Shown here one piece after another: positions 1-64,000 of a stretch of 64,000 bases of DNA. The translations under genes and the position numbers were made by a program. Location of the stretch: the NCBI GenBank assembly GCA_902526825.1, contig CABZMN010000003.1, forward strand, positions 1 through 64,000, in the 5' to 3' direction. The notes beneath the pieces are model-generated. The model searched no databases. It had not been told where the DNA came from and was given only the letters and a program-made list of their open reading frames with translations. Source of the stretch: an uncultured Candidatus Actinomarina sp. (GTDB taxonomy: Bacteria; Actinomycetota; Acidimicrobiia; Actinomarinales; Actinomarinaceae). Within the stretch, counting starts at the first letter, position 1; every line of letters starts with the position of its first letter.

Positions 1-1
1 T

Positions 2-289
2 AAGTTTACAAATGATATCCAAGTTGTTTTAAGAGAAATGATGAAAGAATTACTTAATCAAGATGCATATGATCTTCCTGATCCATTAGCGATGTCTGTA
101 TTTTTAGATGAAACAATAATCAGCCAGTCAGCAGAAGCAAATGTAAGAGTTGATGTTCGTGATGGAATGACCAGAGGTGGATGTGTAATTGATTATATGA
201 ACATTGAGCCTGAAACACATAAGACAAGAATTGTACAAAGGTGTAATCCTGATAAGTTTTTTGAATTATTAAAAAGCAGCTTAGTCTAG
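2..289 (+). CDS. Nucleoside hydrolase-like protein, C-terminal part (5' end outside window)
   Basis: Frame is open from base 2 (KFTNDIQVVLREMMKELL...), so the ORF-track Met at 38 is internal; DPLAMSVFLDE...V.VDV..G.TRGGCVID resembles the C-terminus of IunH-type nucleoside hydrolases. Confidence 0.6.
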   Translation, partial: KFTNDIQVVLREMMKELLNQDAYDLPDPLAMSVFLDETIISQSAEANVRVDVRDGMTRGGCVIDYMNIEPETHKTRIVQRCNPDKFFELLKSSLV

Positions 290-293
290 TCTG

Positions 294-1241
294 TTACTCT
301 TTTTTATCTTCAGATTCAGTTGAATCTTTGTTTTCATCCTTAAACAATTCTGAAATTGCTCCGATGCTACCTAAGGTTGCAGATAAATCTGCTGGTAAAA
401 ATATTTTTGTAGCATTTCCATCAGCAACTTTTTCAAGAGATTCTAGATATTTTATTGCTATCAAATCATTTGATGGATCACCTTCATGAATTGCATTAAA
501 AACTTTTAATATAGCTTCCGCTTCACCTTCTGCTGTAACTACTCTTTCATATTTTTCAGCATCAGCAACTTGTTTTAATGCTTCAGCTTCACCTTGAGCG
601 CTTAGAATTTGGGACTCTCTTTCACCTTCTGCAGTCAAAATTGCAGCTCTTTTTTCACCTTCAGCTTCAGTCACAGCAGCTCTTCTATCCCTCTCAGCTT
701 TCATAACTTTGTTCATTGCATCTTGAACATCTTGAGGTGGATCAATTCTTTGAATTTCTACACGTACAACTCTTGTACCCCACTTATCTGTTGCTTCGTC
801 TAATATCAATTTCAAAGATGTATTAATAGTCTCTCTCGAAGTTAAAGCAGCATCTAATTCAAGATCACCAACCACATTTCTTAGATTGGTTTGTGCTAAT
901 TTTGTTGCTGCAGTGATAAAATCTCCAACGTTATATACAAGTTTTTTAGGATCAGTTGGTTCATAATAAATGACCGCATCAACAGTAATTGTTACATTGT
1001 CTTTTGTAATAACTTCTTGTGGTGGAACATCGATAACTTGTTCCCTCATGTCTACGATGATTAATTTTTCAATCCCAGGAATTACAATGTTTAGTCCTGC
1101 GGTCGCTTCACGATTGTACTTACCAAATCTTTCAACTAATCCTTTTTCAAATGGTCTTAAAATTCTGAATATTCTAAACGCAATAAAGATTAGAAGACCA
1201 AATAATATTACGGTTCTCGCAATTGAAAATATAAATTCCAT
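294..1241 (-). CDS. SPFH/band 7 (stomatin/slipin-like) membrane protein
   Basis: N-terminal [67 protein letters not shown] and [31 protein letters not shown] are typical stomatin motifs. Confidence 0.93.
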
Positions 1242-1282
1242 ATAACAATTCTATTCATGAAAGGGATATACGCTAATCGAGA

Positions 1283-1651
1283 TTAACTATTTGTTTCTTC
1301 TGTGTCTTTTTCTTCTTGTTCGTATCTATTGAGAGCAAGCATAAACATAATAAAAAGTATTAAAGAACCAGCAAAATAAGTAATTGGAATAATTCTAATT
1401 TCTAAGGCGTTTAAACCATCAATTGATGATGGAGCTGGACCCCTAGGAGCATAAAGTATAAACAGAAATGAATTAATAACTAGCCATCCAAAAGTTGCCG
1501 CTCCAACAACAAGGAAGCCAAGTCTTCTACCTAAGTTTGTTGCATTCAAAATAAAAGTTGATCCAAAAAATGAAAGAACAAAAAAAACGAAAAGAAAAAT
1601 TCCTGTAAATGTCAAATTAGATGACAAAAGGGTTCTCATTATTTCACGCAT
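1283..1651 (-). CDS. Small membrane protein at end of the cytochrome bc-type operon
   Basis: 122 aa, about 3 predicted hydrophobic segments; start overlaps the upstream cytochrome c gene end (1644-1651). Confidence 0.6.
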   Translation of the reverse strand: MREIMRTLLSSNLTFTGIFLFVFFVLSFFGSTFILNATNLGRRLGFLVVGAATFGWLVINSFLFILYAPRGPAPSSIDGLNALEIRIIPITYFAGSLILFIMFMLALNRYEQEEKDTEETNS

Positions 1652-3068
1652 CAGGTGTCATTCCTCTCAAATAATCTATAACTAATTCTATATCTGACTG
1701 TGGAAGTACCGCACCAAATCCAGGCATTTTTCCTCCACCAACTCCATTGACTCCATAACCTTTACCATTCACAGAACCATTAATAATAAAATCAATAAAG
1801 TCTTCTCTTTCTTTAAACTGAATGTTTACTCTTCCACCTTTTAATGCAGGGCCTAAGCCTCCAGAGCCAATTGTTTTTGTATAAGCAGCTCCTGCAGAGT
1901 AACCAGCAGTATGACATCTTGCACAATATGCATTAAATATTCCTACTGCTCTTGTTGCTTTGTCATAATCTCCATCAAAAGTTGAATCTGCAATATCTTG
2001 GAAGTCAATAAGCCATAATTTTTGTTCATAGGCATTCTCAAGAAATGCTAATCCTTTTTCTGCTTCCTCCATAAATTTGTCATAGCCATCGGTCAGGATT
2101 CCTAAATTAATAACGCTCGTTTCAAGATCAGAAAGGTATCCTCTAGCAACTGATGCATCTTTTCTTCCCGGAGTTGATTCTTCTTCATCTGGGTTTAGAT
2201 TTAAAATTGCAGTACCCAAAATATCTGCAACACTTTCACTGTAAACTGAAATATCTGTTTCTACTGAATCAAAGAGTCCGTCCTCATCTGTATCGATTCC
2301 ATTTTGTCTTGTTAGAATCGCAGTTACAATTTCAACAGCTTCAATTGCAACAGGTAATCTTTCCGGAGATAACATTATGTTATTGATAAGTTCATTTTGT
2401 TTGTTAATCTCACTTTCAACTTGTAAATCAGAATTTTCAATTCGTAACAAAGATGAATTTATATTTTGTTCAATTTGTTGAAGTTCCTCACTTTGTGGAA
2501 TTTGAAAATAATGCAAATACTCTATCAAGTCGTCAAGCTGTCCATCATTCATTGGACCTCCGCCTTTGAGACCCCAAGCTGGCATAGGTGAGTTTGCTCT
2601 ACCATATATAAGCCAATACCTAACTTCTTCATCATCATATCTATAAAACACATTGTTTATTGCAGGGGCTACCCATGTAACACTTACACCACTTCTTTTT
2701 TCAACATATGAAGCTGCTCCTCCACTACCATCTACTCCATGGCAGTTTCCGCAGCCAAACTCTTCATAAAGATGATGCCCTCTTTCAACTGAAACATCGT
2801 CAAACTCTTCTACAAAACTCTCTTGTCGAGCTGGTTCACCGAGATAATAAAGTGGGATCATAATTGTAAGTAACGAAGCTAGCACAACTGCTATTGATAA
2901 TGTTTTATCAAGATGAGTGGTCTCTAATTCATCATCTGGAAGATATTTTTGTAAATTTTTTGGTACTTTTTTGATTTTTCCTGCACCACGAAAACCAACT
3001 GCGGAAAAATAAGCTATTGCTCCAACTACCGCTAAGGCAATTAATGTTATGAAAAATGAGCTGTTCAT
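1644..3068 (-). CDS. Membrane-anchored two-haem cytochrome c of bc-type complex
   Basis: Two CxxCH motifs (CGNCHG and CARCH), N-terminal TM, located directly after the Rieske gene; acidic DTDEDGLFDSVETD calcium-site-like motif between the haem domains. Confidence 0.85.
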   Translation of the reverse strand: MNSSFFITLIALAVVGAIAYFSAVGFRGAGKIKKVPKNLQKYLPDDELETTHLDKTLSIAVVLASLLTIMIPLYYLGEPARQESFVEEFDDVSVERGHHLYEEFGCGNCHGVDGSGGAASYVEKRSGVSVTWVAPAINNVFYRYDDEEVRYWLIYGRANSPMPAWGLKGGGPMNDGQLDDLIEYLHYFQIPQSEELQQIEQNINSSLLRIENSDLQVESEINKQNELINNIMLSPERLPVAIEAVEIVTAILTRQNGIDTDEDGLFDSVETDISVYSESVADILGTAILNLNPDEEESTPGRKDASVARGYLSDLETSVINLGILTDGYDKFMEEAEKGLAFLENAYEQKLWLIDFQDIADSTFDGDYDKATRAVGIFNAYCARCHTAGYSAGAAYTKTIGSGGLGPALKGGRVNIQFKEREDFIDFIINGSVNGKGYGVNGVGGGKMPGFGAVLPQSDIELVIDYLRGMTPDA

Positions 3069-3070
3069 TT

Positions 3071-3949
3071 TTATTCTTCAGTCTCTGCAATCGTAATACA
3101 CGAAAGTCCTTGTGGATATTTCACAGACATACCACCAGCACGTGGAGATTCGATGACTGATCCGGTGTCAATAATTAATTTTCCGCCCGAAACACTTACA
3201 ATAAATCTATCTAAGTTTCTTGGAGCGGGGCCTGCATAATACTCACCAACCATGTTATATTTCGAACCATGACATGGACATTCAAATCCTTGAGAAGTGT
3301 TACACCATGGAACACGACAACCTAAATGAACGCATCTTTGATAAACAGCAACTAAACCTTCTGCAATGGTTCCACTATCAGAAAACTGAGAATTACCATT
3401 GTCATCAAATGGTAAGACATAAGCTCTTGCTTCTGGAATGAATGCAGGAATAACTGAACCATCTGATTGAAAAATTTGGTTTTTAAGATCATCAACTCTT
3501 CCAGCATCTATTTTTGATCCAAAACCTCCGGAAACTTTTGGATAAAAGAATCCAAGCCAAGAAATTAATTGGATACCAGCAAATGCTCCAAACGTGATTC
3601 CAAGAGCTTTACCCAAAAATTGTCTACGAGTCATCCCAGCTTCTTCCTCTGAAATTTCTTCATAAATAATTTCTTCTTTTATTGCAATGGATCCATCGGT
3701 TTGAATTTCTTCTTCCTCTTGTTCATCATCTTCAGATACATTTTCTTCTTCGAAATCTGGTTCATCTGGCGCTAAAAAATTAGTTTGAGATTTATCAACT
3801 TTTAATGCTTTTTTATCTAAATTCTTTTTCCAATTTAATCTTTTTGTTACAGCCTTTGGGGTTCTTCCAGTTACTACAGCTGCAATTCCGATTACACCAA
3901 ATATACCAATAAATGCAATTGCAATAAATGAAAGCTCAACAAGAGTCAT
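3071..3949 (-). CDS. Rieske [2Fe-2S] protein of quinol-cytochrome c reductase
   Basis: CVHLGCRVPWCNTSQGFECPCHGSKYN Rieske cluster motifs; TM segments; RRQFLGKALG Tat-like motif. Confidence 0.92.
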   Translation of the reverse strand: MTLVELSFIAIAFIGIFGVIGIAAVVTGRTPKAVTKRLNWKKNLDKKALKVDKSQTNFLAPDEPDFEEENVSEDDEQEEEEIQTDGSIAIKEEIIYEEISEEEAGMTRRQFLGKALGITFGAFAGIQLISWLGFFYPKVSGGFGSKIDAGRVDDLKNQIFQSDGSVIPAFIPEARAYVLPFDDNGNSQFSDSGTIAEGLVAVYQRCVHLGCRVPWCNTSQGFECPCHGSKYNMVGEYYAGPAPRNLDRFIVSVSGGKLIIDTGSVIESPRAGGMSVKYPQGLSCITIAETEE

Positions 3950-4740
3950 TCGAAATGGACCCAGTCAAGTAAGTCATCGAACCATACACCATCAATCCAT
4001 GGATACGTCCAGTTCCAACCTGGGCCTCTAAATAAAATACCAATAAGACTTAATGTTCCAGCACCTGCCAGAAAAAAGGTCCACAACATTATTGCATATT
4101 TTCTTTTTGAAGGGTTATTTTCTTTATTTCGATCAATATATGGAATTGCCATAAATGCTGCAACACCAATTATAAGAGGAATCATTACACCTGCTATCTG
4201 TGGATCCCAATAGGAAAGTAATTCTTGTAGTCCTAAAAAGTACCATGGTGCTTTTGCAGGGTTTGGTGTAATATTTGGATTTGCTTCTTCTAATAAAGGT
4301 GCTTGCAGAATTGCACTTATAAAAATCAAAAATGCTGTCATTGCCATTAATGAAATAAACTCTGGCAACATTAAATGAGGCCACGTGTTTACTTTATCAA
4401 CTGGTTCTGAAGTTGGTTTTTGTATTGGCTTTGCTTTGACTACTGTAAGCAACCTTTGTGTTACTTTTGTCTCAGGAGCAAAATCTACTTCAGTAGGAAC
4501 TTGTCCGTTTGATTTTTCAGCCGCTGGTGCTGGTGTTTCTTTGACTGCAGCCGCTGGTGCTGGTGTTTCTTTGACTTCTACTTCAATTGGGGTAACTTCA
4601 ATTACATCTGGTTCTTTCTCAATTTTGGTAGGCTCTGCTTCACCTCTCATTTCAGCCAGTGCTTGTTCAACTGAGATACCTAAGGCCTTAGCTCTTGCTT
4701 CAGCAGTTTTTAATAATAAATGTTCTGGAATATCAACCAT
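3946..4740 (-). CDS. Cytochrome b C-terminal half (subunit IV-like) with N-terminal helical module and Ala/Pro linker
   Basis: LMLPEFISLMAMTAFLIFISAILQAPLLEEANPNITPNPAKAPWYFLGLQELLSYWDP is the subunit IV/cyt b C-terminal signature; N-terminus IPEHLLLKTAEARAKALGISVEQALAEMRGEAEP. Confidence 0.9.
   Translation of the reverse strand: MVDIPEHLLLKTAEARAKALGISVEQALAEMRGEAEPTKIEKEPDVIEVTPIEVEVKETPAPAAAVKETPAPAAEKSNGQVPTEVDFAPETKVTQRLLTVVKAKPIQKPTSEPVDKVNTWPHLMLPEFISLMAMTAFLIFISAILQAPLLEEANPNITPNPAKAPWYFLGLQELLSYWDPQIAGVMIPLIIGVAAFMAIPYIDRNKENNPSKRKYAIMLWTFFLAGAGTLSLIGILFRGPGWNWTYPWIDGVWFDDLLDWVHFE
4518..4576. repeat. Two-unit 30-bp tandem repeat in the linker of the subunit IV-like gene
   Basis: cagccgctggtgctggtgtttctttgact repeated with 30-bp period (encodes KETPAPAA twice on minus strand). 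Confidence 0.85.
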
Positions 4741-4746
4741 ATATAT

Positions 4747-5526
4747 CTATAGAGGACCTGAGATCCCTCCATCCTTTCTTACTCGCCAGAAATGAATTGC
4801 CATAAAAATAACAATGATGAAAGGAAGAAATAGAACATGTAAAACATAAAATCTAAGAAGTGTTGCTTCAGTAGCCTCTAGTCCTGCAAATAACGCAAAC
4901 TTAACTTGAGCACCAAAAACAGGAGTGTAGCCTGCCATATTTCCACCCACTGTCACAGCCCAGATTGCTAACTGATCCCATGGAAGTAAATACCCAGTGA
5001 ATGAAAGTAAGAGTGTAAGAATTAATAATATAACTCCAATCACCCAGTTGAATTCTCTAGGTGCTTTGTACGCTCCATGGTAAAAAACTCGAGACATATG
5101 AAGAAATACAACTAATACCATTATGTGTGCAGCCCACCTATGCATATTTCTAACAAGTGATCCAAATGCAATACTTGTCTGCAAAGATTGGATATCAACA
5201 TACGCCATCTCTGTAGGCCTAAAGTAAAACATTAGCCAAATACCAGTTATGGTCAAAACAATAAAAGTAAAGAAACTTAATCCTCCAAGACAAAGGGTGT
5301 ATGACAGCCTCACGCCATGTCTTTTTACTTTTACTGGGTGAAGGTGGTACAAAACATTGTTCATAACAACATATGATCTGTTTCTTGGGCTATCAGAATA
5401 ACCTTTTCTAAATGGAGAACCAGGTCTAAAAATACTTCCCCAAAGCGTGCTTTCCTTAAGAGAATCACCAAGACCAGCACTTATGTCTTTTAATCTATCT
5501 TTAAATTTAATTTTTTCGTTTTTCAT
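4747..5526 (-). CDS. Cytochrome b N-terminal half (b6-like)
   Basis: HRWAAHIMVLVVFLHMSRVFYHGAYKAPREFNWVIGVILLILTLLLSFTGYLLPWDQLAIWAVTVG and C-terminal RFYVLHVLFLPFIIVIFMAIHFWRVRKDGGISGP; haem-ligating His residues present. Confidence 0.94.
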   Translation of the reverse strand: MKNEKIKFKDRLKDISAGLGDSLKESTLWGSIFRPGSPFRKGYSDSPRNRSYVVMNNVLYHLHPVKVKRHGVRLSYTLCLGGLSFFTFIVLTITGIWLMFYFRPTEMAYVDIQSLQTSIAFGSLVRNMHRWAAHIMVLVVFLHMSRVFYHGAYKAPREFNWVIGVILLILTLLLSFTGYLLPWDQLAIWAVTVGGNMAGYTPVFGAQVKFALFAGLEATEATLLRFYVLHVLFLPFIIVIFMAIHFWRVRKDGGISGPL

Positions 5527-5981
5527 TAAAGTCTTCCATATATATATCCATGACGATCACTTCTTTCTCCAGAGTCCTCATCCCATGGAGATTCATAAAT
5601 ACCATTATTTATCGCGGCATCTGCAAGAGAGCCTGCAAACTTTCCAAGTGATATAACTCCAGTTGGACATCTGTCTACACACAACGCACATCTAGTACAT
5701 GCATCTTCATCAACAACAAAGAATCCTGTTTCATTATCTTCCATGCTTGGGGCTTCTACGTTTATAGAATCTTCGATAGCATCAGTAGATAGATAATGTA
5801 TGCATTTCCATGGACAAATGTCGACACACCCTTCACATAAAATACATTCTGCTTCATCAATATGTAAAAATTGTTTAGGTCTTACTCTTGAAGAAACTTT
5901 TTCGGCATCAACCATTGCCAGGTTGTATTTGTTTTCAAATTCAGGCATTTCAATAAGTACTTCTGATTTAGCCATCGGCAC
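5526..5981 (-). CDS. 2x[4Fe-4S] ferredoxin
   Basis: CILCEGCVDICPWKC and CTRCALCVDRCP motifs; located within the bc operon. Confidence 0.92.
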   Translation of the reverse strand: MPMAKSEVLIEMPEFENKYNLAMVDAEKVSSRVRPKQFLHIDEAECILCEGCVDICPWKCIHYLSTDAIEDSINVEAPSMEDNETGFFVVDEDACTRCALCVDRCPTGVISLGKFAGSLADAAINNGIYESPWDEDSGERSDRHGYIYGRL

Positions 5982-6561
5982 CCACCTTTATAACTTCTTT
6001 TCCATAGTCTGAAACTCTTGTTTTTCCTCTTTCTTTTGCTTCATTGATATCTTGAATCAAATATCCTACTACAAATGCTGTAACTAAGGCTCCTGTTGAT
6101 ATACCCAGTTGAATAATATCTTTTAAAGCACCAAGGCTCATTCCTATTTCGTTACCTAAAAATAATATTGGAGGAAAGTTAATAAACTCTCTTTGGTTTG
6201 TCCACTCAAGTGGTCCTTGAGATAGGTTTAGCCACTCTGAAGGCAATACGCCAAATATAAGAGCAAATTGTATCCAACTAAGAAATGCCAGATATGTTGC
6301 TCTAGCCCAAGTTAATTCAGATTCTTGCCATGCAAGCATTGCCATTCCGATCAATAGAAATTGTCCTGCGCCAAAAGCTATGAGTTGCCCAATGGTTTGC
6401 ATGAGCCAGCCCCTAGGCATCCAGTTAAAATAATCGATTACTTGGCCTTCAGGAAATCCAGCAAAATGAGCAATTATCACACCTATTGTTATGCCACCAA
6501 CACCGGCAAAAATCAGTGCCACTCCGATTTTGTATCGATTTATAAATATAAAATTTAACAA
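5968..6561 (-). CDS. Polytopic membrane protein, first gene of bc-type operon
   Basis: 197 aa with several hydrophobic segments; putative TTG start preceded by GAGGG; overlaps the ferredoxin gene. Confidence 0.6.
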   Translation of the reverse strand: MLNFIFINRYKIGVALIFAGVGGITIGVIIAHFAGFPEGQVIDYFNWMPRGWLMQTIGQLIAFGAGQFLLIGMAMLAWQESELTWARATYLAFLSWIQFALIFGVLPSEWLNLSQGPLEWTNQREFINFPPILFLGNEIGMSLGALKDIIQLGISTGALVTAFVVGYLIQDINEAKERGKTRVSDYGKEVIKVGADG

Positions 6562-6730
6562 GTTTCCCTCAACACGTTATTTACTCAAAACCTTCAGTAT
6601 CTATTCTATCAAGGATTACCTAGATATTATAAATTTTATAACCCAACTTTTTCGAAAAATTACTAATTTTATTGGAGTAATTTCTATGGTTTAATAGTAA
6701 AGTCAAATTGAGTACTTACTATTTAAATTA

Positions 6731-8134
6731 ATGAGAATAAAAATTTTTCCAAAAAATGAACAGGTGTTTTCAAAATTTTTTATTGTTTTAACTCCTCTTT
6801 TCTTACTTCTTTTAGGAACTATTGCATTAACAAAAGAGGCTTATTTCATTTTTGCAGCAATACTCCCTCAAAATAGTTTTCTCAATAGTGGATATTTAGA
6901 AAAACTAAATAACCATATAACTTACAATTTGATGCTTTCATTTTTAATTGTGTTTTTGACTGTTTACTTATTACCAAAAACACTTGGAAGAAAATTATTA
7001 ATATTCCCAATTTTTTTTCTAACTTCATTAGGAATTATTGGCTTGGAGTCACTCGATCTATTATTAGGAGTATTATTTCCCAATAGTTTTTTGTTCTTTG
7101 GGAATACTAGTTATACATTAATTTTTAAAATCTTAATATTTTTTGCCTTTGTTGGACTCATTATATTAAATATATTGGCAAAAAAAGAAGCTTCTCTATT
7201 TGTAAGTTCCCAATATCTTTTTGGTGCAAGTATTTTTTATCTGATATCACTTTTAATTTACAGAGCTGATTTTGTGGTATTTAGTGATAATTTTTTCATT
7301 AATTCAATGTATATTTCAACACATATATATGTTGGTTATTCGTTCGTATTTCTATCATTACTTCATTTCATGATTACAAAAGCTATAAATGCTACTTTGT
7401 ATAGTAAAACATTGGGATCCATAGGTTTTTGGGGATTCTTATTTCTCCTTCCTTGGTCAAATTTTAAATTTTATTTTGGTTCTGTATTGCCAAGTTGGAT
7501 CGAAAATATATCCCTTTACTTATCTATAAGTTTGTCACTCCCACTGCTTGCTATAGTTGTAAATTTCTTTAGAACGGTTTCAACAAGAATTGAAGAAAAT
7601 AAAGTAATTTATAGTCTTATAAGCTTCTCGTTTGGAATATTTGTTATAACAAATATCTTTCAAATTGTGTCATCGCTCTCAAATATCATTCCCATATTGA
7701 GTCTTACAAATTTTGAGATGGCAATAAGATATGGATATGTTTTCAGTGCAATATTAATTACTATCTCATTTGTTTATTATCTGATTCCTAAAATCTTTGG
7801 AAGAGAAGTCAAATTTTCAAGGCTTGAATCTTTAACCAGTTTTCTATTAAAACTTGTGGTGTCTTTAACATTATTTTCTAATGCTTTAATAGGAGTTATT
7901 TCCGGTTACTCATGGAATGCTGGTGCCAATGCAGGAAACCCAACAATCTATGGTGAAGGGTTCGGTTTGTTGTGGTCACTAATCAGTACTCCTATAACAC
8001 TAAATATGTTCTTGTCTTTGACATTAATTCTGCCATTTCTGTTGTTTTTCATTTCAGTCGTCAAGGCTGTAGTAAATGGAGAAATTACAGAAGCAGAAAC
8101 AATTGAACTTACTGAAGAGGAGCTTCCAGTATGA
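6731..8134 (+). CDS. Degenerate haem-copper oxidase subunit I-like (CcoN/cbb3-like) membrane protein
   Basis: Polytopic; NNHITYNLMLSFLIVFLTVYLLPKTLGRKL and THIYVGYSF...YSKTLGSIGFWGFLFLLPWSNFKFYFGSVLPSWIE resemble cbb3 subunit I segments, but only 3 His occur in the whole protein; followed by CcoO-like cytochrome c. Confidence 0.55.
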   Translation: MRIKIFPKNEQVFSKFFIVLTPLFLLLLGTIALTKEAYFIFAAILPQNSFLNSGYLEKLNNHITYNLMLSFLIVFLTVYLLPKTLGRKLLIFPIFFLTSLGIIGLESLDLLLGVLFPNSFLFFGNTSYTLIFKILIFFAFVGLIILNILAKKEASLFVSSQYLFGASIFYLISLLIYRADFVVFSDNFFINSMYISTHIYVGYSFVFLSLLHFMITKAINATLYSKTLGSIGFWGFLFLLPWSNFKFYFGSVLPSWIENISLYLSISLSLPLLAIVVNFFRTVSTRIEENKVIYSLISFSFGIFVITNIFQIVSSLSNIIPILSLTNFEMAIRYGYVFSAILITISFVYYLIPKIFGREVKFSRLESLTSFLLKLVVSLTLFSNALIGVISGYSWNAGANAGNPTIYGEGFGLLWSLISTPITLNMFLSLTLILPFLLFFISVVKAVVNGEITEAETIELTEEELPV

Positions 8135-8316
8135 GTGAACTCTTAAGTAAAGTTGCTGAATTATTAAATGCACCAGAGTCGTTGGTGCAACGATCTGCTG
8201 AAGCTAGAGCTGAAGCTTCTGGAAGAACTGTAGATGAAGTTTTACAATCATGGGCTGGAGGAGAAAGTGTAGCATCTGTTGAAAAACCTGCTGAAGAAGC
8301 ACCGCCCGCTGAAGAA
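8131..8316. repeat. 186-bp exact direct repeat, copy 1
   Basis: Identical at every base to 8960-9145, beginning exactly at the start codon. Confidence 0.95.
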
Positions 8317-8967
8317 CCTACTCCACCCGCAGAGGAACCTGTAACAACATCTGATGATGAAAAAGAAGAAGAGGAGTCAACAGAAGAAGAGGAGTCAACA
8401 GAAGATTTAGCAATTGTAGTTGAAGAAACTATTTCTGAAATGTCTGCAGAGGTTTTAATAGAAGAAGAAAACATTGAAATAAAGAAAGAAAGCTCTCTAG
8501 GTTTTATTGCTGGTGTGGTTGGAGTAGTTATATTTACATACCTATTTGCTTTTTCAATACCAAAACAACAAAGTGAAGAGGTGGTCTTACAATCATTAAA
8601 TAATTCTGTTCGGGTAAGTGAAGAAATATTAGAAGGAGCAATTGTCTATAACCAATTAAATTGTCAGTCATGTCATACACAGAATGTAAGAATTCTCATA
8701 CCTGATTCACAAAATGGAAAAATATTAAAAAATAGATTTGCTAATAAAAACCTAATTCAAAATACAGGTCTTTTGAGGTTAGCTCCTGATTTATCAACTC
8801 TTGGAACAAGAGAACCAACAAACGATGCAGAATGGCTAAAAGAATATTTAATTGATCCATCTTCTGTAAAGGAAGATATACCTCATCCATCAGTTAATTT
8901 CCTGAGTAATCAAGATTTAGATTATTTAATAACTTATTTATTATCTTTAGGAAGTACAAATGAGTGA
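8131..8967 (+). CDS. CcoO-like mono-haem cytochrome c with N-terminal helical module and P/E-rich linker
   Basis: VYNQLNCQSCHTQN... and LAPDLSTLGTREPTNDAEWLKEYLIDPSSV resemble FixO/CcoO (GCxxCHsQ, GPDLxxvG, W..H..dP); ATGA overlap with the preceding gene. Confidence 0.65.
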   Translation: MSELLSKVAELLNAPESLVQRSAEARAEASGRTVDEVLQSWAGGESVASVEKPAEEAPPAEEPTPPAEEPVTTSDDEKEEEESTEEEESTEDLAIVVEETISEMSAEVLIEEENIEIKKESSLGFIAGVVGVVIFTYLFAFSIPKQQSEEVVLQSLNNSVRVSEEILEGAIVYNQLNCQSCHTQNVRILIPDSQNGKILKNRFANKNLIQNTGLLRLAPDLSTLGTREPTNDAEWLKEYLIDPSSVKEDIPHPSVNFLSNQDLDYLITYLLSLGSTNE

Positions 8968-9145
8968 ACTCTTAAGTAAAGTTGCTGAATTATTAAATGC
9001 ACCAGAGTCGTTGGTGCAACGATCTGCTGAAGCTAGAGCTGAAGCTTCTGGAAGAACTGTAGATGAAGTTTTACAATCATGGGCTGGAGGAGAAAGTGTA
9101 GCATCTGTTGAAAAACCTGCTGAAGAAGCACCGCCCGCTGAAGAA
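8960..9145. repeat. 186-bp exact direct repeat, copy 2
   Basis: Identical at every base to 8131-8316; followed by an extra 18-bp unit (gcaccgcccgctgaagaa). Confidence 0.95.
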
Positions 9146-9928
9146 GCACCGCCCGCTGAAGAACCAACGCCACCTGTTGAAGACAAAGCTGATTTAGAAG
9201 AACCCAAAGAAGAGTCAGCAGAAATTGTAAAAGATGAAAAGGAAAGTTCATCTGTAGTATCTTCTCAAACAAATATTAAAAAAGTTATACAAAAAGTATC
9301 CTTCGCAAATAAGACATTGGATATAAAGGTAAATGCTGAAACATCTTTACCAAGATGGCTAAATTTTAGTTTTGTACTTATTCCCCTCTTTATTGTTATT
9401 GGGATAGTCAATACATCATCCACACAAGAATGTGGGGAGAATGGAATTTTAGATGTTGATCGAAAAACTCAATTAACTGTGAACTGTGATGGATCAGCAT
9501 TTGAAGGAAAAGGTGTTGGATCTGCAAGCTCAATAAATTATATTGCCCTTGGACAACAAGTCTATTCTGGCGCTGCTGCATGTGCTGGTTGTCATGGAGT
9601 AAATGGTGGTGGAGGGGTAGGTCCTGCATTTACTGGTGGAGAGCTTTATACCACTTTTCCAACTTGTAGCGATCATGCTTTGTGGATTGAACTAGGATCT
9701 GCAGGTTGGCAGGCTGAAATCGGACCCGCGTATGGAGCAGAGAATAAAGTATCAATCGGTGGAATGCCTGGATTTGCAGGAAAACTTACTGAAGATGAGA
9801 TTTACGCGGTTGTGGTTTTTGAGAGAGTTGTATTTGGTGGCGGAAACACTGACGAAGTACTCGAAGACTGTGGACTTTTAGAAACAGATGAGGAAATCAC
9901 TACAGAAGCTATTGAGCCAACTGGTTAA
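8960..9928 (+). CDS. Membrane-anchored class I cytochrome c with same N-terminal module
   Basis: CAGCHG haem motif, GGMPGF axial Met region, single TM (LNFSFVLIPLFIVIGIVN). Confidence 0.85.
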   Translation: MSELLSKVAELLNAPESLVQRSAEARAEASGRTVDEVLQSWAGGESVASVEKPAEEAPPAEEAPPAEEPTPPVEDKADLEEPKEESAEIVKDEKESSSVVSSQTNIKKVIQKVSFANKTLDIKVNAETSLPRWLNFSFVLIPLFIVIGIVNTSSTQECGENGILDVDRKTQLTVNCDGSAFEGKGVGSASSINYIALGQQVYSGAAACAGCHGVNGGGGVGPAFTGGELYTTFPTCSDHALWIELGSAGWQAEIGPAYGAENKVSIGGMPGFAGKLTEDEIYAVVVFERVVFGGGNTDEVLEDCGLLETDEEITTEAIEPTG

Positions 9929-9967
9929 TTCAATAAAATAAATTTGGAATAGTTTTAATATTTCGTC

Positions 9968-12385
9968 TTATTTTGAAGGAGCAAATCCTAACAATCTATT
10001 TGAAAATTTAAATTCTCCAACCCAAAGATGAAATCCATCCCAGTGAACAGTTGAAGCCATTTTTGTTCCAGTGTTTGTTTTGTTGGTTGTTCCACCAAAT
10101 GACATTGTTGGGGATGATCCATTTAGAGCATCCTGAACACTTGACCAACCCACAACTTTATTACTTCCCTGTAAGGCAATAAAAAATCCTTTCTCATTAA
10201 TACTTACTCCTTGAGGAAAATCGTCGTTACCAGGTACTGGCAACATAATCCCGGAATCTAAATTAGTTAGATTAATTACATGAACTGGACTACCTGCACC
10301 TGGATAAGCAGAAACAACAAGCCATTCTTCATTCATATCTATTCTTCCAACGCCAACAGGATTTTGGATAATATAGTCTGGTTCATCATTTAATCCTGGT
10401 ATTCCTTTCCAAATATAGATATTTTTATTATCAGTTTCCCCTAAGGCAAAAAATTCTCCATTATATGCAACACCTCTCAAAGATGAAAAATTAATAGAAC
10501 CAATTGATGATGTATTCATATCAAATGAATAATTACCTGAATTTAGATTATTTTCAAAATCAAACCAACCAAAGACTTTTTTTCCTGCAGCTAGAAATAA
10601 AGATTTACTATTGAAAGTATTATCCCAGGGACCTTCCTCAAACCTTCTGAAGACAATGTCTGGTTTTGCACCAGTAGATCCTGGTATTTTTTTCCATACA
10701 GACAATGACCTATCAAAGTCCGAGCTTACAACAAATATATTTTCATCAGATTCAATTACAGGATTTTGGATAATGAAATCTTCTTCTAACAAAGTAAGAC
10801 TTTCAGTATTATCAGTTAGTAATGACCAATTTGGCTTAGTTGATGGAGATGAAGGTAAAGAATCAAAAACAGAAATTCTATTTCCATTATATTCGGCAAT
10901 AAAAAGCTTATTTCCTGCAACTGTCGCCCCTCCATCATCACCTCCCATCCATCTTGGACCTTGACCTGGTTCAGCTAATTTAACATTTGATTTTAATTCT
11001 GATGTTGATGTATAAAGATTGTCCCAAAAGTAGAGCGACTCACCTCCAGCAGGTATTGAATATATTTTATTTTCATGAATAATTCCTGAAATCCAATTGT
11101 CCACACAAGCATCTGGATCTCGTGATTCAGTTGGCCATGAGGTAAAAACATGTGTTGACCTGTTTCCATTAACTCCTACACATTCGCCATTAGCATTTTC
11201 ATCTCCAATCATTATGTAATCTCCATTAGATAATATTGATCTTGGTGTGCCTATCTGATTCGATGTTATTACAACATCTGGTGGTGTGTTTGAACCAGGG
11301 AAACTGTTCCAAATTAATATTGTTCCAGAAACAGTAGCAGTTACGATAGTTTTGTTACCATCTGACCAGACTCCCCAAGGCCAAGAATTATTCATGCTTA
11401 CATAATTTGTTATTGGTATTGCATAATCTGCAGTTTGACCAGATGTTTGTGGAAAATTTGTCCAAACAAGAACTCTATCGTTATCTGAATCAGCAACCAA
11501 TAATTTAGCATCTGGAGTGATAATAACCTGTCCTGGAAAATTAAGTTCATCTAGTCCGTTTCCAGAATTGTGTGTATCAAAGTTTTTTTGACCAATCACG
11601 ATATCTGGAGCTGTTGTTTGATTGGGAATTGAATTCCAAATTAGGATTCTATTATTAAATCTATCTGTAACTGCAAGTTTTTCGCCATTTGAAGATACTG
11701 AGACGGGATGGTTTATTTTGAGCTTTCCACCAGAATCATTTAAACCGAAACCAGATAGTAAAATATCTGCTTTTTCGTTTAAACCAAATGATGAATAACT
11801 GTTCAATGTAGCAGCATTATATTGTGGTGAATATGAAAATATGTTCAAATCGTACCAAGAGTTTCTACTCTGACCTTCATCTACATTATTTTCATTACTT
11901 TTTTTATTATCATTTTTTTGATTAGTTTCCGGATTTTCTCGACACTCAATGACTACACCTGCTTCAAAATCATCAGGATTTAAATCCTCAACAACTTTTT
12001 TATATATGTCCCCTCCAAATGCATTGCTTATACACTCTAAAATTGCCTCATCAGCTGCATTGATTATTCCAATTGCTTTTTCTATTTTTTTACCAGAGTC
12101 TTCATTAGGCTGCTGGCTTTGAGGAGGTTCTTGCTGCCGTGGTTGTCCATCAGGTGGCTCTCCTGGTTGCTGTGGTTGGTTAGGTTCCTGTTTTTGAGAA
12201 GATTCTTGCTGCTGTGGCTGGGTAGGTTCCTGTTCTTTTGAAGTAACATTTTCAGAAGTATTTATATCCTCATTTTGTAAATTTTGATTTATTTGATTTT
12301 CATCGGTAGTTATTTGTGAGGAGTCTTCGCCACCACAAATAGAGAAAACCATAAAAATAAGTGTCAAAAGTATGTATTTTTTCAT
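9968..12385 (-). CDS. Large putative lipoprotein with NHL/beta-propeller-like repeats
   Basis: MKKYILLTLIFMVFSICGGEDSS signal, Gln/Pro-rich linker, recurring DRVLVW/NRILIWNSIP/ISVFDSLP blade-like motifs. Start set at the internal Met (12385, preceded by AGGAAG) rather than 12433. Confidence 0.7.
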   Translation of the reverse strand: MKKYILLTLIFMVFSICGGEDSSQITTDENQINQNLQNEDINTSENVTSKEQEPTQPQQQESSQKQEPNQPQQPGEPPDGQPRQQEPPQSQQPNEDSGKKIEKAIGIINAADEAILECISNAFGGDIYKKVVEDLNPDDFEAGVVIECRENPETNQKNDNKKSNENNVDEGQSRNSWYDLNIFSYSPQYNAATLNSYSSFGLNEKADILLSGFGLNDSGGKLKINHPVSVSSNGEKLAVTDRFNNRILIWNSIPNQTTAPDIVIGQKNFDTHNSGNGLDELNFPGQVIITPDAKLLVADSDNDRVLVWTNFPQTSGQTADYAIPITNYVSMNNSWPWGVWSDGNKTIVTATVSGTILIWNSFPGSNTPPDVVITSNQIGTPRSILSNGDYIMIGDENANGECVGVNGNRSTHVFTSWPTESRDPDACVDNWISGIIHENKIYSIPAGGESLYFWDNLYTSTSELKSNVKLAEPGQGPRWMGGDDGGATVAGNKLFIAEYNGNRISVFDSLPSSPSTKPNWSLLTDNTESLTLLEEDFIIQNPVIESDENIFVVSSDFDRSLSVWKKIPGSTGAKPDIVFRRFEEGPWDNTFNSKSLFLAAGKKVFGWFDFENNLNSGNYSFDMNTSSIGSINFSSLRGVAYNGEFFALGETDNKNIYIWKGIPGLNDEPDYIIQNPVGVGRIDMNEEWLVVSAYPGAGSPVHVINLTNLDSGIMLPVPGNDDFPQGVSINEKGFFIALQGSNKVVGWSSVQDALNGSSPTMSFGGTTNKTNTGTKMASTVHWDGFHLWVGEFKFSNRLLGFAPSK

Positions 12386-12557
12386 ATTTCTTCCTACACC
12401 TTTTACCTTAATTGGAAGAAATAATTGGTTCAAACTTAAATTTTCAGGTTGATTGTTATAATATTCAAACTATTATTTTTTTATGTTACCTGCAATATAT
12501 ATTCATATATTTTTAATCGCTTTTAGCATTGTTCTCTTTTACGTTGTTTTATAAATT

Positions 12558-13004
12558 ATGGCAAAAAAGAAGCGAGAGAAAAAAGTTGTTGGCTGGAAAG
12601 AACAAGTTGCTTTACCTGATTTAAAAATAAAAAGTGTAATTGCAAAAATTGATACTGGAGCAAATGTAGCAACAATTGATGCTGCTGATATTAAGTTTGT
12701 TACGAGAAAAGATGTAAAGTACGTAAAATTTACAGTTAAAAAAAGAAACAACACCATTAGAAAAACTTCCGCTCCCCTCGCAGGATTTAAAAGAATAAGA
12801 AGTTCCAATGGAGATGTTGAAAAAAGACCGTTTATAAAAACTGATATTTTAATGGATGGAATTACCAAAAATATTGAATTGACTCTTACTGACAGAGGCC
12901 CCATGGATTACACAATGTTAATTGGAAGAAAAGCTTTGGGAAGAAGATGGATTGTAAATCCATCAATTAGCTTTATGACAAAACCCAAAGGAATTAAAAA
13001 ATGA
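12558..13004 (+). CDS. Retropepsin-like putative ATP-dependent zinc protease (RimK-associated)
   Basis: VGWKEQVALPDLKIKSVIAKIDTGANVATIDA... (DTGA motif), DRGPMDYTMLIGRKALGRRWIVNP; adjacent to RimK. Confidence 0.9.
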   Translation: MAKKKREKKVVGWKEQVALPDLKIKSVIAKIDTGANVATIDAADIKFVTRKDVKYVKFTVKKRNNTIRKTSAPLAGFKRIRSSNGDVEKRPFIKTDILMDGITKNIELTLTDRGPMDYTMLIGRKALGRRWIVNPSISFMTKPKGIKK

Positions 13005-13903
13005 AAATAGGAATCTTATCACAAGACATAAGGCTATATTCAACAAAACGCCTTTACGATACGGCAATTAAGAGAGGTCATGATACTGAGGTTGTAAGTT
13101 ATTTAAGATGTTACATGAATATTGCAAAAGCAAAACCAAGAATATTCTCTGCTGGTCGTGAATTAAATTATGATTCTGTAATACCAAGAATTGCTGCAAC
13201 GTGGACATTTTATGGTGCGGCTGTTGTAAGACAGTTTGAATTAATGGGTTCTGTTTCAGCTAACTCATCAGCAGGAATTAGTAGATCTAGAGATAAATTA
13301 AGAGCTTTACAGCTAATTGGAAATACAGGTGTAGAGATGCCAATAACCGGTTATGTTCATTTTTCAAGAGACGTTGAAGCTGTATTAAAAAGTGTAGGGG
13401 AACCACCATTTGTTATTAAGTTACTTGAGGGAACTCAAGGTAGAGGTGTTGTCTTAACTGAAACAATGGATGCTGCAATAAGTGTAATTGAGACAATGAA
13501 AAAAATCGATGCAAACATTCTTGTTCAGGAGTTTATAAGTGAGTCTAAAGGTGAAGATATAAGAGCAATCGTTGTGGGAGATAAAGTAGTTGCCTCAATG
13601 AAAAGAATTGCAAAACCTGGAGAATTTAGATCAAATGTACACTTAGGAGGAAGAGTTGAAAATTATGATATATCTCCTGAAGAGGAAGAAAGTGCAGTTA
13701 AAGCAGCAAAGATTCTTAAACTAGATGTTGCAGGAGTTGATCTAATTCAATCAAATAGAGGTCCTTTAGTGCTCGAAGTAAATTCCTCTCCCGGATTAGA
13801 AGGAATCGAAACAGCAACAGATATTGATGTTGCAGACGAAATTATTTCATTTTTAGAAGATAAAGTAGAAAACACTGATAAAGCAAAGCCTATAGATATA
13901 TAG
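13001..13903 (+). CDS. rimK: RimK family ATP-grasp ligase
   Basis: RDKLRALQLIGNTGVEMPITGYVHFSRD, PPFVIKLLEGTQGRGVVLTET, VQEFISESKGEDIRAIVVGDKVVASMKRIA, LVLEVNSSPGLEGIE. Confidence 0.93.
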   Translation: MKIGILSQDIRLYSTKRLYDTAIKRGHDTEVVSYLRCYMNIAKAKPRIFSAGRELNYDSVIPRIAATWTFYGAAVVRQFELMGSVSANSSAGISRSRDKLRALQLIGNTGVEMPITGYVHFSRDVEAVLKSVGEPPFVIKLLEGTQGRGVVLTETMDAAISVIETMKKIDANILVQEFISESKGEDIRAIVVGDKVVASMKRIAKPGEFRSNVHLGGRVENYDISPEEEESAVKAAKILKLDVAGVDLIQSNRGPLVLEVNSSPGLEGIETATDIDVADEIISFLEDKVENTDKAKPIDI

Positions 13904-13908
13904 TTTTT

Positions 13909-14199
13909 TTAAATATCCATATTCAATAAGATTTTAAGAATATTGTATTTTAGAAAATTTTTCACAATATTAAATTGACTCAAGATTCCCTCATCTAAAA
14001 CTTTTTTACCATATAAAACCACGGGTACTCTCAAAAAAAATTCTTCATAACCATCATCAACATCAACTTTTTGAATAGTAAAAAGGTTATTTAAATAACC
14101 AAGACTCTTTAAACCTTTGTCACATAACTCACAATGTTCGGTAACAACAATACGTAAAGTGGGCATATCTCTAATATAGTCAAATGAGACCTTGGACAT
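13909..14199 (-). CDS. Glutaredoxin-like protein (DUF836-type)
   Basis: LRIVVTEHCELCDKGLKSL...KVDVDD..YEEFFLRVPVVLYGKKVLDEG. Confidence 0.8.
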   Translation of the reverse strand: MSKVSFDYIRDMPTLRIVVTEHCELCDKGLKSLGYLNNLFTIQKVDVDDGYEEFFLRVPVVLYGKKVLDEGILSQFNIVKNFLKYNILKILLNMDI

Positions 14200-14259
14200 T
14201 AATATTTATAGTTTTGTTAGCTGTAATTATTTTTGTCTCAGGTGCAATTGTCTTAAATA

Positions 14260-15063
14260 TTATTTCTTGATATCTATTTTTTCGCCATCAACAATACTTA
14301 TTATTTTTGAAGCATTATTATTTTTTGCAAAAATTGAAATCATACCCCACGAATCAGTGATTAACCCTACTTGATTTACTCCATCACTTTGATATGTTTC
14401 AGACCAGGTCATTTTAATTTCTTGATTTTGAATAATAACACTTAAGACATCTCCAATACTTTTTCCTAGATCAGTTAATTCATCCGGTGAAATGTTAGTC
14501 TGACAATTACCGTAATGATCCACCCATAGAACTTCACCCTTTACTTCATCATCTTTCTTTTCTGTTAATGGAATCAAATATTGTTGAAGATTCATTAGAT
14601 CAACTTCCTCACCACAATCTTTGATATCAAGTTGACCTGAGGCAATACCAGCTGCAAAAGTAGAAAATACATCTCTAGCATGAAAGGTGTTCCCATCACT
14701 GGGGATAATCCAATTTTCATTTTCAAGGAGATAGGCTCTTTTTGCTCCTCCGACAGTTGCACATGCAAGATTTAGTAATCCATTATCAGGTCCTATCATC
14801 ACTCCCCAATCAGTTTCAATAGCAACAGGTTTTCTTTCCGTCCCCACGCCTGGATCAACTACTGCTAAAAGAACACCTTGTGGAATGTACTGAATAGCCC
14901 TCATCAATAACAAACTTCCATACTTTATGTTTTGTGCAGGAATACCATGAGAAATGTCGTTAATTTTTAAATCAGAATCGATTCTATTGATTACACCTTT
15001 TACAACACCAACAGAACCATCTGATAAACCAAAATCAGATGCAAACGATATGATTTTTTTCAT
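14260..15063 (-). CDS. SAM hydrolase/SAM-dependent halogenase-hydroxide adenosyltransferase family (DUF62)
   Basis: ISFASDFGLSDGSVGVVKGVI...INDISHGIPAQNI, AVVDPGVGTERKPVAIE, IGPDNGLL. Confidence 0.93.
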   Translation of the reverse strand: MKKIISFASDFGLSDGSVGVVKGVINRIDSDLKINDISHGIPAQNIKYGSLLLMRAIQYIPQGVLLAVVDPGVGTERKPVAIETDWGVMIGPDNGLLNLACATVGGAKRAYLLENENWIIPSDGNTFHARDVFSTFAAGIASGQLDIKDCGEEVDLMNLQQYLIPLTEKKDDEVKGEVLWVDHYGNCQTNISPDELTDLGKSIGDVLSVIIQNQEIKMTWSETYQSDGVNQVGLITDSWGMISIFAKNNNASKIISIVDGEKIDIKK

Positions 15064-15154
15064 TATTTAATTATAAGTAATCTACTGAACTTAATAAATA
15101 CTTATATATTTTACGAAGATTAATCAAGTAGTGTATTCTGAAATAATATTAACA

Positions 15155-16111
15155 ATGAAAAAAGCACTAATAGTCATATTGTTACTTGTACTTGTAGGGG
15201 GATATTTCTTTGCTGGTTACAGCGTTTATACTCAAGCTACTTTAGTTGAATGTGCAGTGCCTGAAGTAGATAAAAACAATAGACCAGATAATTTTTCTCT
15301 TTCCGATAAAGATGTTTATTGGGATCCTTCAGAATATTTTGTTAATGATTACGAGGTTGTAAATATTGAACTTTCAGATGAAAATATCACCTTAAATTCT
15401 TGGTGGTTAGATGCGCAAAACAACAATGGCCCTACAATTTTAGTTCTGCATGGACTAGGTAGCGGTAAACACTCTCCAGATATGTTGCTGACTGCAGGAA
15501 TGCTTTACAAAAATGGATTTAATGTTCTTGCTATCGATTTTAGAGACCATGGAGAAAGCACTTGTGAAGACGGATTCCATTCAGCTGGACAAAAAGAATC
15601 TGATGATGTTGTTGCCTCTTTAGATTGGATAGTAAATGAAAAAGGTATTGCAGAAGATAACATTGGAATTTATGGCTCATCTTTGGGTGCATTAGTAGGT
15701 TTATTAACTCCCTCAAAATCAAACAATTTCTCAGCACTTGCTGTGTTGGATGCTCCTTTTGATTTTGAAACTCTAGTGAGAGAAGAGTTAATCTACCAAG
15801 GATTTTCAGAGTTGTTGTGGACACCTCTTTATCATTATGTTTTAATCTTCGAGGGTATAAATTTATTAGCAAATAACCCAGAAGACTCTTTGAAAGCAGG
15901 AAATAAACAACCAATATTAATATTTAATGGTATGGATAACGATAGAGTTCTTCCACACCATACTAATGATTTAATTGATTCAGCAACTGAAATTGGAATC
16001 GAATTAGAAATTAATCGTTATGAAGAACTTGGTCATACTAGGGTACTATATGATTATCCTAAAGAATTTTCAATAAAGCTTGTACAGTTCTTTTCGAAAC
16101 ATCTTAACTAA
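15155..16111 (+). CDS. Alpha/beta hydrolase
   Basis: VLHGLGSGKHS, DFRDHGES, GIYGSSLGA nucleophile elbow; likely start MKKALIVI (track start 15131). Confidence 0.85.
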   Translation: MKKALIVILLLVLVGGYFFAGYSVYTQATLVECAVPEVDKNNRPDNFSLSDKDVYWDPSEYFVNDYEVVNIELSDENITLNSWWLDAQNNNGPTILVLHGLGSGKHSPDMLLTAGMLYKNGFNVLAIDFRDHGESTCEDGFHSAGQKESDDVVASLDWIVNEKGIAEDNIGIYGSSLGALVGLLTPSKSNNFSALAVLDAPFDFETLVREELIYQGFSELLWTPLYHYVLIFEGINLLANNPEDSLKAGNKQPILIFNGMDNDRVLPHHTNDLIDSATEIGIELEINRYEELGHTRVLYDYPKEFSIKLVQFFSKHLN

Positions 16112-17325
16112 TGAAAAAAGTAATAACCGGTATAGGTATTTTGGTATTAACAGGGATTTTAGGTGGTGGATGGTTTTTTTCTGGTGTTACTTATGAAGTT
16201 GGTTTAAATCCTGAATTTGAAAACACAAGTGAAATAGGAGTCGCAGAAGATAGAGTAACAATTGAGAATATCTCGCAGGGAATGATCTCACTCAATGTCG
16301 AAGAGGAAATGTGGGGTGTCATGTTAGAAGATGGGGTTTATGGTGTTCTTGGAGCAAATGGAAGTGCGGTAGTAGACAAAATTATTTCTCTCGAAGGCGA
16401 CATAATTACAAGAGAAATTCTACAACTTAACGGAAAATTAGAAGTTGGTGAAAGAGTTGCATCTTCCGCACTACTAAAAATTGATGATGGAGTTTATAGC
16501 ATTCTTGGAACAGATGATTATGAAGGAATTGATGAGAGTGGAAAGTATACTCCTAAATCAGTTTCAAACACTGACTATGAATATATTGAGTATGAATCAG
16601 ATCTTGGAATGTTTCCAGCCTATTTAACCTCTAAAGGAGATACCGGAGTTGTTATATTTGTTCATGGTTTTAGAGGAGCGTTTGAGAGAGACTTTACAGC
16701 GATGCTTCGTGCTCCTGATTTTGAAAGTCTTGGTTTTAGATCAATGATTATATCTTATAGAAATGATGCTAATGCTCCAAAAGATCCCTCAGGTTTATAT
16801 CAATATGGAGTCACTGAATGGATAGACCTTGATAATGCCATTAAATATGTTGAAGAAAATATTAATCCCGAAAAAATAGTGTTGTGGGGAACAAGTGGTG
16901 GTGGCGGACCGGTAACAAGTTGGCTCCAAAATAATCCCAATTCAGATAGAGTAGATGGAATTATCTTTGAAGCTCCTGTTATAAGTTTTTGGGAAAGTGT
17001 TGAAGTTAATGGAAAAGCTAGATATCCATTCATTCCAGAATTATTTTTTCCTTATATAAAACTTTTCACTGAGATTAGGTATGGTGTAGATTTTGACACC
17101 ATGGATTTTAGAGATGCATTAGTTAAATCAGAGGTTCCTGTTCTACTTTTTCACGGAGATGATGATGAATGGGTACCAGTAGATATGTCAGATTACATTG
17201 CTGCAAACAGAAGAACAAATTTTACTTATATAAGAATGTCTAACGTCGGTCATGTAACATCATGGAATGCTGATCCAGTCAGATATATTTTTGAGATTAA
17301 AAAATTTCTTGAATCTTTAGACTAA
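16111..17325 (+). CDS. Alpha/beta hydrolase (prolyl oligopeptidase-like)
   Basis: FVHGFRGAFERDF, WGTSGGGGP elbow, LFHGDDDEWVPVDMS, GHVTSW. Confidence 0.85.
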   Translation: MKKVITGIGILVLTGILGGGWFFSGVTYEVGLNPEFENTSEIGVAEDRVTIENISQGMISLNVEEEMWGVMLEDGVYGVLGANGSAVVDKIISLEGDIITREILQLNGKLEVGERVASSALLKIDDGVYSILGTDDYEGIDESGKYTPKSVSNTDYEYIEYESDLGMFPAYLTSKGDTGVVIFVHGFRGAFERDFTAMLRAPDFESLGFRSMIISYRNDANAPKDPSGLYQYGVTEWIDLDNAIKYVEENINPEKIVLWGTSGGGGPVTSWLQNNPNSDRVDGIIFEAPVISFWESVEVNGKARYPFIPELFFPYIKLFTEIRYGVDFDTMDFRDALVKSEVPVLLFHGDDDEWVPVDMSDYIAANRRTNFTYIRMSNVGHVTSWNADPVRYIFEIKKFLESLD

Positions 17326-18450
17326 ACTTTCATATATTTTATTTAAATTTTTTGAAGTAATCTTCCAATCGAATTGTCTTGATTTCTCTATACAAGTTGA
17401 TTCTATTTCTTTAAATTTATTCTTATCATTAAGTAAATTGTTTACAAAATTATTTACATTTCCATTTAATAAATTTTCTGATAAATATCCATTTTTGTTA
17501 TTTTCAATAACTTCCATCAATGATCCATTATTTACCGATAGTACAGGAACGCCCATCGAGTTAGCTTCAATTGCAACTAGTCCAAAAGTCTCAAATTGTG
17601 ATGTATGTATTAATAATTTTGCTTTATTAAGTAACTCTATAATTTCTTCTTGAGAAAGGCTGTTTAAAAACTCAATATGTTTTTCTAATTTAAAATTTAT
17701 TACGCTTTTTTTTAGTTTTTCAAAATATTCATTTCCTGTTTTTCCACTTGGACCACCAATAAAATAACATTTAAAATTATTTTCAATCTTTCTAAAACTA
17801 TTCAGAAATTCTAGAGTTTTTAGTTGCCCTTTTTGTTCTTGTATTCTTCCAATAGATAAAAAAATATTTTCTTTTTCAACAGATAAATCAGGAGAAAATA
17901 TTTTTTTATCAACTCCTGGAACAATTTTTTTGATTTTATTTTCGTCAACTTTGTATGTTTCAGTGATCAACATATTTTCAAATTCTGAAGAAACAGTAAC
18001 TAAATCAGATGAGGTCATTACAATTTTTTCACAATCAACTCTTTCTTTGTTGTAACCATCTAGAAAAACTCCCAAACTATGTGATGTAAAAATAAAAGGT
18101 ATATTTAATTCATTTGAAATCTCTTTTGCAACAAGACCTGATAACCAATAGTGTGCATGAATTATGTCAAAGCTTTTTAGGTCTAATGATTCTTCAAGTT
18201 TATTTTTGAATTCTTGCAAGTACACTTCTTTGTCTTCGACATTAAGTTCAGGTTCAAATATGTTCAATGAAATAAATTCAAGATTGTTATCTTTGAAACT
18301 TTCTGCTTTTTCACCTGTTACAACAGCTACATTGTGGTTGTATGATAAATGTCTTGAAATTTGCTGAACATAAATACTCATACCTCCGCCATCATTCTTT
18401 CCTACTTCATTGAAAGGAGAGGTGTGAAATGCAATCTGAAGAATATTCAT
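17317..18450 (-). CDS. GT4 glycosyltransferase, MshA-like
   Basis: GGGMSIYVQQISRHLSYNHNVAVVTG, HAHYWLSG, SIGRIQEQKGQLKTLEF, HTSQFETFGLVAIEANSMGVPVLSV. Confidence 0.88.
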   Translation of the reverse strand: MNILQIAFHTSPFNEVGKNDGGGMSIYVQQISRHLSYNHNVAVVTGEKAESFKDNNLEFISLNIFEPELNVEDKEVYLQEFKNKLEESLDLKSFDIIHAHYWLSGLVAKEISNELNIPFIFTSHSLGVFLDGYNKERVDCEKIVMTSSDLVTVSSEFENMLITETYKVDENKIKKIVPGVDKKIFSPDLSVEKENIFLSIGRIQEQKGQLKTLEFLNSFRKIENNFKCYFIGGPSGKTGNEYFEKLKKSVINFKLEKHIEFLNSLSQEEIIELLNKAKLLIHTSQFETFGLVAIEANSMGVPVLSVNNGSLMEVIENNKNGYLSENLLNGNVNNFVNNLLNDKNKFKEIESTCIEKSRQFDWKITSKNLNKIYESLV

Positions 18451-19268
18451 ACTTTAATTTTTAGATCATATAGTTGATGTACTTGTCCACCAAAATTAAA
18501 TTTATATTTTTCTTCACCCTTTAAATAATCAAAATATCTTTTTTTATTATTTATACTATTTTGTAATAACTGATCATTTAAGTAAGTCCCCGTATTAAAT
18601 TCTTCTAAACTATGATCTCTGCATGAGTTATAGAGATAATCCACGATTTCTGACTCGTATACAAAAGCTGAGGAAATCATAGAATCGTTGTAATTAATAT
18701 AATAAATGTACCAATTTTCATGTTCGATTAATGATCTATAGAAATCCACAACTGTTTCAGTCATATACTTACCCTTTTCACCCTTCGACTTCTTGTGTAA
18801 TTTGACAAATTCATCAAAAATATCACTATTTTTACTTTTTTCAAATAAAATATCTCCGAATTTATCAACAAATATTCTTTTTTTTCTCTTAAGCTCATGT
18901 CTATTTTTTTTAGATAGAGCACTTAGGTATGACTCATAGCTGTCGGGGAGCTCAAGATATACAGATATGTCACTTTTGACAATTTCAATCGAACTGAAAG
19001 TGTTTTGGTTTAAAAATTGAGAAATCTGAAAATAACTAAGGGAGTCAAAATGAAAATTCTCAATTTTCAAGTCCTTAATTTGATCTTCAGAAAAGTATGG
19101 AGTTATACGATAGTCAGTAAATTCTCTACTAATTTGAAATTTAAGAGTGTTTGAGTCTAATTTGTAGTAGTCAAAAATAGCTTCAGATCCTAAGTTGTTT
19201 AATTTTGCACCAGATTCTGTAAATCTGATATCAATAAACGGAGAATTTGCTACTAAATCTTTAACCAC
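18447..19268 (-). CDS. GNAT/FemAB-like acyltransferase
   Basis: LSALSKKNRHELKRKKR...FVKLHKKSKGEKGKYMT... pattern of BioF2/FemAB-like acetyltransferases. Confidence 0.65.
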   Translation of the reverse strand: MVKDLVANSPFIDIRFTESGAKLNNLGSEAIFDYYKLDSNTLKFQISREFTDYRITPYFSEDQIKDLKIENFHFDSLSYFQISQFLNQNTFSSIEIVKSDISVYLELPDSYESYLSALSKKNRHELKRKKRIFVDKFGDILFEKSKNSDIFDEFVKLHKKSKGEKGKYMTETVVDFYRSLIEHENWYIYYINYNDSMISSAFVYESEIVDYLYNSCRDHSLEEFNTGTYLNDQLLQNSINNKKRYFDYLKGEEKYKFNFGGQVHQLYDLKIKV

Positions 19269-19273
19269 AGATT

Positions 19274-20017
19274 CTAGAATAATCCATTAATGAGATTTAA
19301 TACATCTACAAAATACAATGCAAATAGAAATGAAACCAAGTAATCAAAAAGATATATTTGTGTTGTAAGGTTTGAAAAATATTTGTACTCTTTTCTATTT
19401 CTTTGGAAAAGAAAGTTCATTATCACTGTAATGATTGACACTAGTCCAGCTGCAATCAAAACATATTGAATAGTAAAACCAAATAACAAACTGACTGTAG
19501 TGATCACAAAAAATGAAGCGAAAAAGTTAAAGAAATATTGATAATTACTGAATTGTATATTGAAAAAGGTTGCCAATGTTTTTATAAAGAAAAGTATTAA
19601 AAACAAAAATGTTAAAAAATCCAAATTTTCACTAAACATTTTTGAAACAAAAAAAGAAACTAAGAAAAAGGAAATAAATGTTATTAAATAAACATTGCCA
19701 AACGTTGATATGTTAACGTCCTTAAATGTAAGATAAAAAATACCTATCAAAATTGATATGAAAAATATCATATTTTTTATTTCACTAATCTCAAAAAATA
19801 TTGTTAAAACTGGCGAAAAAGAAGTAATGAGTAATAGAAGAATTAGTATAAATTCATTATTGGTTGTCCTAAGTTCACATGTAAGAAGTTCTAATTGCCA
19901 GGCTAGAATTAACCCAACAAAACAAGAGATTATCAGGTTTTCATTATTTAAAAAAATTGTAATAAAAATTCCAAAAGTAAGTACTGTCTGGATGTATCTA
20001 AGTTGAGTTTGTAACAT
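19274..20017 (-). CDS. Polytopic membrane protein
   Basis: 247 aa, predominantly hydrophobic; GAGGATA-ATG start context. Confidence 0.6.
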   Translation of the reverse strand: MLQTQLRYIQTVLTFGIFITIFLNNENLIISCFVGLILAWQLELLTCELRTTNNEFILILLLLITSFSPVLTIFFEISEIKNMIFFISILIGIFYLTFKDVNISTFGNVYLITFISFFLVSFFVSKMFSENLDFLTFLFLILFFIKTLATFFNIQFSNYQYFFNFFASFFVITTVSLLFGFTIQYVLIAAGLVSIITVIMNFLFQRNRKEYKYFSNLTTQIYLFDYLVSFLFALYFVDVLNLINGLF

Positions 20018-20081
20018 TATCCTCGCGAAAATTTTACCTATATATGCTTGATAATTAAAGCGATTTGTATATAATTAAACA

Positions 20082-20097
20082 ACACTATATTTAGTGT
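20082..20097. promoter_or_regulatory. NrdR box 1 (ACACTATATTTAGTGT)
   Basis: 15/16 match to the NrdR consensus acaCwAtATaTwGtgt, upstream of nrdJ. Confidence 0.8.
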
Positions 20098-20112
20098 CTA
20101 AAACAGTGGCAT

Positions 20113-20128
20113 ATACTACATTTAGCTA
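20113..20128. promoter_or_regulatory. NrdR box 2 (ATACTACATTTAGCTA)
   Basis: Core CTACATTTAG matches 8/10 of CwAtATaTwG and differs by one base from box 1 core CTATATTTAG; exactly 31 bp downstream (15-bp spacer). Confidence 0.7.
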
Positions 20129-20143
20129 TTTAAAGGAGACATT

Positions 20144-23100
20144 GTGGCAAAGAATACAGGGCTTAAGATAGATAGGAAGTACACATCACCTGGCGATCCT
20201 TATAAAGATATAGTTTGGGAAAAAAGAAGTTCTAAGATAACGAATCCGGATGGTTCTACTGTATTCGAGATGAACGACGTCGAAATACCTTCAACTTGGT
20301 CTCAAGTGGCAACTGACATTATGGTTTCAAAATATTTCAGAAAAGCTGGTGTTCCTCAGACTGATGAAAAAGGTAACGTTATAAAAGACGAAAATGGTGA
20401 AGTAGTTTTAGGTCCTGAAACATCCTCAAAACAAGTATTTAATCGTTTGGCAGAGACATGGAGACATTGGGGAGAAAAAACAGGATATTTTTCATCAGAA
20501 AAAGATGCTCAGGCTTTCGAAGATGAATTAAAGTACATGCTAGCTACTCAGATGGCTGCACCGAACAGTCCTCAGTGGTTCAATACAGGTTTAAATTACA
20601 AATACGGTTTAACTGGAAAAGAACAAGGATTTTGGTATGTTGATCCAAAAACCGGTGAACTAACTCCTGGAGAAGACTCTTATTCAAGACCTCAACCACA
20701 TGCATGCTTTATTCAATCTATTGATGATGATCTTGTTAATGAAGGTGGAATTATGGACCTCTGGGTAAAAGAAGCAAGGTTGTTTAAATTTGGATCTGGG
20801 ACAGGTACAAACTTTTCGAACTTGAGAGGAGAGGGAGAAAACCTTTCTGGTGGAGGTGTTTCATCAGGTGTAATGTCATTTCTTAAAATTGGTGACAGAG
20901 CAGCGGGAGCCATTAAATCAGGTGGAACAACAAGAAGAGCTGCAAAAATGGTCATTCTTGACCTTGATCACCCAGATATTGAGGATTTTATAGAGTGGAA
21001 AGCTATCGAGGAAGATAAGGCAAGAGCATTAATAAATGCTGGTTATCCATCAGATTATAACGGTGAAGCTTATGCGACTGTTTCTGGTCAAAATTCAAAC
21101 AACTCAGTTAGAGTTCCAAATGAATTTATAAAAGCGCTTGAATCAGATGGGGACTGGGAGCTCACAGCCAGAACCGATGGATCCACAATGAAAACTGTAA
21201 AAGCAAGAGACCTGTGGAGTAAGATAGCTGATGCAGCATGGAGATGTGCAGACCCTGGTGTTCAGTTCAACACAACCATAAACGAGTGGCACACCTCACC
21301 AGCAGGAGGTCAAATCAGAGCTTCCAATCCATGTTCTGAATACTTATTTCTAGACAATACAGCTTGCAACTTAGCAAGTTTGAACTTAGTAAAATTTTAT
21401 GACGATGAAAATCAAGTATTTGATATTACATCATACAAACACGCACTAAGAATATGGACTGTTGTTTTAGAAATCTCTGTTGAAATGGCTCAGTTTCCCT
21501 CAAAAGAAATTGCTCAGGGCTCTTATGATTACAGAACACTTGGTTTAGGATATGCAAACCTTGGGTCGCTATTAATGAGAAAAGGAATAGCTTATGACTC
21601 GGAACTAGGAAGAACTATTGCGGGTGCTCTAACAGCTATGTTGACAGGAGAGGCTTACAAAACATCAGCAGAAATGGCAAGTATAGTTGGACCGTTTCCA
21701 AAATACTCTGAAAACAAAGACAATATGCTTCGAGTAATGGGTAACCATAGAAAAGCAGCATATGATTCAAACGATTATGTTGGAATAAGCCATGATTTGT
21801 TAGCAATAGATCAAAATTTATGTCCTAATGATTTATTAAAGGGAGCTCAAGACTCATGGGATGGTGCACTTGAGTTAGGTGAAAAGTATGGATACAGAAA
21901 TGCACAAGCAACGGTATTAGCTCCAACTGGAACTATCGGTTTGCTCATGGACTGCGACACAACAGGTGTCGAACCTGACTTTGCACTAATGAAGTTTAAG
22001 AAGTTAGCTGGTGGTGGATATATGAAGATTGCAAATCAATCAATAGGACCAGCACTAAATGCACTTGGTTATACAGAAAAAGAAACTGATGAAATAATAC
22101 AGTATGTAATTGGCTCAATGTCATTAGATGGTTCTCCTTTTGTAAATAGAGAGACACTCAAAGCAAAAGGCTTAAACGAACAAGACATTGATAATATTGA
22201 AAATTCGTTACCTGGTGCTTTTGAAATACAACATGCATTTAATGTCTTTGTAGTTGGTGAGGAAACTATGCAAAGACTAGAAATTTCTGAAGAAGAATAT
22301 ACCTCTTTTGATTTCAATCTATTAGAAAAACTAGGTTTTACTAAAACTGAAATTGATAAGGCAAATAAGTTTATTTGTGGAACTCAAACAATCGAAGGGG
22401 CTCCTTATCTTAAAGATGAACATTTAAGTGTTTTTGATTGTGCAAACAAATGCGGCAAAGATGGTGAGCGTTTTATTCATTATATGGGACATGTAAGAAT
22501 GATGGCTGCTGCTCAACCATTTATATCAGGTGCAATTTCAAAAACTGTGAATATGCCTCATGAAGCAACCATAGAAGATATCGAAAACTGCTATTTTGAA
22601 TCTGCTGGTCTTGGAATTAAGGCTATCGCAATTTATAGAGATGGATCAAAAGCATCACAACCATTATCTGCATCCTCAGATGATGGTGAATCTGAAGATA
22701 GTGATCCACAAGTATCAGAAATAATTGAAAATGAGTCAATGTTAATGTTAGGAAATTATGCTCCAGGCACAAGCCCTACTAAAGCTTATGCAGGAACTAC
22801 TAGACCAAGATTCTTGCTCCCAGAGAGAAGAGAAGGATGGACTCAAGAAGCAAAAATTGCTGGACATAAAGTTTATCTCAGAACTGGAGAGTATCCTGAC
22901 GGAACTCTTGGAGAAGTTTTTATTGATATCGCAAAAGAAGGTGCAACTCTAAAGGGTGTGCTTGGATGTTTTGCAATTGCCGTTTCTAAAGGTCTTCAAT
23001 ATGGTGTTCCTTTGGAAGAATTTGTAGACACTTTTACCTTCCAGACATTTGAACCCAGAGGAATGGTTGAAGGGCATGAAAATATAAAAATGAGTAATTC

Positions 23101-23533
23101 AATTATTGATTATGTATTCAGAGCTCTTGGACTTGAGTATCTAAACAGAACAGATATTGTCCAAAATCCACCACAAGATTCATTAGATGAAGAAAATGTT
23201 ACATCTACTCCTATTCAAAATGTTACTCCTCCACCAATTGAGGAACAGGTAACAGAATCACCAGCACAGGTGGAAGAAGTTGAACCAACAAATACCTCCC
23301 AAACAAATGAAACTCAGGCTCAAGCTCAAGAAGTACAGTTTATAACTAAAGTTGAGGAAAAAGAAACTTTTGAGAATACTGATACTGCTTCTAATTCAGT
23401 AACGACTGTACAAGAGGTACTTGGAGATATGATGGGAGATGCTCCAGCATGTCCAGACTGTGGTCATATAACAATCAGGAATGGTTCATGCTACAAATGT
23501 CTGAACTGTGGAAACTCCCTAGGGTGTAGTTAA
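20144..23533 (+). CDS. nrdJ: Adenosylcobalamin-dependent ribonucleotide reductase (class II)
   Basis: NSPQWFNTGL, FKFGSGTGTNFSNLRGEGE, GGTTRRAAKMVILDLDHPDIEDFI, NPCSEYLFLDNTACNLASLNL, ATVLAPTGTIGLLMDCDTTGVEPDFAL; C-terminal TSCPD-like domain and CPDCG...CYKCLNCG zinc ribbon. GTG start with AAAGGAG. Confidence 0.97.
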   Translation: MAKNTGLKIDRKYTSPGDPYKDIVWEKRSSKITNPDGSTVFEMNDVEIPSTWSQVATDIMVSKYFRKAGVPQTDEKGNVIKDENGEVVLGPETSSKQVFNRLAETWRHWGEKTGYFSSEKDAQAFEDELKYMLATQMAAPNSPQWFNTGLNYKYGLTGKEQGFWYVDPKTGELTPGEDSYSRPQPHACFIQSIDDDLVNEGGIMDLWVKEARLFKFGSGTGTNFSNLRGEGENLSGGGVSSGVMSFLKIGDRAAGAIKSGGTTRRAAKMVILDLDHPDIEDFIEWKAIEEDKARALINAGYPSDYNGEAYATVSGQNSNNSVRVPNEFIKALESDGDWELTARTDGSTMKTVKARDLWSKIADAAWRCADPGVQFNTTINEWHTSPAGGQIRASNPCSEYLFLDNTACNLASLNLVKFYDDENQVFDITSYKHALRIWTVVLEISVEMAQFPSKEIAQGSYDYRTLGLGYANLGSLLMRKGIAYDSELGRTIAGALTAMLTGEAYKTSAEMASIVGPFPKYSENKDNMLRVMGNHRKAAYDSNDYVGISHDLLAIDQNLCPNDLLKGAQDSWDGALELGEKYGYRNAQATVLAPTGTIGLLMDCDTTGVEPDFALMKFKKLAGGGYMKIANQSIGPALNALGYTEKETDEIIQYVIGSMSLDGSPFVNRETLKAKGLNEQDIDNIENSLPGAFEIQHAFNVFVVGEETMQRLEISEEEYTSFDFNLLEKLGFTKTEIDKANKFICGTQTIEGAPYLKDEHLSVFDCANKCGKDGERFIHYMGHVRMMAAAQPFISGAISKTVNMPHEATIEDIENCYFESAGLGIKAIAIYRDGSKASQPLSASSDDGESEDSDPQVSEIIENESMLMLGNYAPGTSPTKAYAGTTRPRFLLPERREGWTQEAKIAGHKVYLRTGEYPDGTLGEVFIDIAKEGATLKGVLGCFAIAVSKGLQYGVPLEEFVDTFTFQTFEPRGMVEGHENIKMSNSIIDYVFRALGLEYLNRTDIVQNPPQDSLDEENVTSTPIQNVTPPPIEEQVTESPAQVEEVEPTNTSQTNETQAQAQEVQFITKVEEKETFENTDTASNSVTTVQEVLGDMMGDAPACPDCGHITIRNGSCYKCLNCGNSLGCS

Positions 23534-23579
23534 AAAAATACAAACAATATAACTTCTTTTATAGTGATATATTAGACGT

Positions 23580-24611
23580 ATGTACTTAATCAGTTATGGA
23601 ACACGACCTGAATTAATTAAATTATTTCCATTAATAAATAAATTAAAACAAGAAAATATTCCTCACAAAACATTGTTTACTGGTCAGCATGAAGATTTAA
23701 TTAAAGAATTTGAAAATCTAATAGATAAACCAACGTATATTCTTCAAAACACAATGGTTCATTACCAATCAGTTAATTCATTAGTTTCAAAAATGGTTAA
23801 TAAGTGTGATGAAATTATAAAAGATTTGGATTGTAAAGTAATTGTACAAGGTGATGCTGCAAGTTCATTTGCTATTGCCTTAAGTGCATTTAATAGGGGT
23901 AGGGAGATTATCCATGTTGAGGCAGGCTTAAGAACGTATAATCTAAAAAGTCCTTTTCCTGAAGAGGGGTATAGAAAAATGATATCTCATATAAGTAATA
24001 TTCATCTTTGTCCAACAATAAAATCAGTTGAAAATCTTAAGAATGAAGGGATTACAGAAAATGTGCACCAAGTAGGCAATACAATTGTTGATAGTTGTAC
24101 ACATATAATTAAAAAAGGTAAATCAAGTCAATATTTAAATGAATTAATTTCCAAGAATAATGATTACTATCTTTGTACACTGCACAGACGAGAGAACATT
24201 CATAATTTTGAGTCGATGTGGAAACAATTAAATCAGCTTTCTGAAGATAGAACAATCATTTATATCAAGCATCCATCTGTACCAAATTCTAAAGATTTTT
24301 TGAGTAAAAATATAATTCAATTGGATCCTTTACCATACCAAGATATGGTTTTTGCAATAGATAAATCAAACGGAATAATTTCAGATAGTGGTGGCCTCCA
24401 AGAAGAAGCTATCTGTCTTAATAAGAATATTTTAATTTGCAGAGATACAAGTGAGAGGCCTGAGACAATAGACAGTGGATATGGAAAACTTATTGGAAGC
24501 GATATTTTAAATAATATCCAATTCCTTGAAAATAATGATAAAAAAACCATAAAGGAAAACCCTTACGGCAATAATGTTGTTGAGAAAATATTAGAGGTTT
24601 TATCAGATTAA
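23580..24611 (+). CDS. UDP-N-acetylglucosamine 2-epimerase family (WecB-like)
   Basis: YGTRPELIKLFPLINKL, TGQHEDL, HVEAGLRTYNLKSPFPEEGYRKMISHI, LHRRENI, SDSGGLQEEA, RDTSERPETIDSG. Confidence 0.93.
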   Translation: MYLISYGTRPELIKLFPLINKLKQENIPHKTLFTGQHEDLIKEFENLIDKPTYILQNTMVHYQSVNSLVSKMVNKCDEIIKDLDCKVIVQGDAASSFAIALSAFNRGREIIHVEAGLRTYNLKSPFPEEGYRKMISHISNIHLCPTIKSVENLKNEGITENVHQVGNTIVDSCTHIIKKGKSSQYLNELISKNNDYYLCTLHRRENIHNFESMWKQLNQLSEDRTIIYIKHPSVPNSKDFLSKNIIQLDPLPYQDMVFAIDKSNGIISDSGGLQEEAICLNKNILICRDTSERPETIDSGYGKLIGSDILNNIQFLENNDKKTIKENPYGNNVVEKILEVLSD

Positions 24612-24623
24612 AATTAAAACACA

Positions 24624-25334
24624 ATGTTTAATAGTTCCTTAACAATTGCGGTACCTCTATATAACGAATCTGAAACAATTGATTATATGAAAGAGCGTCT
24701 CTTAAAAGCTATAGAGAAAATTAATTTACCTAATTTAAATATTTTATTTGTTGATGATGGAAGTACAGATAATACCTATGATCTACTAACTGAGAAATTT
24801 TCTGATTTTAAAAATGTTGAGATTATCAAACATAATAAAAACAAAAATTTAAATGGATTCCTAATTACAGTTATAAACAATTGTGATACAGAATTTATAG
24901 TATTTCTAGATTCAGACTGTACGTTTGACCCAATATACATCGCAGATATGTTGGATCTTATAAGTCCTGATATAGATATTATAAATGGATCTCCTTATCA
25001 CCCTGAAGGAGATGTGGAGGGGGTTAAAAAAGGAAGGCTACTTGTAAGTAATGGAGCAAATATGTTGTATAAATTATTAGTAGATAAAAATATTTCATCT
25101 TTTACATCAATTTTTAAAATGTATCGTACTTCTAAAGTAAAAAATATACTCATAGAAACAAAGGGATTTGTGGCTGTAACAGAGCTGTTTATAAAAGCCA
25201 TTCTCAATGGTGCAAATGTAATTGAACTCCCTTGTGTTTTAAGAATTAGAAAGTATGGAGACTCAAAAATAAATATTATTAAATCCACGAAAAATCATTT
25301 AATATTTATGAGTAAATTAATGTTTTATAAATAA
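24624..25334 (+). CDS. GT2 glycosyltransferase (DPM1-like)
   Basis: IAVPLYNESETIDY, LFVDDGSTDNT, FLDSDCTFDP, LPCVLRIRKYGDSKIN. Confidence 0.88.
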   Translation: MFNSSLTIAVPLYNESETIDYMKERLLKAIEKINLPNLNILFVDDGSTDNTYDLLTEKFSDFKNVEIIKHNKNKNLNGFLITVINNCDTEFIVFLDSDCTFDPIYIADMLDLISPDIDIINGSPYHPEGDVEGVKKGRLLVSNGANMLYKLLVDKNISSFTSIFKMYRTSKVKNILIETKGFVAVTELFIKAILNGANVIELPCVLRIRKYGDSKINIIKSTKNHLIFMSKLMFYK

Positions 25335-25397
25335 TCTATGCATTTTTATAAAAATAATTTCAGTACATAAGTTAATAAGTAATATAATAAAACTTCG

Positions 25398-25471
25398 GGG
25401 CGCTTAGCTCAGTCCGGCAGAGCGCTTCCCTTACAAGGAAGAAGTCACAGGTTCAAATCCTGTAGCGCCCA
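25398..25471 (+). tRNA. tRNA-Val (anticodon UAC)
   Basis: Cloverleaf: acceptor GGGCGCT/AGCGCCC, D-arm GCTC..GAGC, anticodon arm CTTCC-CTTACAA-GGAAG, T-arm ACAGG-TTCAAAT-CCTGT, discriminator A. Confidence 0.95.
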
Positions 25472-25483
25472 CAAGGGTTTTTC
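25429..25483 (+). repeat. att-like repeat copy 1 (3' half of intact tRNA-Val plus 12 bp)
   Basis: CCTTACAAGGAAGAAGTCACAGGTTCAAATCCTGTAGCGCCCACAAGGGTTTTTC, identical to 26682-26736. Confidence 0.9.
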
Positions 25484-25504
25484 CAAAAATATTATTAGAA
25501 AAAC
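25476..25504 (+). terminator. Inverted repeat just downstream of tRNA-Val (possible terminator)
   Basis: ggtttttc ... gaaaaacc 8-bp stem separated by caaaaatattatta. Confidence 0.45.
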
Positions 25505-25549
25505 CTAATCACACACACATTTCACACACATTTTTGAGATAATTGTTTT

Positions 25550-26539
25550 GTGCAAGTATCAAAAGAGTTCAAAAAAACAATCAATAGGAATCCGTTTAAT
25601 GAAAAATTAATTCATAGATATTACTTAGAGTCTTTATATTTCTTTGATAATACGATTGATAAGTCTTCTTTAATACCAAAATTAGAAAACCCAAGGATAA
25701 AATTTAACAATCTAGCATTAGTGGTTCCAGAAGATGCAAGAAAGATTGGATATAGACCCGATTTCACTTTGTACTTTAAAAACTACCAAAAAGAAGTGCC
25801 CGTAGAGGTCAAGTGGAAGTCAAGTGAATTCAATAAAAAGAACCAAATTGATTATATAAAAAATAATAATGGCTTTTTGGTTGTGTTTGAAAATGATTCT
25901 GAGGTTGGTGTTCCAACTGTTGTTATAAATTCAAAAGACTTTCAAGAATGGATGGCTAAAAGAATTTATACATTAACTAGAGATTCTTTGAATAGTAAAA
26001 ACATAGGGGACACAACTGGAAATAAATGGTTAGTCGCATTAAGGGGTGAAAGCCCAATGATTAACTTTAAAAGAATGATGAATGCTACTAATCAAAATTT
26101 TTGGGCTTTTAAAAATTCGAAATATGTCACAAACCAAATATTTAATTTACAAAAAAATGACAAAATGATTTTTCTTTTTTTTAAGAGTCCGAATACTGGA
26201 ATGGGTATGACTTCAGGTCAACAAAACAAAAAAATTGAGATTCTGGGTTGGGCTGAGGTTAATATTATTGAGCCTTACTATATTTGTTTAGAAGGTGAAC
26301 AAGCAGAGTTTTTTGAAAAAATAAGAAAGCAAAATAATCAAATAGTTTCTGTTGCTGACAGAAAATGGGTTCATTTTATAGATTTCAAAATTAATGAATT
26401 TCAAGACAATATCTCAATAGTTAGAAGAAGAGGACAATTAGATAATTACTTGGTAAATTCGAGCAATCAAGGCGGTGCCTTGACATCAATACCTCAAAAT
26501 ATATATGAAGATTGTATTTCATATATAAAAACTCAGTAA
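25550..26539 (+). CDS. PD-(D/E)XK nuclease-like protein with possible EVE/PUA-like C-terminal domain; candidate modification-dependent (type IV-like) restriction enzyme
   Basis: RPDFTLYFKNYQKEVPVEVKWK (D71...E86-x-K88) followed by a Q...Y helix (NQIDYIK); C-terminus WLVALRGESPMINF...FWAFKNSKYVTNQIFNLQKNDKMIFLFFK...IEILGWAEV. GTG start. Confidence 0.5.
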   Translation: MQVSKEFKKTINRNPFNEKLIHRYYLESLYFFDNTIDKSSLIPKLENPRIKFNNLALVVPEDARKIGYRPDFTLYFKNYQKEVPVEVKWKSSEFNKKNQIDYIKNNNGFLVVFENDSEVGVPTVVINSKDFQEWMAKRIYTLTRDSLNSKNIGDTTGNKWLVALRGESPMINFKRMMNATNQNFWAFKNSKYVTNQIFNLQKNDKMIFLFFKSPNTGMGMTSGQQNKKIEILGWAEVNIIEPYYICLEGEQAEFFEKIRKQNNQIVSVADRKWVHFIDFKINEFQDNISIVRRRGQLDNYLVNSSNQGGALTSIPQNIYEDCISYIKTQ

Positions 26540-26597
26540 AAACACACACACTACACACACATTTTCTAAAAAAACGTAAGATACATACTGATGTCTT

Positions 26598-26667
26598 CTA
26601 GTACTACCTAGTACAGCCGTTACATTTACTGATGTTTTAAATTGATACTCTCTAGTATTTTCTAGTA
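26598..26667. repeat. Paired CTAGTA direct repeats adjacent to att copy 2
   Basis: CTAGTA at 26598, 26608, 26652, 26662: two pairs, each with 10-bp period. Confidence 0.75.
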
Positions 26668-26681
26668 TTCAAATAATCATT

Positions 26682-26736
26682 CCTTACAAGGAAGAAGTCA
26701 CAGGTTCAAATCCTGTAGCGCCCACAAGGGTTTTTC
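26682..26736 (+). repeat. att-like repeat copy 2 (tRNA-Val 3' half fragment)
   Basis: 55/55 identity to 25429-25483; no 5' half of tRNA upstream. Confidence 0.93.
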
Positions 26737-26790
26737 AGAAATCTTTACATAAATATGTAGCTCAACCGAACAAAAACCGAACATTTTCAA

Positions 26791-26796
26791 TAAAAT
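26791..26796 (+). promoter_or_regulatory. -10-like element TAAAAT, 6 nt upstream of ATG (leaderless-type)
   Basis: TAAAATgacactATG; the 42 bp upstream of the start is about 36/42 identical to the region upstream of 27815. Confidence 0.5.
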
Positions 26797-26802
26797 GACA
26801 CT

Positions 26803-27582
26803 ATGAAAAAAATAGCTGTTGTAATTATGTTTTTTTCATTTTGTGGTGGGTCCGATGAAACAATTGAACCATTAACAACGACAACTACATCTACAACTTC
26901 AACAACCACAAGAGATGAAGATACGACAACTACATCTACTACTGATACACAGTCAATAAATAATGATTGCCCCGAAAAGTTATTGTTTGACACTCCTGTT
27001 GATCTAAATTTGGTTACTTCAATTTTATATCCAGGACAAATCAGAGCTAATTATTTTAAACCACACGGTGGATTTAGATTTGATGGCTTAGGTGATAACA
27101 ACAACAATATTACAGTGAAGATCCCAATTGATAGTTTTTTAGTGCTTGGTAGTAGATATATTGTTGAAGGACAAGTTCAGTATATGTTTGAATTTAATAC
27201 AGCTTGTAATGTGAAATTTAGGCTTGACCACTTACTTGTATTATCTCCAAAATTACAAGAAATTGCAGATAATCTTCCCGCTCCAAAAGAAGGGGAAACA
27301 AGAACAACGAATCTAGAAAATGTAGAGTTTTTAAAAGGTGAAGTGATAGCTACCGAAGTTGGAATATTAAATAATGTATTCGTAGATTTTGGTATATATG
27401 ACTATAGAAAAGAAAATGAGGCAAGCAAAACTTCAGAATTAGTAAAATCGTTTGGATATGAAATTGCCAAACATGCAGTTTGTTGGTTTGATTGGTTAAC
27501 TCCTAATGACGAAGAAATAGTTAGAAATTTACCACCCTCTGGGAATGAGGGCAGCAGTAGCGAGTATTGTAAAAATAATTAA
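26803..27582 (+). CDS. Putative surface lipoprotein with Thr-rich stalk
   Basis: MKKIAVVIMFFSFCGGSDE signal/lipobox-like, TTTTTSTTSTTT linker. Confidence 0.7.
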   Translation: MKKIAVVIMFFSFCGGSDETIEPLTTTTTSTTSTTTRDEDTTTTSTTDTQSINNDCPEKLLFDTPVDLNLVTSILYPGQIRANYFKPHGGFRFDGLGDNNNNITVKIPIDSFLVLGSRYIVEGQVQYMFEFNTACNVKFRLDHLLVLSPKLQEIADNLPAPKEGETRTTNLENVEFLKGEVIATEVGILNNVFVDFGIYDYRKENEASKTSELVKSFGYEIAKHAVCWFDWLTPNDEEIVRNLPPSGNEGSSSEYCKNN

Positions 27583-27591
27583 TATGAAATT

Positions 27592-27765
27592 ATGAAGAAA
27601 TACAAAAATGAATTAGGTGGTTTATTTGCTCTTTTAACTATAGTCTGGTCAGTATTTCGCGCTCTTCGCTCAAGCTACACTCCAACTCAAGCAATTCTTG
27701 TTGCTATATTTATGTATATTGGAATTCGTTTAACTTACTTCGTTTATTTTAAAAATAACAAATGA
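27592..27765 (+). CDS. 57-aa small membrane protein
   Basis: ATG...TGA ORF: MKKYKNELGGLFALLTIVWSVFRALRSSYTPTQAILVAIFMYIGIRLTYFVYFKNNK, two hydrophobic segments; below the ORF-track length cutoff. Confidence 0.55.
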   Translation: MKKYKNELGGLFALLTIVWSVFRALRSSYTPTQAILVAIFMYIGIRLTYFVYFKNNK

Positions 27766-27814
27766 TAACTAACTCAACCGAACAAAACCCGAATATTTTT
27801 AATAAAATGTAAAT

Positions 27815-28813
27815 ATGAAACGATTACTTATTTTTTTAATTCTAATTTCATTTTGTGGTGGAAGCTCTAATTCATCTTCAACAGCAGAAACTACTGTAAA
27901 GGAGACAACAACTACTGTAAAAGAGACAACCACTACTGTTGCCCCAACAACAACTACATCAAGTACAACAACTACATCAAGTACAACAACTACATCAAGT
28001 ACAACAACTACTGTTGCCCCGACAACAACTACATCAAGTACAACAACTACTGTTGCCCCGACAACAACTACTACAACACTACCTGAATATATTTATGAAG
28101 TTGTTAACGTAGACAACCCCCCATTTTGGGGAACTATATTTATAACTGGAAATATAATTACAGAAAACGATCCCTCAACTTATCTATCGCAGGAATATAA
28201 AGGAATCGATTACAGATCAATGTTTGATAGAAGAAAAGCTAGTTTTTCTAATATGGAAGCTCATATATTTGATACTTATTATTCAGATGATCATTACATT
28301 GAGGTACAAGTCAATTCAGAGTTTACTTTTGAACAAGCTGAGTTAGAAAGCTATAAATATGCATGGTTAATAGGACAGCTTCCTAAAGTTTTAAAAAAGG
28401 ATATCGAGACAGTTTGGATACATAAAGGTAATAATGATTGGGGAGGTGGAAATAATAATATCTTAATTCACACGGGACAAACTCCTGAATATGAGAACTA
28501 TTCTACTGGAAATATAGTTGAAGAAACTCTTATTCATGAAGCAGCACATTCTTCAATTGATGCCTATTATTACGGTACTTCTGAATGGAATGAACAGGTT
28601 AAAAATGATGGAAACAAATATGTAAGTACTTATGCTAAAGACTTTCCGAATAGAGAAGATATAGCGGAAATGTTTCCACTTTATATAGCTGTAAGATATT
28701 TTCCAGATAGGATTAGCGAAGACGTTAAAAATAAATTTTTAAGTACTTCTATAAATCGAGTTAAATACTTTGACAGTCAAAATTTAGACTTTTCTATTTA
28801 TATTGATGATTAA
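27815..28813 (+). CDS. Putative lipoprotein with Thr-rich repeat stalk and HExxH metallopeptidase-like domain
   Basis: MKRLLIFLILISFCGGSSN signal; TTTTSS/TTTVAP repeats; LIHEAAHSSIDAYYYG...REDIAEMF zincin-like motif. Confidence 0.7.
   Translation: MKRLLIFLILISFCGGSSNSSSTAETTVKETTTTVKETTTTVAPTTTTSSTTTTSSTTTTSSTTTTVAPTTTTSSTTTTVAPTTTTTTLPEYIYEVVNVDNPPFWGTIFITGNIITENDPSTYLSQEYKGIDYRSMFDRRKASFSNMEAHIFDTYYSDDHYIEVQVNSEFTFEQAELESYKYAWLIGQLPKVLKKDIETVWIHKGNNDWGGGNNNILIHTGQTPEYENYSTGNIVEETLIHEAAHSSIDAYYYGTSEWNEQVKNDGNKYVSTYAKDFPNREDIAEMFPLYIAVRYFPDRISEDVKNKFLSTSINRVKYFDSQNLDFSIYIDD
27895..28080. repeat. Thr-rich coding tandem repeats (18-bp and nested 39-bp units)
   Basis: acaactacatcaagta repeated; acaactactgttgccccgacaacaactacatcaagt repeated. 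Confidence 0.85.
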
Positions 28814-28959
28814 TTAATTTCACACCCACAAAACACCCACAAATTTCTTAAAATTATAAATACTCTCTGATAACTTCTGATATCTTTTTGAGAAAGCATA
28901 ATTTCATTGACTCTATAAATTGAGACTCTGTGATACAACCTAGTATTTATTAGTTCTTT

Positions 28960-29014
28960 CCTTACAAGGAAGAAGTCCTAGGTTCAAATCTTGTTGTGCC
29001 GACAGGGGTTTCTC
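28960..29014 (+). repeat. att-like repeat copy 3 (degenerate tRNA-Val 3' fragment)
   Basis: 47/55 identity to copy 1 by eye; first 18 bp CCTTACAAGGAAGAAGTC identical. Confidence 0.85.
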
Positions 29015-29044
29015 AAAATTTATTTTGGAATATTTAATATTAGT

Positions 29045-30109
29045 TTATAATTTCATTTTTAAGGCATCGACAATTTGCTTTGATGGATAACTATTATTCT
29101 TTTTAAAGCTGGACATAAATTCTTCATGATTTTTAAAGAAATGTTCAATGTACTCTTCATGATAATTACACAAATACAAGTTATTACTGGTTTCAAATAT
29201 GTGATTTTGATCTAAATGTTCATTTCTCCAAACCAACGTAGGGACTCCTAATATAGAACATTCTTCAACAACTCCACCTCCATCTGTAATAACAAATTTT
29301 GCATTGTTTAGCTTGTTTATAAATACATCATATGGTTGAAGATCATTCGTCTGTATATTGTTTTCTTTCAATTGATTTAACAATTTAAATGACTTCAGTT
29401 TATTTTTTGTTGGAATATGAAGATACCAAGTGATATCAAATTTTTTAGAAATTTTAATTATTGAATTTACAAGTAATGTCATCCTATTTTTACTATTTAT
29501 ATTTTCGGTTCTATGGATAGAGACTATTACATCATTCGAAATAATTGAGTCCATTTTTACTTTTGAAACACTATCATAAATTGTATTAGTAGATATTTCA
29601 ATAATCTCACCTTTTACATTCCATTTCTTAAGCTGGTCTAATTGGCTGGTTCCGTTTGTAATTAAGATATCTGATAGTTTTGCACAAATATACCTAATTA
29701 CCGATTCGGGAAAGTGTTTGAAAATTCCTGGTACAGGATGTCCTGCTTCAAGTAATATCAACTTACCTCGATTTACTTTTACTAATAAACTTCCTAAAAG
29801 TGTCGAAAGAGTGTCACCATGTACAAAGCAAAATTTAGATTTTATTGTTTTTTGTCTTATAAAAAGAATTTTTAATAAATTCCTAATAAACCATTTAATT
29901 AAACCGAAATAAGTACCTAGATTTTTTTTGTTATTTGAAAATTCAACATATTTGTAATCTTGTAGAATTTTATTTTTTAAATTTGATGTTATTTCACTAT
30001 GTTGTTTTAAATCATAAACTGTCGTTTTTATATCATTCATGATAAATTCATTAATTACAGGTATACATTTGATGAATTGAGCTTTTGTTCCAATAATAAA
30101 GTTGATCAA
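29045..30109 (-). CDS. UDP-GlcNAc 2-epimerase family (WbpI/WecB-like)
   Basis: IIGTKAQFIKCIPVINEF, HGDTLSTLLGSLLVK, LLEAGHPVPG, SIHRTENI, TDGGGVVEECSILGVPTLVWRN. Confidence 0.8.
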   Translation of the reverse strand: MINFIIGTKAQFIKCIPVINEFIMNDIKTTVYDLKQHSEITSNLKNKILQDYKYVEFSNNKKNLGTYFGLIKWFIRNLLKILFIRQKTIKSKFCFVHGDTLSTLLGSLLVKVNRGKLILLEAGHPVPGIFKHFPESVIRYICAKLSDILITNGTSQLDQLKKWNVKGEIIEISTNTIYDSVSKVKMDSIISNDVIVSIHRTENINSKNRMTLLVNSIIKISKKFDITWYLHIPTKNKLKSFKLLNQLKENNIQTNDLQPYDVFINKLNNAKFVITDGGGVVEECSILGVPTLVWRNEHLDQNHIFETSNNLYLCNYHEEYIEHFFKNHEEFMSSFKKNNSYPSKQIVDALKMKL

Positions 30110-30114
30110 GAATT

Positions 30115-30603
30115 CTATTCTTTTCTATAATTTTTAGTCTTTATTTCTGCAGGGTTTCCAAATGCTATTGAATTTTTAGTTATATTTTTAGTTACAACGC
30201 TTCCAGCACCGATTAAGCTAAACTCACCAATTTCAACTCCAGCAATTATGGTTGAATTTGCCCCTAAGGATACATTGTCTTTTATCTCAGTTGAAATAAT
30301 TAAATTTTTATCCCATTCTTCAACTTTGGGATATAAATCATTCGTAAATACAACACTTGGTCCAATAAATACATTATTGCCTATTGTTACACCCTTATAA
30401 ATAGATACATTGTTTTGGATTTTAACATCGTTACCAATAATGACTCCTTCATCAATGTAAACGTTCTGTCCAATTATGACATTATTTCCTATTGTTACGT
30501 TTTCACGTATATGAGAAAAGTGCCATATCTTTGTATTATTTCCAATCAAGGAATTTTCTGAAACAAATGAACTTTTATGTATAAATACTCCGTTTCGCTC
30601 CAT
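30115..30603 (-). CDS. Hexapeptide-repeat N-acetyltransferase (WbpD-like)
   Basis: IWHFSHIRENVTIGNNVIIGQNVYI...KIQNNVSIYKGVTIGNNVFIGPSVVFTNDLYPK...GAGSVVTKNI. Confidence 0.9.
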   Translation of the reverse strand: MERNGVFIHKSSFVSENSLIGNNTKIWHFSHIRENVTIGNNVIIGQNVYIDEGVIIGNDVKIQNNVSIYKGVTIGNNVFIGPSVVFTNDLYPKVEEWDKNLIISTEIKDNVSLGANSTIIAGVEIGEFSLIGAGSVVTKNITKNSIAFGNPAEIKTKNYRKE

Positions 30604-30674
30604 TATTTAATTGTACTTATTTAATTTCAATTATTGACTAAAAATAATTTGAAAATAAATGTATATTTAAGTCA

Positions 30675-31778
30675 ATGGTAAACATTCCACTTGCTAATCC
30701 ATCTAGGGAATTAGAGTATATTTCAAATTTTGACGAAAAGCTTAGTAAACAGCTAAGAGGTGGTGTGTATATCGGTGGAGAAAGTGTAAATAATTTCGAA
30801 AATAATTTTAAAAAAATTATTGGAACGAAATATTGTGTCTCTCTTAATTCTGGAACTGATGCATTAATTCTTGCTTTAATTGCTTTAGGAATAAAAAAAG
30901 GTGATAAGGTCCTTGTTCCTTCTTTTACTTTCTTTTCAACAGTGGAGTGTATATTGCAACTTAATGCGATTCCAGTTTTTGTTGATATAAATCTACAAAA
31001 TTATACTCTTGATTTAAATGACTTTAGTAAGAAGGCTACTTCTAAAATAAAAGCAGCTATACCTGTTCACTTATTTGGAAATGATGCACAAATAACTGAG
31101 ATTAAAAAAATTTGTATAGAAAAAAATATAAAATTAGTTGAAGATGTAGCTCAGGCATTTGGAAGCAAAAATGAAAAAAATAATTTTTTAGGATCTATCG
31201 GGGACATTGGTGCCTTTTCTTTTTTTCCTAGCAAAACTCTGGGTGGAATTGGGGATGGAGGCTGCATCACAACAAACAATTACCAAATATATAAAAAAAT
31301 AAAAATGTTAAAAAATCATGGTCAAATAAAAAAATATAAGCATGAGATTGTTGGAGGTAATTCAAGATTAGATTCTATAAATGCATTTATTCTTAACGAG
31401 AAGTTAGCTATTTTTTCAAAAATTCGTAATACAAGAAATAAATTTTATAAATTCTATTTAGATAACTTAAATGACATTGAATGGATAAACCTTCCTAAGA
31501 AAAATAATAATGAGACAGTTTTAAATTATTTTACAATAAGTGTACCCGTAAATATAAGGAGTAGATTAATGGCTTATTTAAGTCAAAAAAATATAGGCAA
31601 TGCTATATACTACAAGACACCAATACACCATCAAAAAGTAATTACAAAAAATAGTAAAAAAATAAAGCTCAAAAATACAGAAAGTGCTTCAAAGAGTGTG
31701 TTATCTCTCCCATTATATTCATTTCCAACTGATGATGAATTAGAATACATTGTCACCTCAATAAGGAAATTTAGGTGA
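30675..31778 (+). CDS. DegT/DnrJ/EryC1 aminotransferase (WbpE-like)
   Basis: GTKYCVSLNSGTDALILALIALGIKKGDKVLVPSFTFFST, VEDVAQAFGS, GDIGAFSFFPSKTLGGIGDGGCI. Confidence 0.93.
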   Translation: MVNIPLANPSRELEYISNFDEKLSKQLRGGVYIGGESVNNFENNFKKIIGTKYCVSLNSGTDALILALIALGIKKGDKVLVPSFTFFSTVECILQLNAIPVFVDINLQNYTLDLNDFSKKATSKIKAAIPVHLFGNDAQITEIKKICIEKNIKLVEDVAQAFGSKNEKNNFLGSIGDIGAFSFFPSKTLGGIGDGGCITTNNYQIYKKIKMLKNHGQIKKYKHEIVGGNSRLDSINAFILNEKLAIFSKIRNTRNKFYKFYLDNLNDIEWINLPKKNNNETVLNYFTISVPVNIRSRLMAYLSQKNIGNAIYYKTPIHHQKVITKNSKKIKLKNTESASKSVLSLPLYSFPTDDELEYIVTSIRKFR

Positions 31779-32719
31779 ATAATTTAAATATACTTTTGAT
31801 TGGACTTGGCAACATGGGTAAAGTTCATAAAAGAATCATTGAAAATTCAAGGAATGTTTCATTAGTTGGTATTTTAGATAACTCTTTTAATGAAAATTTA
31901 TCTGTTAATAATAAAATTAAACGATATAACAAACTTAACCAAATTAATTTTGAGAACGAAAAAATTGATGGTGTTGTGATTTCTTCTACAACTGCTTCTC
32001 ACTATGCTTTAGCAAAAAAAATGTTGGACTTAAATATACCTGTATTAATTGAAAAACCAGTATCAACAAAAATAGGTGAGGTAATTGATTTAGTTAATAT
32101 CTCTAAAAAAAAGAATACAGTACTTCGAGCTGGACTAATTGAAATTTATAATCCAATATTTGCACATATTAAGAAATTAAATCTCAAAGATATAATATCT
32201 ATAAACGCTTTCAGGCATTCTCAGCAAATTGGTAAAGAAAGAAAATTAGAAGATGTAATACATGATTTAGCCCTTCATGATATTTCTGTTTTGTTTTATC
32301 TATTTGATGATATTAATTTAAATATTTCTGGAAAATTGACATCCTATAAAAATAAAACGATTGAAAGTTCTGAATTACTTTTAAATCACAATAAAATGAA
32401 CATCTTCATTTCCTCATCAAGACAGTCACAGTTAAAGATTAGAAAATGGAATATACTTACTTCTAATGCACTATATCAAATTGATTTAATCGAAAAAAGA
32501 TTAGACATCTATAAGTCAGGAAAAGTAAAATTTCCTAATTCAAATTTAATAAGTGAAAAATCAAATTTATCAACACTGTCTTTTGCTAATCATCCAGAAA
32601 CAGCCCAAATTCAATTTGATGCATTCATTTCAAATGTAATTGATTCAAAAGTTGACAATGAGCATCTTAATATTTTAAAAAAATCACATGAATTTGTTTC
32701 TCAAGTTCACAATAATTAA
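31775..32719 (+). CDS. Gfo/Idh/MocA oxidoreductase (WbpB-like)
   Basis: NILLIGLGNMGKVHKRII, DGVVISSTTASHYALAKKMLDLNIPVLIEKPVSTK, VIHDLALHDI. Confidence 0.9.
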   Translation: MNNLNILLIGLGNMGKVHKRIIENSRNVSLVGILDNSFNENLSVNNKIKRYNKLNQINFENEKIDGVVISSTTASHYALAKKMLDLNIPVLIEKPVSTKIGEVIDLVNISKKKNTVLRAGLIEIYNPIFAHIKKLNLKDIISINAFRHSQQIGKERKLEDVIHDLALHDISVLFYLFDDINLNISGKLTSYKNKTIESSELLLNHNKMNIFISSSRQSQLKIRKWNILTSNALYQIDLIEKRLDIYKSGKVKFPNSNLISEKSNLSTLSFANHPETAQIQFDAFISNVIDSKVDNEHLNILKKSHEFVSQVHNN

Positions 32720-34165
32720 ATGAAATATATTGTTGAACAAACTAAAGAAAATTTATTAATACTTATTTTATTTATTCCACTGACAGTAAATTTACTTTTT
32801 AATATTGTGAGTGATTTTTCAATAATTGATAATTTATCTATTGAAAATTTAATTAATTTAATATCATTTGCCTTAGGTTCGATCTTTTACTTAAGTCTGT
32901 TTAGTAAATTAAATGAATATTTAAATATTGGATCTATTTCATTAACTGCAACATATTTTTTGATAAGTTATTTTTTGTTTGATTCCTTACTTCTTTTTGT
33001 TTCTAAAGAATTATTATTTTCTACAAGTTTTTTTATTGTTAGTGCTATTTGGATATTTGTACTCTTATTTAAAAAAATAAAAAGTATGGATTTAATAAGG
33101 ATTGCATCTTCTTATTTTTTATTTAGATTCTTTAATAATCGATTCTTCAACGTTCTATCAAACAACGGAACTTATGAAGAACTAAATACAGATGTTCCTG
33201 GCCAGTGGAAAGAACTTGCGACAATGATATATAATGAAAACTATTTCTTTTCATGGATTAACAATCCTTTAAGTGGTCAAGGATTGTTAATAAGTTATAT
33301 TCAATCTCTCTTATTAAAAATTAATTTTAATCACGAAAGTTTTATATTCATAAAAACTAATTACAACTTTCTATTATTTTTTACATTCTTACTTATATTT
33401 GATCTAAAAATTCAGAAAAAAAATAAAATTATTTCTTGTGTTGGATTGACAGTGTTTTTAATCAATAATGAGTGGCTTTACTACTTATTAGCAAATTCTT
33501 TAATGCTAGAAGGTATTGTAAGTTTTTTCTTTGGTGTTTATGTCTATTACTATCTTTTCTATTTGAGGAAAAATACAATTCATTCACTGTTTTTCTTTTT
33601 ATGTTTTGGAAGCCTTATTCTATCTAAAAATTTTGTTAGTTTACTAGTGTTGGGTATCGTAATTTTATCATTGCTCTTTATTAGAAAAAATAAGTATGTA
33701 ATATTTGGAATCATACCTTATTTTACTTCTTTGATTTATGAGAGTGTTTATACTTCTGAAGTTAAATCATGGGCACATACAGATGAAATAAATTTTGAAA
33801 GTTTATTTTTTGATTTGTTACTTTTTAGAGATTTAAAAATTGTTAATGTAATAAATATAATTAATGAATTCTTAATTGATAAACCTACAAGCTATCTCTT
33901 CATATTATTTTTTCTATCGAGTGTATTTTCATTTCTAAAAACTAATAAAAAATTTGATTATATATGTTTAAGTTTATTAATTGTTTTTATAAACTATCTT
34001 CTCGTAAATGTACTGTACATATCTTATTGGCAAGATATGGAGTACAAATCATCATATAGATATATTGTAAATACTTTTCATATTGTGTTCATAACATTAT
34101 GTATTAATCTAAATAATTTTGAAGTTTTATCAAAAAATAAACAAAATAGTTTTAAGATTTTATAA
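32720..34165 (+). CDS. Polytopic membrane protein (possible GT-C type)
   Basis: 481 aa, many hydrophobic helices, located in the glycan cluster. Confidence 0.55.
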   Translation: MKYIVEQTKENLLILILFIPLTVNLLFNIVSDFSIIDNLSIENLINLISFALGSIFYLSLFSKLNEYLNIGSISLTATYFLISYFLFDSLLLFVSKELLFSTSFFIVSAIWIFVLLFKKIKSMDLIRIASSYFLFRFFNNRFFNVLSNNGTYEELNTDVPGQWKELATMIYNENYFFSWINNPLSGQGLLISYIQSLLLKINFNHESFIFIKTNYNFLLFFTFLLIFDLKIQKKNKIISCVGLTVFLINNEWLYYLLANSLMLEGIVSFFFGVYVYYYLFYLRKNTIHSLFFFLCFGSLILSKNFVSLLVLGIVILSLLFIRKNKYVIFGIIPYFTSLIYESVYTSEVKSWAHTDEINFESLFFDLLLFRDLKIVNVINIINEFLIDKPTSYLFILFFLSSVFSFLKTNKKFDYICLSLLIVFINYLLVNVLYISYWQDMEYKSSYRYIVNTFHIVFITLCINLNNFEVLSKNKQNSFKIL

Positions 34166-34925
34166 CTTTACTCATTTTGAATTTGTTCTTGTGTGACAAA
34201 TGAATATATTTTACGTCATCTAAAAGATTTATTTTCACATTCTTAAAATTTAAAACACTTCCAATAATTGGTAAATCGCCCCATCTGTGGATTATTTGTA
34301 AATCATTATTTGCAACTTTTTGTAAGGCATTATTAATTTCAGTTTCGTTCCAAAAAGAAATTTTTGAAATATAAAAATTTGTGTACGGAAATTTATTATT
34401 GTAAAAATTTTTATTGTTGGTTTGGAATGTATTCATTAGTTCATCTGGAAGGCTTTGATTTGTATATTTATGTGTTTCATTGCTAAATCTGACAGTACCA
34501 AAAACAAAATCATTATTTAGATTATTTATAATATTCATATTAAATCTTTTTACCATCACATCTTCGTCAATTCTGATGAGATAGTCATAATCTTTAATGT
34601 ATTTCCAAATATGCAAAAAGTTAAATTTACACATTAATCTATATCCAATTCCAAAACGTTCAAGATCAGGTATTTTTTCAATTAATTTTTGGTCGTAATG
34701 AAAATCATCAGATACGTTTATAAAATTTATATTTTTGGGAGATTTGGTATTTATAAAACTTTGATCTTCTTTACTGATATTACCTTCATGAAACAATATT
34801 TGATCTATTTTATATTCAGTTTTAGAGGTAATTTTTCGAAATATATTGTTATTTCTTTTTATTAAAATTTTGTAATCTTGCTGTCTTTCGTAGCCTCTAA
34901 CTAAAGCTGCAATTACAATTTTCAT
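34152..34925 (-). CDS. GT15 (KRE2/MNT1-like) mannosyltransferase homologue
   Basis: FGIGYRLMCKFNFLHIWKYIKDYDYLIRIDEDVMV and IHRWGDLPIIGSVLNF resemble GT15 motifs YRxMCRF...YDYYWRVEPDV and RWGDAPVHS. Confidence 0.55.
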   Translation of the reverse strand: MKIVIAALVRGYERQQDYKILIKRNNNIFRKITSKTEYKIDQILFHEGNISKEDQSFINTKSPKNINFINVSDDFHYDQKLIEKIPDLERFGIGYRLMCKFNFLHIWKYIKDYDYLIRIDEDVMVKRFNMNIINNLNNDFVFGTVRFSNETHKYTNQSLPDELMNTFQTNNKNFYNNKFPYTNFYISKISFWNETEINNALQKVANNDLQIIHRWGDLPIIGSVLNFKNVKINLLDDVKYIHLSHKNKFKMSKVIKS

Positions 34926-35117
34926 TTCTACTATTAACCATAATATTTAAATTTTTGAATGTGTTTAAAAATTTAATTTGATTAAAAATTTAGAATATGT
35001 TCCAAAATCAAATCCATCAAAAACATTTACTGATTTTTTATAATTAAATAACAAATAGATATTTGAATAGAATTTGTTTGGTATTTTAATTCAAAATATT
35101 CTTGATATCATAAAAAT

Positions 35118-36077
35118 GTGTTTACTTTAATAGTCCTTGCTTATAATGAAGAAAAATATATTGAAAAAACAATAAGAGAGTCTTTTAACCATTTTGATGA
35201 AGTAATTATTGTAAATGATTCAAGTAAAGATGAAACCTTAAAAATAATTAACGAACTTGAGCTTAAAGATTTTAATAATTTAAAAATAATTAATAACAAT
35301 AAAAATATAGGTGCAGGAAAATCATTTTTGAATGCAATTAAAGAACTTGATCTAAATAAGACCGATTACGTCATAAAAATTGATGGAGACAATCAATTTA
35401 AAATAGATGATATTTTGAAATTAAAAAAGGTTGCAAAAGATAATAAAATCGATTTCCTAAAGTGTGATAGGTTCTGGGAAGAAGGAATAGAAGGGAATAT
35501 ACCAATAATAAGATTTATTGGTAACGCCTTTGCTTCATTCTTGCTAAAACTATCTACTTCGAATTGGAAACTTAATGATCCTTTAAACGGTTTATTCTTG
35601 ATTTCTAGTAAAGCATTGAGAAACTTCGATCTTCCAAAAATTTTTTATAGATATGGATATCCATTTTTTCTATCCGTTTACTTTTCAAATTTATCAATAG
35701 AAAAAAATTTTAAAATTGGACAAATTAAAAACACTGTCACATACCGAGATGAGAAAAGTAATCTTAAAGCACTTACGATGTTGTTCAAATTATTGTTCTA
35801 TACTTTAAAAACTTTAGTAACAAAAATTAAAATAAAAATGAAATATTCTAAGCTTCAAATGTCAGGAATATTAGACTTTTTTAGTTTATGTTCATTTGCA
35901 ACTTTTTGTTATTCTTTTACAAGATTTATTCAAATTAGATATTTTGATTATTATGCTTCACAGGCGACTTGGTTTCTAGTTACTTTGATATTCTTTACAA
36001 TAAGCATTGGATTAATATATACCTCACAAAAAATTGAGTATGAATTAAAACTTTCTAATTTTTACAATGAAGACTAA
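35118..36077 (+). CDS. GT2 glycosyltransferase (DPM1-like) with C-terminal TM segments
   Basis: VLAYNEEKYIEKTI, IVNDSSKDET, NIGAGKSFLNAI, IKIDGDNQF. Confidence 0.88.
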   Translation: MFTLIVLAYNEEKYIEKTIRESFNHFDEVIIVNDSSKDETLKIINELELKDFNNLKIINNNKNIGAGKSFLNAIKELDLNKTDYVIKIDGDNQFKIDDILKLKKVAKDNKIDFLKCDRFWEEGIEGNIPIIRFIGNAFASFLLKLSTSNWKLNDPLNGLFLISSKALRNFDLPKIFYRYGYPFFLSVYFSNLSIEKNFKIGQIKNTVTYRDEKSNLKALTMLFKLLFYTLKTLVTKIKIKMKYSKLQMSGILDFFSLCSFATFCYSFTRFIQIRYFDYYASQATWFLVTLIFFTISIGLIYTSQKIEYELKLSNFYNED

Positions 36078-37659
36078 AAAAAAATATTTAATAATATTTT
36101 GTTTTACAGTTCTATTTCTCTTTTTTTTAAAAATTGACTTTAGATTTGAAAACTCTGTTAATTGTTGTGGCGATGATCATGATTACTATATTCATTCTGA
36201 AACTATTGCATTAGATAGAGATCTTGATTATGCAAACCAACTAAAGGGTAATGAGGATAAGAGATTCAATGTAAATGGAAAAATCGCACCAACAGGATTT
36301 ATCGGAACAGGAATACTTGCAGCACCTTTTACTTTTTTTGGAAATTTCATTGATCAAATACTGAGTGGTTCAGATGAAAAGTCAACAGAACTATTGAATT
36401 ATAGATTATTGTTTTATTCCTTATCATCAATCACTTATTTTTTTGGAAGTATTCTACTGACAAAAAAGACATTTGAAATATTGAAATTTGATACAAAAAT
36501 TTATGAGATAGCCTTAATTTACTTTGGCTCAGGTGTTTCATATTTTGCATTTGAAAGATTTAGCATGTCTCATGTTTATGAAGTCTTTTGTGCTTCATTA
36601 CTTATTTACCTTTGTTGTAAATTTTATACCTCAAAAGATAAGAATTTAATTGCATTTTGTATTCCTATTATCCTAATGCTTGGGCTTTCAGTTAGATGGG
36701 TAAATTATTTCTTATTTTTAATTCCAATAATTTCTAAAGGTTTTATTAGCAAAAAAACAATTAATAATATTTCATTGTTTAAGAATAATTATTTTAAATT
36801 ATCATTACTTCTTTCTTCGGGTTTGTTCCTGCTTCATACAAATATCTTATATGGAAGATATACCTTTAATCCTCAATTTGTTTATCAAACAAGTAATCAG
36901 ATCAGTAATTTTGTTGAGAGTAGTTCAAGTCTAATTAATTTCTTTTCAGTAAATATAGTTAATATTTTCAAAATTTTTTTTACCCAAGAATTTGGGATTT
37001 TTTGGTTTTCTCCGATTCTTTTTCTTTCTATATTTGTTTTAATATTTAAATTTTTTGATAAAAGCTTTTTAAATCTTAAAATAAAGTTTCTTATATTTTT
37101 AAGTTTTGCTCAAATTATCGGAATTGTTCTTTTATGGAAATCTACAGCCTCATCTTATGGATTTAGATACTTGTATTGTTTACTTCCTGTTTCCTTAATT
37201 CTTGTTTACAAACTTATGAACGAAGGTAATTATATTTTTTTAAGATATTATCTAATTTTATTTTCAATATTTTCAGCTACCTCTGTGATGTTTTTTGAAG
37301 CTAATCTTTTAACACAACTATCAACATCTGAAGTGGTTAATTCATTTGGAAGAACTTTAAAATATAGTCAACCTTTTTATTTATCAGGTTTATTGAGTTC
37401 TTTTTTCGAACTGGATAGTTACTTAAAGATATTTACAACTAGTTTTTTTGGAGCAATAATTTTTAAATTGTCTTTTTTAATATTTGGAAAATTAAATTTT
37501 ATTAATTTTTTAGATAATTTTGGTTTGCCAACTGAAGATGAGAGATTTACACAATTTATTTACGACATTGAATCTATATCAATATACAAGTTTTTAATAA
37601 TTTTTGTATATATTTTAATTGTATCGTCTTTACTTATGAGAATTAATAATGAAAAGTAA
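36067..37659 (+). CDS. Polytopic membrane protein, GT39/GT-C-like
   Basis: 530 aa, about 12 hydrophobic segments, DDHDYYIHSETIALDRD after TM1; coupled to the GT2 gene. Confidence 0.6.
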   Translation: MKTKKKYLIIFCFTVLFLFFLKIDFRFENSVNCCGDDHDYYIHSETIALDRDLDYANQLKGNEDKRFNVNGKIAPTGFIGTGILAAPFTFFGNFIDQILSGSDEKSTELLNYRLLFYSLSSITYFFGSILLTKKTFEILKFDTKIYEIALIYFGSGVSYFAFERFSMSHVYEVFCASLLIYLCCKFYTSKDKNLIAFCIPIILMLGLSVRWVNYFLFLIPIISKGFISKKTINNISLFKNNYFKLSLLLSSGLFLLHTNILYGRYTFNPQFVYQTSNQISNFVESSSSLINFFSVNIVNIFKIFFTQEFGIFWFSPILFLSIFVLIFKFFDKSFLNLKIKFLIFLSFAQIIGIVLLWKSTASSYGFRYLYCLLPVSLILVYKLMNEGNYIFLRYYLILFSIFSATSVMFFEANLLTQLSTSEVVNSFGRTLKYSQPFYLSGLLSSFFELDSYLKIFTTSFFGAIIFKLSFLIFGKLNFINFLDNFGLPTEDERFTQFIYDIESISIYKFLIIFVYILIVSSLLMRINNEK

Positions 37660-38566
37660 CATATCAAAATCTTTATCCTTGTTTTCATTAATTATTATTA
37701 GTTTTTATTTGATTAATAATCCTTCAAGCTACGAAGCTCTTATAAAAATAAATACTGGAACAATAATAATAATTGTTTCAGTGAAATTTTTTACACTATT
37801 ATTAAACTCCTTATTTAATTTTCAACTATTGAAAGTATTTAGATTAAAATTAAGGATTTTTGAAGCTATTTATCTATCATCATTGACTTTTGTTGGTAAT
37901 TTTTACCTCCCTGGAAAATCTGGAGCAAGCCTTCGTCTTTTATATTTAAATAAAAAATATAATTTTAAATCACCTGAGCTTACTTCAATATTTTTCTATT
38001 TTGTTTTTATAACTACATTTTTAAGTTCTTTCTTTGGTTTGATATCTTTGCTTCTAATTAATAATCAAAATATAATATTAAAAATTGGATCATTATCAAT
38101 CTTAAGTATTATTTTTATATCATCTTTTTATATTTTGAAAAAGAATTATGCTCTTAAAAACTTTCCAAAATCAAAAATTAGCCAGTGGGTGAATGAAACA
38201 AAGAAAAATTGGAATATTTTATCTTCTGAGCAGAATCTACTGCTTAAACTTGTGACTATAACCGGAGTAAATTTTTTTCTTTTTGCAACCGAGATTGCGA
38301 TCATATTTAATTATTTGTTTAAAGATTTAGCAATTTTAGAAATTTTATATTACAACTCCCTTTCAGTTTTTTCTTCTTTGCTTAGCATTACTCCAGCATC
38401 ATTAGGGATTAAAGAGTTTATAATTCTAATTTCTAATGATCTATTAGGTGTCAGTTTGGAAAATTTAATTTCAGTTTTAATAATTGAGAGAGCAATAAGT
38501 ATAGTTTTTTCGATAATTCCATTATTTTTTATATTTGTAAATTCGTTGACACAAAAACCAAATTAA
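37649..38566 (+). CDS. YbhN/lysylphosphatidylglycerol synthase TM-family protein
   Basis: FVGNFYLPGKSGASLRLLYL...LLSITPASLGIKEFIILI, typical UPF0104/LPG_synthase_TM. Confidence 0.75.
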   Translation: MKSNISKSLSLFSLIIISFYLINNPSSYEALIKINTGTIIIIVSVKFFTLLLNSLFNFQLLKVFRLKLRIFEAIYLSSLTFVGNFYLPGKSGASLRLLYLNKKYNFKSPELTSIFFYFVFITTFLSSFFGLISLLLINNQNIILKIGSLSILSIIFISSFYILKKNYALKNFPKSKISQWVNETKKNWNILSSEQNLLLKLVTITGVNFFLFATEIAIIFNYLFKDLAILEILYYNSLSVFSSLLSITPASLGIKEFIILISNDLLGVSLENLISVLIIERAISIVFSIIPLFFIFVNSLTQKPN

Positions 38567-38608
38567 CATTTTGAGAAATTTATTGTTTTTTCTGTATAAA
38601 TTGGATAT

Positions 38609-39322
38609 ATGAAACTTAAAATACCGGTTGATCTGGTTACTATAAATTGCAACATGGTTGAAGAAGGAGTTAAAGCTTTAGAATATTCTTCAAAATACAT
38701 TGAATTTAATAATGTATTTTTACTAAGTGATCAAACTATTTCAGGAAATTTTGATTTAATATCAATAAAAAAAATTAGAGATGTTGAAGATTATAACAAT
38801 GAAATTTTAAACTTATCAAAGCATATAAAGTCAGAATATGTACTAATCATTCAACATGATGGACATGTTATAAATTATAAAAAATGGGATGACCTTTTTT
38901 TAAAATTTGATTACATCGGTGCACCATGGCCTAATAGTAAAAAATGGAATGAAAGATGGAAATATTACCCAAAAGAGATGGAAGAAAAAATATTGAAAAA
39001 TCTTAATTTAAATCGAATAGGAAACGGTGGTTTTAGTTTGAGAAGTAAAAAGTTTTTAGATTATTCTCGAAGCTATAAAGAGGTGGACGGGGCACCAGAA
39101 GATATCTTCTTAAATATTCTAAATTTTGATAAAGCATTTGAATATGGAATTAAATATCCTGATGTAAAAACTGCTATTTCATTTTCATATGAAATACCTT
39201 TAAAAGGAAAAAATTTAGAAAAAGAAAAACGATTTCATTTCTATAATATAAATAATCACTTTGGATGGCATGGAAATAAATTTATAAATAGTAATAAATT
39301 ACTAAATTTAAAAAATAATTAA
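38609..39322 (+). CDS. DUF5672-type glycosyltransferase-like protein
   Basis: YVLIIQHDGHVIN...FDYIGAPWP...IGNGGFSLRSKKFL..........PEDIFLN. Confidence 0.8.
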   Translation: MKLKIPVDLVTINCNMVEEGVKALEYSSKYIEFNNVFLLSDQTISGNFDLISIKKIRDVEDYNNEILNLSKHIKSEYVLIIQHDGHVINYKKWDDLFLKFDYIGAPWPNSKKWNERWKYYPKEMEEKILKNLNLNRIGNGGFSLRSKKFLDYSRSYKEVDGAPEDIFLNILNFDKAFEYGIKYPDVKTAISFSYEIPLKGKNLEKEKRFHFYNINNHFGWHGNKFINSNKLLNLKNN

Positions 39323-39337
39323 TTATGAGGTATTGCT

Positions 39338-40354
39338 TTGAGCATTGAAATTATAAATACATCAAAATTTGTTGAATTATCAGATTTTGTTTTTTCAGCA
39401 ATCATTGATGAAGATAGTTTCAATGCAGAATACAACAAAAATTCTTCTATTATTCAAAAAAGTACAGTTGGTAGTTCACAATTTGTATGGTTTATCCAAA
39501 ATCAATTAGATATAAAAAGTAATGACATTATATTTTGCCATGTAGAAGTTGTTGATCATTTTTTTAATCTAATTTCTAATGAGCAGGTTGAAGATATCAT
39601 ACTTATTTCGGGACAATCTGATAAAAGCATAAATAAAAAAATATTTTCTAGTAAGCCAAAAGCAATAAAACATTGGTTTTCTACAAATGTTGAGTGCATT
39701 AATGAGTTTCTACATCCAATACCTCTTGGCATTAATAATGATTACATTTCAATTTATCCAGTTGAAAACGATTTTAAAGAATTTGAATTTAGTGAGTTGA
39801 ATACTAAAAATAATAAAATATATTCGAACTTTAATGTAAACACAAGATTTATTCATAGGCATTTTACACAAAAAATATCATTTAAAAACCCAATAATTCA
39901 TTACGATGAAAAAAAATTAAATAAATTTGAATATCTAGAAAAACTAAACTCTTTTAAATATATTTTGTCACCCTGGGGTAATGGGATTGATAGTCATAGA
40001 ATTTGGGAAGCATTATATGCAAATAGTATTCCAATTGTAAAAAACAATATTGTCTTTTCAAAATTTAAATCATTACCAATTATGTTTGTAGATAATTTTA
40101 AGAACATCAAATTAACTGATCACAACAAGTTATTAGAAACAGGGTCAATGGAACTATGTGACTTTAAATACTGGAGGAAATTGATCTTTGATAAAAAATC
40201 AAAAGAAAATAATAAAGCTAAAAAGTATCTTAGATTAGATGTAATGAGTAAAAATATATTATTTATTCAGAATAGAAATAAATCAAACAAATTAAAAAGT
40301 AGAAAAAAACAATTAAAGTACTTTCTTTATCGAATCTTTAAAATAATATTCTAG
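39338..40354 (+). CDS. Exostosin-like glycosyltransferase
   Basis: HPIPLGINNDY...LNSFKYILSPWGNGIDSHRIWEALYANSIPIVKNN. Confidence 0.7.
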   Translation: MSIEIINTSKFVELSDFVFSAIIDEDSFNAEYNKNSSIIQKSTVGSSQFVWFIQNQLDIKSNDIIFCHVEVVDHFFNLISNEQVEDIILISGQSDKSINKKIFSSKPKAIKHWFSTNVECINEFLHPIPLGINNDYISIYPVENDFKEFEFSELNTKNNKIYSNFNVNTRFIHRHFTQKISFKNPIIHYDEKKLNKFEYLEKLNSFKYILSPWGNGIDSHRIWEALYANSIPIVKNNIVFSKFKSLPIMFVDNFKNIKLTDHNKLLETGSMELCDFKYWRKLIFDKKSKENNKAKKYLRLDVMSKNILFIQNRNKSNKLKSRKKQLKYFLYRIFKIIF

Positions 40355-40357
40355 AGA

Positions 40358-41278
40358 TTAAGTTTTGTTCAATAATTTTAGAATTCTAAAAATTAATTTA
40401 TTATAAAAAGTATTTTTTAGTATCACTCTGTTCAAATATCTAGAATTAAATTTTGTATCTAATTGGACAATTTGTTTGTTAAAATTTTTTCTCTGCAAAA
40501 GACTTAATCTTACATTCAATGTCTGAATTAGGTATTTATTTTTATTTTTTGTATGTGTAGAGGATTTATGACCTAAGCCAATATTTTTTGTTAAGTTATA
40601 GTTTGGTAGAACTGAAAAATTGCGATTGATAAAGTTTGAGAAAGTTAAATCAAAAGCCCAGCTGTCTAGCTTTTGATTGAGTACGTTTTCAAAGTTGTTT
40701 AAATAATATTGTTTTTCACTATCATCACTAAAGAAATTTTTTTCAGAAATAAATTTATCTAACTTTTCTCTTGAAAGCGATTCATAATTATTCCACCTAT
40801 CATCCCAAGTAGCCCAACCCCAAATATCTGTGTATTTTGAAAATTGATGGCCATTTTGATTTTTGTAACTTGTTAAATAATTAAATCCAGAAATTAAATT
40901 AACTTTTTTTTCATCTTTATAAAGATCTAACATTTTGTCACAAAAATCAAAAAACATTTTTGAGGGTAAGATGTCGTCTTCAATAATAATCAACTTGCCA
41001 TATTTGTTTATATATTTTGAAATAGATGAAGTTACTGTCTCTTTAAGGCCTTTATTGGTATGGTTGTAATCTTTTTCAATATTTGAATTATCAAGGTTCT
41101 TATTAAAATAATTCCTTAAATAATTTACAGATTCCTCATCGTAATTTGTTTTAGGGCCATCTGAAATAATTATTAATTTGCTAGGATTACATTTCAAAAT
41201 CTTATTCAGTACTTTCAAAGTGGTATCCGTCTTATTGTAGGTTATAAAAAGGACGGGTGTATTTATTAATTTTGACAT
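40358..41278 (-). CDS. GT-A glycosyltransferase (GNT-I/GT2-like)
   Basis: PVLFITYNKTDTTLKVLNKI, IIIEDDILPSKMFFDF, DIWGWATWDDRWNNY. Confidence 0.8.
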   Translation of the reverse strand: MSKLINTPVLFITYNKTDTTLKVLNKILKCNPSKLIIISDGPKTNYDEESVNYLRNYFNKNLDNSNIEKDYNHTNKGLKETVTSSISKYINKYGKLIIIEDDILPSKMFFDFCDKMLDLYKDEKKVNLISGFNYLTSYKNQNGHQFSKYTDIWGWATWDDRWNNYESLSREKLDKFISEKNFFSDDSEKQYYLNNFENVLNQKLDSWAFDLTFSNFINRNFSVLPNYNLTKNIGLGHKSSTHTKNKNKYLIQTLNVRLSLLQRKNFNKQIVQLDTKFNSRYLNRVILKNTFYNKLIFRILKLLNKT

Positions 41279-41296
41279 ATCAAGGTAAATTTATTA

Positions 41297-42322
41297 CTAA
41301 TATAATTTTTTTTGTTTTGCGTCTTTTACCCATGGTATAACAATATCCAACATGTCAGAAAGAGTGGTTTTTGCTTCAAAACCAAGTAAGTTAGATGCTT
41401 TTTCTGTTGAAGGAATCCTTTTTTGTACATCGTATGTAAATGGCTCTAGATTCTTAATCTTTAATTCTTTATCTGGATTTATTTTTTTAAAAATAATATC
41501 AGCTAATTCTAAAACTGAAGTTGATTGAGCTGTTGATAAATTAAAATCATTATTTTTTGCATTTTCGTGAGTTAGTAGTGTGCAAATTCCTTTTGCTAGA
41601 TCTTCTCCATATGTGTAGTGTCTAATCTGATTTCCTTCTCCTAAAATTTCTAGCTCATCTTCGTACTCAAGACATTTTAGAATAAGATCAGGAACTACAT
41701 GGCTTAAAGCAAGATTCTGTGAATTTTCTGAAAGCTTTTTATTAGTCTCTGTCTTAACTTCTCCAATACCCACAGCGTTGAAAGGTCTTGCAATTGAATA
41801 CTCTAGTCCATATTGAGAGTTTGCTGCTTTTGCAAAATATTCTACAGCCAGTTTTTGAAATCCATATGAGCTGAATGGTGGTGGGATAACTTTTAGATCT
41901 GATTCTTTAGTTGGATAAACGTCTGTTGACTCAAAAACCATGGAAGAACTTAAGAAAACAGTTCTCTTAAGTTTATTTTTTTCTTTAAATACTTCGATAG
42001 CAGTATCTGTGGTGGCAGATATAATTTTTTCATTCTCTGACAAAAGGTCGTATTCAAATTCATGAAAATAAGAGATTCCTCCAATCATTGCAGCACCAGC
42101 AATTAGGAAATCGCAATCTTTCATTATTTTTTTTAAGAGATCTTTGTCTTTTACATCACCTTCAACAAATTCAAAATTTTTATTATCAGAATGATTTCTA
42201 ATAATCGAACCGTATTTTGATAAATTATCAATTCCGTATACAAAATATCCTTGATCAAGAAGTTCCTTGACAACGTATCCACCTATAAAACCTTCGGAGC
42301 CGGTAAGTAAAACTTTATTCAT
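41297..42322 (-). CDS. NAD-dependent sugar epimerase/dehydratase (extended SDR)
   Basis: VLLTGSEGFIGGYVVKELLDQGYFVYGIDNLSKYGS, SSSMVFES, YGFQKLAVEYFAKAA, ARPFNAVG. Confidence 0.92.
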   Translation of the reverse strand: MNKVLLTGSEGFIGGYVVKELLDQGYFVYGIDNLSKYGSIIRNHSDNKNFEFVEGDVKDKDLLKKIMKDCDFLIAGAAMIGGISYFHEFEYDLLSENEKIISATTDTAIEVFKEKNKLKRTVFLSSSMVFESTDVYPTKESDLKVIPPPFSSYGFQKLAVEYFAKAANSQYGLEYSIARPFNAVGIGEVKTETNKKLSENSQNLALSHVVPDLILKCLEYEDELEILGEGNQIRHYTYGEDLAKGICTLLTHENAKNNDFNLSTAQSTSVLELADIIFKKINPDKELKIKNLEPFTYDVQKRIPSTEKASNLLGFEAKTTLSDMLDIVIPWVKDAKQKKLY

Positions 42323-43010
42323 TTTTCTTTCTAATGACTAGTCTATAAACCCAATATAAATAACTAGGGATGAATTTTTTTAAATCAAATTTTGACTCAC
42401 CATGTGTTCTATCTATCCAAATTGTTGGCAGTTCGCCTATTGGTTGTTTGTTAAGTTTAGCTTTTACAATCATCTCAAGACCTAAAGTAAATCCATTCTT
42501 GCTTTCAACATCTACATTATCCAAAAATTTTCTATCGTATGCTTTAAACATATTGGTTGGATCTTTTGTACCAATTCTCAAAAAATAATAAAGAAAGAAA
42601 CCTGAGTATTTACTTAAAAGATATTTCAAACCTTTCTTGCCAACATATTGTCCATTTTTAATATATCTACTAGCTACAGCGACGGACAACCCTCTCTCAA
42701 TAAGAAGAAATAAATCCTCAACTTGCTTTGGATCATCACTTCCATCACCCATTGCGACACATACTGATTTGCTTTTTGTATTATCGATAGCATATTTTAT
42801 AGCTAAGGCTGGGCCAGGGCCATAAGAGTTTATCAAAAGATTTATATTTTCAAACTTTTCTGTAGCTTGAACTGTTGAATCACTTTCATCGTCAACCACT
42901 ACAACAATCTCAGTATCTTGTTTTAAATAATCGATGAATCTTTTTAATATGATTTCAAACTCCATGCCCTCGTCTTTACACGGAATAATTAATGTTTTAT
43001 TTATCTCCAA
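42315..43010 (-). CDS. GT2 glycosyltransferase (DPM1-like)
   Basis: LIIPCKDEGMEFEIILKRF, VVVVDDESDST, VAMGDGSDDPKQ. Confidence 0.9.
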   Translation of the reverse strand: MEINKTLIIPCKDEGMEFEIILKRFIDYLKQDTEIVVVVDDESDSTVQATEKFENINLLINSYGPGPALAIKYAIDNTKSKSVCVAMGDGSDDPKQVEDLFLLIERGLSVAVASRYIKNGQYVGKKGLKYLLSKYSGFFLYYFLRIGTKDPTNMFKAYDRKFLDNVDVESKNGFTLGLEMIVKAKLNKQPIGELPTIWIDRTHGESKFDLKKFIPSYLYWVYRLVIRKKNE

Positions 43011-44139
43011 CTATTACAACTTTCTTATCTGTAAAATCATAGCTATCAAATATTTTATGGTGTGTAGAAATAAGTATATTATTTGAAAACTCCATAATTT
43101 TTGACAACTCTTCCTCTGAATTTATAAAAGGATCATATGTTTTTACTTCATAACCTTCTTTAATTAAACTTTTGTTTAATTCAATAGATTGAGAATCTCT
43201 TAAATCATCTGATTCAGGCTTAAATGTTAAACCAAGTTGTACTATTTTTTTACTATCAAATTTAGATTCACATTTCGTGATTATATTTTTGATAAAGTCT
43301 TTATTTATCTCAAAATACTTTGAAATTAGACCTCTTGGATCATCAAATGAATCGATGAATGTATGTGAGTCTTTGATTAAACATGGCCCACCAACCATTC
43401 CACTATCTGGGACATTTTCAAGTCGAGGATATGATTCACTAGCAATACCTAGGAGTTTTTTAAAATCTAGTGAATTTGTTGATGCAATATTATCAAAATA
43501 ATTTATTGTTGAGAATTGTGAGTACCTATAAGTATTTAGAAAAAGTTTTATAAAAACTGCTTCTTCAAAATTTACTGATATTGTCTTAATGTTTAATTCA
43601 TTAAAAAAGTTTAGAATTAGGTCACTTTCTATTTTATCTTTTGATCCTATGATTTGAGGTATCTTATCAAGCTCTAAAAAAGCCTTACCCTCAGCAATCC
43701 TCTCAGGACAGTAGTAAAGATGTAATTTTTTAGTATTGAAAGTCTTGTCTTCAATAATTTTATTTATTGTATTTAAAGTTACTGTACTTCTCAAGATAAT
43801 TGTTGAACCTTGCGTAATCTTAGAGATAACATCATCGATTAATTGATTAAATTTCTTTATTACATGTTTATCTGAAGATGTACCCAAAGTAATAATTACA
43901 ATATTGCAATCTTTAATTTCATTTAAATCTAAAGTGGTTTGCAGTCCGTTATTGATTGCGTGATCTAAATGATTTTGAAGATCATATTCAATGAATGGTG
44001 TAATTTTATTTTTAATTAATTCCAAAATGTCATTGTTTGTATCAATGATTAAAGTATCTATTCCTTTGTTTTGAATATAACAACTAAAAGGTAGGCCAAT
44101 GTGGCCAGCGCCACCAACGACTCCAACTTTATTCTTCAT
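42997..44139 (-). CDS. UDP-glucose/GDP-mannose dehydrogenase family (WecC/WbpA-like)
   Basis: VGVVGGAGHIGLPFSCYIQNKG, STVTLNT, YCPERIAEGKAFLELDKIPQIIG, SGMVGGPCLIKD, GLTFKPESDDLRDSQSIEL. Confidence 0.93.
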   Translation of the reverse strand: MKNKVGVVGGAGHIGLPFSCYIQNKGIDTLIIDTNNDILELIKNKITPFIEYDLQNHLDHAINNGLQTTLDLNEIKDCNIVIITLGTSSDKHVIKKFNQLIDDVISKITQGSTIILRSTVTLNTINKIIEDKTFNTKKLHLYYCPERIAEGKAFLELDKIPQIIGSKDKIESDLILNFFNELNIKTISVNFEEAVFIKLFLNTYRYSQFSTINYFDNIASTNSLDFKKLLGIASESYPRLENVPDSGMVGGPCLIKDSHTFIDSFDDPRGLISKYFEINKDFIKNIITKCESKFDSKKIVQLGLTFKPESDDLRDSQSIELNKSLIKEGYEVKTYDPFINSEEELSKIMEFSNNILISTHHKIFDSYDFTDKKVVIVGDK

Positions 44140-44185
44140 ATTATGGTTTAAACTTTCAATTTTCTACAGTGTTATTATTATAACT

Positions 44186-45844
44186 GTGAATATTGCATTA
44201 ACTGTCTTAACGTATTCTTACCTTTATTTTTTTGGTGATTTAATTGTAAATAGATTTAAAAAATCCAATATTGTAAATAGAGAGGTTTCTGGGATACCGA
44301 TATCATTGTTTTATCCACTAGTTTCGTTATTCTTAATTGGTAATTTTGCCGTAGTTTTAAATTTTTTCATACCACTAGAATATTTGATACTTCCAATATT
44401 TCTAACATCAGGCTTAGCTACTGTATATTGGGTCTTTATAACAAAAAATAATTTATTAAATTTAAAAAACTTTATAAGCATAATTTTTATTCCTTCAATA
44501 CTTGGCATATCAAGTTATGGTGTCTGGTTAGGCTGGGATACTGGACTTTACCACATCCCCCACCAATTAATCTTGAGAGAAAATCCAATAATTTTTGGTT
44601 TAACTAATTTAAATATATGGTTTGGATGGTCAAGTATAAATGAGTACGTATCGGCTTTGCTATGGGTTGGTGATAATTTTCTTTTTTTAAGAATTCTTGA
44701 AATTGTTTTCTTTGCAGTATTTATGAACTTTATTTTTTATTTAATATTCTCAAAAAATAAATTTTATTTCTTGGTTGGATTATCAATAACAGTATTCTCA
44801 TTTTTAGATAACTTTGGTTACTTGGGTGGAGGTAACGGATTTATACCTATGCTCTCTGTTGGTAAATACGACTCAGCATTAGGAATTTTGTTTTTCTTGA
44901 CAACTTTTCTAATTTTTAATGCAATGAAAGAGAAAATTTATACTCCATACACATTTAAATTCATTTTATTAATGTCATTATTTTCTTTTCAGATGAAACA
45001 GACTGGAGTTTATTTAATACTAATTTTAATTCCATTTATTTATCAATACATTAAAGAAAATGGGACATCTATTGCGTCTTTCTTAAAGCTTTCATATTCT
45101 TATATTGGTATATTCATTCTTTGGCTGGTTAAAAATATAATTACAACAAGTTGTCTATTTTTTCCAATAGAATTTACTTGTATCCCAAATTTATCATGGC
45201 ATGAAAAAATACAATTAGATTTTGTTGATACATCAATGATATATAGTCCTATAGACTTTAGCTCATCTATACCGATTTATTCTCAGCTAGAAACTTGGTT
45301 TAATTTTTCTAAAAATTCACAATTTATTATCAATTTTCCAATAACGTTGTTAATAATTTATCTAACATTTAAACTTTTAACAATATCAAAATCAAAGTTG
45401 AACAAAATAAAGTACCGTGGAAGTATTTCTATTTTTCTTTTTATCAATCTTATATTTTGGTATAACTCAAATTATGCAAACTTTAGATACGGGACAGGCA
45501 TTTGGTTACTTATCGTTGCATCAATCGCATACTACTTCTCTTACTACGAGTTAAATATAAGTTCACGTATACAGAATGTAGCGATTATTATATTTATATT
45601 TTCATTAGCCCAAATACCAAGATTTTATTCGTATCAAGAAATGTTTTTAAATAGATTGAATATTGATGAGTTGAATATTGAATATAACACTGAATATTTC
45701 CAAAGTAATTACGGATGGGGTGTTTACCCATCAACAGTTCAATGTTGGGATGTACCAGAGTGTAAGGTAGAAGATAAAAATGTACAGCCATACGAATATT
45801 TAGGTAAGACAATTTTCTATGGTGATGGTGTAAGTGGAAATTAA
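44186..45844 (+). CDS. Polytopic membrane protein (GT-C-like)
   Basis: Track ORF 44099-45844; the first 29 codons overlap the dehydrogenase start antisense, so the GTG at 44186 is a more plausible start. Confidence 0.55.
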   Translation: MNIALTVLTYSYLYFFGDLIVNRFKKSNIVNREVSGIPISLFYPLVSLFLIGNFAVVLNFFIPLEYLILPIFLTSGLATVYWVFITKNNLLNLKNFISIIFIPSILGISSYGVWLGWDTGLYHIPHQLILRENPIIFGLTNLNIWFGWSSINEYVSALLWVGDNFLFLRILEIVFFAVFMNFIFYLIFSKNKFYFLVGLSITVFSFLDNFGYLGGGNGFIPMLSVGKYDSALGILFFLTTFLIFNAMKEKIYTPYTFKFILLMSLFSFQMKQTGVYLILILIPFIYQYIKENGTSIASFLKLSYSYIGIFILWLVKNIITTSCLFFPIEFTCIPNLSWHEKIQLDFVDTSMIYSPIDFSSSIPIYSQLETWFNFSKNSQFIINFPITLLIIYLTFKLLTISKSKLNKIKYRGSISIFLFINLIFWYNSNYANFRYGTGIWLLIVASIAYYFSYYELNISSRIQNVAIIIFIFSLAQIPRFYSYQEMFLNRLNIDELNIEYNTEYFQSNYGWGVYPSTVQCWDVPECKVEDKNVQPYEYLGKTIFYGDGVSGN

Positions 45845-45941
45845 CTTTTATGAACATTCTTGCTTTTTGTTATAAGTAGCTACATAAAAATTAGATTTTT
45901 TTAAATCTAGAAATTCTTAATATTTTTAAAAGTAATATTTT

Positions 45942-46805
45942 CTAACTAATGTTACTTTTTAATCTTCCAAGAAATCTTCTAGTCTCTAGATATAAATAAT
46001 TTAAAAATAATATATTTTGAAAATATATTAATTTAAATATGTTTGTTTTTCTAATTAGATTTTTAAATGAATCAATATATTCATCCGGATATTTTATCAT
46101 CAGTTTGTCAAAGAAATATATTTTGTAAATTGGGATTCTCCAATTTGTTTTATCTTTACTTAAAGCAGATGTAAATTGAGTTCTAGGATATCTTTCAACA
46201 AAAGATAAAAGTCCTTCATGCTTTAGATGGTTCAAAAAAGAAGTCTCACAATTTAAGTATTCTGTATTAACCTCGAGAGATTTTTCCAAATTTATGTACT
46301 CACAGATTTTTAAAAATTTAGATATGTATTCTTTAGGAATTATTGCATGCCGATCGCATATACCGTAATAATCCTCCCCTTCAGGAATTAGAATTCTATT
46401 TTTGTCACCATTAATATGAAAATCAAGGTAGTACTGATCAAATCTTGAGTAGATTATAAAATCATAATTTTCTAAAATATTTAAATAATTTTTTAATATA
46501 AAGTCTTTAAAGATAAAGTGTATAGAGCCTGATTCATACAAACCAGTTCCTTTACCTAGTTCGAAATATTCTTTCCAACTTCCATCGAAATTTTCATTAA
46601 AATAATCAAAAAAATTATCATAATCTTTTAAAAGCCATAAATAATCTGGGCTTTGAAATAATGAAATACTTTCATCGTACATATCTTCGGTTGTGCATAA
46701 AGCTAAATCTGCATTTAGATGATTTTTAACATACTTATAAAGGCTTGAATAAGTTTTTTCTCCACCTCTTGGAGATCCAGCTAATATAATTAGATACTTA
46801 TTCAT
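45942..46805 (-). CDS. Uncharacterised glycan-cluster protein (possible GT-A-like)
   Basis: LAGSPRGGEKTYSSL..., FIIYSRFDQYY; context. Confidence 0.5.
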   Translation of the reverse strand: MNKYLIILAGSPRGGEKTYSSLYKYVKNHLNADLALCTTEDMYDESISLFQSPDYLWLLKDYDNFFDYFNENFDGSWKEYFELGKGTGLYESGSIHFIFKDFILKNYLNILENYDFIIYSRFDQYYLDFHINGDKNRILIPEGEDYYGICDRHAIIPKEYISKFLKICEYINLEKSLEVNTEYLNCETSFLNHLKHEGLLSFVERYPRTQFTSALSKDKTNWRIPIYKIYFFDKLMIKYPDEYIDSFKNLIRKTNIFKLIYFQNILFLNYLYLETRRFLGRLKSNIS

Positions 46806-48189
46806 TTAATATTTCAAAATAACTTTCTCTACATTCATCATTATTAAGACTAGTATTACAAGCCTGTAATTCTAAAGAAGATACCTCTCTAAAGCCTTTT
46901 CGAATTACACCAGCAGTAATATCCAGAGTCATCAAAATTACAACGATATAAATTAAAGAGGCTTTGAAAACATTTGTATTTTTTATAAAGTAACTTACCG
47001 TTATTAAAATTAGAAAATAGATTAAATACTTCTTTGTATTATCAAGATAAAAGATTAAGAGGTAACTACCTGCTAAAAAATCATATTTTTTTTCAAATAT
47101 ATCAAAAATAATTAAATATAAAAGCAAAAAAATGATTATAGCTGTGAAATGTTGACTGTATCTCATCCATTTAAGTGGATTTAGAATCCAGAACCAAAGA
47201 TATGTGGAAATTAACGACAAAAAAATTGGGATAGTTACATATCCAAACTTTAGGTCCAGTATTTTTCTATTTTTAAGTATAAGTAAAGATCCCAATATTG
47301 GAATTATTCCAATTCTAATTTTTTCATAAATGTTCCATTGAGAATATTCTGATAATAAAATAGCCTGCTTAAGTGAAGTTAAACTGAAATTATCATTTTC
47401 AATCCCGGACGCGTTGGAGTCTCCAACAAAATAGTAAAGATCAAAAAAGTACTTTATTAATCCCCCATCATTATATGTAAATTGAATTAAGGTCAACCAT
47501 GGGATAAGTGGAATCAAGAAATAAACAAAGTCATTAAAAATTGTTTTTAAAGATCTTGAATGATTTAAGTGAGTTAAGTAGAAAATTGCAAAAATCAAAA
47601 TATTTAATAGTTTGCCCAAAAAAATTGAAAATCCGAATAACAATAACGAAAGTTTTCTACTTTTATTAAAGAGAAGCATGGCTGTGGTAATCAAGATTAC
47701 TGATGGTATCTCACCTAATGAGTAAAGTATTCCCTGCCACCAAGGAATTGTAAAACAAACAATTAATGGAAATATCCAAACATACCTATTACTTAATCCT
47801 ATTTTTTTTATTAAAGTGTAGGAACAAATTATCAGTAAAAAGCAAATCCAATAGTAATTAAAAATTCTGGAATAAAAGATGTCGTTAGTTGCTATCCATC
47901 CAAAAACTGATCCAATTGCTGAAATTGGTCCAGAAGTTAAATAAACGCTAAATGTTCCACCAAGAAAACCTCCAGCGCTAAAATTTAGTTCTTTTACTAA
48001 ATGATAGTTTGAAGAAAGTGACACATACTCATCTATAAATGGTTTTAAATCAATGGCTTTGTTTTTTACATAGTTGTAAGAAATAAATAATTGAAATATT
48101 AAAAATGGTGCTAGAAATATTTTTCTTATACCTGAGGGACCAAGAGCTTCTTTAATTCCTCTTAAATCATTTGCCATTTCCTGAAACAT
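46798..48189 (-). CDS. Polytopic membrane protein
   Basis: 463 aa, many hydrophobic segments, overlaps neighbouring genes in the operon. Confidence 0.6.
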   Translation of the reverse strand: MFQEMANDLRGIKEALGPSGIRKIFLAPFLIFQLFISYNYVKNKAIDLKPFIDEYVSLSSNYHLVKELNFSAGGFLGGTFSVYLTSGPISAIGSVFGWIATNDIFYSRIFNYYWICFLLIICSYTLIKKIGLSNRYVWIFPLIVCFTIPWWQGILYSLGEIPSVILITTAMLLFNKSRKLSLLLFGFSIFLGKLLNILIFAIFYLTHLNHSRSLKTIFNDFVYFLIPLIPWLTLIQFTYNDGGLIKYFFDLYYFVGDSNASGIENDNFSLTSLKQAILLSEYSQWNIYEKIRIGIIPILGSLLILKNRKILDLKFGYVTIPIFLSLISTYLWFWILNPLKWMRYSQHFTAIIIFLLLYLIIFDIFEKKYDFLAGSYLLIFYLDNTKKYLIYFLILITVSYFIKNTNVFKASLIYIVVILMTLDITAGVIRKGFREVSSLELQACNTSLNNDECRESYFEILNE

Positions 48190-49052
48190 TATTTTAAAAA
48201 TTCCACATAATTTTTAGGTAAATATTTATCTAATTTTTTGCTATGAACATGTAAATTAACTAAATCAATTTTTTGGTTATCAAGATTAATATATGCTTTT
48301 CCACCTACATACACTGGCAATATTTCTTTACTATTCATTAAGTCATATGTCTGATGGTCTTTGTCAATATATCTTTTTGAAAATCTTTTATTGTGTAGAC
48401 CTCCCAAATATTGACCATAAGATCCTGGATCAAACAAAAAATTATTATTTTCTTTGGGTAATGTTGGGAGAATATTGAAAAATTTATTTTCTTCTAAATA
48501 TGACAAATATAAACCTCTCATTTCTACAAGACTCTTGCCATCATAATATTTATCTTCATAAAATTTTTTGTTCTCATAAATATTTACTAGTGTGTCACAG
48601 ACTTTTTTGTAAGTTACAAGACTATCAATGTATGAGTAACCAAAAATTAACATATCTTTAGAAAGTTTTGTAATGTTTATTTTTGAATTTTCAAAAATCG
48701 TATTGATTGCATCAAAAGATTTAAAAATAATGACGTCATTGTCAAAATGAATAAACTTATCAATATTAAAGTGGTTTGCAATCTCATATAAATAAAATAT
48801 CCGTTGTAATGAAGTTTTCCATAGTGGATTGTTGTCAAGTCTTTCAAATTTCTCGAGCTCTTCTATCTTATTAATGTAGTGCGAATCAAAAAAATAGTTA
48901 GAATTTATAAACGTAACTCTATCATGATCAAGTTTTGAATTATCTGAACCACAAAAATAAATTTTTGAATCATCTTCAACTGATAGTACTGCGTTTAAAG
49001 ATGTTAAAACATGTTTAGGTATTTCGCCTGAATAGTAAAAAATATAATCCAC
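48189..49052 (-). CDS. GT-A glycosyltransferase-like protein (GT8/GT32-like)
   Basis: LQRIFYLYEIANHFNIDKFIHFDNDVIIFKSFD (DxD). Confidence 0.65.
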   Translation of the reverse strand: MDYIFYYSGEIPKHVLTSLNAVLSVEDDSKIYFCGSDNSKLDHDRVTFINSNYFFDSHYINKIEELEKFERLDNNPLWKTSLQRIFYLYEIANHFNIDKFIHFDNDVIIFKSFDAINTIFENSKINITKLSKDMLIFGYSYIDSLVTYKKVCDTLVNIYENKKFYEDKYYDGKSLVEMRGLYLSYLEENKFFNILPTLPKENNNFLFDPGSYGQYLGGLHNKRFSKRYIDKDHQTYDLMNSKEILPVYVGGKAYINLDNQKIDLVNLHVHSKKLDKYLPKNYVEFLK

Positions 49053-49149
49053 AACAAAAGTTATTTTAAATTTATTTTGGTCATTTGTATCAGGATACCC
49101 TTAATTATTCTTAATAAAGTAGAATAATTACTAACCAGTGTGATATTAA

Positions 49150-49941
49150 ATGAATTCTGAGAACAAGATCTATATACATGCCGATGATTACGGATACACA
49201 AAATCTATGTCATCAAAAATTCTTGACTGCGTAAATGATGGAAAAGTTAACAGTATTTCAATAATGATAGATGGCAACTCAGAAGCATTAACAAAAATTA
49301 AAGGTATTAAAAATACAGAGATAAGACTGCATTTAAACCTGACTTCTATAAATTCTGTTGGAAATCAAATGCATAAGGAAAAGCTTTTAAAATTATCTTT
49401 TTTGAAACTTTTTTTTGCTAATAAAAAATTGAAAAAAATTTGCATTGAAGAAATCGATCACCAAATAGATAAGTTTTGTAAACTTTATGATCTTGAAAGC
49501 CTTGAACTTGATGGACATCACCATATACAAATTATTCCATGGATTTATAAACATTTAACAAATCAAGAAAGGTATGAAATTACAAATATAAGAATCCCAT
49601 CTGAAAAAATATATTTATTAAATTTTGCTTCAATATTAAGAATTACATTCTATAGAAATCTTTTTGCTCTAATTGTCTTAAAGTATTTAAGTTTAGGAAA
49701 AAAGCAATCCTCGAAAAGAGGTTTTGCAGGATTGCTTTATTCTGGGATATATAAAATAAACTCCTTAGAAAAACATATAAAAAAATTAAAGGAAACTTAT
49801 ACAGAATTTGAGATTTCATTTCACCCAGGACATCCTGATTATAACGAATACGATCTTTTTAAGAAAAATCATTTGAAATATGTAACTTCTATTAATCGAA
49901 TTAATGAGTATAAGTTACTTCAAAGTGATTTTAAATACTGA
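49150..49941 (+). CDS. ChbG/HpnK (YdjC-like) carbohydrate deacetylase
   Basis: YIHADDYGYTKSMSSKILDCVNDGKVNSISIMID, RLHLNLTS, LDGHHHIQIIPWI, SFHPGHPDYNEY. Confidence 0.9.
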   Translation: MNSENKIYIHADDYGYTKSMSSKILDCVNDGKVNSISIMIDGNSEALTKIKGIKNTEIRLHLNLTSINSVGNQMHKEKLLKLSFLKLFFANKKLKKICIEEIDHQIDKFCKLYDLESLELDGHHHIQIIPWIYKHLTNQERYEITNIRIPSEKIYLLNFASILRITFYRNLFALIVLKYLSLGKKQSSKRGFAGLLYSGIYKINSLEKHIKKLKETYTEFEISFHPGHPDYNEYDLFKKNHLKYVTSINRINEYKLLQSDFKY

Positions 49942-50639
49942 TACTTTATTTCTCTTAAGTTTTTAAGCATCTTTATTGAATCAGAAATCAAATTTATATT
50001 TGAATTATTGCTGTTGGATATTTCTAGTACATCTATGCTTAATGGTTCTATATTTGATTTTTTAGCTAATAAAAATAACTCAATGTCATAAAGATATTCA
50101 TTATTTTCAAATTTAGATGCATTTTTAAATTCTTCTAAATTTATAAATTTTAAACCTGCTTGAGTATCCTTAGCCAAAATTTGTAAGTATCCTCTCACAA
50201 TCAAATTAAAAATATAACCTGCAACTAACCTCAACACAGGTGTTTTTAAAATTATCTCTCTATTTAATTTTCTTTTTGCATAAATAAATGGACTAATAGG
50301 TAAATCTTTTTCAAAAAAATGGTGAAAAAGATCAAAACTATATGAAAAGTCAGAATCATAAAGGATTACATTTTTATATTTTGAATTATTTAATCCCCAC
50401 CTTACAGCACTGCCTTTACCTTTTTCATCAAGAAACTTAATTCTGATATTTGGATCTTGAAACAAACTCTCCTCTAAAATTTTGGCATTTTCAAAAGAAC
50501 TATTATTTGAAATAATCAGTATCTCGTATTTTTGAAAGTGTTCTCCCATAAAACTTTTTAAAAAAGATATATTTCTTTTTATAATTTTTTCATGGTTTTT
50601 CGTCGGCAGCAAAATGGAAGTCTCAATGTACTTATTCAT
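49920..50639 (-). CDS. GT2 glycosyltransferase (ALG5/DPM1-like)
   Basis: ILLPTKNHEKIIKRNI, ILIISNNSSFEN, GKGSAVRWGLNNSKYKNVILYDSDFSY. Confidence 0.85.
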   Translation of the reverse strand: MNKYIETSILLPTKNHEKIIKRNISFLKSFMGEHFQKYEILIISNNSSFENAKILEESLFQDPNIRIKFLDEKGKGSAVRWGLNNSKYKNVILYDSDFSYSFDLFHHFFEKDLPISPFIYAKRKLNREIILKTPVLRLVAGYIFNLIVRGYLQILAKDTQAGLKFINLEEFKNASKFENNEYLYDIELFLLAKKSNIEPLSIDVLEISNSNNSNINLISDSIKMLKNLREIKYQYLKSL

Positions 50640-51972
50640 TTTGTGTTACAAATTTATAAATATTTTTAAATCTATAAGCTTTAATTTCATTAAAGATAAT
50701 TAATAAAATACATGAAATAAAAACATATATTGAAATTCTTCCAATTATGGCAAAAAAGTTATCAATATATATTAATTCTGGATTACGGTTTGTAATTTTT
50801 AATCCTATAGGTAGTAAAAAAATAAATAAATGAACAATTTTTGTGCTTTCTAGTTTCTTATAAAAAACATAAGATATTGGCAAAAAGAGTGCAATTCTGT
50901 AGTCATAATTGGCGTACATAAAATTCAAACAAATTAAAAATGCAAATGAATAAAAGATTAATTCTTCCGCTTCATTGAGTTGAAAATCTGAAAACAATTT
51001 TAAACGATTGAGGGTCAGTGCCAGTAATAATATAATCACAATCAATAAAATATAGACTGCATTTACACCAACTCCAAGAATCTTATCCAATATCAAAGAG
51101 TCTGATAATAAGCCAAAGGTTGTTCTTAGGTCTGCGGGTCTCCATTCTGTTGCAAGAACATCCATATAATAAATTGAGTCAAGTAAATAAACTACAAAAA
51201 ATAAAATTATCGCATTGAAGTTCATCTGAAATAGTTTTTTATCTTTTTTGATTACAAAATAGAATGTTAGACCTACTAATAATCCAAATGGATGGAGTTT
51301 ATAGAGGGATAAAATTAAAATAAAAAAAGTACCTAGCCTGGGATATTTTATGTAATTTATCAAGCAATAAATTGATACTAAGAAAATAAAAATATCAATA
51401 TTCATTCTTTCTATCAAAAAGTTTGTTGCTGGTGACAAAAATAAAATTGTTATGAAAAAATAATTCTCGTTTCGATCAATTACATATTTATACAAGTAAA
51501 GTACCGAAACAATTGCAGCAAAAGATAAGATTAATGTTGCAATCCATATATCCCCTAAAAATGGTATTTTTGTTGAAAGTGGTCCATACTTTGCAGAATA
51601 GGGACATGAAATATAACTGGTTGTTGAAAATTTATAATAATATTTATCAACATTGGTAATGATGCATTTCATGGATACAAGATTTTGCTGAAGATCAAAA
51701 AATCTGGTATTTGCATAAGAAAAATTATACAGAGAGAAAGAATCCCAATTGCTATCAAATGAGCTTGATAGAGAAAAAACGAATCTTAAAAAATAAAAAG
51801 TGAACACACTTACTAAATAGAATATTTTCTCTTTATCAATTATCTTGTAAAGATTTGTGATAAATAAAATACATGTAAAAATATAAAAATAACTTATTTC
51901 AAGATATAAAAATAAAATAAATACAGAAAGAATGAGGTACTTAGATATTTTTGATTCGAATTTAAGTTTCAT
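50632..51972 (-). CDS. Polytopic membrane protein, GT87/GT-C-like
   Basis: 446 aa hydrophobic; NIDIFIFLVSIYCLINYIKYPRLGTFFILILSLYKLHPFGLLVGL resembles GT87 proteins; paired with GT2. Confidence 0.6.
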   Translation of the reverse strand: MKLKFESKISKYLILSVFILFLYLEISYFYIFTCILFITNLYKIIDKEKIFYLVSVFTFYFLRFVFSLSSSFDSNWDSFSLYNFSYANTRFFDLQQNLVSMKCIITNVDKYYYKFSTTSYISCPYSAKYGPLSTKIPFLGDIWIATLILSFAAIVSVLYLYKYVIDRNENYFFITILFLSPATNFLIERMNIDIFIFLVSIYCLINYIKYPRLGTFFILILSLYKLHPFGLLVGLTFYFVIKKDKKLFQMNFNAIILFFVVYLLDSIYYMDVLATEWRPADLRTTFGLLSDSLILDKILGVGVNAVYILLIVIILLLALTLNRLKLFSDFQLNEAEELIFYSFAFLICLNFMYANYDYRIALFLPISYVFYKKLESTKIVHLFIFLLPIGLKITNRNPELIYIDNFFAIIGRISIYVFISCILLIIFNEIKAYRFKNIYKFVTQNE

Positions 51973-53084
51973 TTAGTTATCTCAGCTAATGTATTTTCTA
52001 TACTTTTTACGATTTTTTTTTGAATTTTTTTATTTATATGGGCTCCCATTGGAAGATATAGACCATTTTTTCCAAGGTTTTCACTTACAGGAAGGAGGGC
52101 TATGTCTTCACTAACCTGTTCTCTATAAGCTGGTTGTAAGTGTAAAGGCCAAAAAAATGGTCTTGTTTCTATATTTTTTTTATACAGTCTTTCCATTAAT
52201 TCATCTCTTATACCGTCTTTTTTGAGAACAATTCCATAAACCCAATAATTATTTTTAATTTCTCTAAAGCTTTTTTCAGGAGTAATAATCTCAGCATTGT
52301 TCTTAAATAGATCGTTATAAACTCGTGCTTGTTGTTGTTTTTTTTTAATAATTTTTTCTACATTATCAATTTGAGAAAATGCAAGCGCAGCTTGAAGGCC
52401 ACTTATCCTATAGTTCCAATAAAAATTATCATGAACAAACCTATTACTAGCCTTAAAATCTAGATTCCTCATTTGAATGATTTTTTTATAAAAATCTTTA
52501 TTATTTGTTAAGATCATTCCACCTTCTCCAGAAGTTATATGTTTGTTGGCATAAAAACTAAATGTTGAAAGATCTCCATATGAACCGCAGTATTTGTTTC
52601 CAATTTTTATACCATGAGCTTCTGCAGTATCTTCAATTAAAAATAGATTATTTTCTTTACAATATTTACTAATTTCATCAATTTCGGCGGGTAATCCATA
52701 TGTATGAACTACTAGAACACCCTTTGTTCTTGATGATTTTAATTTTTTAATTTCGTCCAGAGTAATATTCCAGGTTTTTTTGTCAACATCAGAAAACACA
52801 GGTTTTGCTCCTGTCCGAATTATTGATGATAAACAAGAAATAATTGAGAAGGCTGGAAGAATTATTTCATCATTCTCATCCAAATCAAGAGTTTGAAGAG
52901 CTAAGTCTAGAGCAACAGAACCATTTGATACAGCTATACCGTATTTCATTCCTATAAATTGTTTAAATTTTTCCTCAAGTTTACCTATATAGGTGCTTGA
53001 ACCAGATATCTGTTTTTTAATAAGTGCCTTATTAACTTCAAGTACATCAGAAGGGCTAGTCCAAGGCTCGAATACTCTTATCAC
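51969..53084 (-). CDS. DegT/DnrJ/EryC1 aminotransferase
   Basis: KYGIAVSNGSVALDLALQTLDLDENDEIILPAFSIIS, LIEDTAEAHG, GDLSTFSFYANKHITSGEGGMILT. Confidence 0.93.
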   Translation of the reverse strand: MIRVFEPWTSPSDVLEVNKALIKKQISGSSTYIGKLEEKFKQFIGMKYGIAVSNGSVALDLALQTLDLDENDEIILPAFSIISCLSSIIRTGAKPVFSDVDKKTWNITLDEIKKLKSSRTKGVLVVHTYGLPAEIDEISKYCKENNLFLIEDTAEAHGIKIGNKYCGSYGDLSTFSFYANKHITSGEGGMILTNNKDFYKKIIQMRNLDFKASNRFVHDNFYWNYRISGLQAALAFSQIDNVEKIIKKKQQQARVYNDLFKNNAEIITPEKSFREIKNNYWVYGIVLKKDGIRDELMERLYKKNIETRPFFWPLHLQPAYREQVSEDIALLPVSENLGKNGLYLPMGAHINKKIQKKIVKSIENTLAEITK

Positions 53085-53476
53085 TAAAAACGCTCTTTGT
53101 CATTTTCTGGATCGTAAGGTCCTTGTTTAATTTCAATAAATTTTGAATCTTCAATAATATTTATAGCATGACCTCCATCAAAAATAATAATTATCATTCC
53201 TTCAGATGCTGATAGTTTATCGACAAAATTTTTTTCATTATCATATATTTCAATCTCTAAATTTCCTTCTTGAACATAAATAACTTCAGATGTTGTTTGA
53301 ATATTTCGATTTTGTTTGTAATGATAATGTCTATCAATATTCTCTCCTTCCTTTAAGTTAAAAGAAGCAACCTGCATATCTAAATTATTTTCTGTGTAAA
53401 AATTTTTAGCTTGTTCATTTTCGTTTGCGTTAACTATAAAAGCCAAAATGTCACCATTTTTATCATAAATTTTCAT
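53084..53476 (-). CDS. Cupin-fold protein
   Basis: DRHYHYKQNRNIQTTSEVIYVQEGNLEIEIYD...IIFDGGHAINIIED. Confidence 0.75.
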   Translation of the reverse strand: MKIYDKNGDILAFIVNANENEQAKNFYTENNLDMQVASFNLKEGENIDRHYHYKQNRNIQTTSEVIYVQEGNLEIEIYDNEKNFVDKLSASEGMIIIIFDGGHAINIIEDSKFIEIKQGPYDPENDKERF

Positions 53477-54262
53477 TTAAAATGCTCCCCTACAATTATA
53501 AGCAGCTTTAATATATGGTATGCCTCTTGAAATTAATTGAAACAAGTTAGACGCTGTTTTAGATTCACCATGTATCCTTGTTTCACAAATATAACCAATT
53601 TCTTTTATATTGACCTTGTTCTTTAAAAGATCTGCAACCAGATAAACGAAGTATTCACCATAGTTTGATTTTTCAAAGTTAGGTTTTGAAAATAGTGTCT
53701 TTTTCCCAATTATAAATCCGCTTGTTAAATCTTTTATATCTGAACCAAATAATCTAACTAGGAATTTATTGAAATACATGGAAAATATCATACCAAATAC
53801 AGAGTCACTTGAATTATTTACATTTTTTATTGCTTTAAAAAATGATGTATTTAAATCCTTAACTCCTTTGTATCCACCTCCTACAACAAAACGAGATCCA
53901 ATTACTACTAAATTTTCATTATTAAAAAAGTGATCAATCAGGTTTCCTAAGGCTGTAGCTGGCATTGATCCGTCTGCATCTAGCCATGCAACATTATCAT
54001 TTATGGATAGTTCAATTCCCTCATAAATTGACATAGGTAGAGATGGAGAGTTTTTTCTTTCTACAAATTTTATATTTCCATATACCTTGTTTAGTTCATT
54101 ACAAACTTCATTTGAATCATCAACTGAACCATCATCTACAATTAGTATTTCATAATTTGATATATCTCTTGAGCTGATGATGTCTACTATTTCTGGTATA
54201 AGACTTTTAAGGTTTTTACTTTCATTTAATGTTGGAAGAATAATTGATAAATTTTTATTCAT
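53477..54262 (-). CDS. GT2 glycosyltransferase
   Basis: SIILPTLNESKNLKSLIPEIV, ILIVDDGSVDDSNEV, AWLDADGSMP, SRFVVGGGYKG. Confidence 0.9.
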   Translation of the reverse strand: MNKNLSIILPTLNESKNLKSLIPEIVDIISSRDISNYEILIVDDGSVDDSNEVCNELNKVYGNIKFVERKNSPSLPMSIYEGIELSINDNVAWLDADGSMPATALGNLIDHFFNNENLVVIGSRFVVGGGYKGVKDLNTSFFKAIKNVNNSSDSVFGMIFSMYFNKFLVRLFGSDIKDLTSGFIIGKKTLFSKPNFEKSNYGEYFVYLVADLLKNKVNIKEIGYICETRIHGESKTASNLFQLISRGIPYIKAAYNCRGAF

Positions 54263-54990
54263 TTTTTTATTTCTGCAAGTATGAGTAGCCCAAACTTATT
54301 ATTAAATAATTTTCCATATAATTTATCTAATTTTAAAGCTGTTTTCCCAATTAAAAGTGAAAGAAAAATAAATGATGAAATTATTTTTTCAATTTTACAA
54401 ACAAATAGTCCATTTTTTTTTACTGTTGAGTTAAGAAAATTAGAATTGTATTTTACTTTATATTGATTTGAATAGTCTAATTTACCAAATTTACTCAAAA
54501 TAAATTCGATAATATTCATGAAAATAACAAAATTTGGTGTTGTCAAAATTAATCTGCCATCTTCCTTAAGACAATATTTAAACTTCTCGAGATAATCTTC
54601 AGCTTCTTCACTTGTTATGAACTCAAACAATCCTAAACATGTAATTTTGTCAAAATGATTTTCATATTCTTCAAAACTAAAATTTTCTAAATAAAAAAAA
54701 CTTCCAAAATTACCATACTTTTCTGAAGCATAATTAATTTGATTTCTTGAAATATCAACTCCAATTGAATTACTATTTTTGACATATTTTCCAAGAAAAG
54801 TGCCTGAACCACAGGCAAAATCTAAAACAATATCATCGTCTTTAATATATGAATTAACCACACTAAATGTTTTTTTATGCCAGTTAGATTGAATATTTCT
54901 TTTGGAGTTTTTGTCAAATAAGATTGAAGTATCGTAGTATCCTTTAGGGACTTCATTCTTCCAAAAACTGCTCATAATCAATTTAAGCAT
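54259..54990 (-). CDS. SAM-dependent methyltransferase
   Basis: DDIVLDFACGSGTFLGKYVKNSNSIGVDISRNQI, LKEDGRLILTTPN. Confidence 0.9.
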   Translation of the reverse strand: MLKLIMSSFWKNEVPKGYYDTSILFDKNSKRNIQSNWHKKTFSVVNSYIKDDDIVLDFACGSGTFLGKYVKNSNSIGVDISRNQINYASEKYGNFGSFFYLENFSFEEYENHFDKITCLGLFEFITSEEAEDYLEKFKYCLKEDGRLILTTPNFVIFMNIIEFILSKFGKLDYSNQYKVKYNSNFLNSTVKKNGLFVCKIEKIISSFIFLSLLIGKTALKLDKLYGKLFNNKFGLLILAEIKK

Positions 54991-55045
54991 GATTCAATAA
55001 TTCATTCTTAATATTTGACTAATAAGTACTATAGAATATGGAAAT

Positions 55046-55876
55046 ATGAATCAATTTTTTGAAGATGTAGATAAATTATTTGTGATAAATCTTGAGCATG
55101 ATTTGAATAGAAAAAAACATGTAACCGAACAATTTAACAACTTAAAAATATCAAATTTTGAATTTATAGATGCTGTTACCCATAAAGATCAGATAGTTAA
55201 AAATGAGTACATTGAAAATGTTGTAAGCTTTCCACCATGTTTTAGATGTGGTCTTGAAAAATGTACTCATGAAAATAATTTCATAACACCAAAACAAGTT
55301 GCGAATTTCTTATCTATGAAAAAAATAATGCAAATTATTGTTATGAAAAATTATAAAAATGTCCTTATTTTCGAAGATGATTTTGTTTTCAAAACTTTTT
55401 TTAAGAGATCGTACATGCACTTCAGAGATTTTTGGATTAAAAATAAATTGACTGATTTAAACTCCCCTCTTCTTATAAGAATAGGGTCTCACACAAAGGT
55501 GAATAAAAAATATTATTTGAAATTTTTATTTTTCAATAAAAGTACTTTTCTTGAAGATAACGTTGAAAATATGGCAAATCCGTGTTTTCTAATAAATAAT
55601 TTATTTGCAAAACATTTTCTTGACAACTTTAAAAAAATCGAAACTACCAGTGACAATTTTATTCACAGAAAATTATGTGAAAAAAATAATGTGAAGAACT
55701 TTTCAATATATCCTTTTCCTATAAATCAGCTTTCATATGGAAATAAAGAAAATAAGTTTGTATCAACAATTACTGAAATTAATACCAGCGATAAAAAGAA
55801 TTTTGATGAAATTCAAAGAGTCAATGATAGTTTGGAATATAAAAATTTAAAAGAAAATTGGTTAAACCTAGACTAA
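55046..55876 (+). CDS. GT25-like glycosyltransferase
   Basis: DKLFVINLEHDLNRKKHVTEQFNNL...FEFIDAV, KNVLIFEDDFVF. Confidence 0.75.
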   Translation: MNQFFEDVDKLFVINLEHDLNRKKHVTEQFNNLKISNFEFIDAVTHKDQIVKNEYIENVVSFPPCFRCGLEKCTHENNFITPKQVANFLSMKKIMQIIVMKNYKNVLIFEDDFVFKTFFKRSYMHFRDFWIKNKLTDLNSPLLIRIGSHTKVNKKYYLKFLFFNKSTFLEDNVENMANPCFLINNLFAKHFLDNFKKIETTSDNFIHRKLCEKNNVKNFSIYPFPINQLSYGNKENKFVSTITEINTSDKKNFDEIQRVNDSLEYKNLKENWLNLD

Positions 55877-56670
55877 AAATATTTTTGTTTATAACCTATA
55901 AAATAATGTCGAAACTGTCTCTCAACATTGCTTTTATATCCAAATAAATCATATCCAAATTCATCTTCATTGATATTATTTAATCTTTCCTTAATGTATT
56001 TTGGGTGGCTATCTATATCAATTTTCAATACATGATATAAATATCTTTCTTTTATCATTTCAAACCAAGCATCAAACGCTTGATTTGGTTCTGGTCCTCC
56101 TCTTGTTCCATAGTTTCCAAAATATGTGTTCCATGCTTTCGCAAATCTTGCTCGATCTTCTGAAATGATTTCTTTTGTTCTAAAAATTGAATCATATTGA
56201 AAAATTGGAGTATTTAAATTTACAGCGTTTTTATGTACAAGTTGATTTCCGTTGAGCGTCGGCTGACATAAGTCACCTCCTCCATTTAATTTAATTTGTG
56301 GAAACATTTTTTTATTTAAAGCTATACATAGCTTGGTTTTGACTTGATATCTATCTGGTGAAAAAATTTGATACTGAGGAAATGCAACAACTGGCTCTTG
56401 ACTATTAGAGTTTAAAAATTTACGTATCTTTGAAATATCATTTTCATGAAAAAAATAATCAAGATCCATTCTTAAAACCCAATCACCTTTTGCCTTATCA
56501 AAACCTTCTTGAAAGAATTTACCAATCTCCTCCCATGAGAAATCATATTTCCAATTATCTCCGGTTATTACGATTTCATCTGCAAGATCTTCGTAACATT
56601 CAATTGCTTCTTTCCATGGATCTCTTCTTGACTCTGGATCAGTCATTGTTGTACAAACAGATAGTTTCAA
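55873..56670 (-). CDS. GT2-like glycosyltransferase
   Basis: LSVCTTMTDPESRRDPWKEAIECYEDLADEIVITGD...WVLRMDLDYFFHE. Confidence 0.75.
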   Translation of the reverse strand: MKLSVCTTMTDPESRRDPWKEAIECYEDLADEIVITGDNWKYDFSWEEIGKFFQEGFDKAKGDWVLRMDLDYFFHENDISKIRKFLNSNSQEPVVAFPQYQIFSPDRYQVKTKLCIALNKKMFPQIKLNGGGDLCQPTLNGNQLVHKNAVNLNTPIFQYDSIFRTKEIISEDRARFAKAWNTYFGNYGTRGGPEPNQAFDAWFEMIKERYLYHVLKIDIDSHPKYIKERLNNINEDEFGYDLFGYKSNVERQFRHYFIGYKQKYF

Positions 56671-56671
56671 T

Positions 56672-57793
56672 CTAACTCCTTATGATACCTAACAATTTTT
56701 TACCAAATATTTGACAATTAAATTCCATATCAATTAAAGACCTTGCATTCTGAGTTAAATCTTTATATAAAACCTCATTATCTTCTAAATCGTTAATTGC
56801 AGAATCCCACTCCTCTAATGTATTTTCAAGAGCAAAATAAATATTTTTTTTGTGACTAAAATGCTCACTGTCCCAAAAGCCATCAGTTTTTGATATTATC
56901 ACAGGAGTCATCATTGACATTGACTGTAATGCAACACTCTGGCCAGATGGTTGTAGTGAATTTTTTAATGGAATTATGGTTATCTTTGCTTTTGAGTACA
57001 AATTGACTAGAAAACTATCTTCTAAGAAACCTTTATTCCATGAACCTTTATATAAAGATATATTTTCAATATTTTTTAGTTCTTCTTCTTTTTGTTCAGT
57101 AACAACAATAAATTCTCTCTCTGGCATGTTTAGTGCTAATTGTTTTAAAAACTTGAAATCTCTGTTTGAATCGTTTCCAATGAATAATAGATAATCTTCC
57201 CTCTCACTATCTTTTTTTGTCCAGAACTGATTATCAATTCCAAATGGTAAAAATTTAATTTTTTTATTATATTTTCTAAATTCATTCATTCCATGAAGAT
57301 ATTCTTTATGACCAATAAAGATTAAGTTATCGATGTTGCGAATCAAAATATTATGGAGAAATTTATGAATTCTTAGTATTATTTTCTTTTTAGAGCTTGA
57401 GTTAAACATTCCCATCGCAAAAACTGAAAATTTTGTATTTTTATTTGTTAATTTTGAATAAAAAATAAAAGGTAATAAGGAATGCCCTATTCTCGTATTG
57501 GTCATTATTAAATGATTTGTAGATTGAATTTTTTTATAATTTTTAATTCTCAATATTCCTGAAAAGTCATATTGAAATTTTAATAATTTAACAATTAAGT
57601 TTTGTATTGTTCCAAGAATAAAATTAGCTACATTATTTATTTTTCCACCGAACTCCATAATCTCAACATTTAATCCTTGATGTTCAAAATATTGATAACC
57701 ATAAAAAAACTCCTCTGGTGAATCTTTTCCTTCAATTATTCTTTTATTTCTGGCATTAAAATAAACAAAAATAGCGTCAGTTTTTTCTTTCAT
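56672..57793 (-). CDS. GT4-like glycosyltransferase
   Basis: IKFLPFGIDNQFW, YLLFIGNDSNRDFKFLKQLA, ITIIPLKNSLQPSGQSVALQSMSMMTPVIIS. Confidence 0.85.
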   Translation of the reverse strand: MKEKTDAIFVYFNARNKRIIEGKDSPEEFFYGYQYFEHQGLNVEIMEFGGKINNVANFILGTIQNLIVKLLKFQYDFSGILRIKNYKKIQSTNHLIMTNTRIGHSLLPFIFYSKLTNKNTKFSVFAMGMFNSSSKKKIILRIHKFLHNILIRNIDNLIFIGHKEYLHGMNEFRKYNKKIKFLPFGIDNQFWTKKDSEREDYLLFIGNDSNRDFKFLKQLALNMPEREFIVVTEQKEEELKNIENISLYKGSWNKGFLEDSFLVNLYSKAKITIIPLKNSLQPSGQSVALQSMSMMTPVIISKTDGFWDSEHFSHKKNIYFALENTLEEWDSAINDLEDNEVLYKDLTQNARSLIDMEFNCQIFGKKLLGIIRS

Positions 57794-57794
57794 A

Positions 57795-58439
57795 TTAAAA
57801 AGAGCTTTCGAATTTGTTTGTTTCGATTAAAACAGGCTCGGCCCAATAAACAGGTATGTCATATTTTCTAATTACATCATTCATCCACCAATCAATGGTA
57901 GTGTCCGTTGTAAAATCATTATGATTAAATTCATCATATAAAATTTTTGCATATTTTTTTGATATAAAGTAAGCATCAGCATTTCTTGAGGCGCCAGCTC
58001 CACCCCATGTGCTAGGTTTATCATCTTTTTTATAAATTCTCTTGAATGGTTTCCTTAGATAAATTGGAATATGAAAATTATTCTTGCCAGCACTTATAAA
58101 AAACATCCCAAAATCACTCGGCAATTTTTTTAGGTATTTATCGATATTTTCATAAAACAATCTATCGGGGGGTGAGTCATCTTCAAGAATTAGTGCAAAA
58201 TTATTACTAGATTCAGAAAGGAGTTTGTAACAATTAATATGAGATAAAAAATTTGCTTTATATGAATCTTTTAAATCTCCATAAAATTTTTTTTTATCTT
58301 CTTCATTTAAATTTCTTCTATCAAATTTTGTTTCAAAAAAATATGAAAACTCAGATTCTCTTAAAGAATCTTCCATGTTTTTTTTCCTTTCTTTAAGTGC
58401 CGGATAGTGAACAATATAGATTTTAAAATTGTTATTCAT
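57795..58439 (-). CDS. GT25-like glycosyltransferase
   Basis: IYIVHYPALKERKKNMEDSL, SHINCYKLLSESSNNFALILEDDSPPD, GGAGASRNADAYFISKKYAK. Confidence 0.8.
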   Translation of the reverse strand: MNNNFKIYIVHYPALKERKKNMEDSLRESEFSYFFETKFDRRNLNEEDKKKFYGDLKDSYKANFLSHINCYKLLSESSNNFALILEDDSPPDRLFYENIDKYLKKLPSDFGMFFISAGKNNFHIPIYLRKPFKRIYKKDDKPSTWGGAGASRNADAYFISKKYAKILYDEFNHNDFTTDTTIDWWMNDVIRKYDIPVYWAEPVLIETNKFESSF

Positions 58440-59371
58440 TTTTTTAATGATTTTATTGATTCAATTATAAAACTCAACGGTGAATCTAATTGTAATATTC
58501 TTAAACTAAAAATTATTTTAAATAAGTCTACAAGCCCTCGTTTTCTATAATTTGTTATTAAAAAATATCTATCGCCAAATAATAAAAAGTAGTTTTTATG
58601 AAACTCACTGGAAATATTTTCTGTTGCTCCAATGATCGTCCATGGTTTATTACTTCCAGCATAATGTAGAAAAATTACTGATCTTAAATCAATGTTGTTT
58701 GAGTTGTTGTTCAGTTGGGTTGAAAAATTAAAATTGCGAGATATCTCTAAAAATCTACCATCAAACACAAAGTTCAATATGTCTTGGTCCCAAAAATTTA
58801 CTTTATCATATATTTTTTCCATTGCTGAAAGTAATTTTTGTTTAATGTTGTTTTCTTTCCATGCTTTAAAGTCGATAACCATTACGCCAGCATTGAAATA
58901 AGTATTACTTTTTAAATCTAATCTGTTAAATAATTCAGATGTGTGTACAGTATTCACGTACTCAACAGAAGCTGCAATTACATTATTTGTTTGTTTTAAA
59001 CTCTCTGAAACTTCAATTAATAAATCATCAGGTTCATTCAAACATAATATGTCACAATCTAGGTAAATTAGTTGATCAATATCATCTTCAATATATTCAT
59101 CAATGAAAAATCTATAATACGTTGCTTCTGAGATATGATTATTTTCTAAATTTGGAAAATTAAAATTTAGGCCATCAAATTGATAAGTCTTAAATTTTGC
59201 AATTTTATCAAATTTTATATTAGACCTCATCATTAAACGGTCTAAAGAGGTTGGATCTTTATGAATGATATATACATTAAATTTTGATTTGGAATAAAAA
59301 TTTAATGAGTTTAATGATATTAAAAGTTGTTTATTGTAATTTTTATCAAGACAAAAAAGATAATTTAACAT
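58436..59371 (-). CDS. GT8 glycosyltransferase
   Basis: ATYYRFFIDEYIEDDIDQLIYLDCDILCLNEPDDL, YFNAGVMVIDFKAWKENNI, WDQDILNFVF, HYAGSNKPW. Confidence 0.92.
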   Translation of the reverse strand: MLNYLFCLDKNYNKQLLISLNSLNFYSKSKFNVYIIHKDPTSLDRLMMRSNIKFDKIAKFKTYQFDGLNFNFPNLENNHISEATYYRFFIDEYIEDDIDQLIYLDCDILCLNEPDDLLIEVSESLKQTNNVIAASVEYVNTVHTSELFNRLDLKSNTYFNAGVMVIDFKAWKENNIKQKLLSAMEKIYDKVNFWDQDILNFVFDGRFLEISRNFNFSTQLNNNSNNIDLRSVIFLHYAGSNKPWTIIGATENISSEFHKNYFLLFGDRYFLITNYRKRGLVDLFKIIFSLRILQLDSPLSFIIESIKSLKK

Positions 59372-59445
59372 CTTTATTTATGCTAATTTGTATAATTTAC
59401 TAATTTTTAAATAATTTTAAAATATACAATATACTGAAAACGCTA

Positions 59446-60747
59446 ATGAAAATTAACTCTAAAACCTTTTACCAGAATCACATTAACGAAATAAGTAGAT
59501 ACTATTCAATAAATGACTCTGTTCTACATGTTGTTAACAGCGAGTCAAACATTCAGGTTCTAGATGAGTTTTATGACACTTTAAAGATTGATATTTCATC
59601 ACAAAATAATTTAATGGAGTTTTACGATGATAAGAAATATGATCTTGTTGTAATTACTGATCTTTTTGAATTATCAGATGATATATATCTATTTCTAAAA
59701 GACATATCAAAATTTATAAACAGTAACGGAAAACTATTAATAACAGCAATAAATCCAAAATGGAATAATTTTATTAAAGTGTTTGAAGTTTTAAAATTGA
59801 AAAACTCAACTAAAAAAAGAAATTATATCCCTCCTAAAAAAATTAATAACATTGCAAAGTCGACAGGATTTGAAATGATTCATAAAAATACTCGACAAAT
59901 ATTTCCATTTTCAATATTTGGTTTAGGTTCATTTATTAACAAAATTTTTGAATTTTTATTATCTTTACTAAATATAGGAATAAAAACATATACTTTATTT
60001 AGATTTGAAAATAGTCCAAAAAAAGAAATGTCAAAAAGTATAATAATTCCTGCTAAAAATGAAGAGGGTAATCTTGAAGAATTAGTTAAGAGAATCCCAT
60101 CTTTCAAATGTCAAAGTGAGGTTTTAATTGTATGTGGTAAATCAAAGGACAAAACACTAGAAAAATCTCATAAATTAGGAAAGCAATTTACAGAAAAAAA
60201 TATATCTGTTTTTGAACAAAAAAGTAAAGGTAAAGCGGGTGCTGTTTATGAAGTTCTTAACAATTGCAACGGAGAGTTAATTGCAATTTTAGATGCTGAT
60301 ATAAGTGTAGATCCAGAAACATTAAATGATTTTTTTGAAATAATTGAAAATGGATATGCTGATTTTGTTAATGGGACAAGACTTATATACGGAAAAGAAA
60401 AAAATGCAATGCGTTTTTTGAATTCAATTGGAAATTTATTTTTTCAGTTTTTGATTTCACTTGTGATAAAACAAAAACTAACCGATTCTTTATGTGGAAC
60501 AAAGATATTTAAAAAAGAAAATTTAGATTTACTATATGATTGGCAAAAAACAAATATTGTAAATGATCCTTTTGGAGATTTTGATTTAATATTTTCTGCA
60601 GCCTATTCGGGACAAAAAATTTTAGAATACCCCGTACATTACAGATCAAGAAAATATGGTTCAACTCAAATATCTAGATTTAAAGATGGATGGAAGCTTT
60701 TATCGTATTTTTTGATTTCTCTATATAAGTTTAATGTTTCAAAGTAA
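59446..60747 (+). CDS. Fusion: methyltransferase-fold N-terminus plus GT2 (DPM1-like) C-terminus
   Basis: N-terminal YDLVVITDLFELSDDIYLFLKDISKFINSNGKLLITAINP; C-terminal SIIIPAKNEEGNLEELVKRI...LIAILDADISVDPE...FVNGTRLIYG. Confidence 0.8.
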   Translation: MKINSKTFYQNHINEISRYYSINDSVLHVVNSESNIQVLDEFYDTLKIDISSQNNLMEFYDDKKYDLVVITDLFELSDDIYLFLKDISKFINSNGKLLITAINPKWNNFIKVFEVLKLKNSTKKRNYIPPKKINNIAKSTGFEMIHKNTRQIFPFSIFGLGSFINKIFEFLLSLLNIGIKTYTLFRFENSPKKEMSKSIIIPAKNEEGNLEELVKRIPSFKCQSEVLIVCGKSKDKTLEKSHKLGKQFTEKNISVFEQKSKGKAGAVYEVLNNCNGELIAILDADISVDPETLNDFFEIIENGYADFVNGTRLIYGKEKNAMRFLNSIGNLFFQFLISLVIKQKLTDSLCGTKIFKKENLDLLYDWQKTNIVNDPFGDFDLIFSAAYSGQKILEYPVHYRSRKYGSTQISRFKDGWKLLSYFLISLYKFNVSK

Positions 60748-62467
60748 ATTAAAAAATCCTGATTTAAAATTCAAATTAAATGTCTTACTTTTTTTATTAA
60801 TATCTTTATATATTTTTGTTTTTACTAATTTATATTTTTATTCGACATTTGGTGCAGATTATCAAAAGTATATTTCTTATTTGAAGTATTTTTTCGGAAT
60901 GATGGAAAATACTGGTTTGGAACAAGGACCAATTTATTTTTACTTTGTATCGCTTATACTGAGTTTAAGAGCAAAATTTATAAGTCCAGTTTTATTACAA
61001 AGTGAAGTTAGTTTTGCTATTCAATTAACAAACTTACTGATTATCTTGATAGGTTTTGTTGGATTCTATTTTTTACTAAGACAGTATAAAATTGATAAAA
61101 ATAAAATTTTAATTATTTTTCATTTAACAAATTTTTTTCCTCCCTTATTCGCTTTAAAAATAACTATGAAACCTGAGGTTCTAGTGTTTGCATTACTACC
61201 CTGGTTTTTATATTTAATAAAAACATTCATGGTCACTAAAAATAAAAACTATTTATTTCTATCAATATTTCCTGCTGTTTTGATACTGACGACAAAAGGA
61301 AGCTGGTTAGGAATGCTTTCTGTATATGGTTTAATAATTACTTTTACAATTTTTAAAAATTTAAATATCAAATTAGTTTTTCAACTACTAATAATTTTTT
61401 CTTTAATTTTTGGATTTGTAATGTATGAAAATGAAAGAATAAATGAATATAGTGTTTTAGATTTTCAAATTACTGACAATTATGATAATGCTGCAGAATT
61501 AAACATTATTTATAAAAATGTCATGGGTGGAAAACAAAATTTTTATGTTTTTGAATTTGATAAAGCTTCTCTGATAGGGATTACACTGCTTGATACATTT
61601 TCTGATCACTTTAATTTTTATTGGGATAAAGATGTGAGTACATTCAATAATTTTAGAAAAGAATTAATTGTAGAGGATAAAGATATAGACTTTTTGGAAT
61701 TAGATGTAAAAAATCGTTATATAAAATATAATGGTCCATTTAGTCAAGCACTCACTGAATTGAGGGGTATATTAGGAATACTGTTTACCTTTCTCTTTTA
61801 TACATTATTACTGTTCAAGATATACAACTCAAAAAAATATAGAGTATATCTCATTGCACCTTTTGTTGGTATGTTTATTCTGTTAATTAACTCGATGGGG
61901 TTTCCGATAAATAACTTTGATCCAAAGGTTGGTGATACATTTAAAACTTTTTATTACTCACCTTTTATAGTTCTTTCATTTATGTTTTTAGTTGCTTCGT
62001 TAGCAATTAGAAAAAAAATTTTAAATGTTGCATTTATAGCTATGTATATGATTTGTTCAATTTTTATTTTTGGCTTTCCTAAAAAAGATAGTAATCAATA
62101 TTATGTTGATTTAGGTAACAGAAATGAACACAGTGTCTTGTGCGAAGTTAACAAAATAGTAATTCATGACTTAGATTTTGAAAGTAATTGCTCCAATAAA
62201 CATATTGAATTTTGTAAATTTCAAAATAATAGATCAGATTATACAATATTAGTAAAAGATACTTTCCAGCTTGAGGCTTCAAGGTTTATTATCCAGAGAA
62301 TGTTATTTGAAATAGACGATAATAAGATTCTTGATAAAAGTTGTTCTAAACAGCAAAGTTCACGCGGATTAATTGATTTATCAAAAACGCCTTCATTAAA
62401 TCTAGCAATATTTTTAAGTATTTTTGTTTTGATTTATTTACAAAGAAAAATAGATATTACGGCTTAA
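60734..62467 (+). CDS. Polytopic membrane protein (GT-C-like)
   Basis: 577 aa with multiple TM segments, start overlaps the GT2 gene end. Confidence 0.6.
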   Translation: MFQSKLKNPDLKFKLNVLLFLLISLYIFVFTNLYFYSTFGADYQKYISYLKYFFGMMENTGLEQGPIYFYFVSLILSLRAKFISPVLLQSEVSFAIQLTNLLIILIGFVGFYFLLRQYKIDKNKILIIFHLTNFFPPLFALKITMKPEVLVFALLPWFLYLIKTFMVTKNKNYLFLSIFPAVLILTTKGSWLGMLSVYGLIITFTIFKNLNIKLVFQLLIIFSLIFGFVMYENERINEYSVLDFQITDNYDNAAELNIIYKNVMGGKQNFYVFEFDKASLIGITLLDTFSDHFNFYWDKDVSTFNNFRKELIVEDKDIDFLELDVKNRYIKYNGPFSQALTELRGILGILFTFLFYTLLLFKIYNSKKYRVYLIAPFVGMFILLINSMGFPINNFDPKVGDTFKTFYYSPFIVLSFMFLVASLAIRKKILNVAFIAMYMICSIFIFGFPKKDSNQYYVDLGNRNEHSVLCEVNKIVIHDLDFESNCSNKHIEFCKFQNNRSDYTILVKDTFQLEASRFIIQRMLFEIDDNKILDKSCSKQQSSRGLIDLSKTPSLNLAIFLSIFVLIYLQRKIDITA

Positions 62468-63551
62468 TAACATTCCACCGTGGATACAAGCCACCAAGAG
62501 TTGAAAATATCATTGATAATCCCCAGACTAGCAATGTTGTTCCATGTATATCTGGCTCATCTAATCCTTTAGTTGTTTGAATGCCATAGTAATGTGTTTG
62601 GCTTTTATTTAAAAAATATGAAAACCCACCAATATCTTGATAGTAATGTTTTTCAATATCATTTAGCAAATCTTTGAAATATTCTCTTATTTCTTTAGAT
62701 TTATAATCAGTTTGTTGATGGCATTTATACAAGACATATATTATATCAACAATGTCACAACCTTCACTGTTTGGTTTATGTTTAAGACATAAGTCAATTA
62801 ATTCATTTGGTCTGTGAATAGGTATATTCAGCCAATCTAGCCCAGTAATTACTTTCATAGCACCATTTACTTTTTCAGAAGAGTCAGAAACTTTTGGCAA
62901 CCCATATGATCCATCTTCTAATAACATTTGTTCTAAATATTCATTTATAAAAGACACTAAGTCTTCATTATTTTCCAAGTAGCTAATAAATACACAAATT
63001 CCAGATACTTGTGCACCTGCATTCCAAGGATGGTTCCAATCAAGTTGGTCAAAAAAGTTATTTAAATCTTCTCTCGTTTGTGGGAATTCTGTAAATGAAA
63101 TTTGATTGTTTGGAAATATTTGTTTAATTGTTGCAATTGATTGTTTGGTCTCAGCTCGAATATATTCTATAAATTTAAAATGAGGATTGATTTCATAAAT
63201 TTTTATTCTTCTTAAGAAAAATTTAACAACATTCTTAATCCATAAAACCGTAAAATTTGATTTGTATATTTTATAGTAATTCGGATCTACGTAAGACCCT
63301 TTAGGTAAATCGCTGTAATCATTTTTAAAACTTTCAAACCTTCTATATATTTCAGAAATAAAATCATCATCATTTAAAAGATCAGAATTTATAGTGTATA
63401 AAACTTTTAATGCATAACAAGTATGTCCCATGTCGATTAATTGTCCTTCTTTTGTTGCACCATTAATTACCGGTTGGAATAAACTATTTTCTTTTTTTAA
63501 ATTTAAAATATAATTTTCAATATTTTCTGAAAGATTCTTGTAATCAATCAT
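62457..63551 (-). CDS. Uncharacterised alpha/alpha-toroid-like protein
   Basis: MGHTCYALKVLYTIN, WNHPWNAGAQVSGICVFISYL, repeated helical pattern typical of (alpha/alpha)6 barrels. Confidence 0.5.
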   Translation of the reverse strand: MIDYKNLSENIENYILNLKKENSLFQPVINGATKEGQLIDMGHTCYALKVLYTINSDLLNDDDFISEIYRRFESFKNDYSDLPKGSYVDPNYYKIYKSNFTVLWIKNVVKFFLRRIKIYEINPHFKFIEYIRAETKQSIATIKQIFPNNQISFTEFPQTREDLNNFFDQLDWNHPWNAGAQVSGICVFISYLENNEDLVSFINEYLEQMLLEDGSYGLPKVSDSSEKVNGAMKVITGLDWLNIPIHRPNELIDLCLKHKPNSEGCDIVDIIYVLYKCHQQTDYKSKEIREYFKDLLNDIEKHYYQDIGGFSYFLNKSQTHYYGIQTTKGLDEPDIHGTTLLVWGLSMIFSTLGGLYPRWNVIKP

Positions 63552-64000
63552 TTTTATTTTTGTAAAGACAGACTAATCTTTTTTCATTTATTGCAATAAT
63601 TTCAAAATTTTTAGATGTTAAATAGTTATTCACTTCGACAAAGGTTGTTTCTTGGGACATCCCTTTCTCAGCACCACAATCAACTGAGATATATGAAATA
63701 TTATGTAAATTATCTTCACCACCTAATAGAACTTCTAATTCATAACCCTCTGCGTCTATTTTTAATAATTTAATTTTTTCATTCTTAATAAATTCATCTA
63801 GTAAACGTGCTTCAACTTTAGTTTTAAGCTCCGTTTCGCTAGATTCATATATGGAAGAATTTCCACCTGAAGAATCAATGTAAAAGTCTACTTCTTCTTT
63901 TCTATTAGATAGTGCACAATTGTAATTTGACTTTTCTGTATTAAGATTTAAACACTCAAAAACATTTGGATCCGGTTCAAATCCAAGATAATCAATATTA
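63548..64000 (-). CDS. FkbM family methyltransferase, C-terminal part (runs off window)
   Basis: Minus-strand open frame without start in window: EEVDFYIDSSGGNSS...LLDEFIKNEKIKLLKIDAEGYELEVLLGGEDNLHNISYISVDCGAEKG...LVCLYKNKND*; ATGA overlap with the next gene. Confidence 0.85.

Follow-up and report, generated by a model that had tools for sequence, protein, structure and literature searches.

A candidate single-protein modification-dependent nuclease, predicted PD-(D/E)XK with an EVE-like reader domain, in a tRNA-Val cassette of Candidatus Actinomarina

A role as type IV restriction enzymes has already been predicted for fusions of EVE domains with PD-(D/E)XK nucleases (Bell et al. 2020, PMC7641849). 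The 5mC/5hmC-dependent endonuclease VcaM4I, in which an EVE domain precedes an HNH nuclease, restricts modified DNA and makes use of two residues, W82 and Y130 (PMC7897488). Type IV restriction is also served by the YTH reader of T. gammatolerans (6p0g), which lies within the McrB protein of a McrBC system, and by CMoRE, a one-protein enzyme with an N-terminal GIY-YIG nuclease and a C-terminal modification sensor (PMC12923530). As for the carriage of genes, gene cassettes targeted to tRNAs and bounded by direct repeats are described in passages on the island fGI1 of Ca. Actinomarinales (PMC7771536).

The protein considered here has 329 aa and comes from an uncultured Candidatus Actinomarina sp. 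of the order "Ca. Actinomarinales" (OCS155), whose assembly measures 0.88 Mb and is 74.6% complete. The window, that is, the whole stretch of DNA analysed, comprises 64,000 nucleotides of it. With a probability of about 0.72, the protein is a single-protein type IV (modification-dependent) restriction nuclease, consisting of a reader and a PD-(D/E)XK domain and carried as the cargo of a cassette. Its two-domain architecture and predicted role are the same as those of the EVE-PD-(D/E)XK enzymes of PMC7641849, and since these were predicted in 2020, it appears to belong to a new, unnamed family of a known kind. At the thresholds applied, nothing in Pfam, NCBIfam or PADLOC matches this family. 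VcaM4I is alike in its size (about 310-330 aa for both), in the union of an EVE-family reader with a nuclease and in having no methylase partner, whereas its nuclease is HNH and its EVE domain comes first; here, the nuclease is predicted to be PD-(D/E)XK and the EVE-like domain comes last. The C-terminal half matches the T. gammatolerans reader in fold, but in the present protein reader and predicted nuclease form one polypeptide. CMoRE, likewise a single protein, has the same order of nuclease and sensor with a different nuclease.

The gene (25550..26539, + strand, GTG start) lies directly 3' of a tRNA-Val(TAC), in a region of envelope-sugar genes near ribonucleotide reductase. A sequence-only reading of this DNA had described it as the sole large gene of the first cassette (cassette 1), encoding 329 aa. 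The reading frame does exist as described, and no other ORF of at least 60 aa is present in that cassette. Comparison with the copy of a sister species, 92% identical in protein, gives 34 non-synonymous and 94 synonymous changes and a dN/dS of 0.053. This strong purifying selection indicates that the nuclease gene is selected for its protein. The dN/dS and two full-length relatives at 40-43% identity show that the gene is genuine and not a chance reading frame.

Three relatives were found, in the sister species (92%), in a member of the Nomurabacteria (L080, 40%) and on a prophage contig (L081, 43%). The sister copy (genome G023) sits at the same tRNA between the same flanking repeats, with 87% DNA identity, and the window genome and G023 are the only 2 of 42 genomes of the genus that have the gene. 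The two distant relatives were retrieved by profile-guided scans, and both align over the full length. The homologue set therefore comprises four sequences, in incomplete genomes. No relative was detected in 50,697 phages, in 72,556 plasmids, in some 600 further genomes from the class and phylum or in 379 further ones from the Nomurabacteria phylum, and by sequence the protein matched nothing in Pfam, NCBIfam, PHROGs, PADLOC, the PDB sequences and the viral contigs. Weak matches in the phylum (E 0.02-0.1) were dismissed as chance, being short and in some cases interrupted by stop codons. Defence genes typically show such a sparse and patchy occurrence among distant hosts.

The N-terminal domain (residues 1-147; 25550..25990, +) is a predicted PD-(D/E)XK nuclease. 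The core had been placed at residues 69-90, with D71 and E86-x-K88 followed by a Q..Y helix, and these residues, the last two being Q99 and Y102, do occur at those positions, in the predicted active-site stretch D71-x14-E86-x-K88-x10-Q99-x2-Y102 (25760..25855, +). D71, E86, K88 and Q99 are conserved without exception among the four homologues, whereas Y102 varies; a FNEKLIHRY motif near the N-terminus is likewise invariant at about 40% identity. The pattern D-x13-15-[DE]-x-K-x9-12-Q-x2-3-Y is matched by 5 of 317 ORFs (106,826 aa) from tRNA-Val loci, namely the window gene and the copy in the sister species, besides two HsdR proteins and a single NucS_C protein, and Pfam assigns the latter three to HSDR_N or NucS_C, both of which are PD-(D/E)XK families. 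Shuffles of the 329-aa protein matched it in 143 of 20,000 cases; as the pattern was derived from the protein itself, the specificity test is partly circular for its gene. The fold was not recovered: the pLDDT of this half is mostly <50 in the AlphaFold2 model built on the four-sequence alignment, and profile comparison of the half with Mrr_cat, HSDR_N and NucS (four sequences, Neff <2) gave no match. A model made from the single sequence (pLDDT 33.6) was discarded, together with its Foldseek matches, as too poor. The PD-(D/E)XK assignment thus rests on the conserved motif and its spacing, so that the earlier claim stands as regards the residues and not as regards a recovered fold; a nuclease of this class is well supported by the motif, though not by structure.

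The C-terminal half had been likened to EVE/PUA-type base readers, and here structure prediction was more informative. AlphaFold2, run template-free on the alignment of the four homologues (A6), gave a model with a mean pLDDT of 59.6, confident mainly in the C-terminal half, in which values are mostly 60-89; the predicted EVE/YTH-like modified-base reader domain covers residues 155-329 (26012..26536, +). When the model was compared with the PDB by Foldseek, as the sequence-only reading had advised for this half, nearly all matches were EVE and YTH readers of modified bases, and the best 33 were EVE or YTH domains throughout, with E down to 8.2e-5 and a probability of 1.00. They include the EVE structures 2p5d, 2ar1 and 2eve, human THYN1 on 5mC DNA (5j3e) and YTHDF2, and the McrB reader 6p0g is among the matches likewise. 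The best-ranked are EVE domains, a 5mC-DNA complex among them. The superposition is modest, with a TM-score of about 0.5 on the target and an rmsd of 7-10 A over the aligned part. The probability of 1.00 to EVE structures places the half in the EVE/PUA superfamily as regards domain fold, not binding. By profile, the half has no match to Pfam EVE (PF01878) even at E 10. In profile-profile comparison, the EVE domains of the class were the best of the profiles tested, though weak (E 0.007, probability 5%, against E 0.02 for the best unrelated control; only four sequences, Neff <2). The domain is thus EVE-like by fold and not a member of PF01878 by profile. Six aromatic residues, W160 (codon at 26027, where the earlier reading had this half begin), W185, F187, Y243, Y244 and W273, are invariant in the four homologues, and by analogy with W82 and Y130 of VcaM4I they are candidates for a base pocket.

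The same fold matches bear on whether DNA or RNA would be the target. YTH domains, which read m6A in RNA, are prominent among them, and RNA is the target predicted for the CoCoNuT type IV systems in passages of PMC11090510; the protein could accordingly act on modified RNA (m6A-like marks, tRNA or mRNA modifications) as an abortive-infection or RNA-restriction effector. We consider this unlikely, as EVE domains rank best and include a complex with 5mC DNA, the active-site spacing is that of the DNA restriction enzymes HsdR and NucS, and in VcaM4I, the EVE-nuclease fusion that has been characterised, the substrate is DNA (PMC7897488). For a DNA-directed type IV enzyme, 5mC or 5hmC is favoured as the substrate from the EVE and THYN1 matches, and 6mA is possible because YTH domains match too.

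What we infer about cleavage, substrate, base flipping and phage restriction can be put together as follows. The C-terminal EVE/YTH-like domain would recognise a modified base, most likely flipped from the duplex into an aromatic pocket as in VcaM4I. The N-terminal PD-(D/E)XK domain would then cleave the DNA, with D71 and E86 holding metal ions and K88 as the third catalytic residue. A methylase partner would be unneeded because, as we propose, the host is without the modification. The gene would be spread by the small cassette at tRNA-Val that carries it as cargo and has no integrase.

The absence of a methylase partner, claimed for the neighbourhood of the gene, agrees with what was found in the 74.6%-complete host assembly. 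The genome-wide methylase search covered the C5 class (PF00145) and found no member in the window, sister and Nomurabacteria genomes and the prophage record (G000, G023, G665 and G666; incomplete genomes), and no methylase adjoins the sister or the prophage copy. Beside the relatives lie defence candidates. That of the prophage is set among cargo genes between Rha and lysozyme, with an FRG gene (PDC-S15, 4e-104; a defence candidate), a HEPN gene and a gene for a small REase-like protein as neighbours. In the Nomurabacteria, a 486-aa gene (L080:7004-8464) which matches the defence candidate PDC-M36A (1.9e-11) stands 1 nt downstream of the relative. This second gene has a possible PD-(D/E)XK end, and the two together may make up a two-gene variant of the system. 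At the same tRNA-Val or its repeat, sibling cassettes carry genes for NgoPII with a C5 methylase, type I R-M, NucS_C, HNH, T5orf172 GIY-YIG and TIR (ThsB-like) proteins, and lipoproteins as well. This context of defence neighbours and restriction genes lends support to the stand-alone anti-phage role that had been thought plausible. Two further cargoes were observed at these loci. One is a 300-aa gene (L063:8888-9790, -) whose product ends in a NucS_C nuclease and matches DUF3427 weakly in the N-terminal half, a candidate for another reader-nuclease at the same tRNA; the other encodes a 173-aa protein starting MELDFEFELSKGKQNSLGETLKVVEHIQ, which recurs among the cassette cargo of at least five genomes (L035, L062, L063, L065, L069).

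The complete NgoPII-methylase pair of a sibling cassette and the tight linkage of the Nomurabacteria copy to its second gene would also suit a former type II enzyme that has lost its methylase, or a nuclease in need of a partner, the EVE-like domain then serving only to recognise an unmodified DNA target. Such an origin appears improbable. No C5 methylase was found in the four records (incomplete genomes), and neither the sister nor the prophage copy has a methylase beside it. Moreover, a type II nuclease without its methylase would harm the host as a toxin, and this gene nevertheless shows strong purifying selection.

The boundaries of cassette 1 are well marked. The tRNA-Val(TAC) that is the integration target (25398..25472, +; ARAGORN) bears the first copy of a core repeat (25429..25488, +; the 3' part of the tRNA followed by AAGGGTTTTTCC), as it does in the sister genome (L053) and at most other loci fetched from the genus. 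This copy is a 97% direct repeat of the second one (26682..26741, +), at which the cassette ends. The core repeat has 60 bp, composed of the 3' part of the tRNA and AAGGGTTTTTC, and it was found in 40 of 42 genomes of the genus, matches to paralogous tRNAs counted. Inside the core repeats, a left terminal pair of 11-bp-period repeats (CACACACATTTCACACACATTT; 25512..25533, +) recurs in kind at the right end (26543..26561, +), where the pair is identical to the left one at 17 of 19 positions and lies 139 bp before the next core repeat. CTAGTA/GATACT-type repeats, common to many cassettes, occupy 26592..26672 (+), just upstream of the second core repeat. Between the orthologous nuclease cassettes of the two species, the terminal repeats differ in one word: where one cassette has CACACACA, its counterpart has CACGCACA, and this holds at both ends.

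The nuclease gene thus sits in a cassette of the kind described in passages on fGI1 (PMC7771536), in which terminal repeat pairs and this gene do not figure; the word integrase is absent from the main text of that paper. As the sole gene of a mobile cassette without an integrase, the nuclease might be thought to drive the movement of its own cassette in the manner of a homing endonuclease. This is very improbable, and such a role was rejected because cassettes with different, unrelated cargo share these boundaries, both the core repeat and the type of terminal repeats; moreover, no tRNA gene was found near either distant relative (L080, L081).

The terminal pairs are a wider property of these tRNA-Val(TAC) loci (L033-L072). 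Across the genus, 36 cassettes running from repeat to repeat were delimited, and in 20 of them an 11-bp-period pair follows the core repeat at a short distance (mostly 22-30 bp). For 17 of these 20, the best-matching right-end stretch lies 135-141 bp ahead of the next core repeat; in 16 of the 17 this stretch is clearly the same pair, the exception being cassette 2 of the window (11/19). Left-right identity averages 17.3/19 against 12.6 in shuffled pairings (maximum 14.5 in 1,000) over 14 distinct sequences; cassettes whose repeat type is of common ancestry are not independent, so that this test is only a guide. The exceptional cassette 2 (26742-29018) carries lipoprotein-like ORFs along with small ones. 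Its left pair (AACCGAACA) is unlike its right pair (ACACCCAC, ~28821-28841), and given these mismatched ends and an inner AACCGAACA-like copy at ~27777, it may consist of two fused cassettes.

No integrase was found within the cassettes delimited in the genus. In most genomes of the genus, the recombinases are one or two proteins of about 300 aa, which are probably XerC and XerD; one clear extra recombinase (339 aa) lies beside a tRNA-Leu in G035, two small fragments occur in G002 and G001, and no serine recombinase was found in genomes of the genus. Passages of PMC7771536 report a tRNA-Val prophage in one member of the order. A helper phage was sought by the 41-base core in viral contigs, where none was found, and by searches with two repeat types, which gave chance or coding matches only. 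The terminal repeats look like the arm-type integrase sites of elements moved in trans, and possibly each pair is a helper-specific arm site. It is conceivable, though we regard it as rather doubtful, that the 1.25-kb unit of two tRNA-Val core repeats, matched terminal pairs that are specific to the cassette and set at constant distances, and one type IV nuclease gene is a minimal integrase-less element, which a tRNA-Val phage integrase recognising the repeat type would move in trans. The hotspot would then hold helper-specific, phage-satellite-like cassettes with anti-phage cargo.

The finding provides a new family of stand-alone PD-(D/E)XK-EVE nucleases that is concrete and testable, and the anatomy of the cassettes makes the movement of integrase-less tRNA cassettes testable as well. 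If active, the nuclease could serve as a compact tool to map modified DNA. The family is common to very different hosts, namely streamlined marine Actinobacteria, Patescibacteria and a prophage, reduced genomes among them. Activity of the enzyme would also mean that phages of Actinomarinales carry modified bases.
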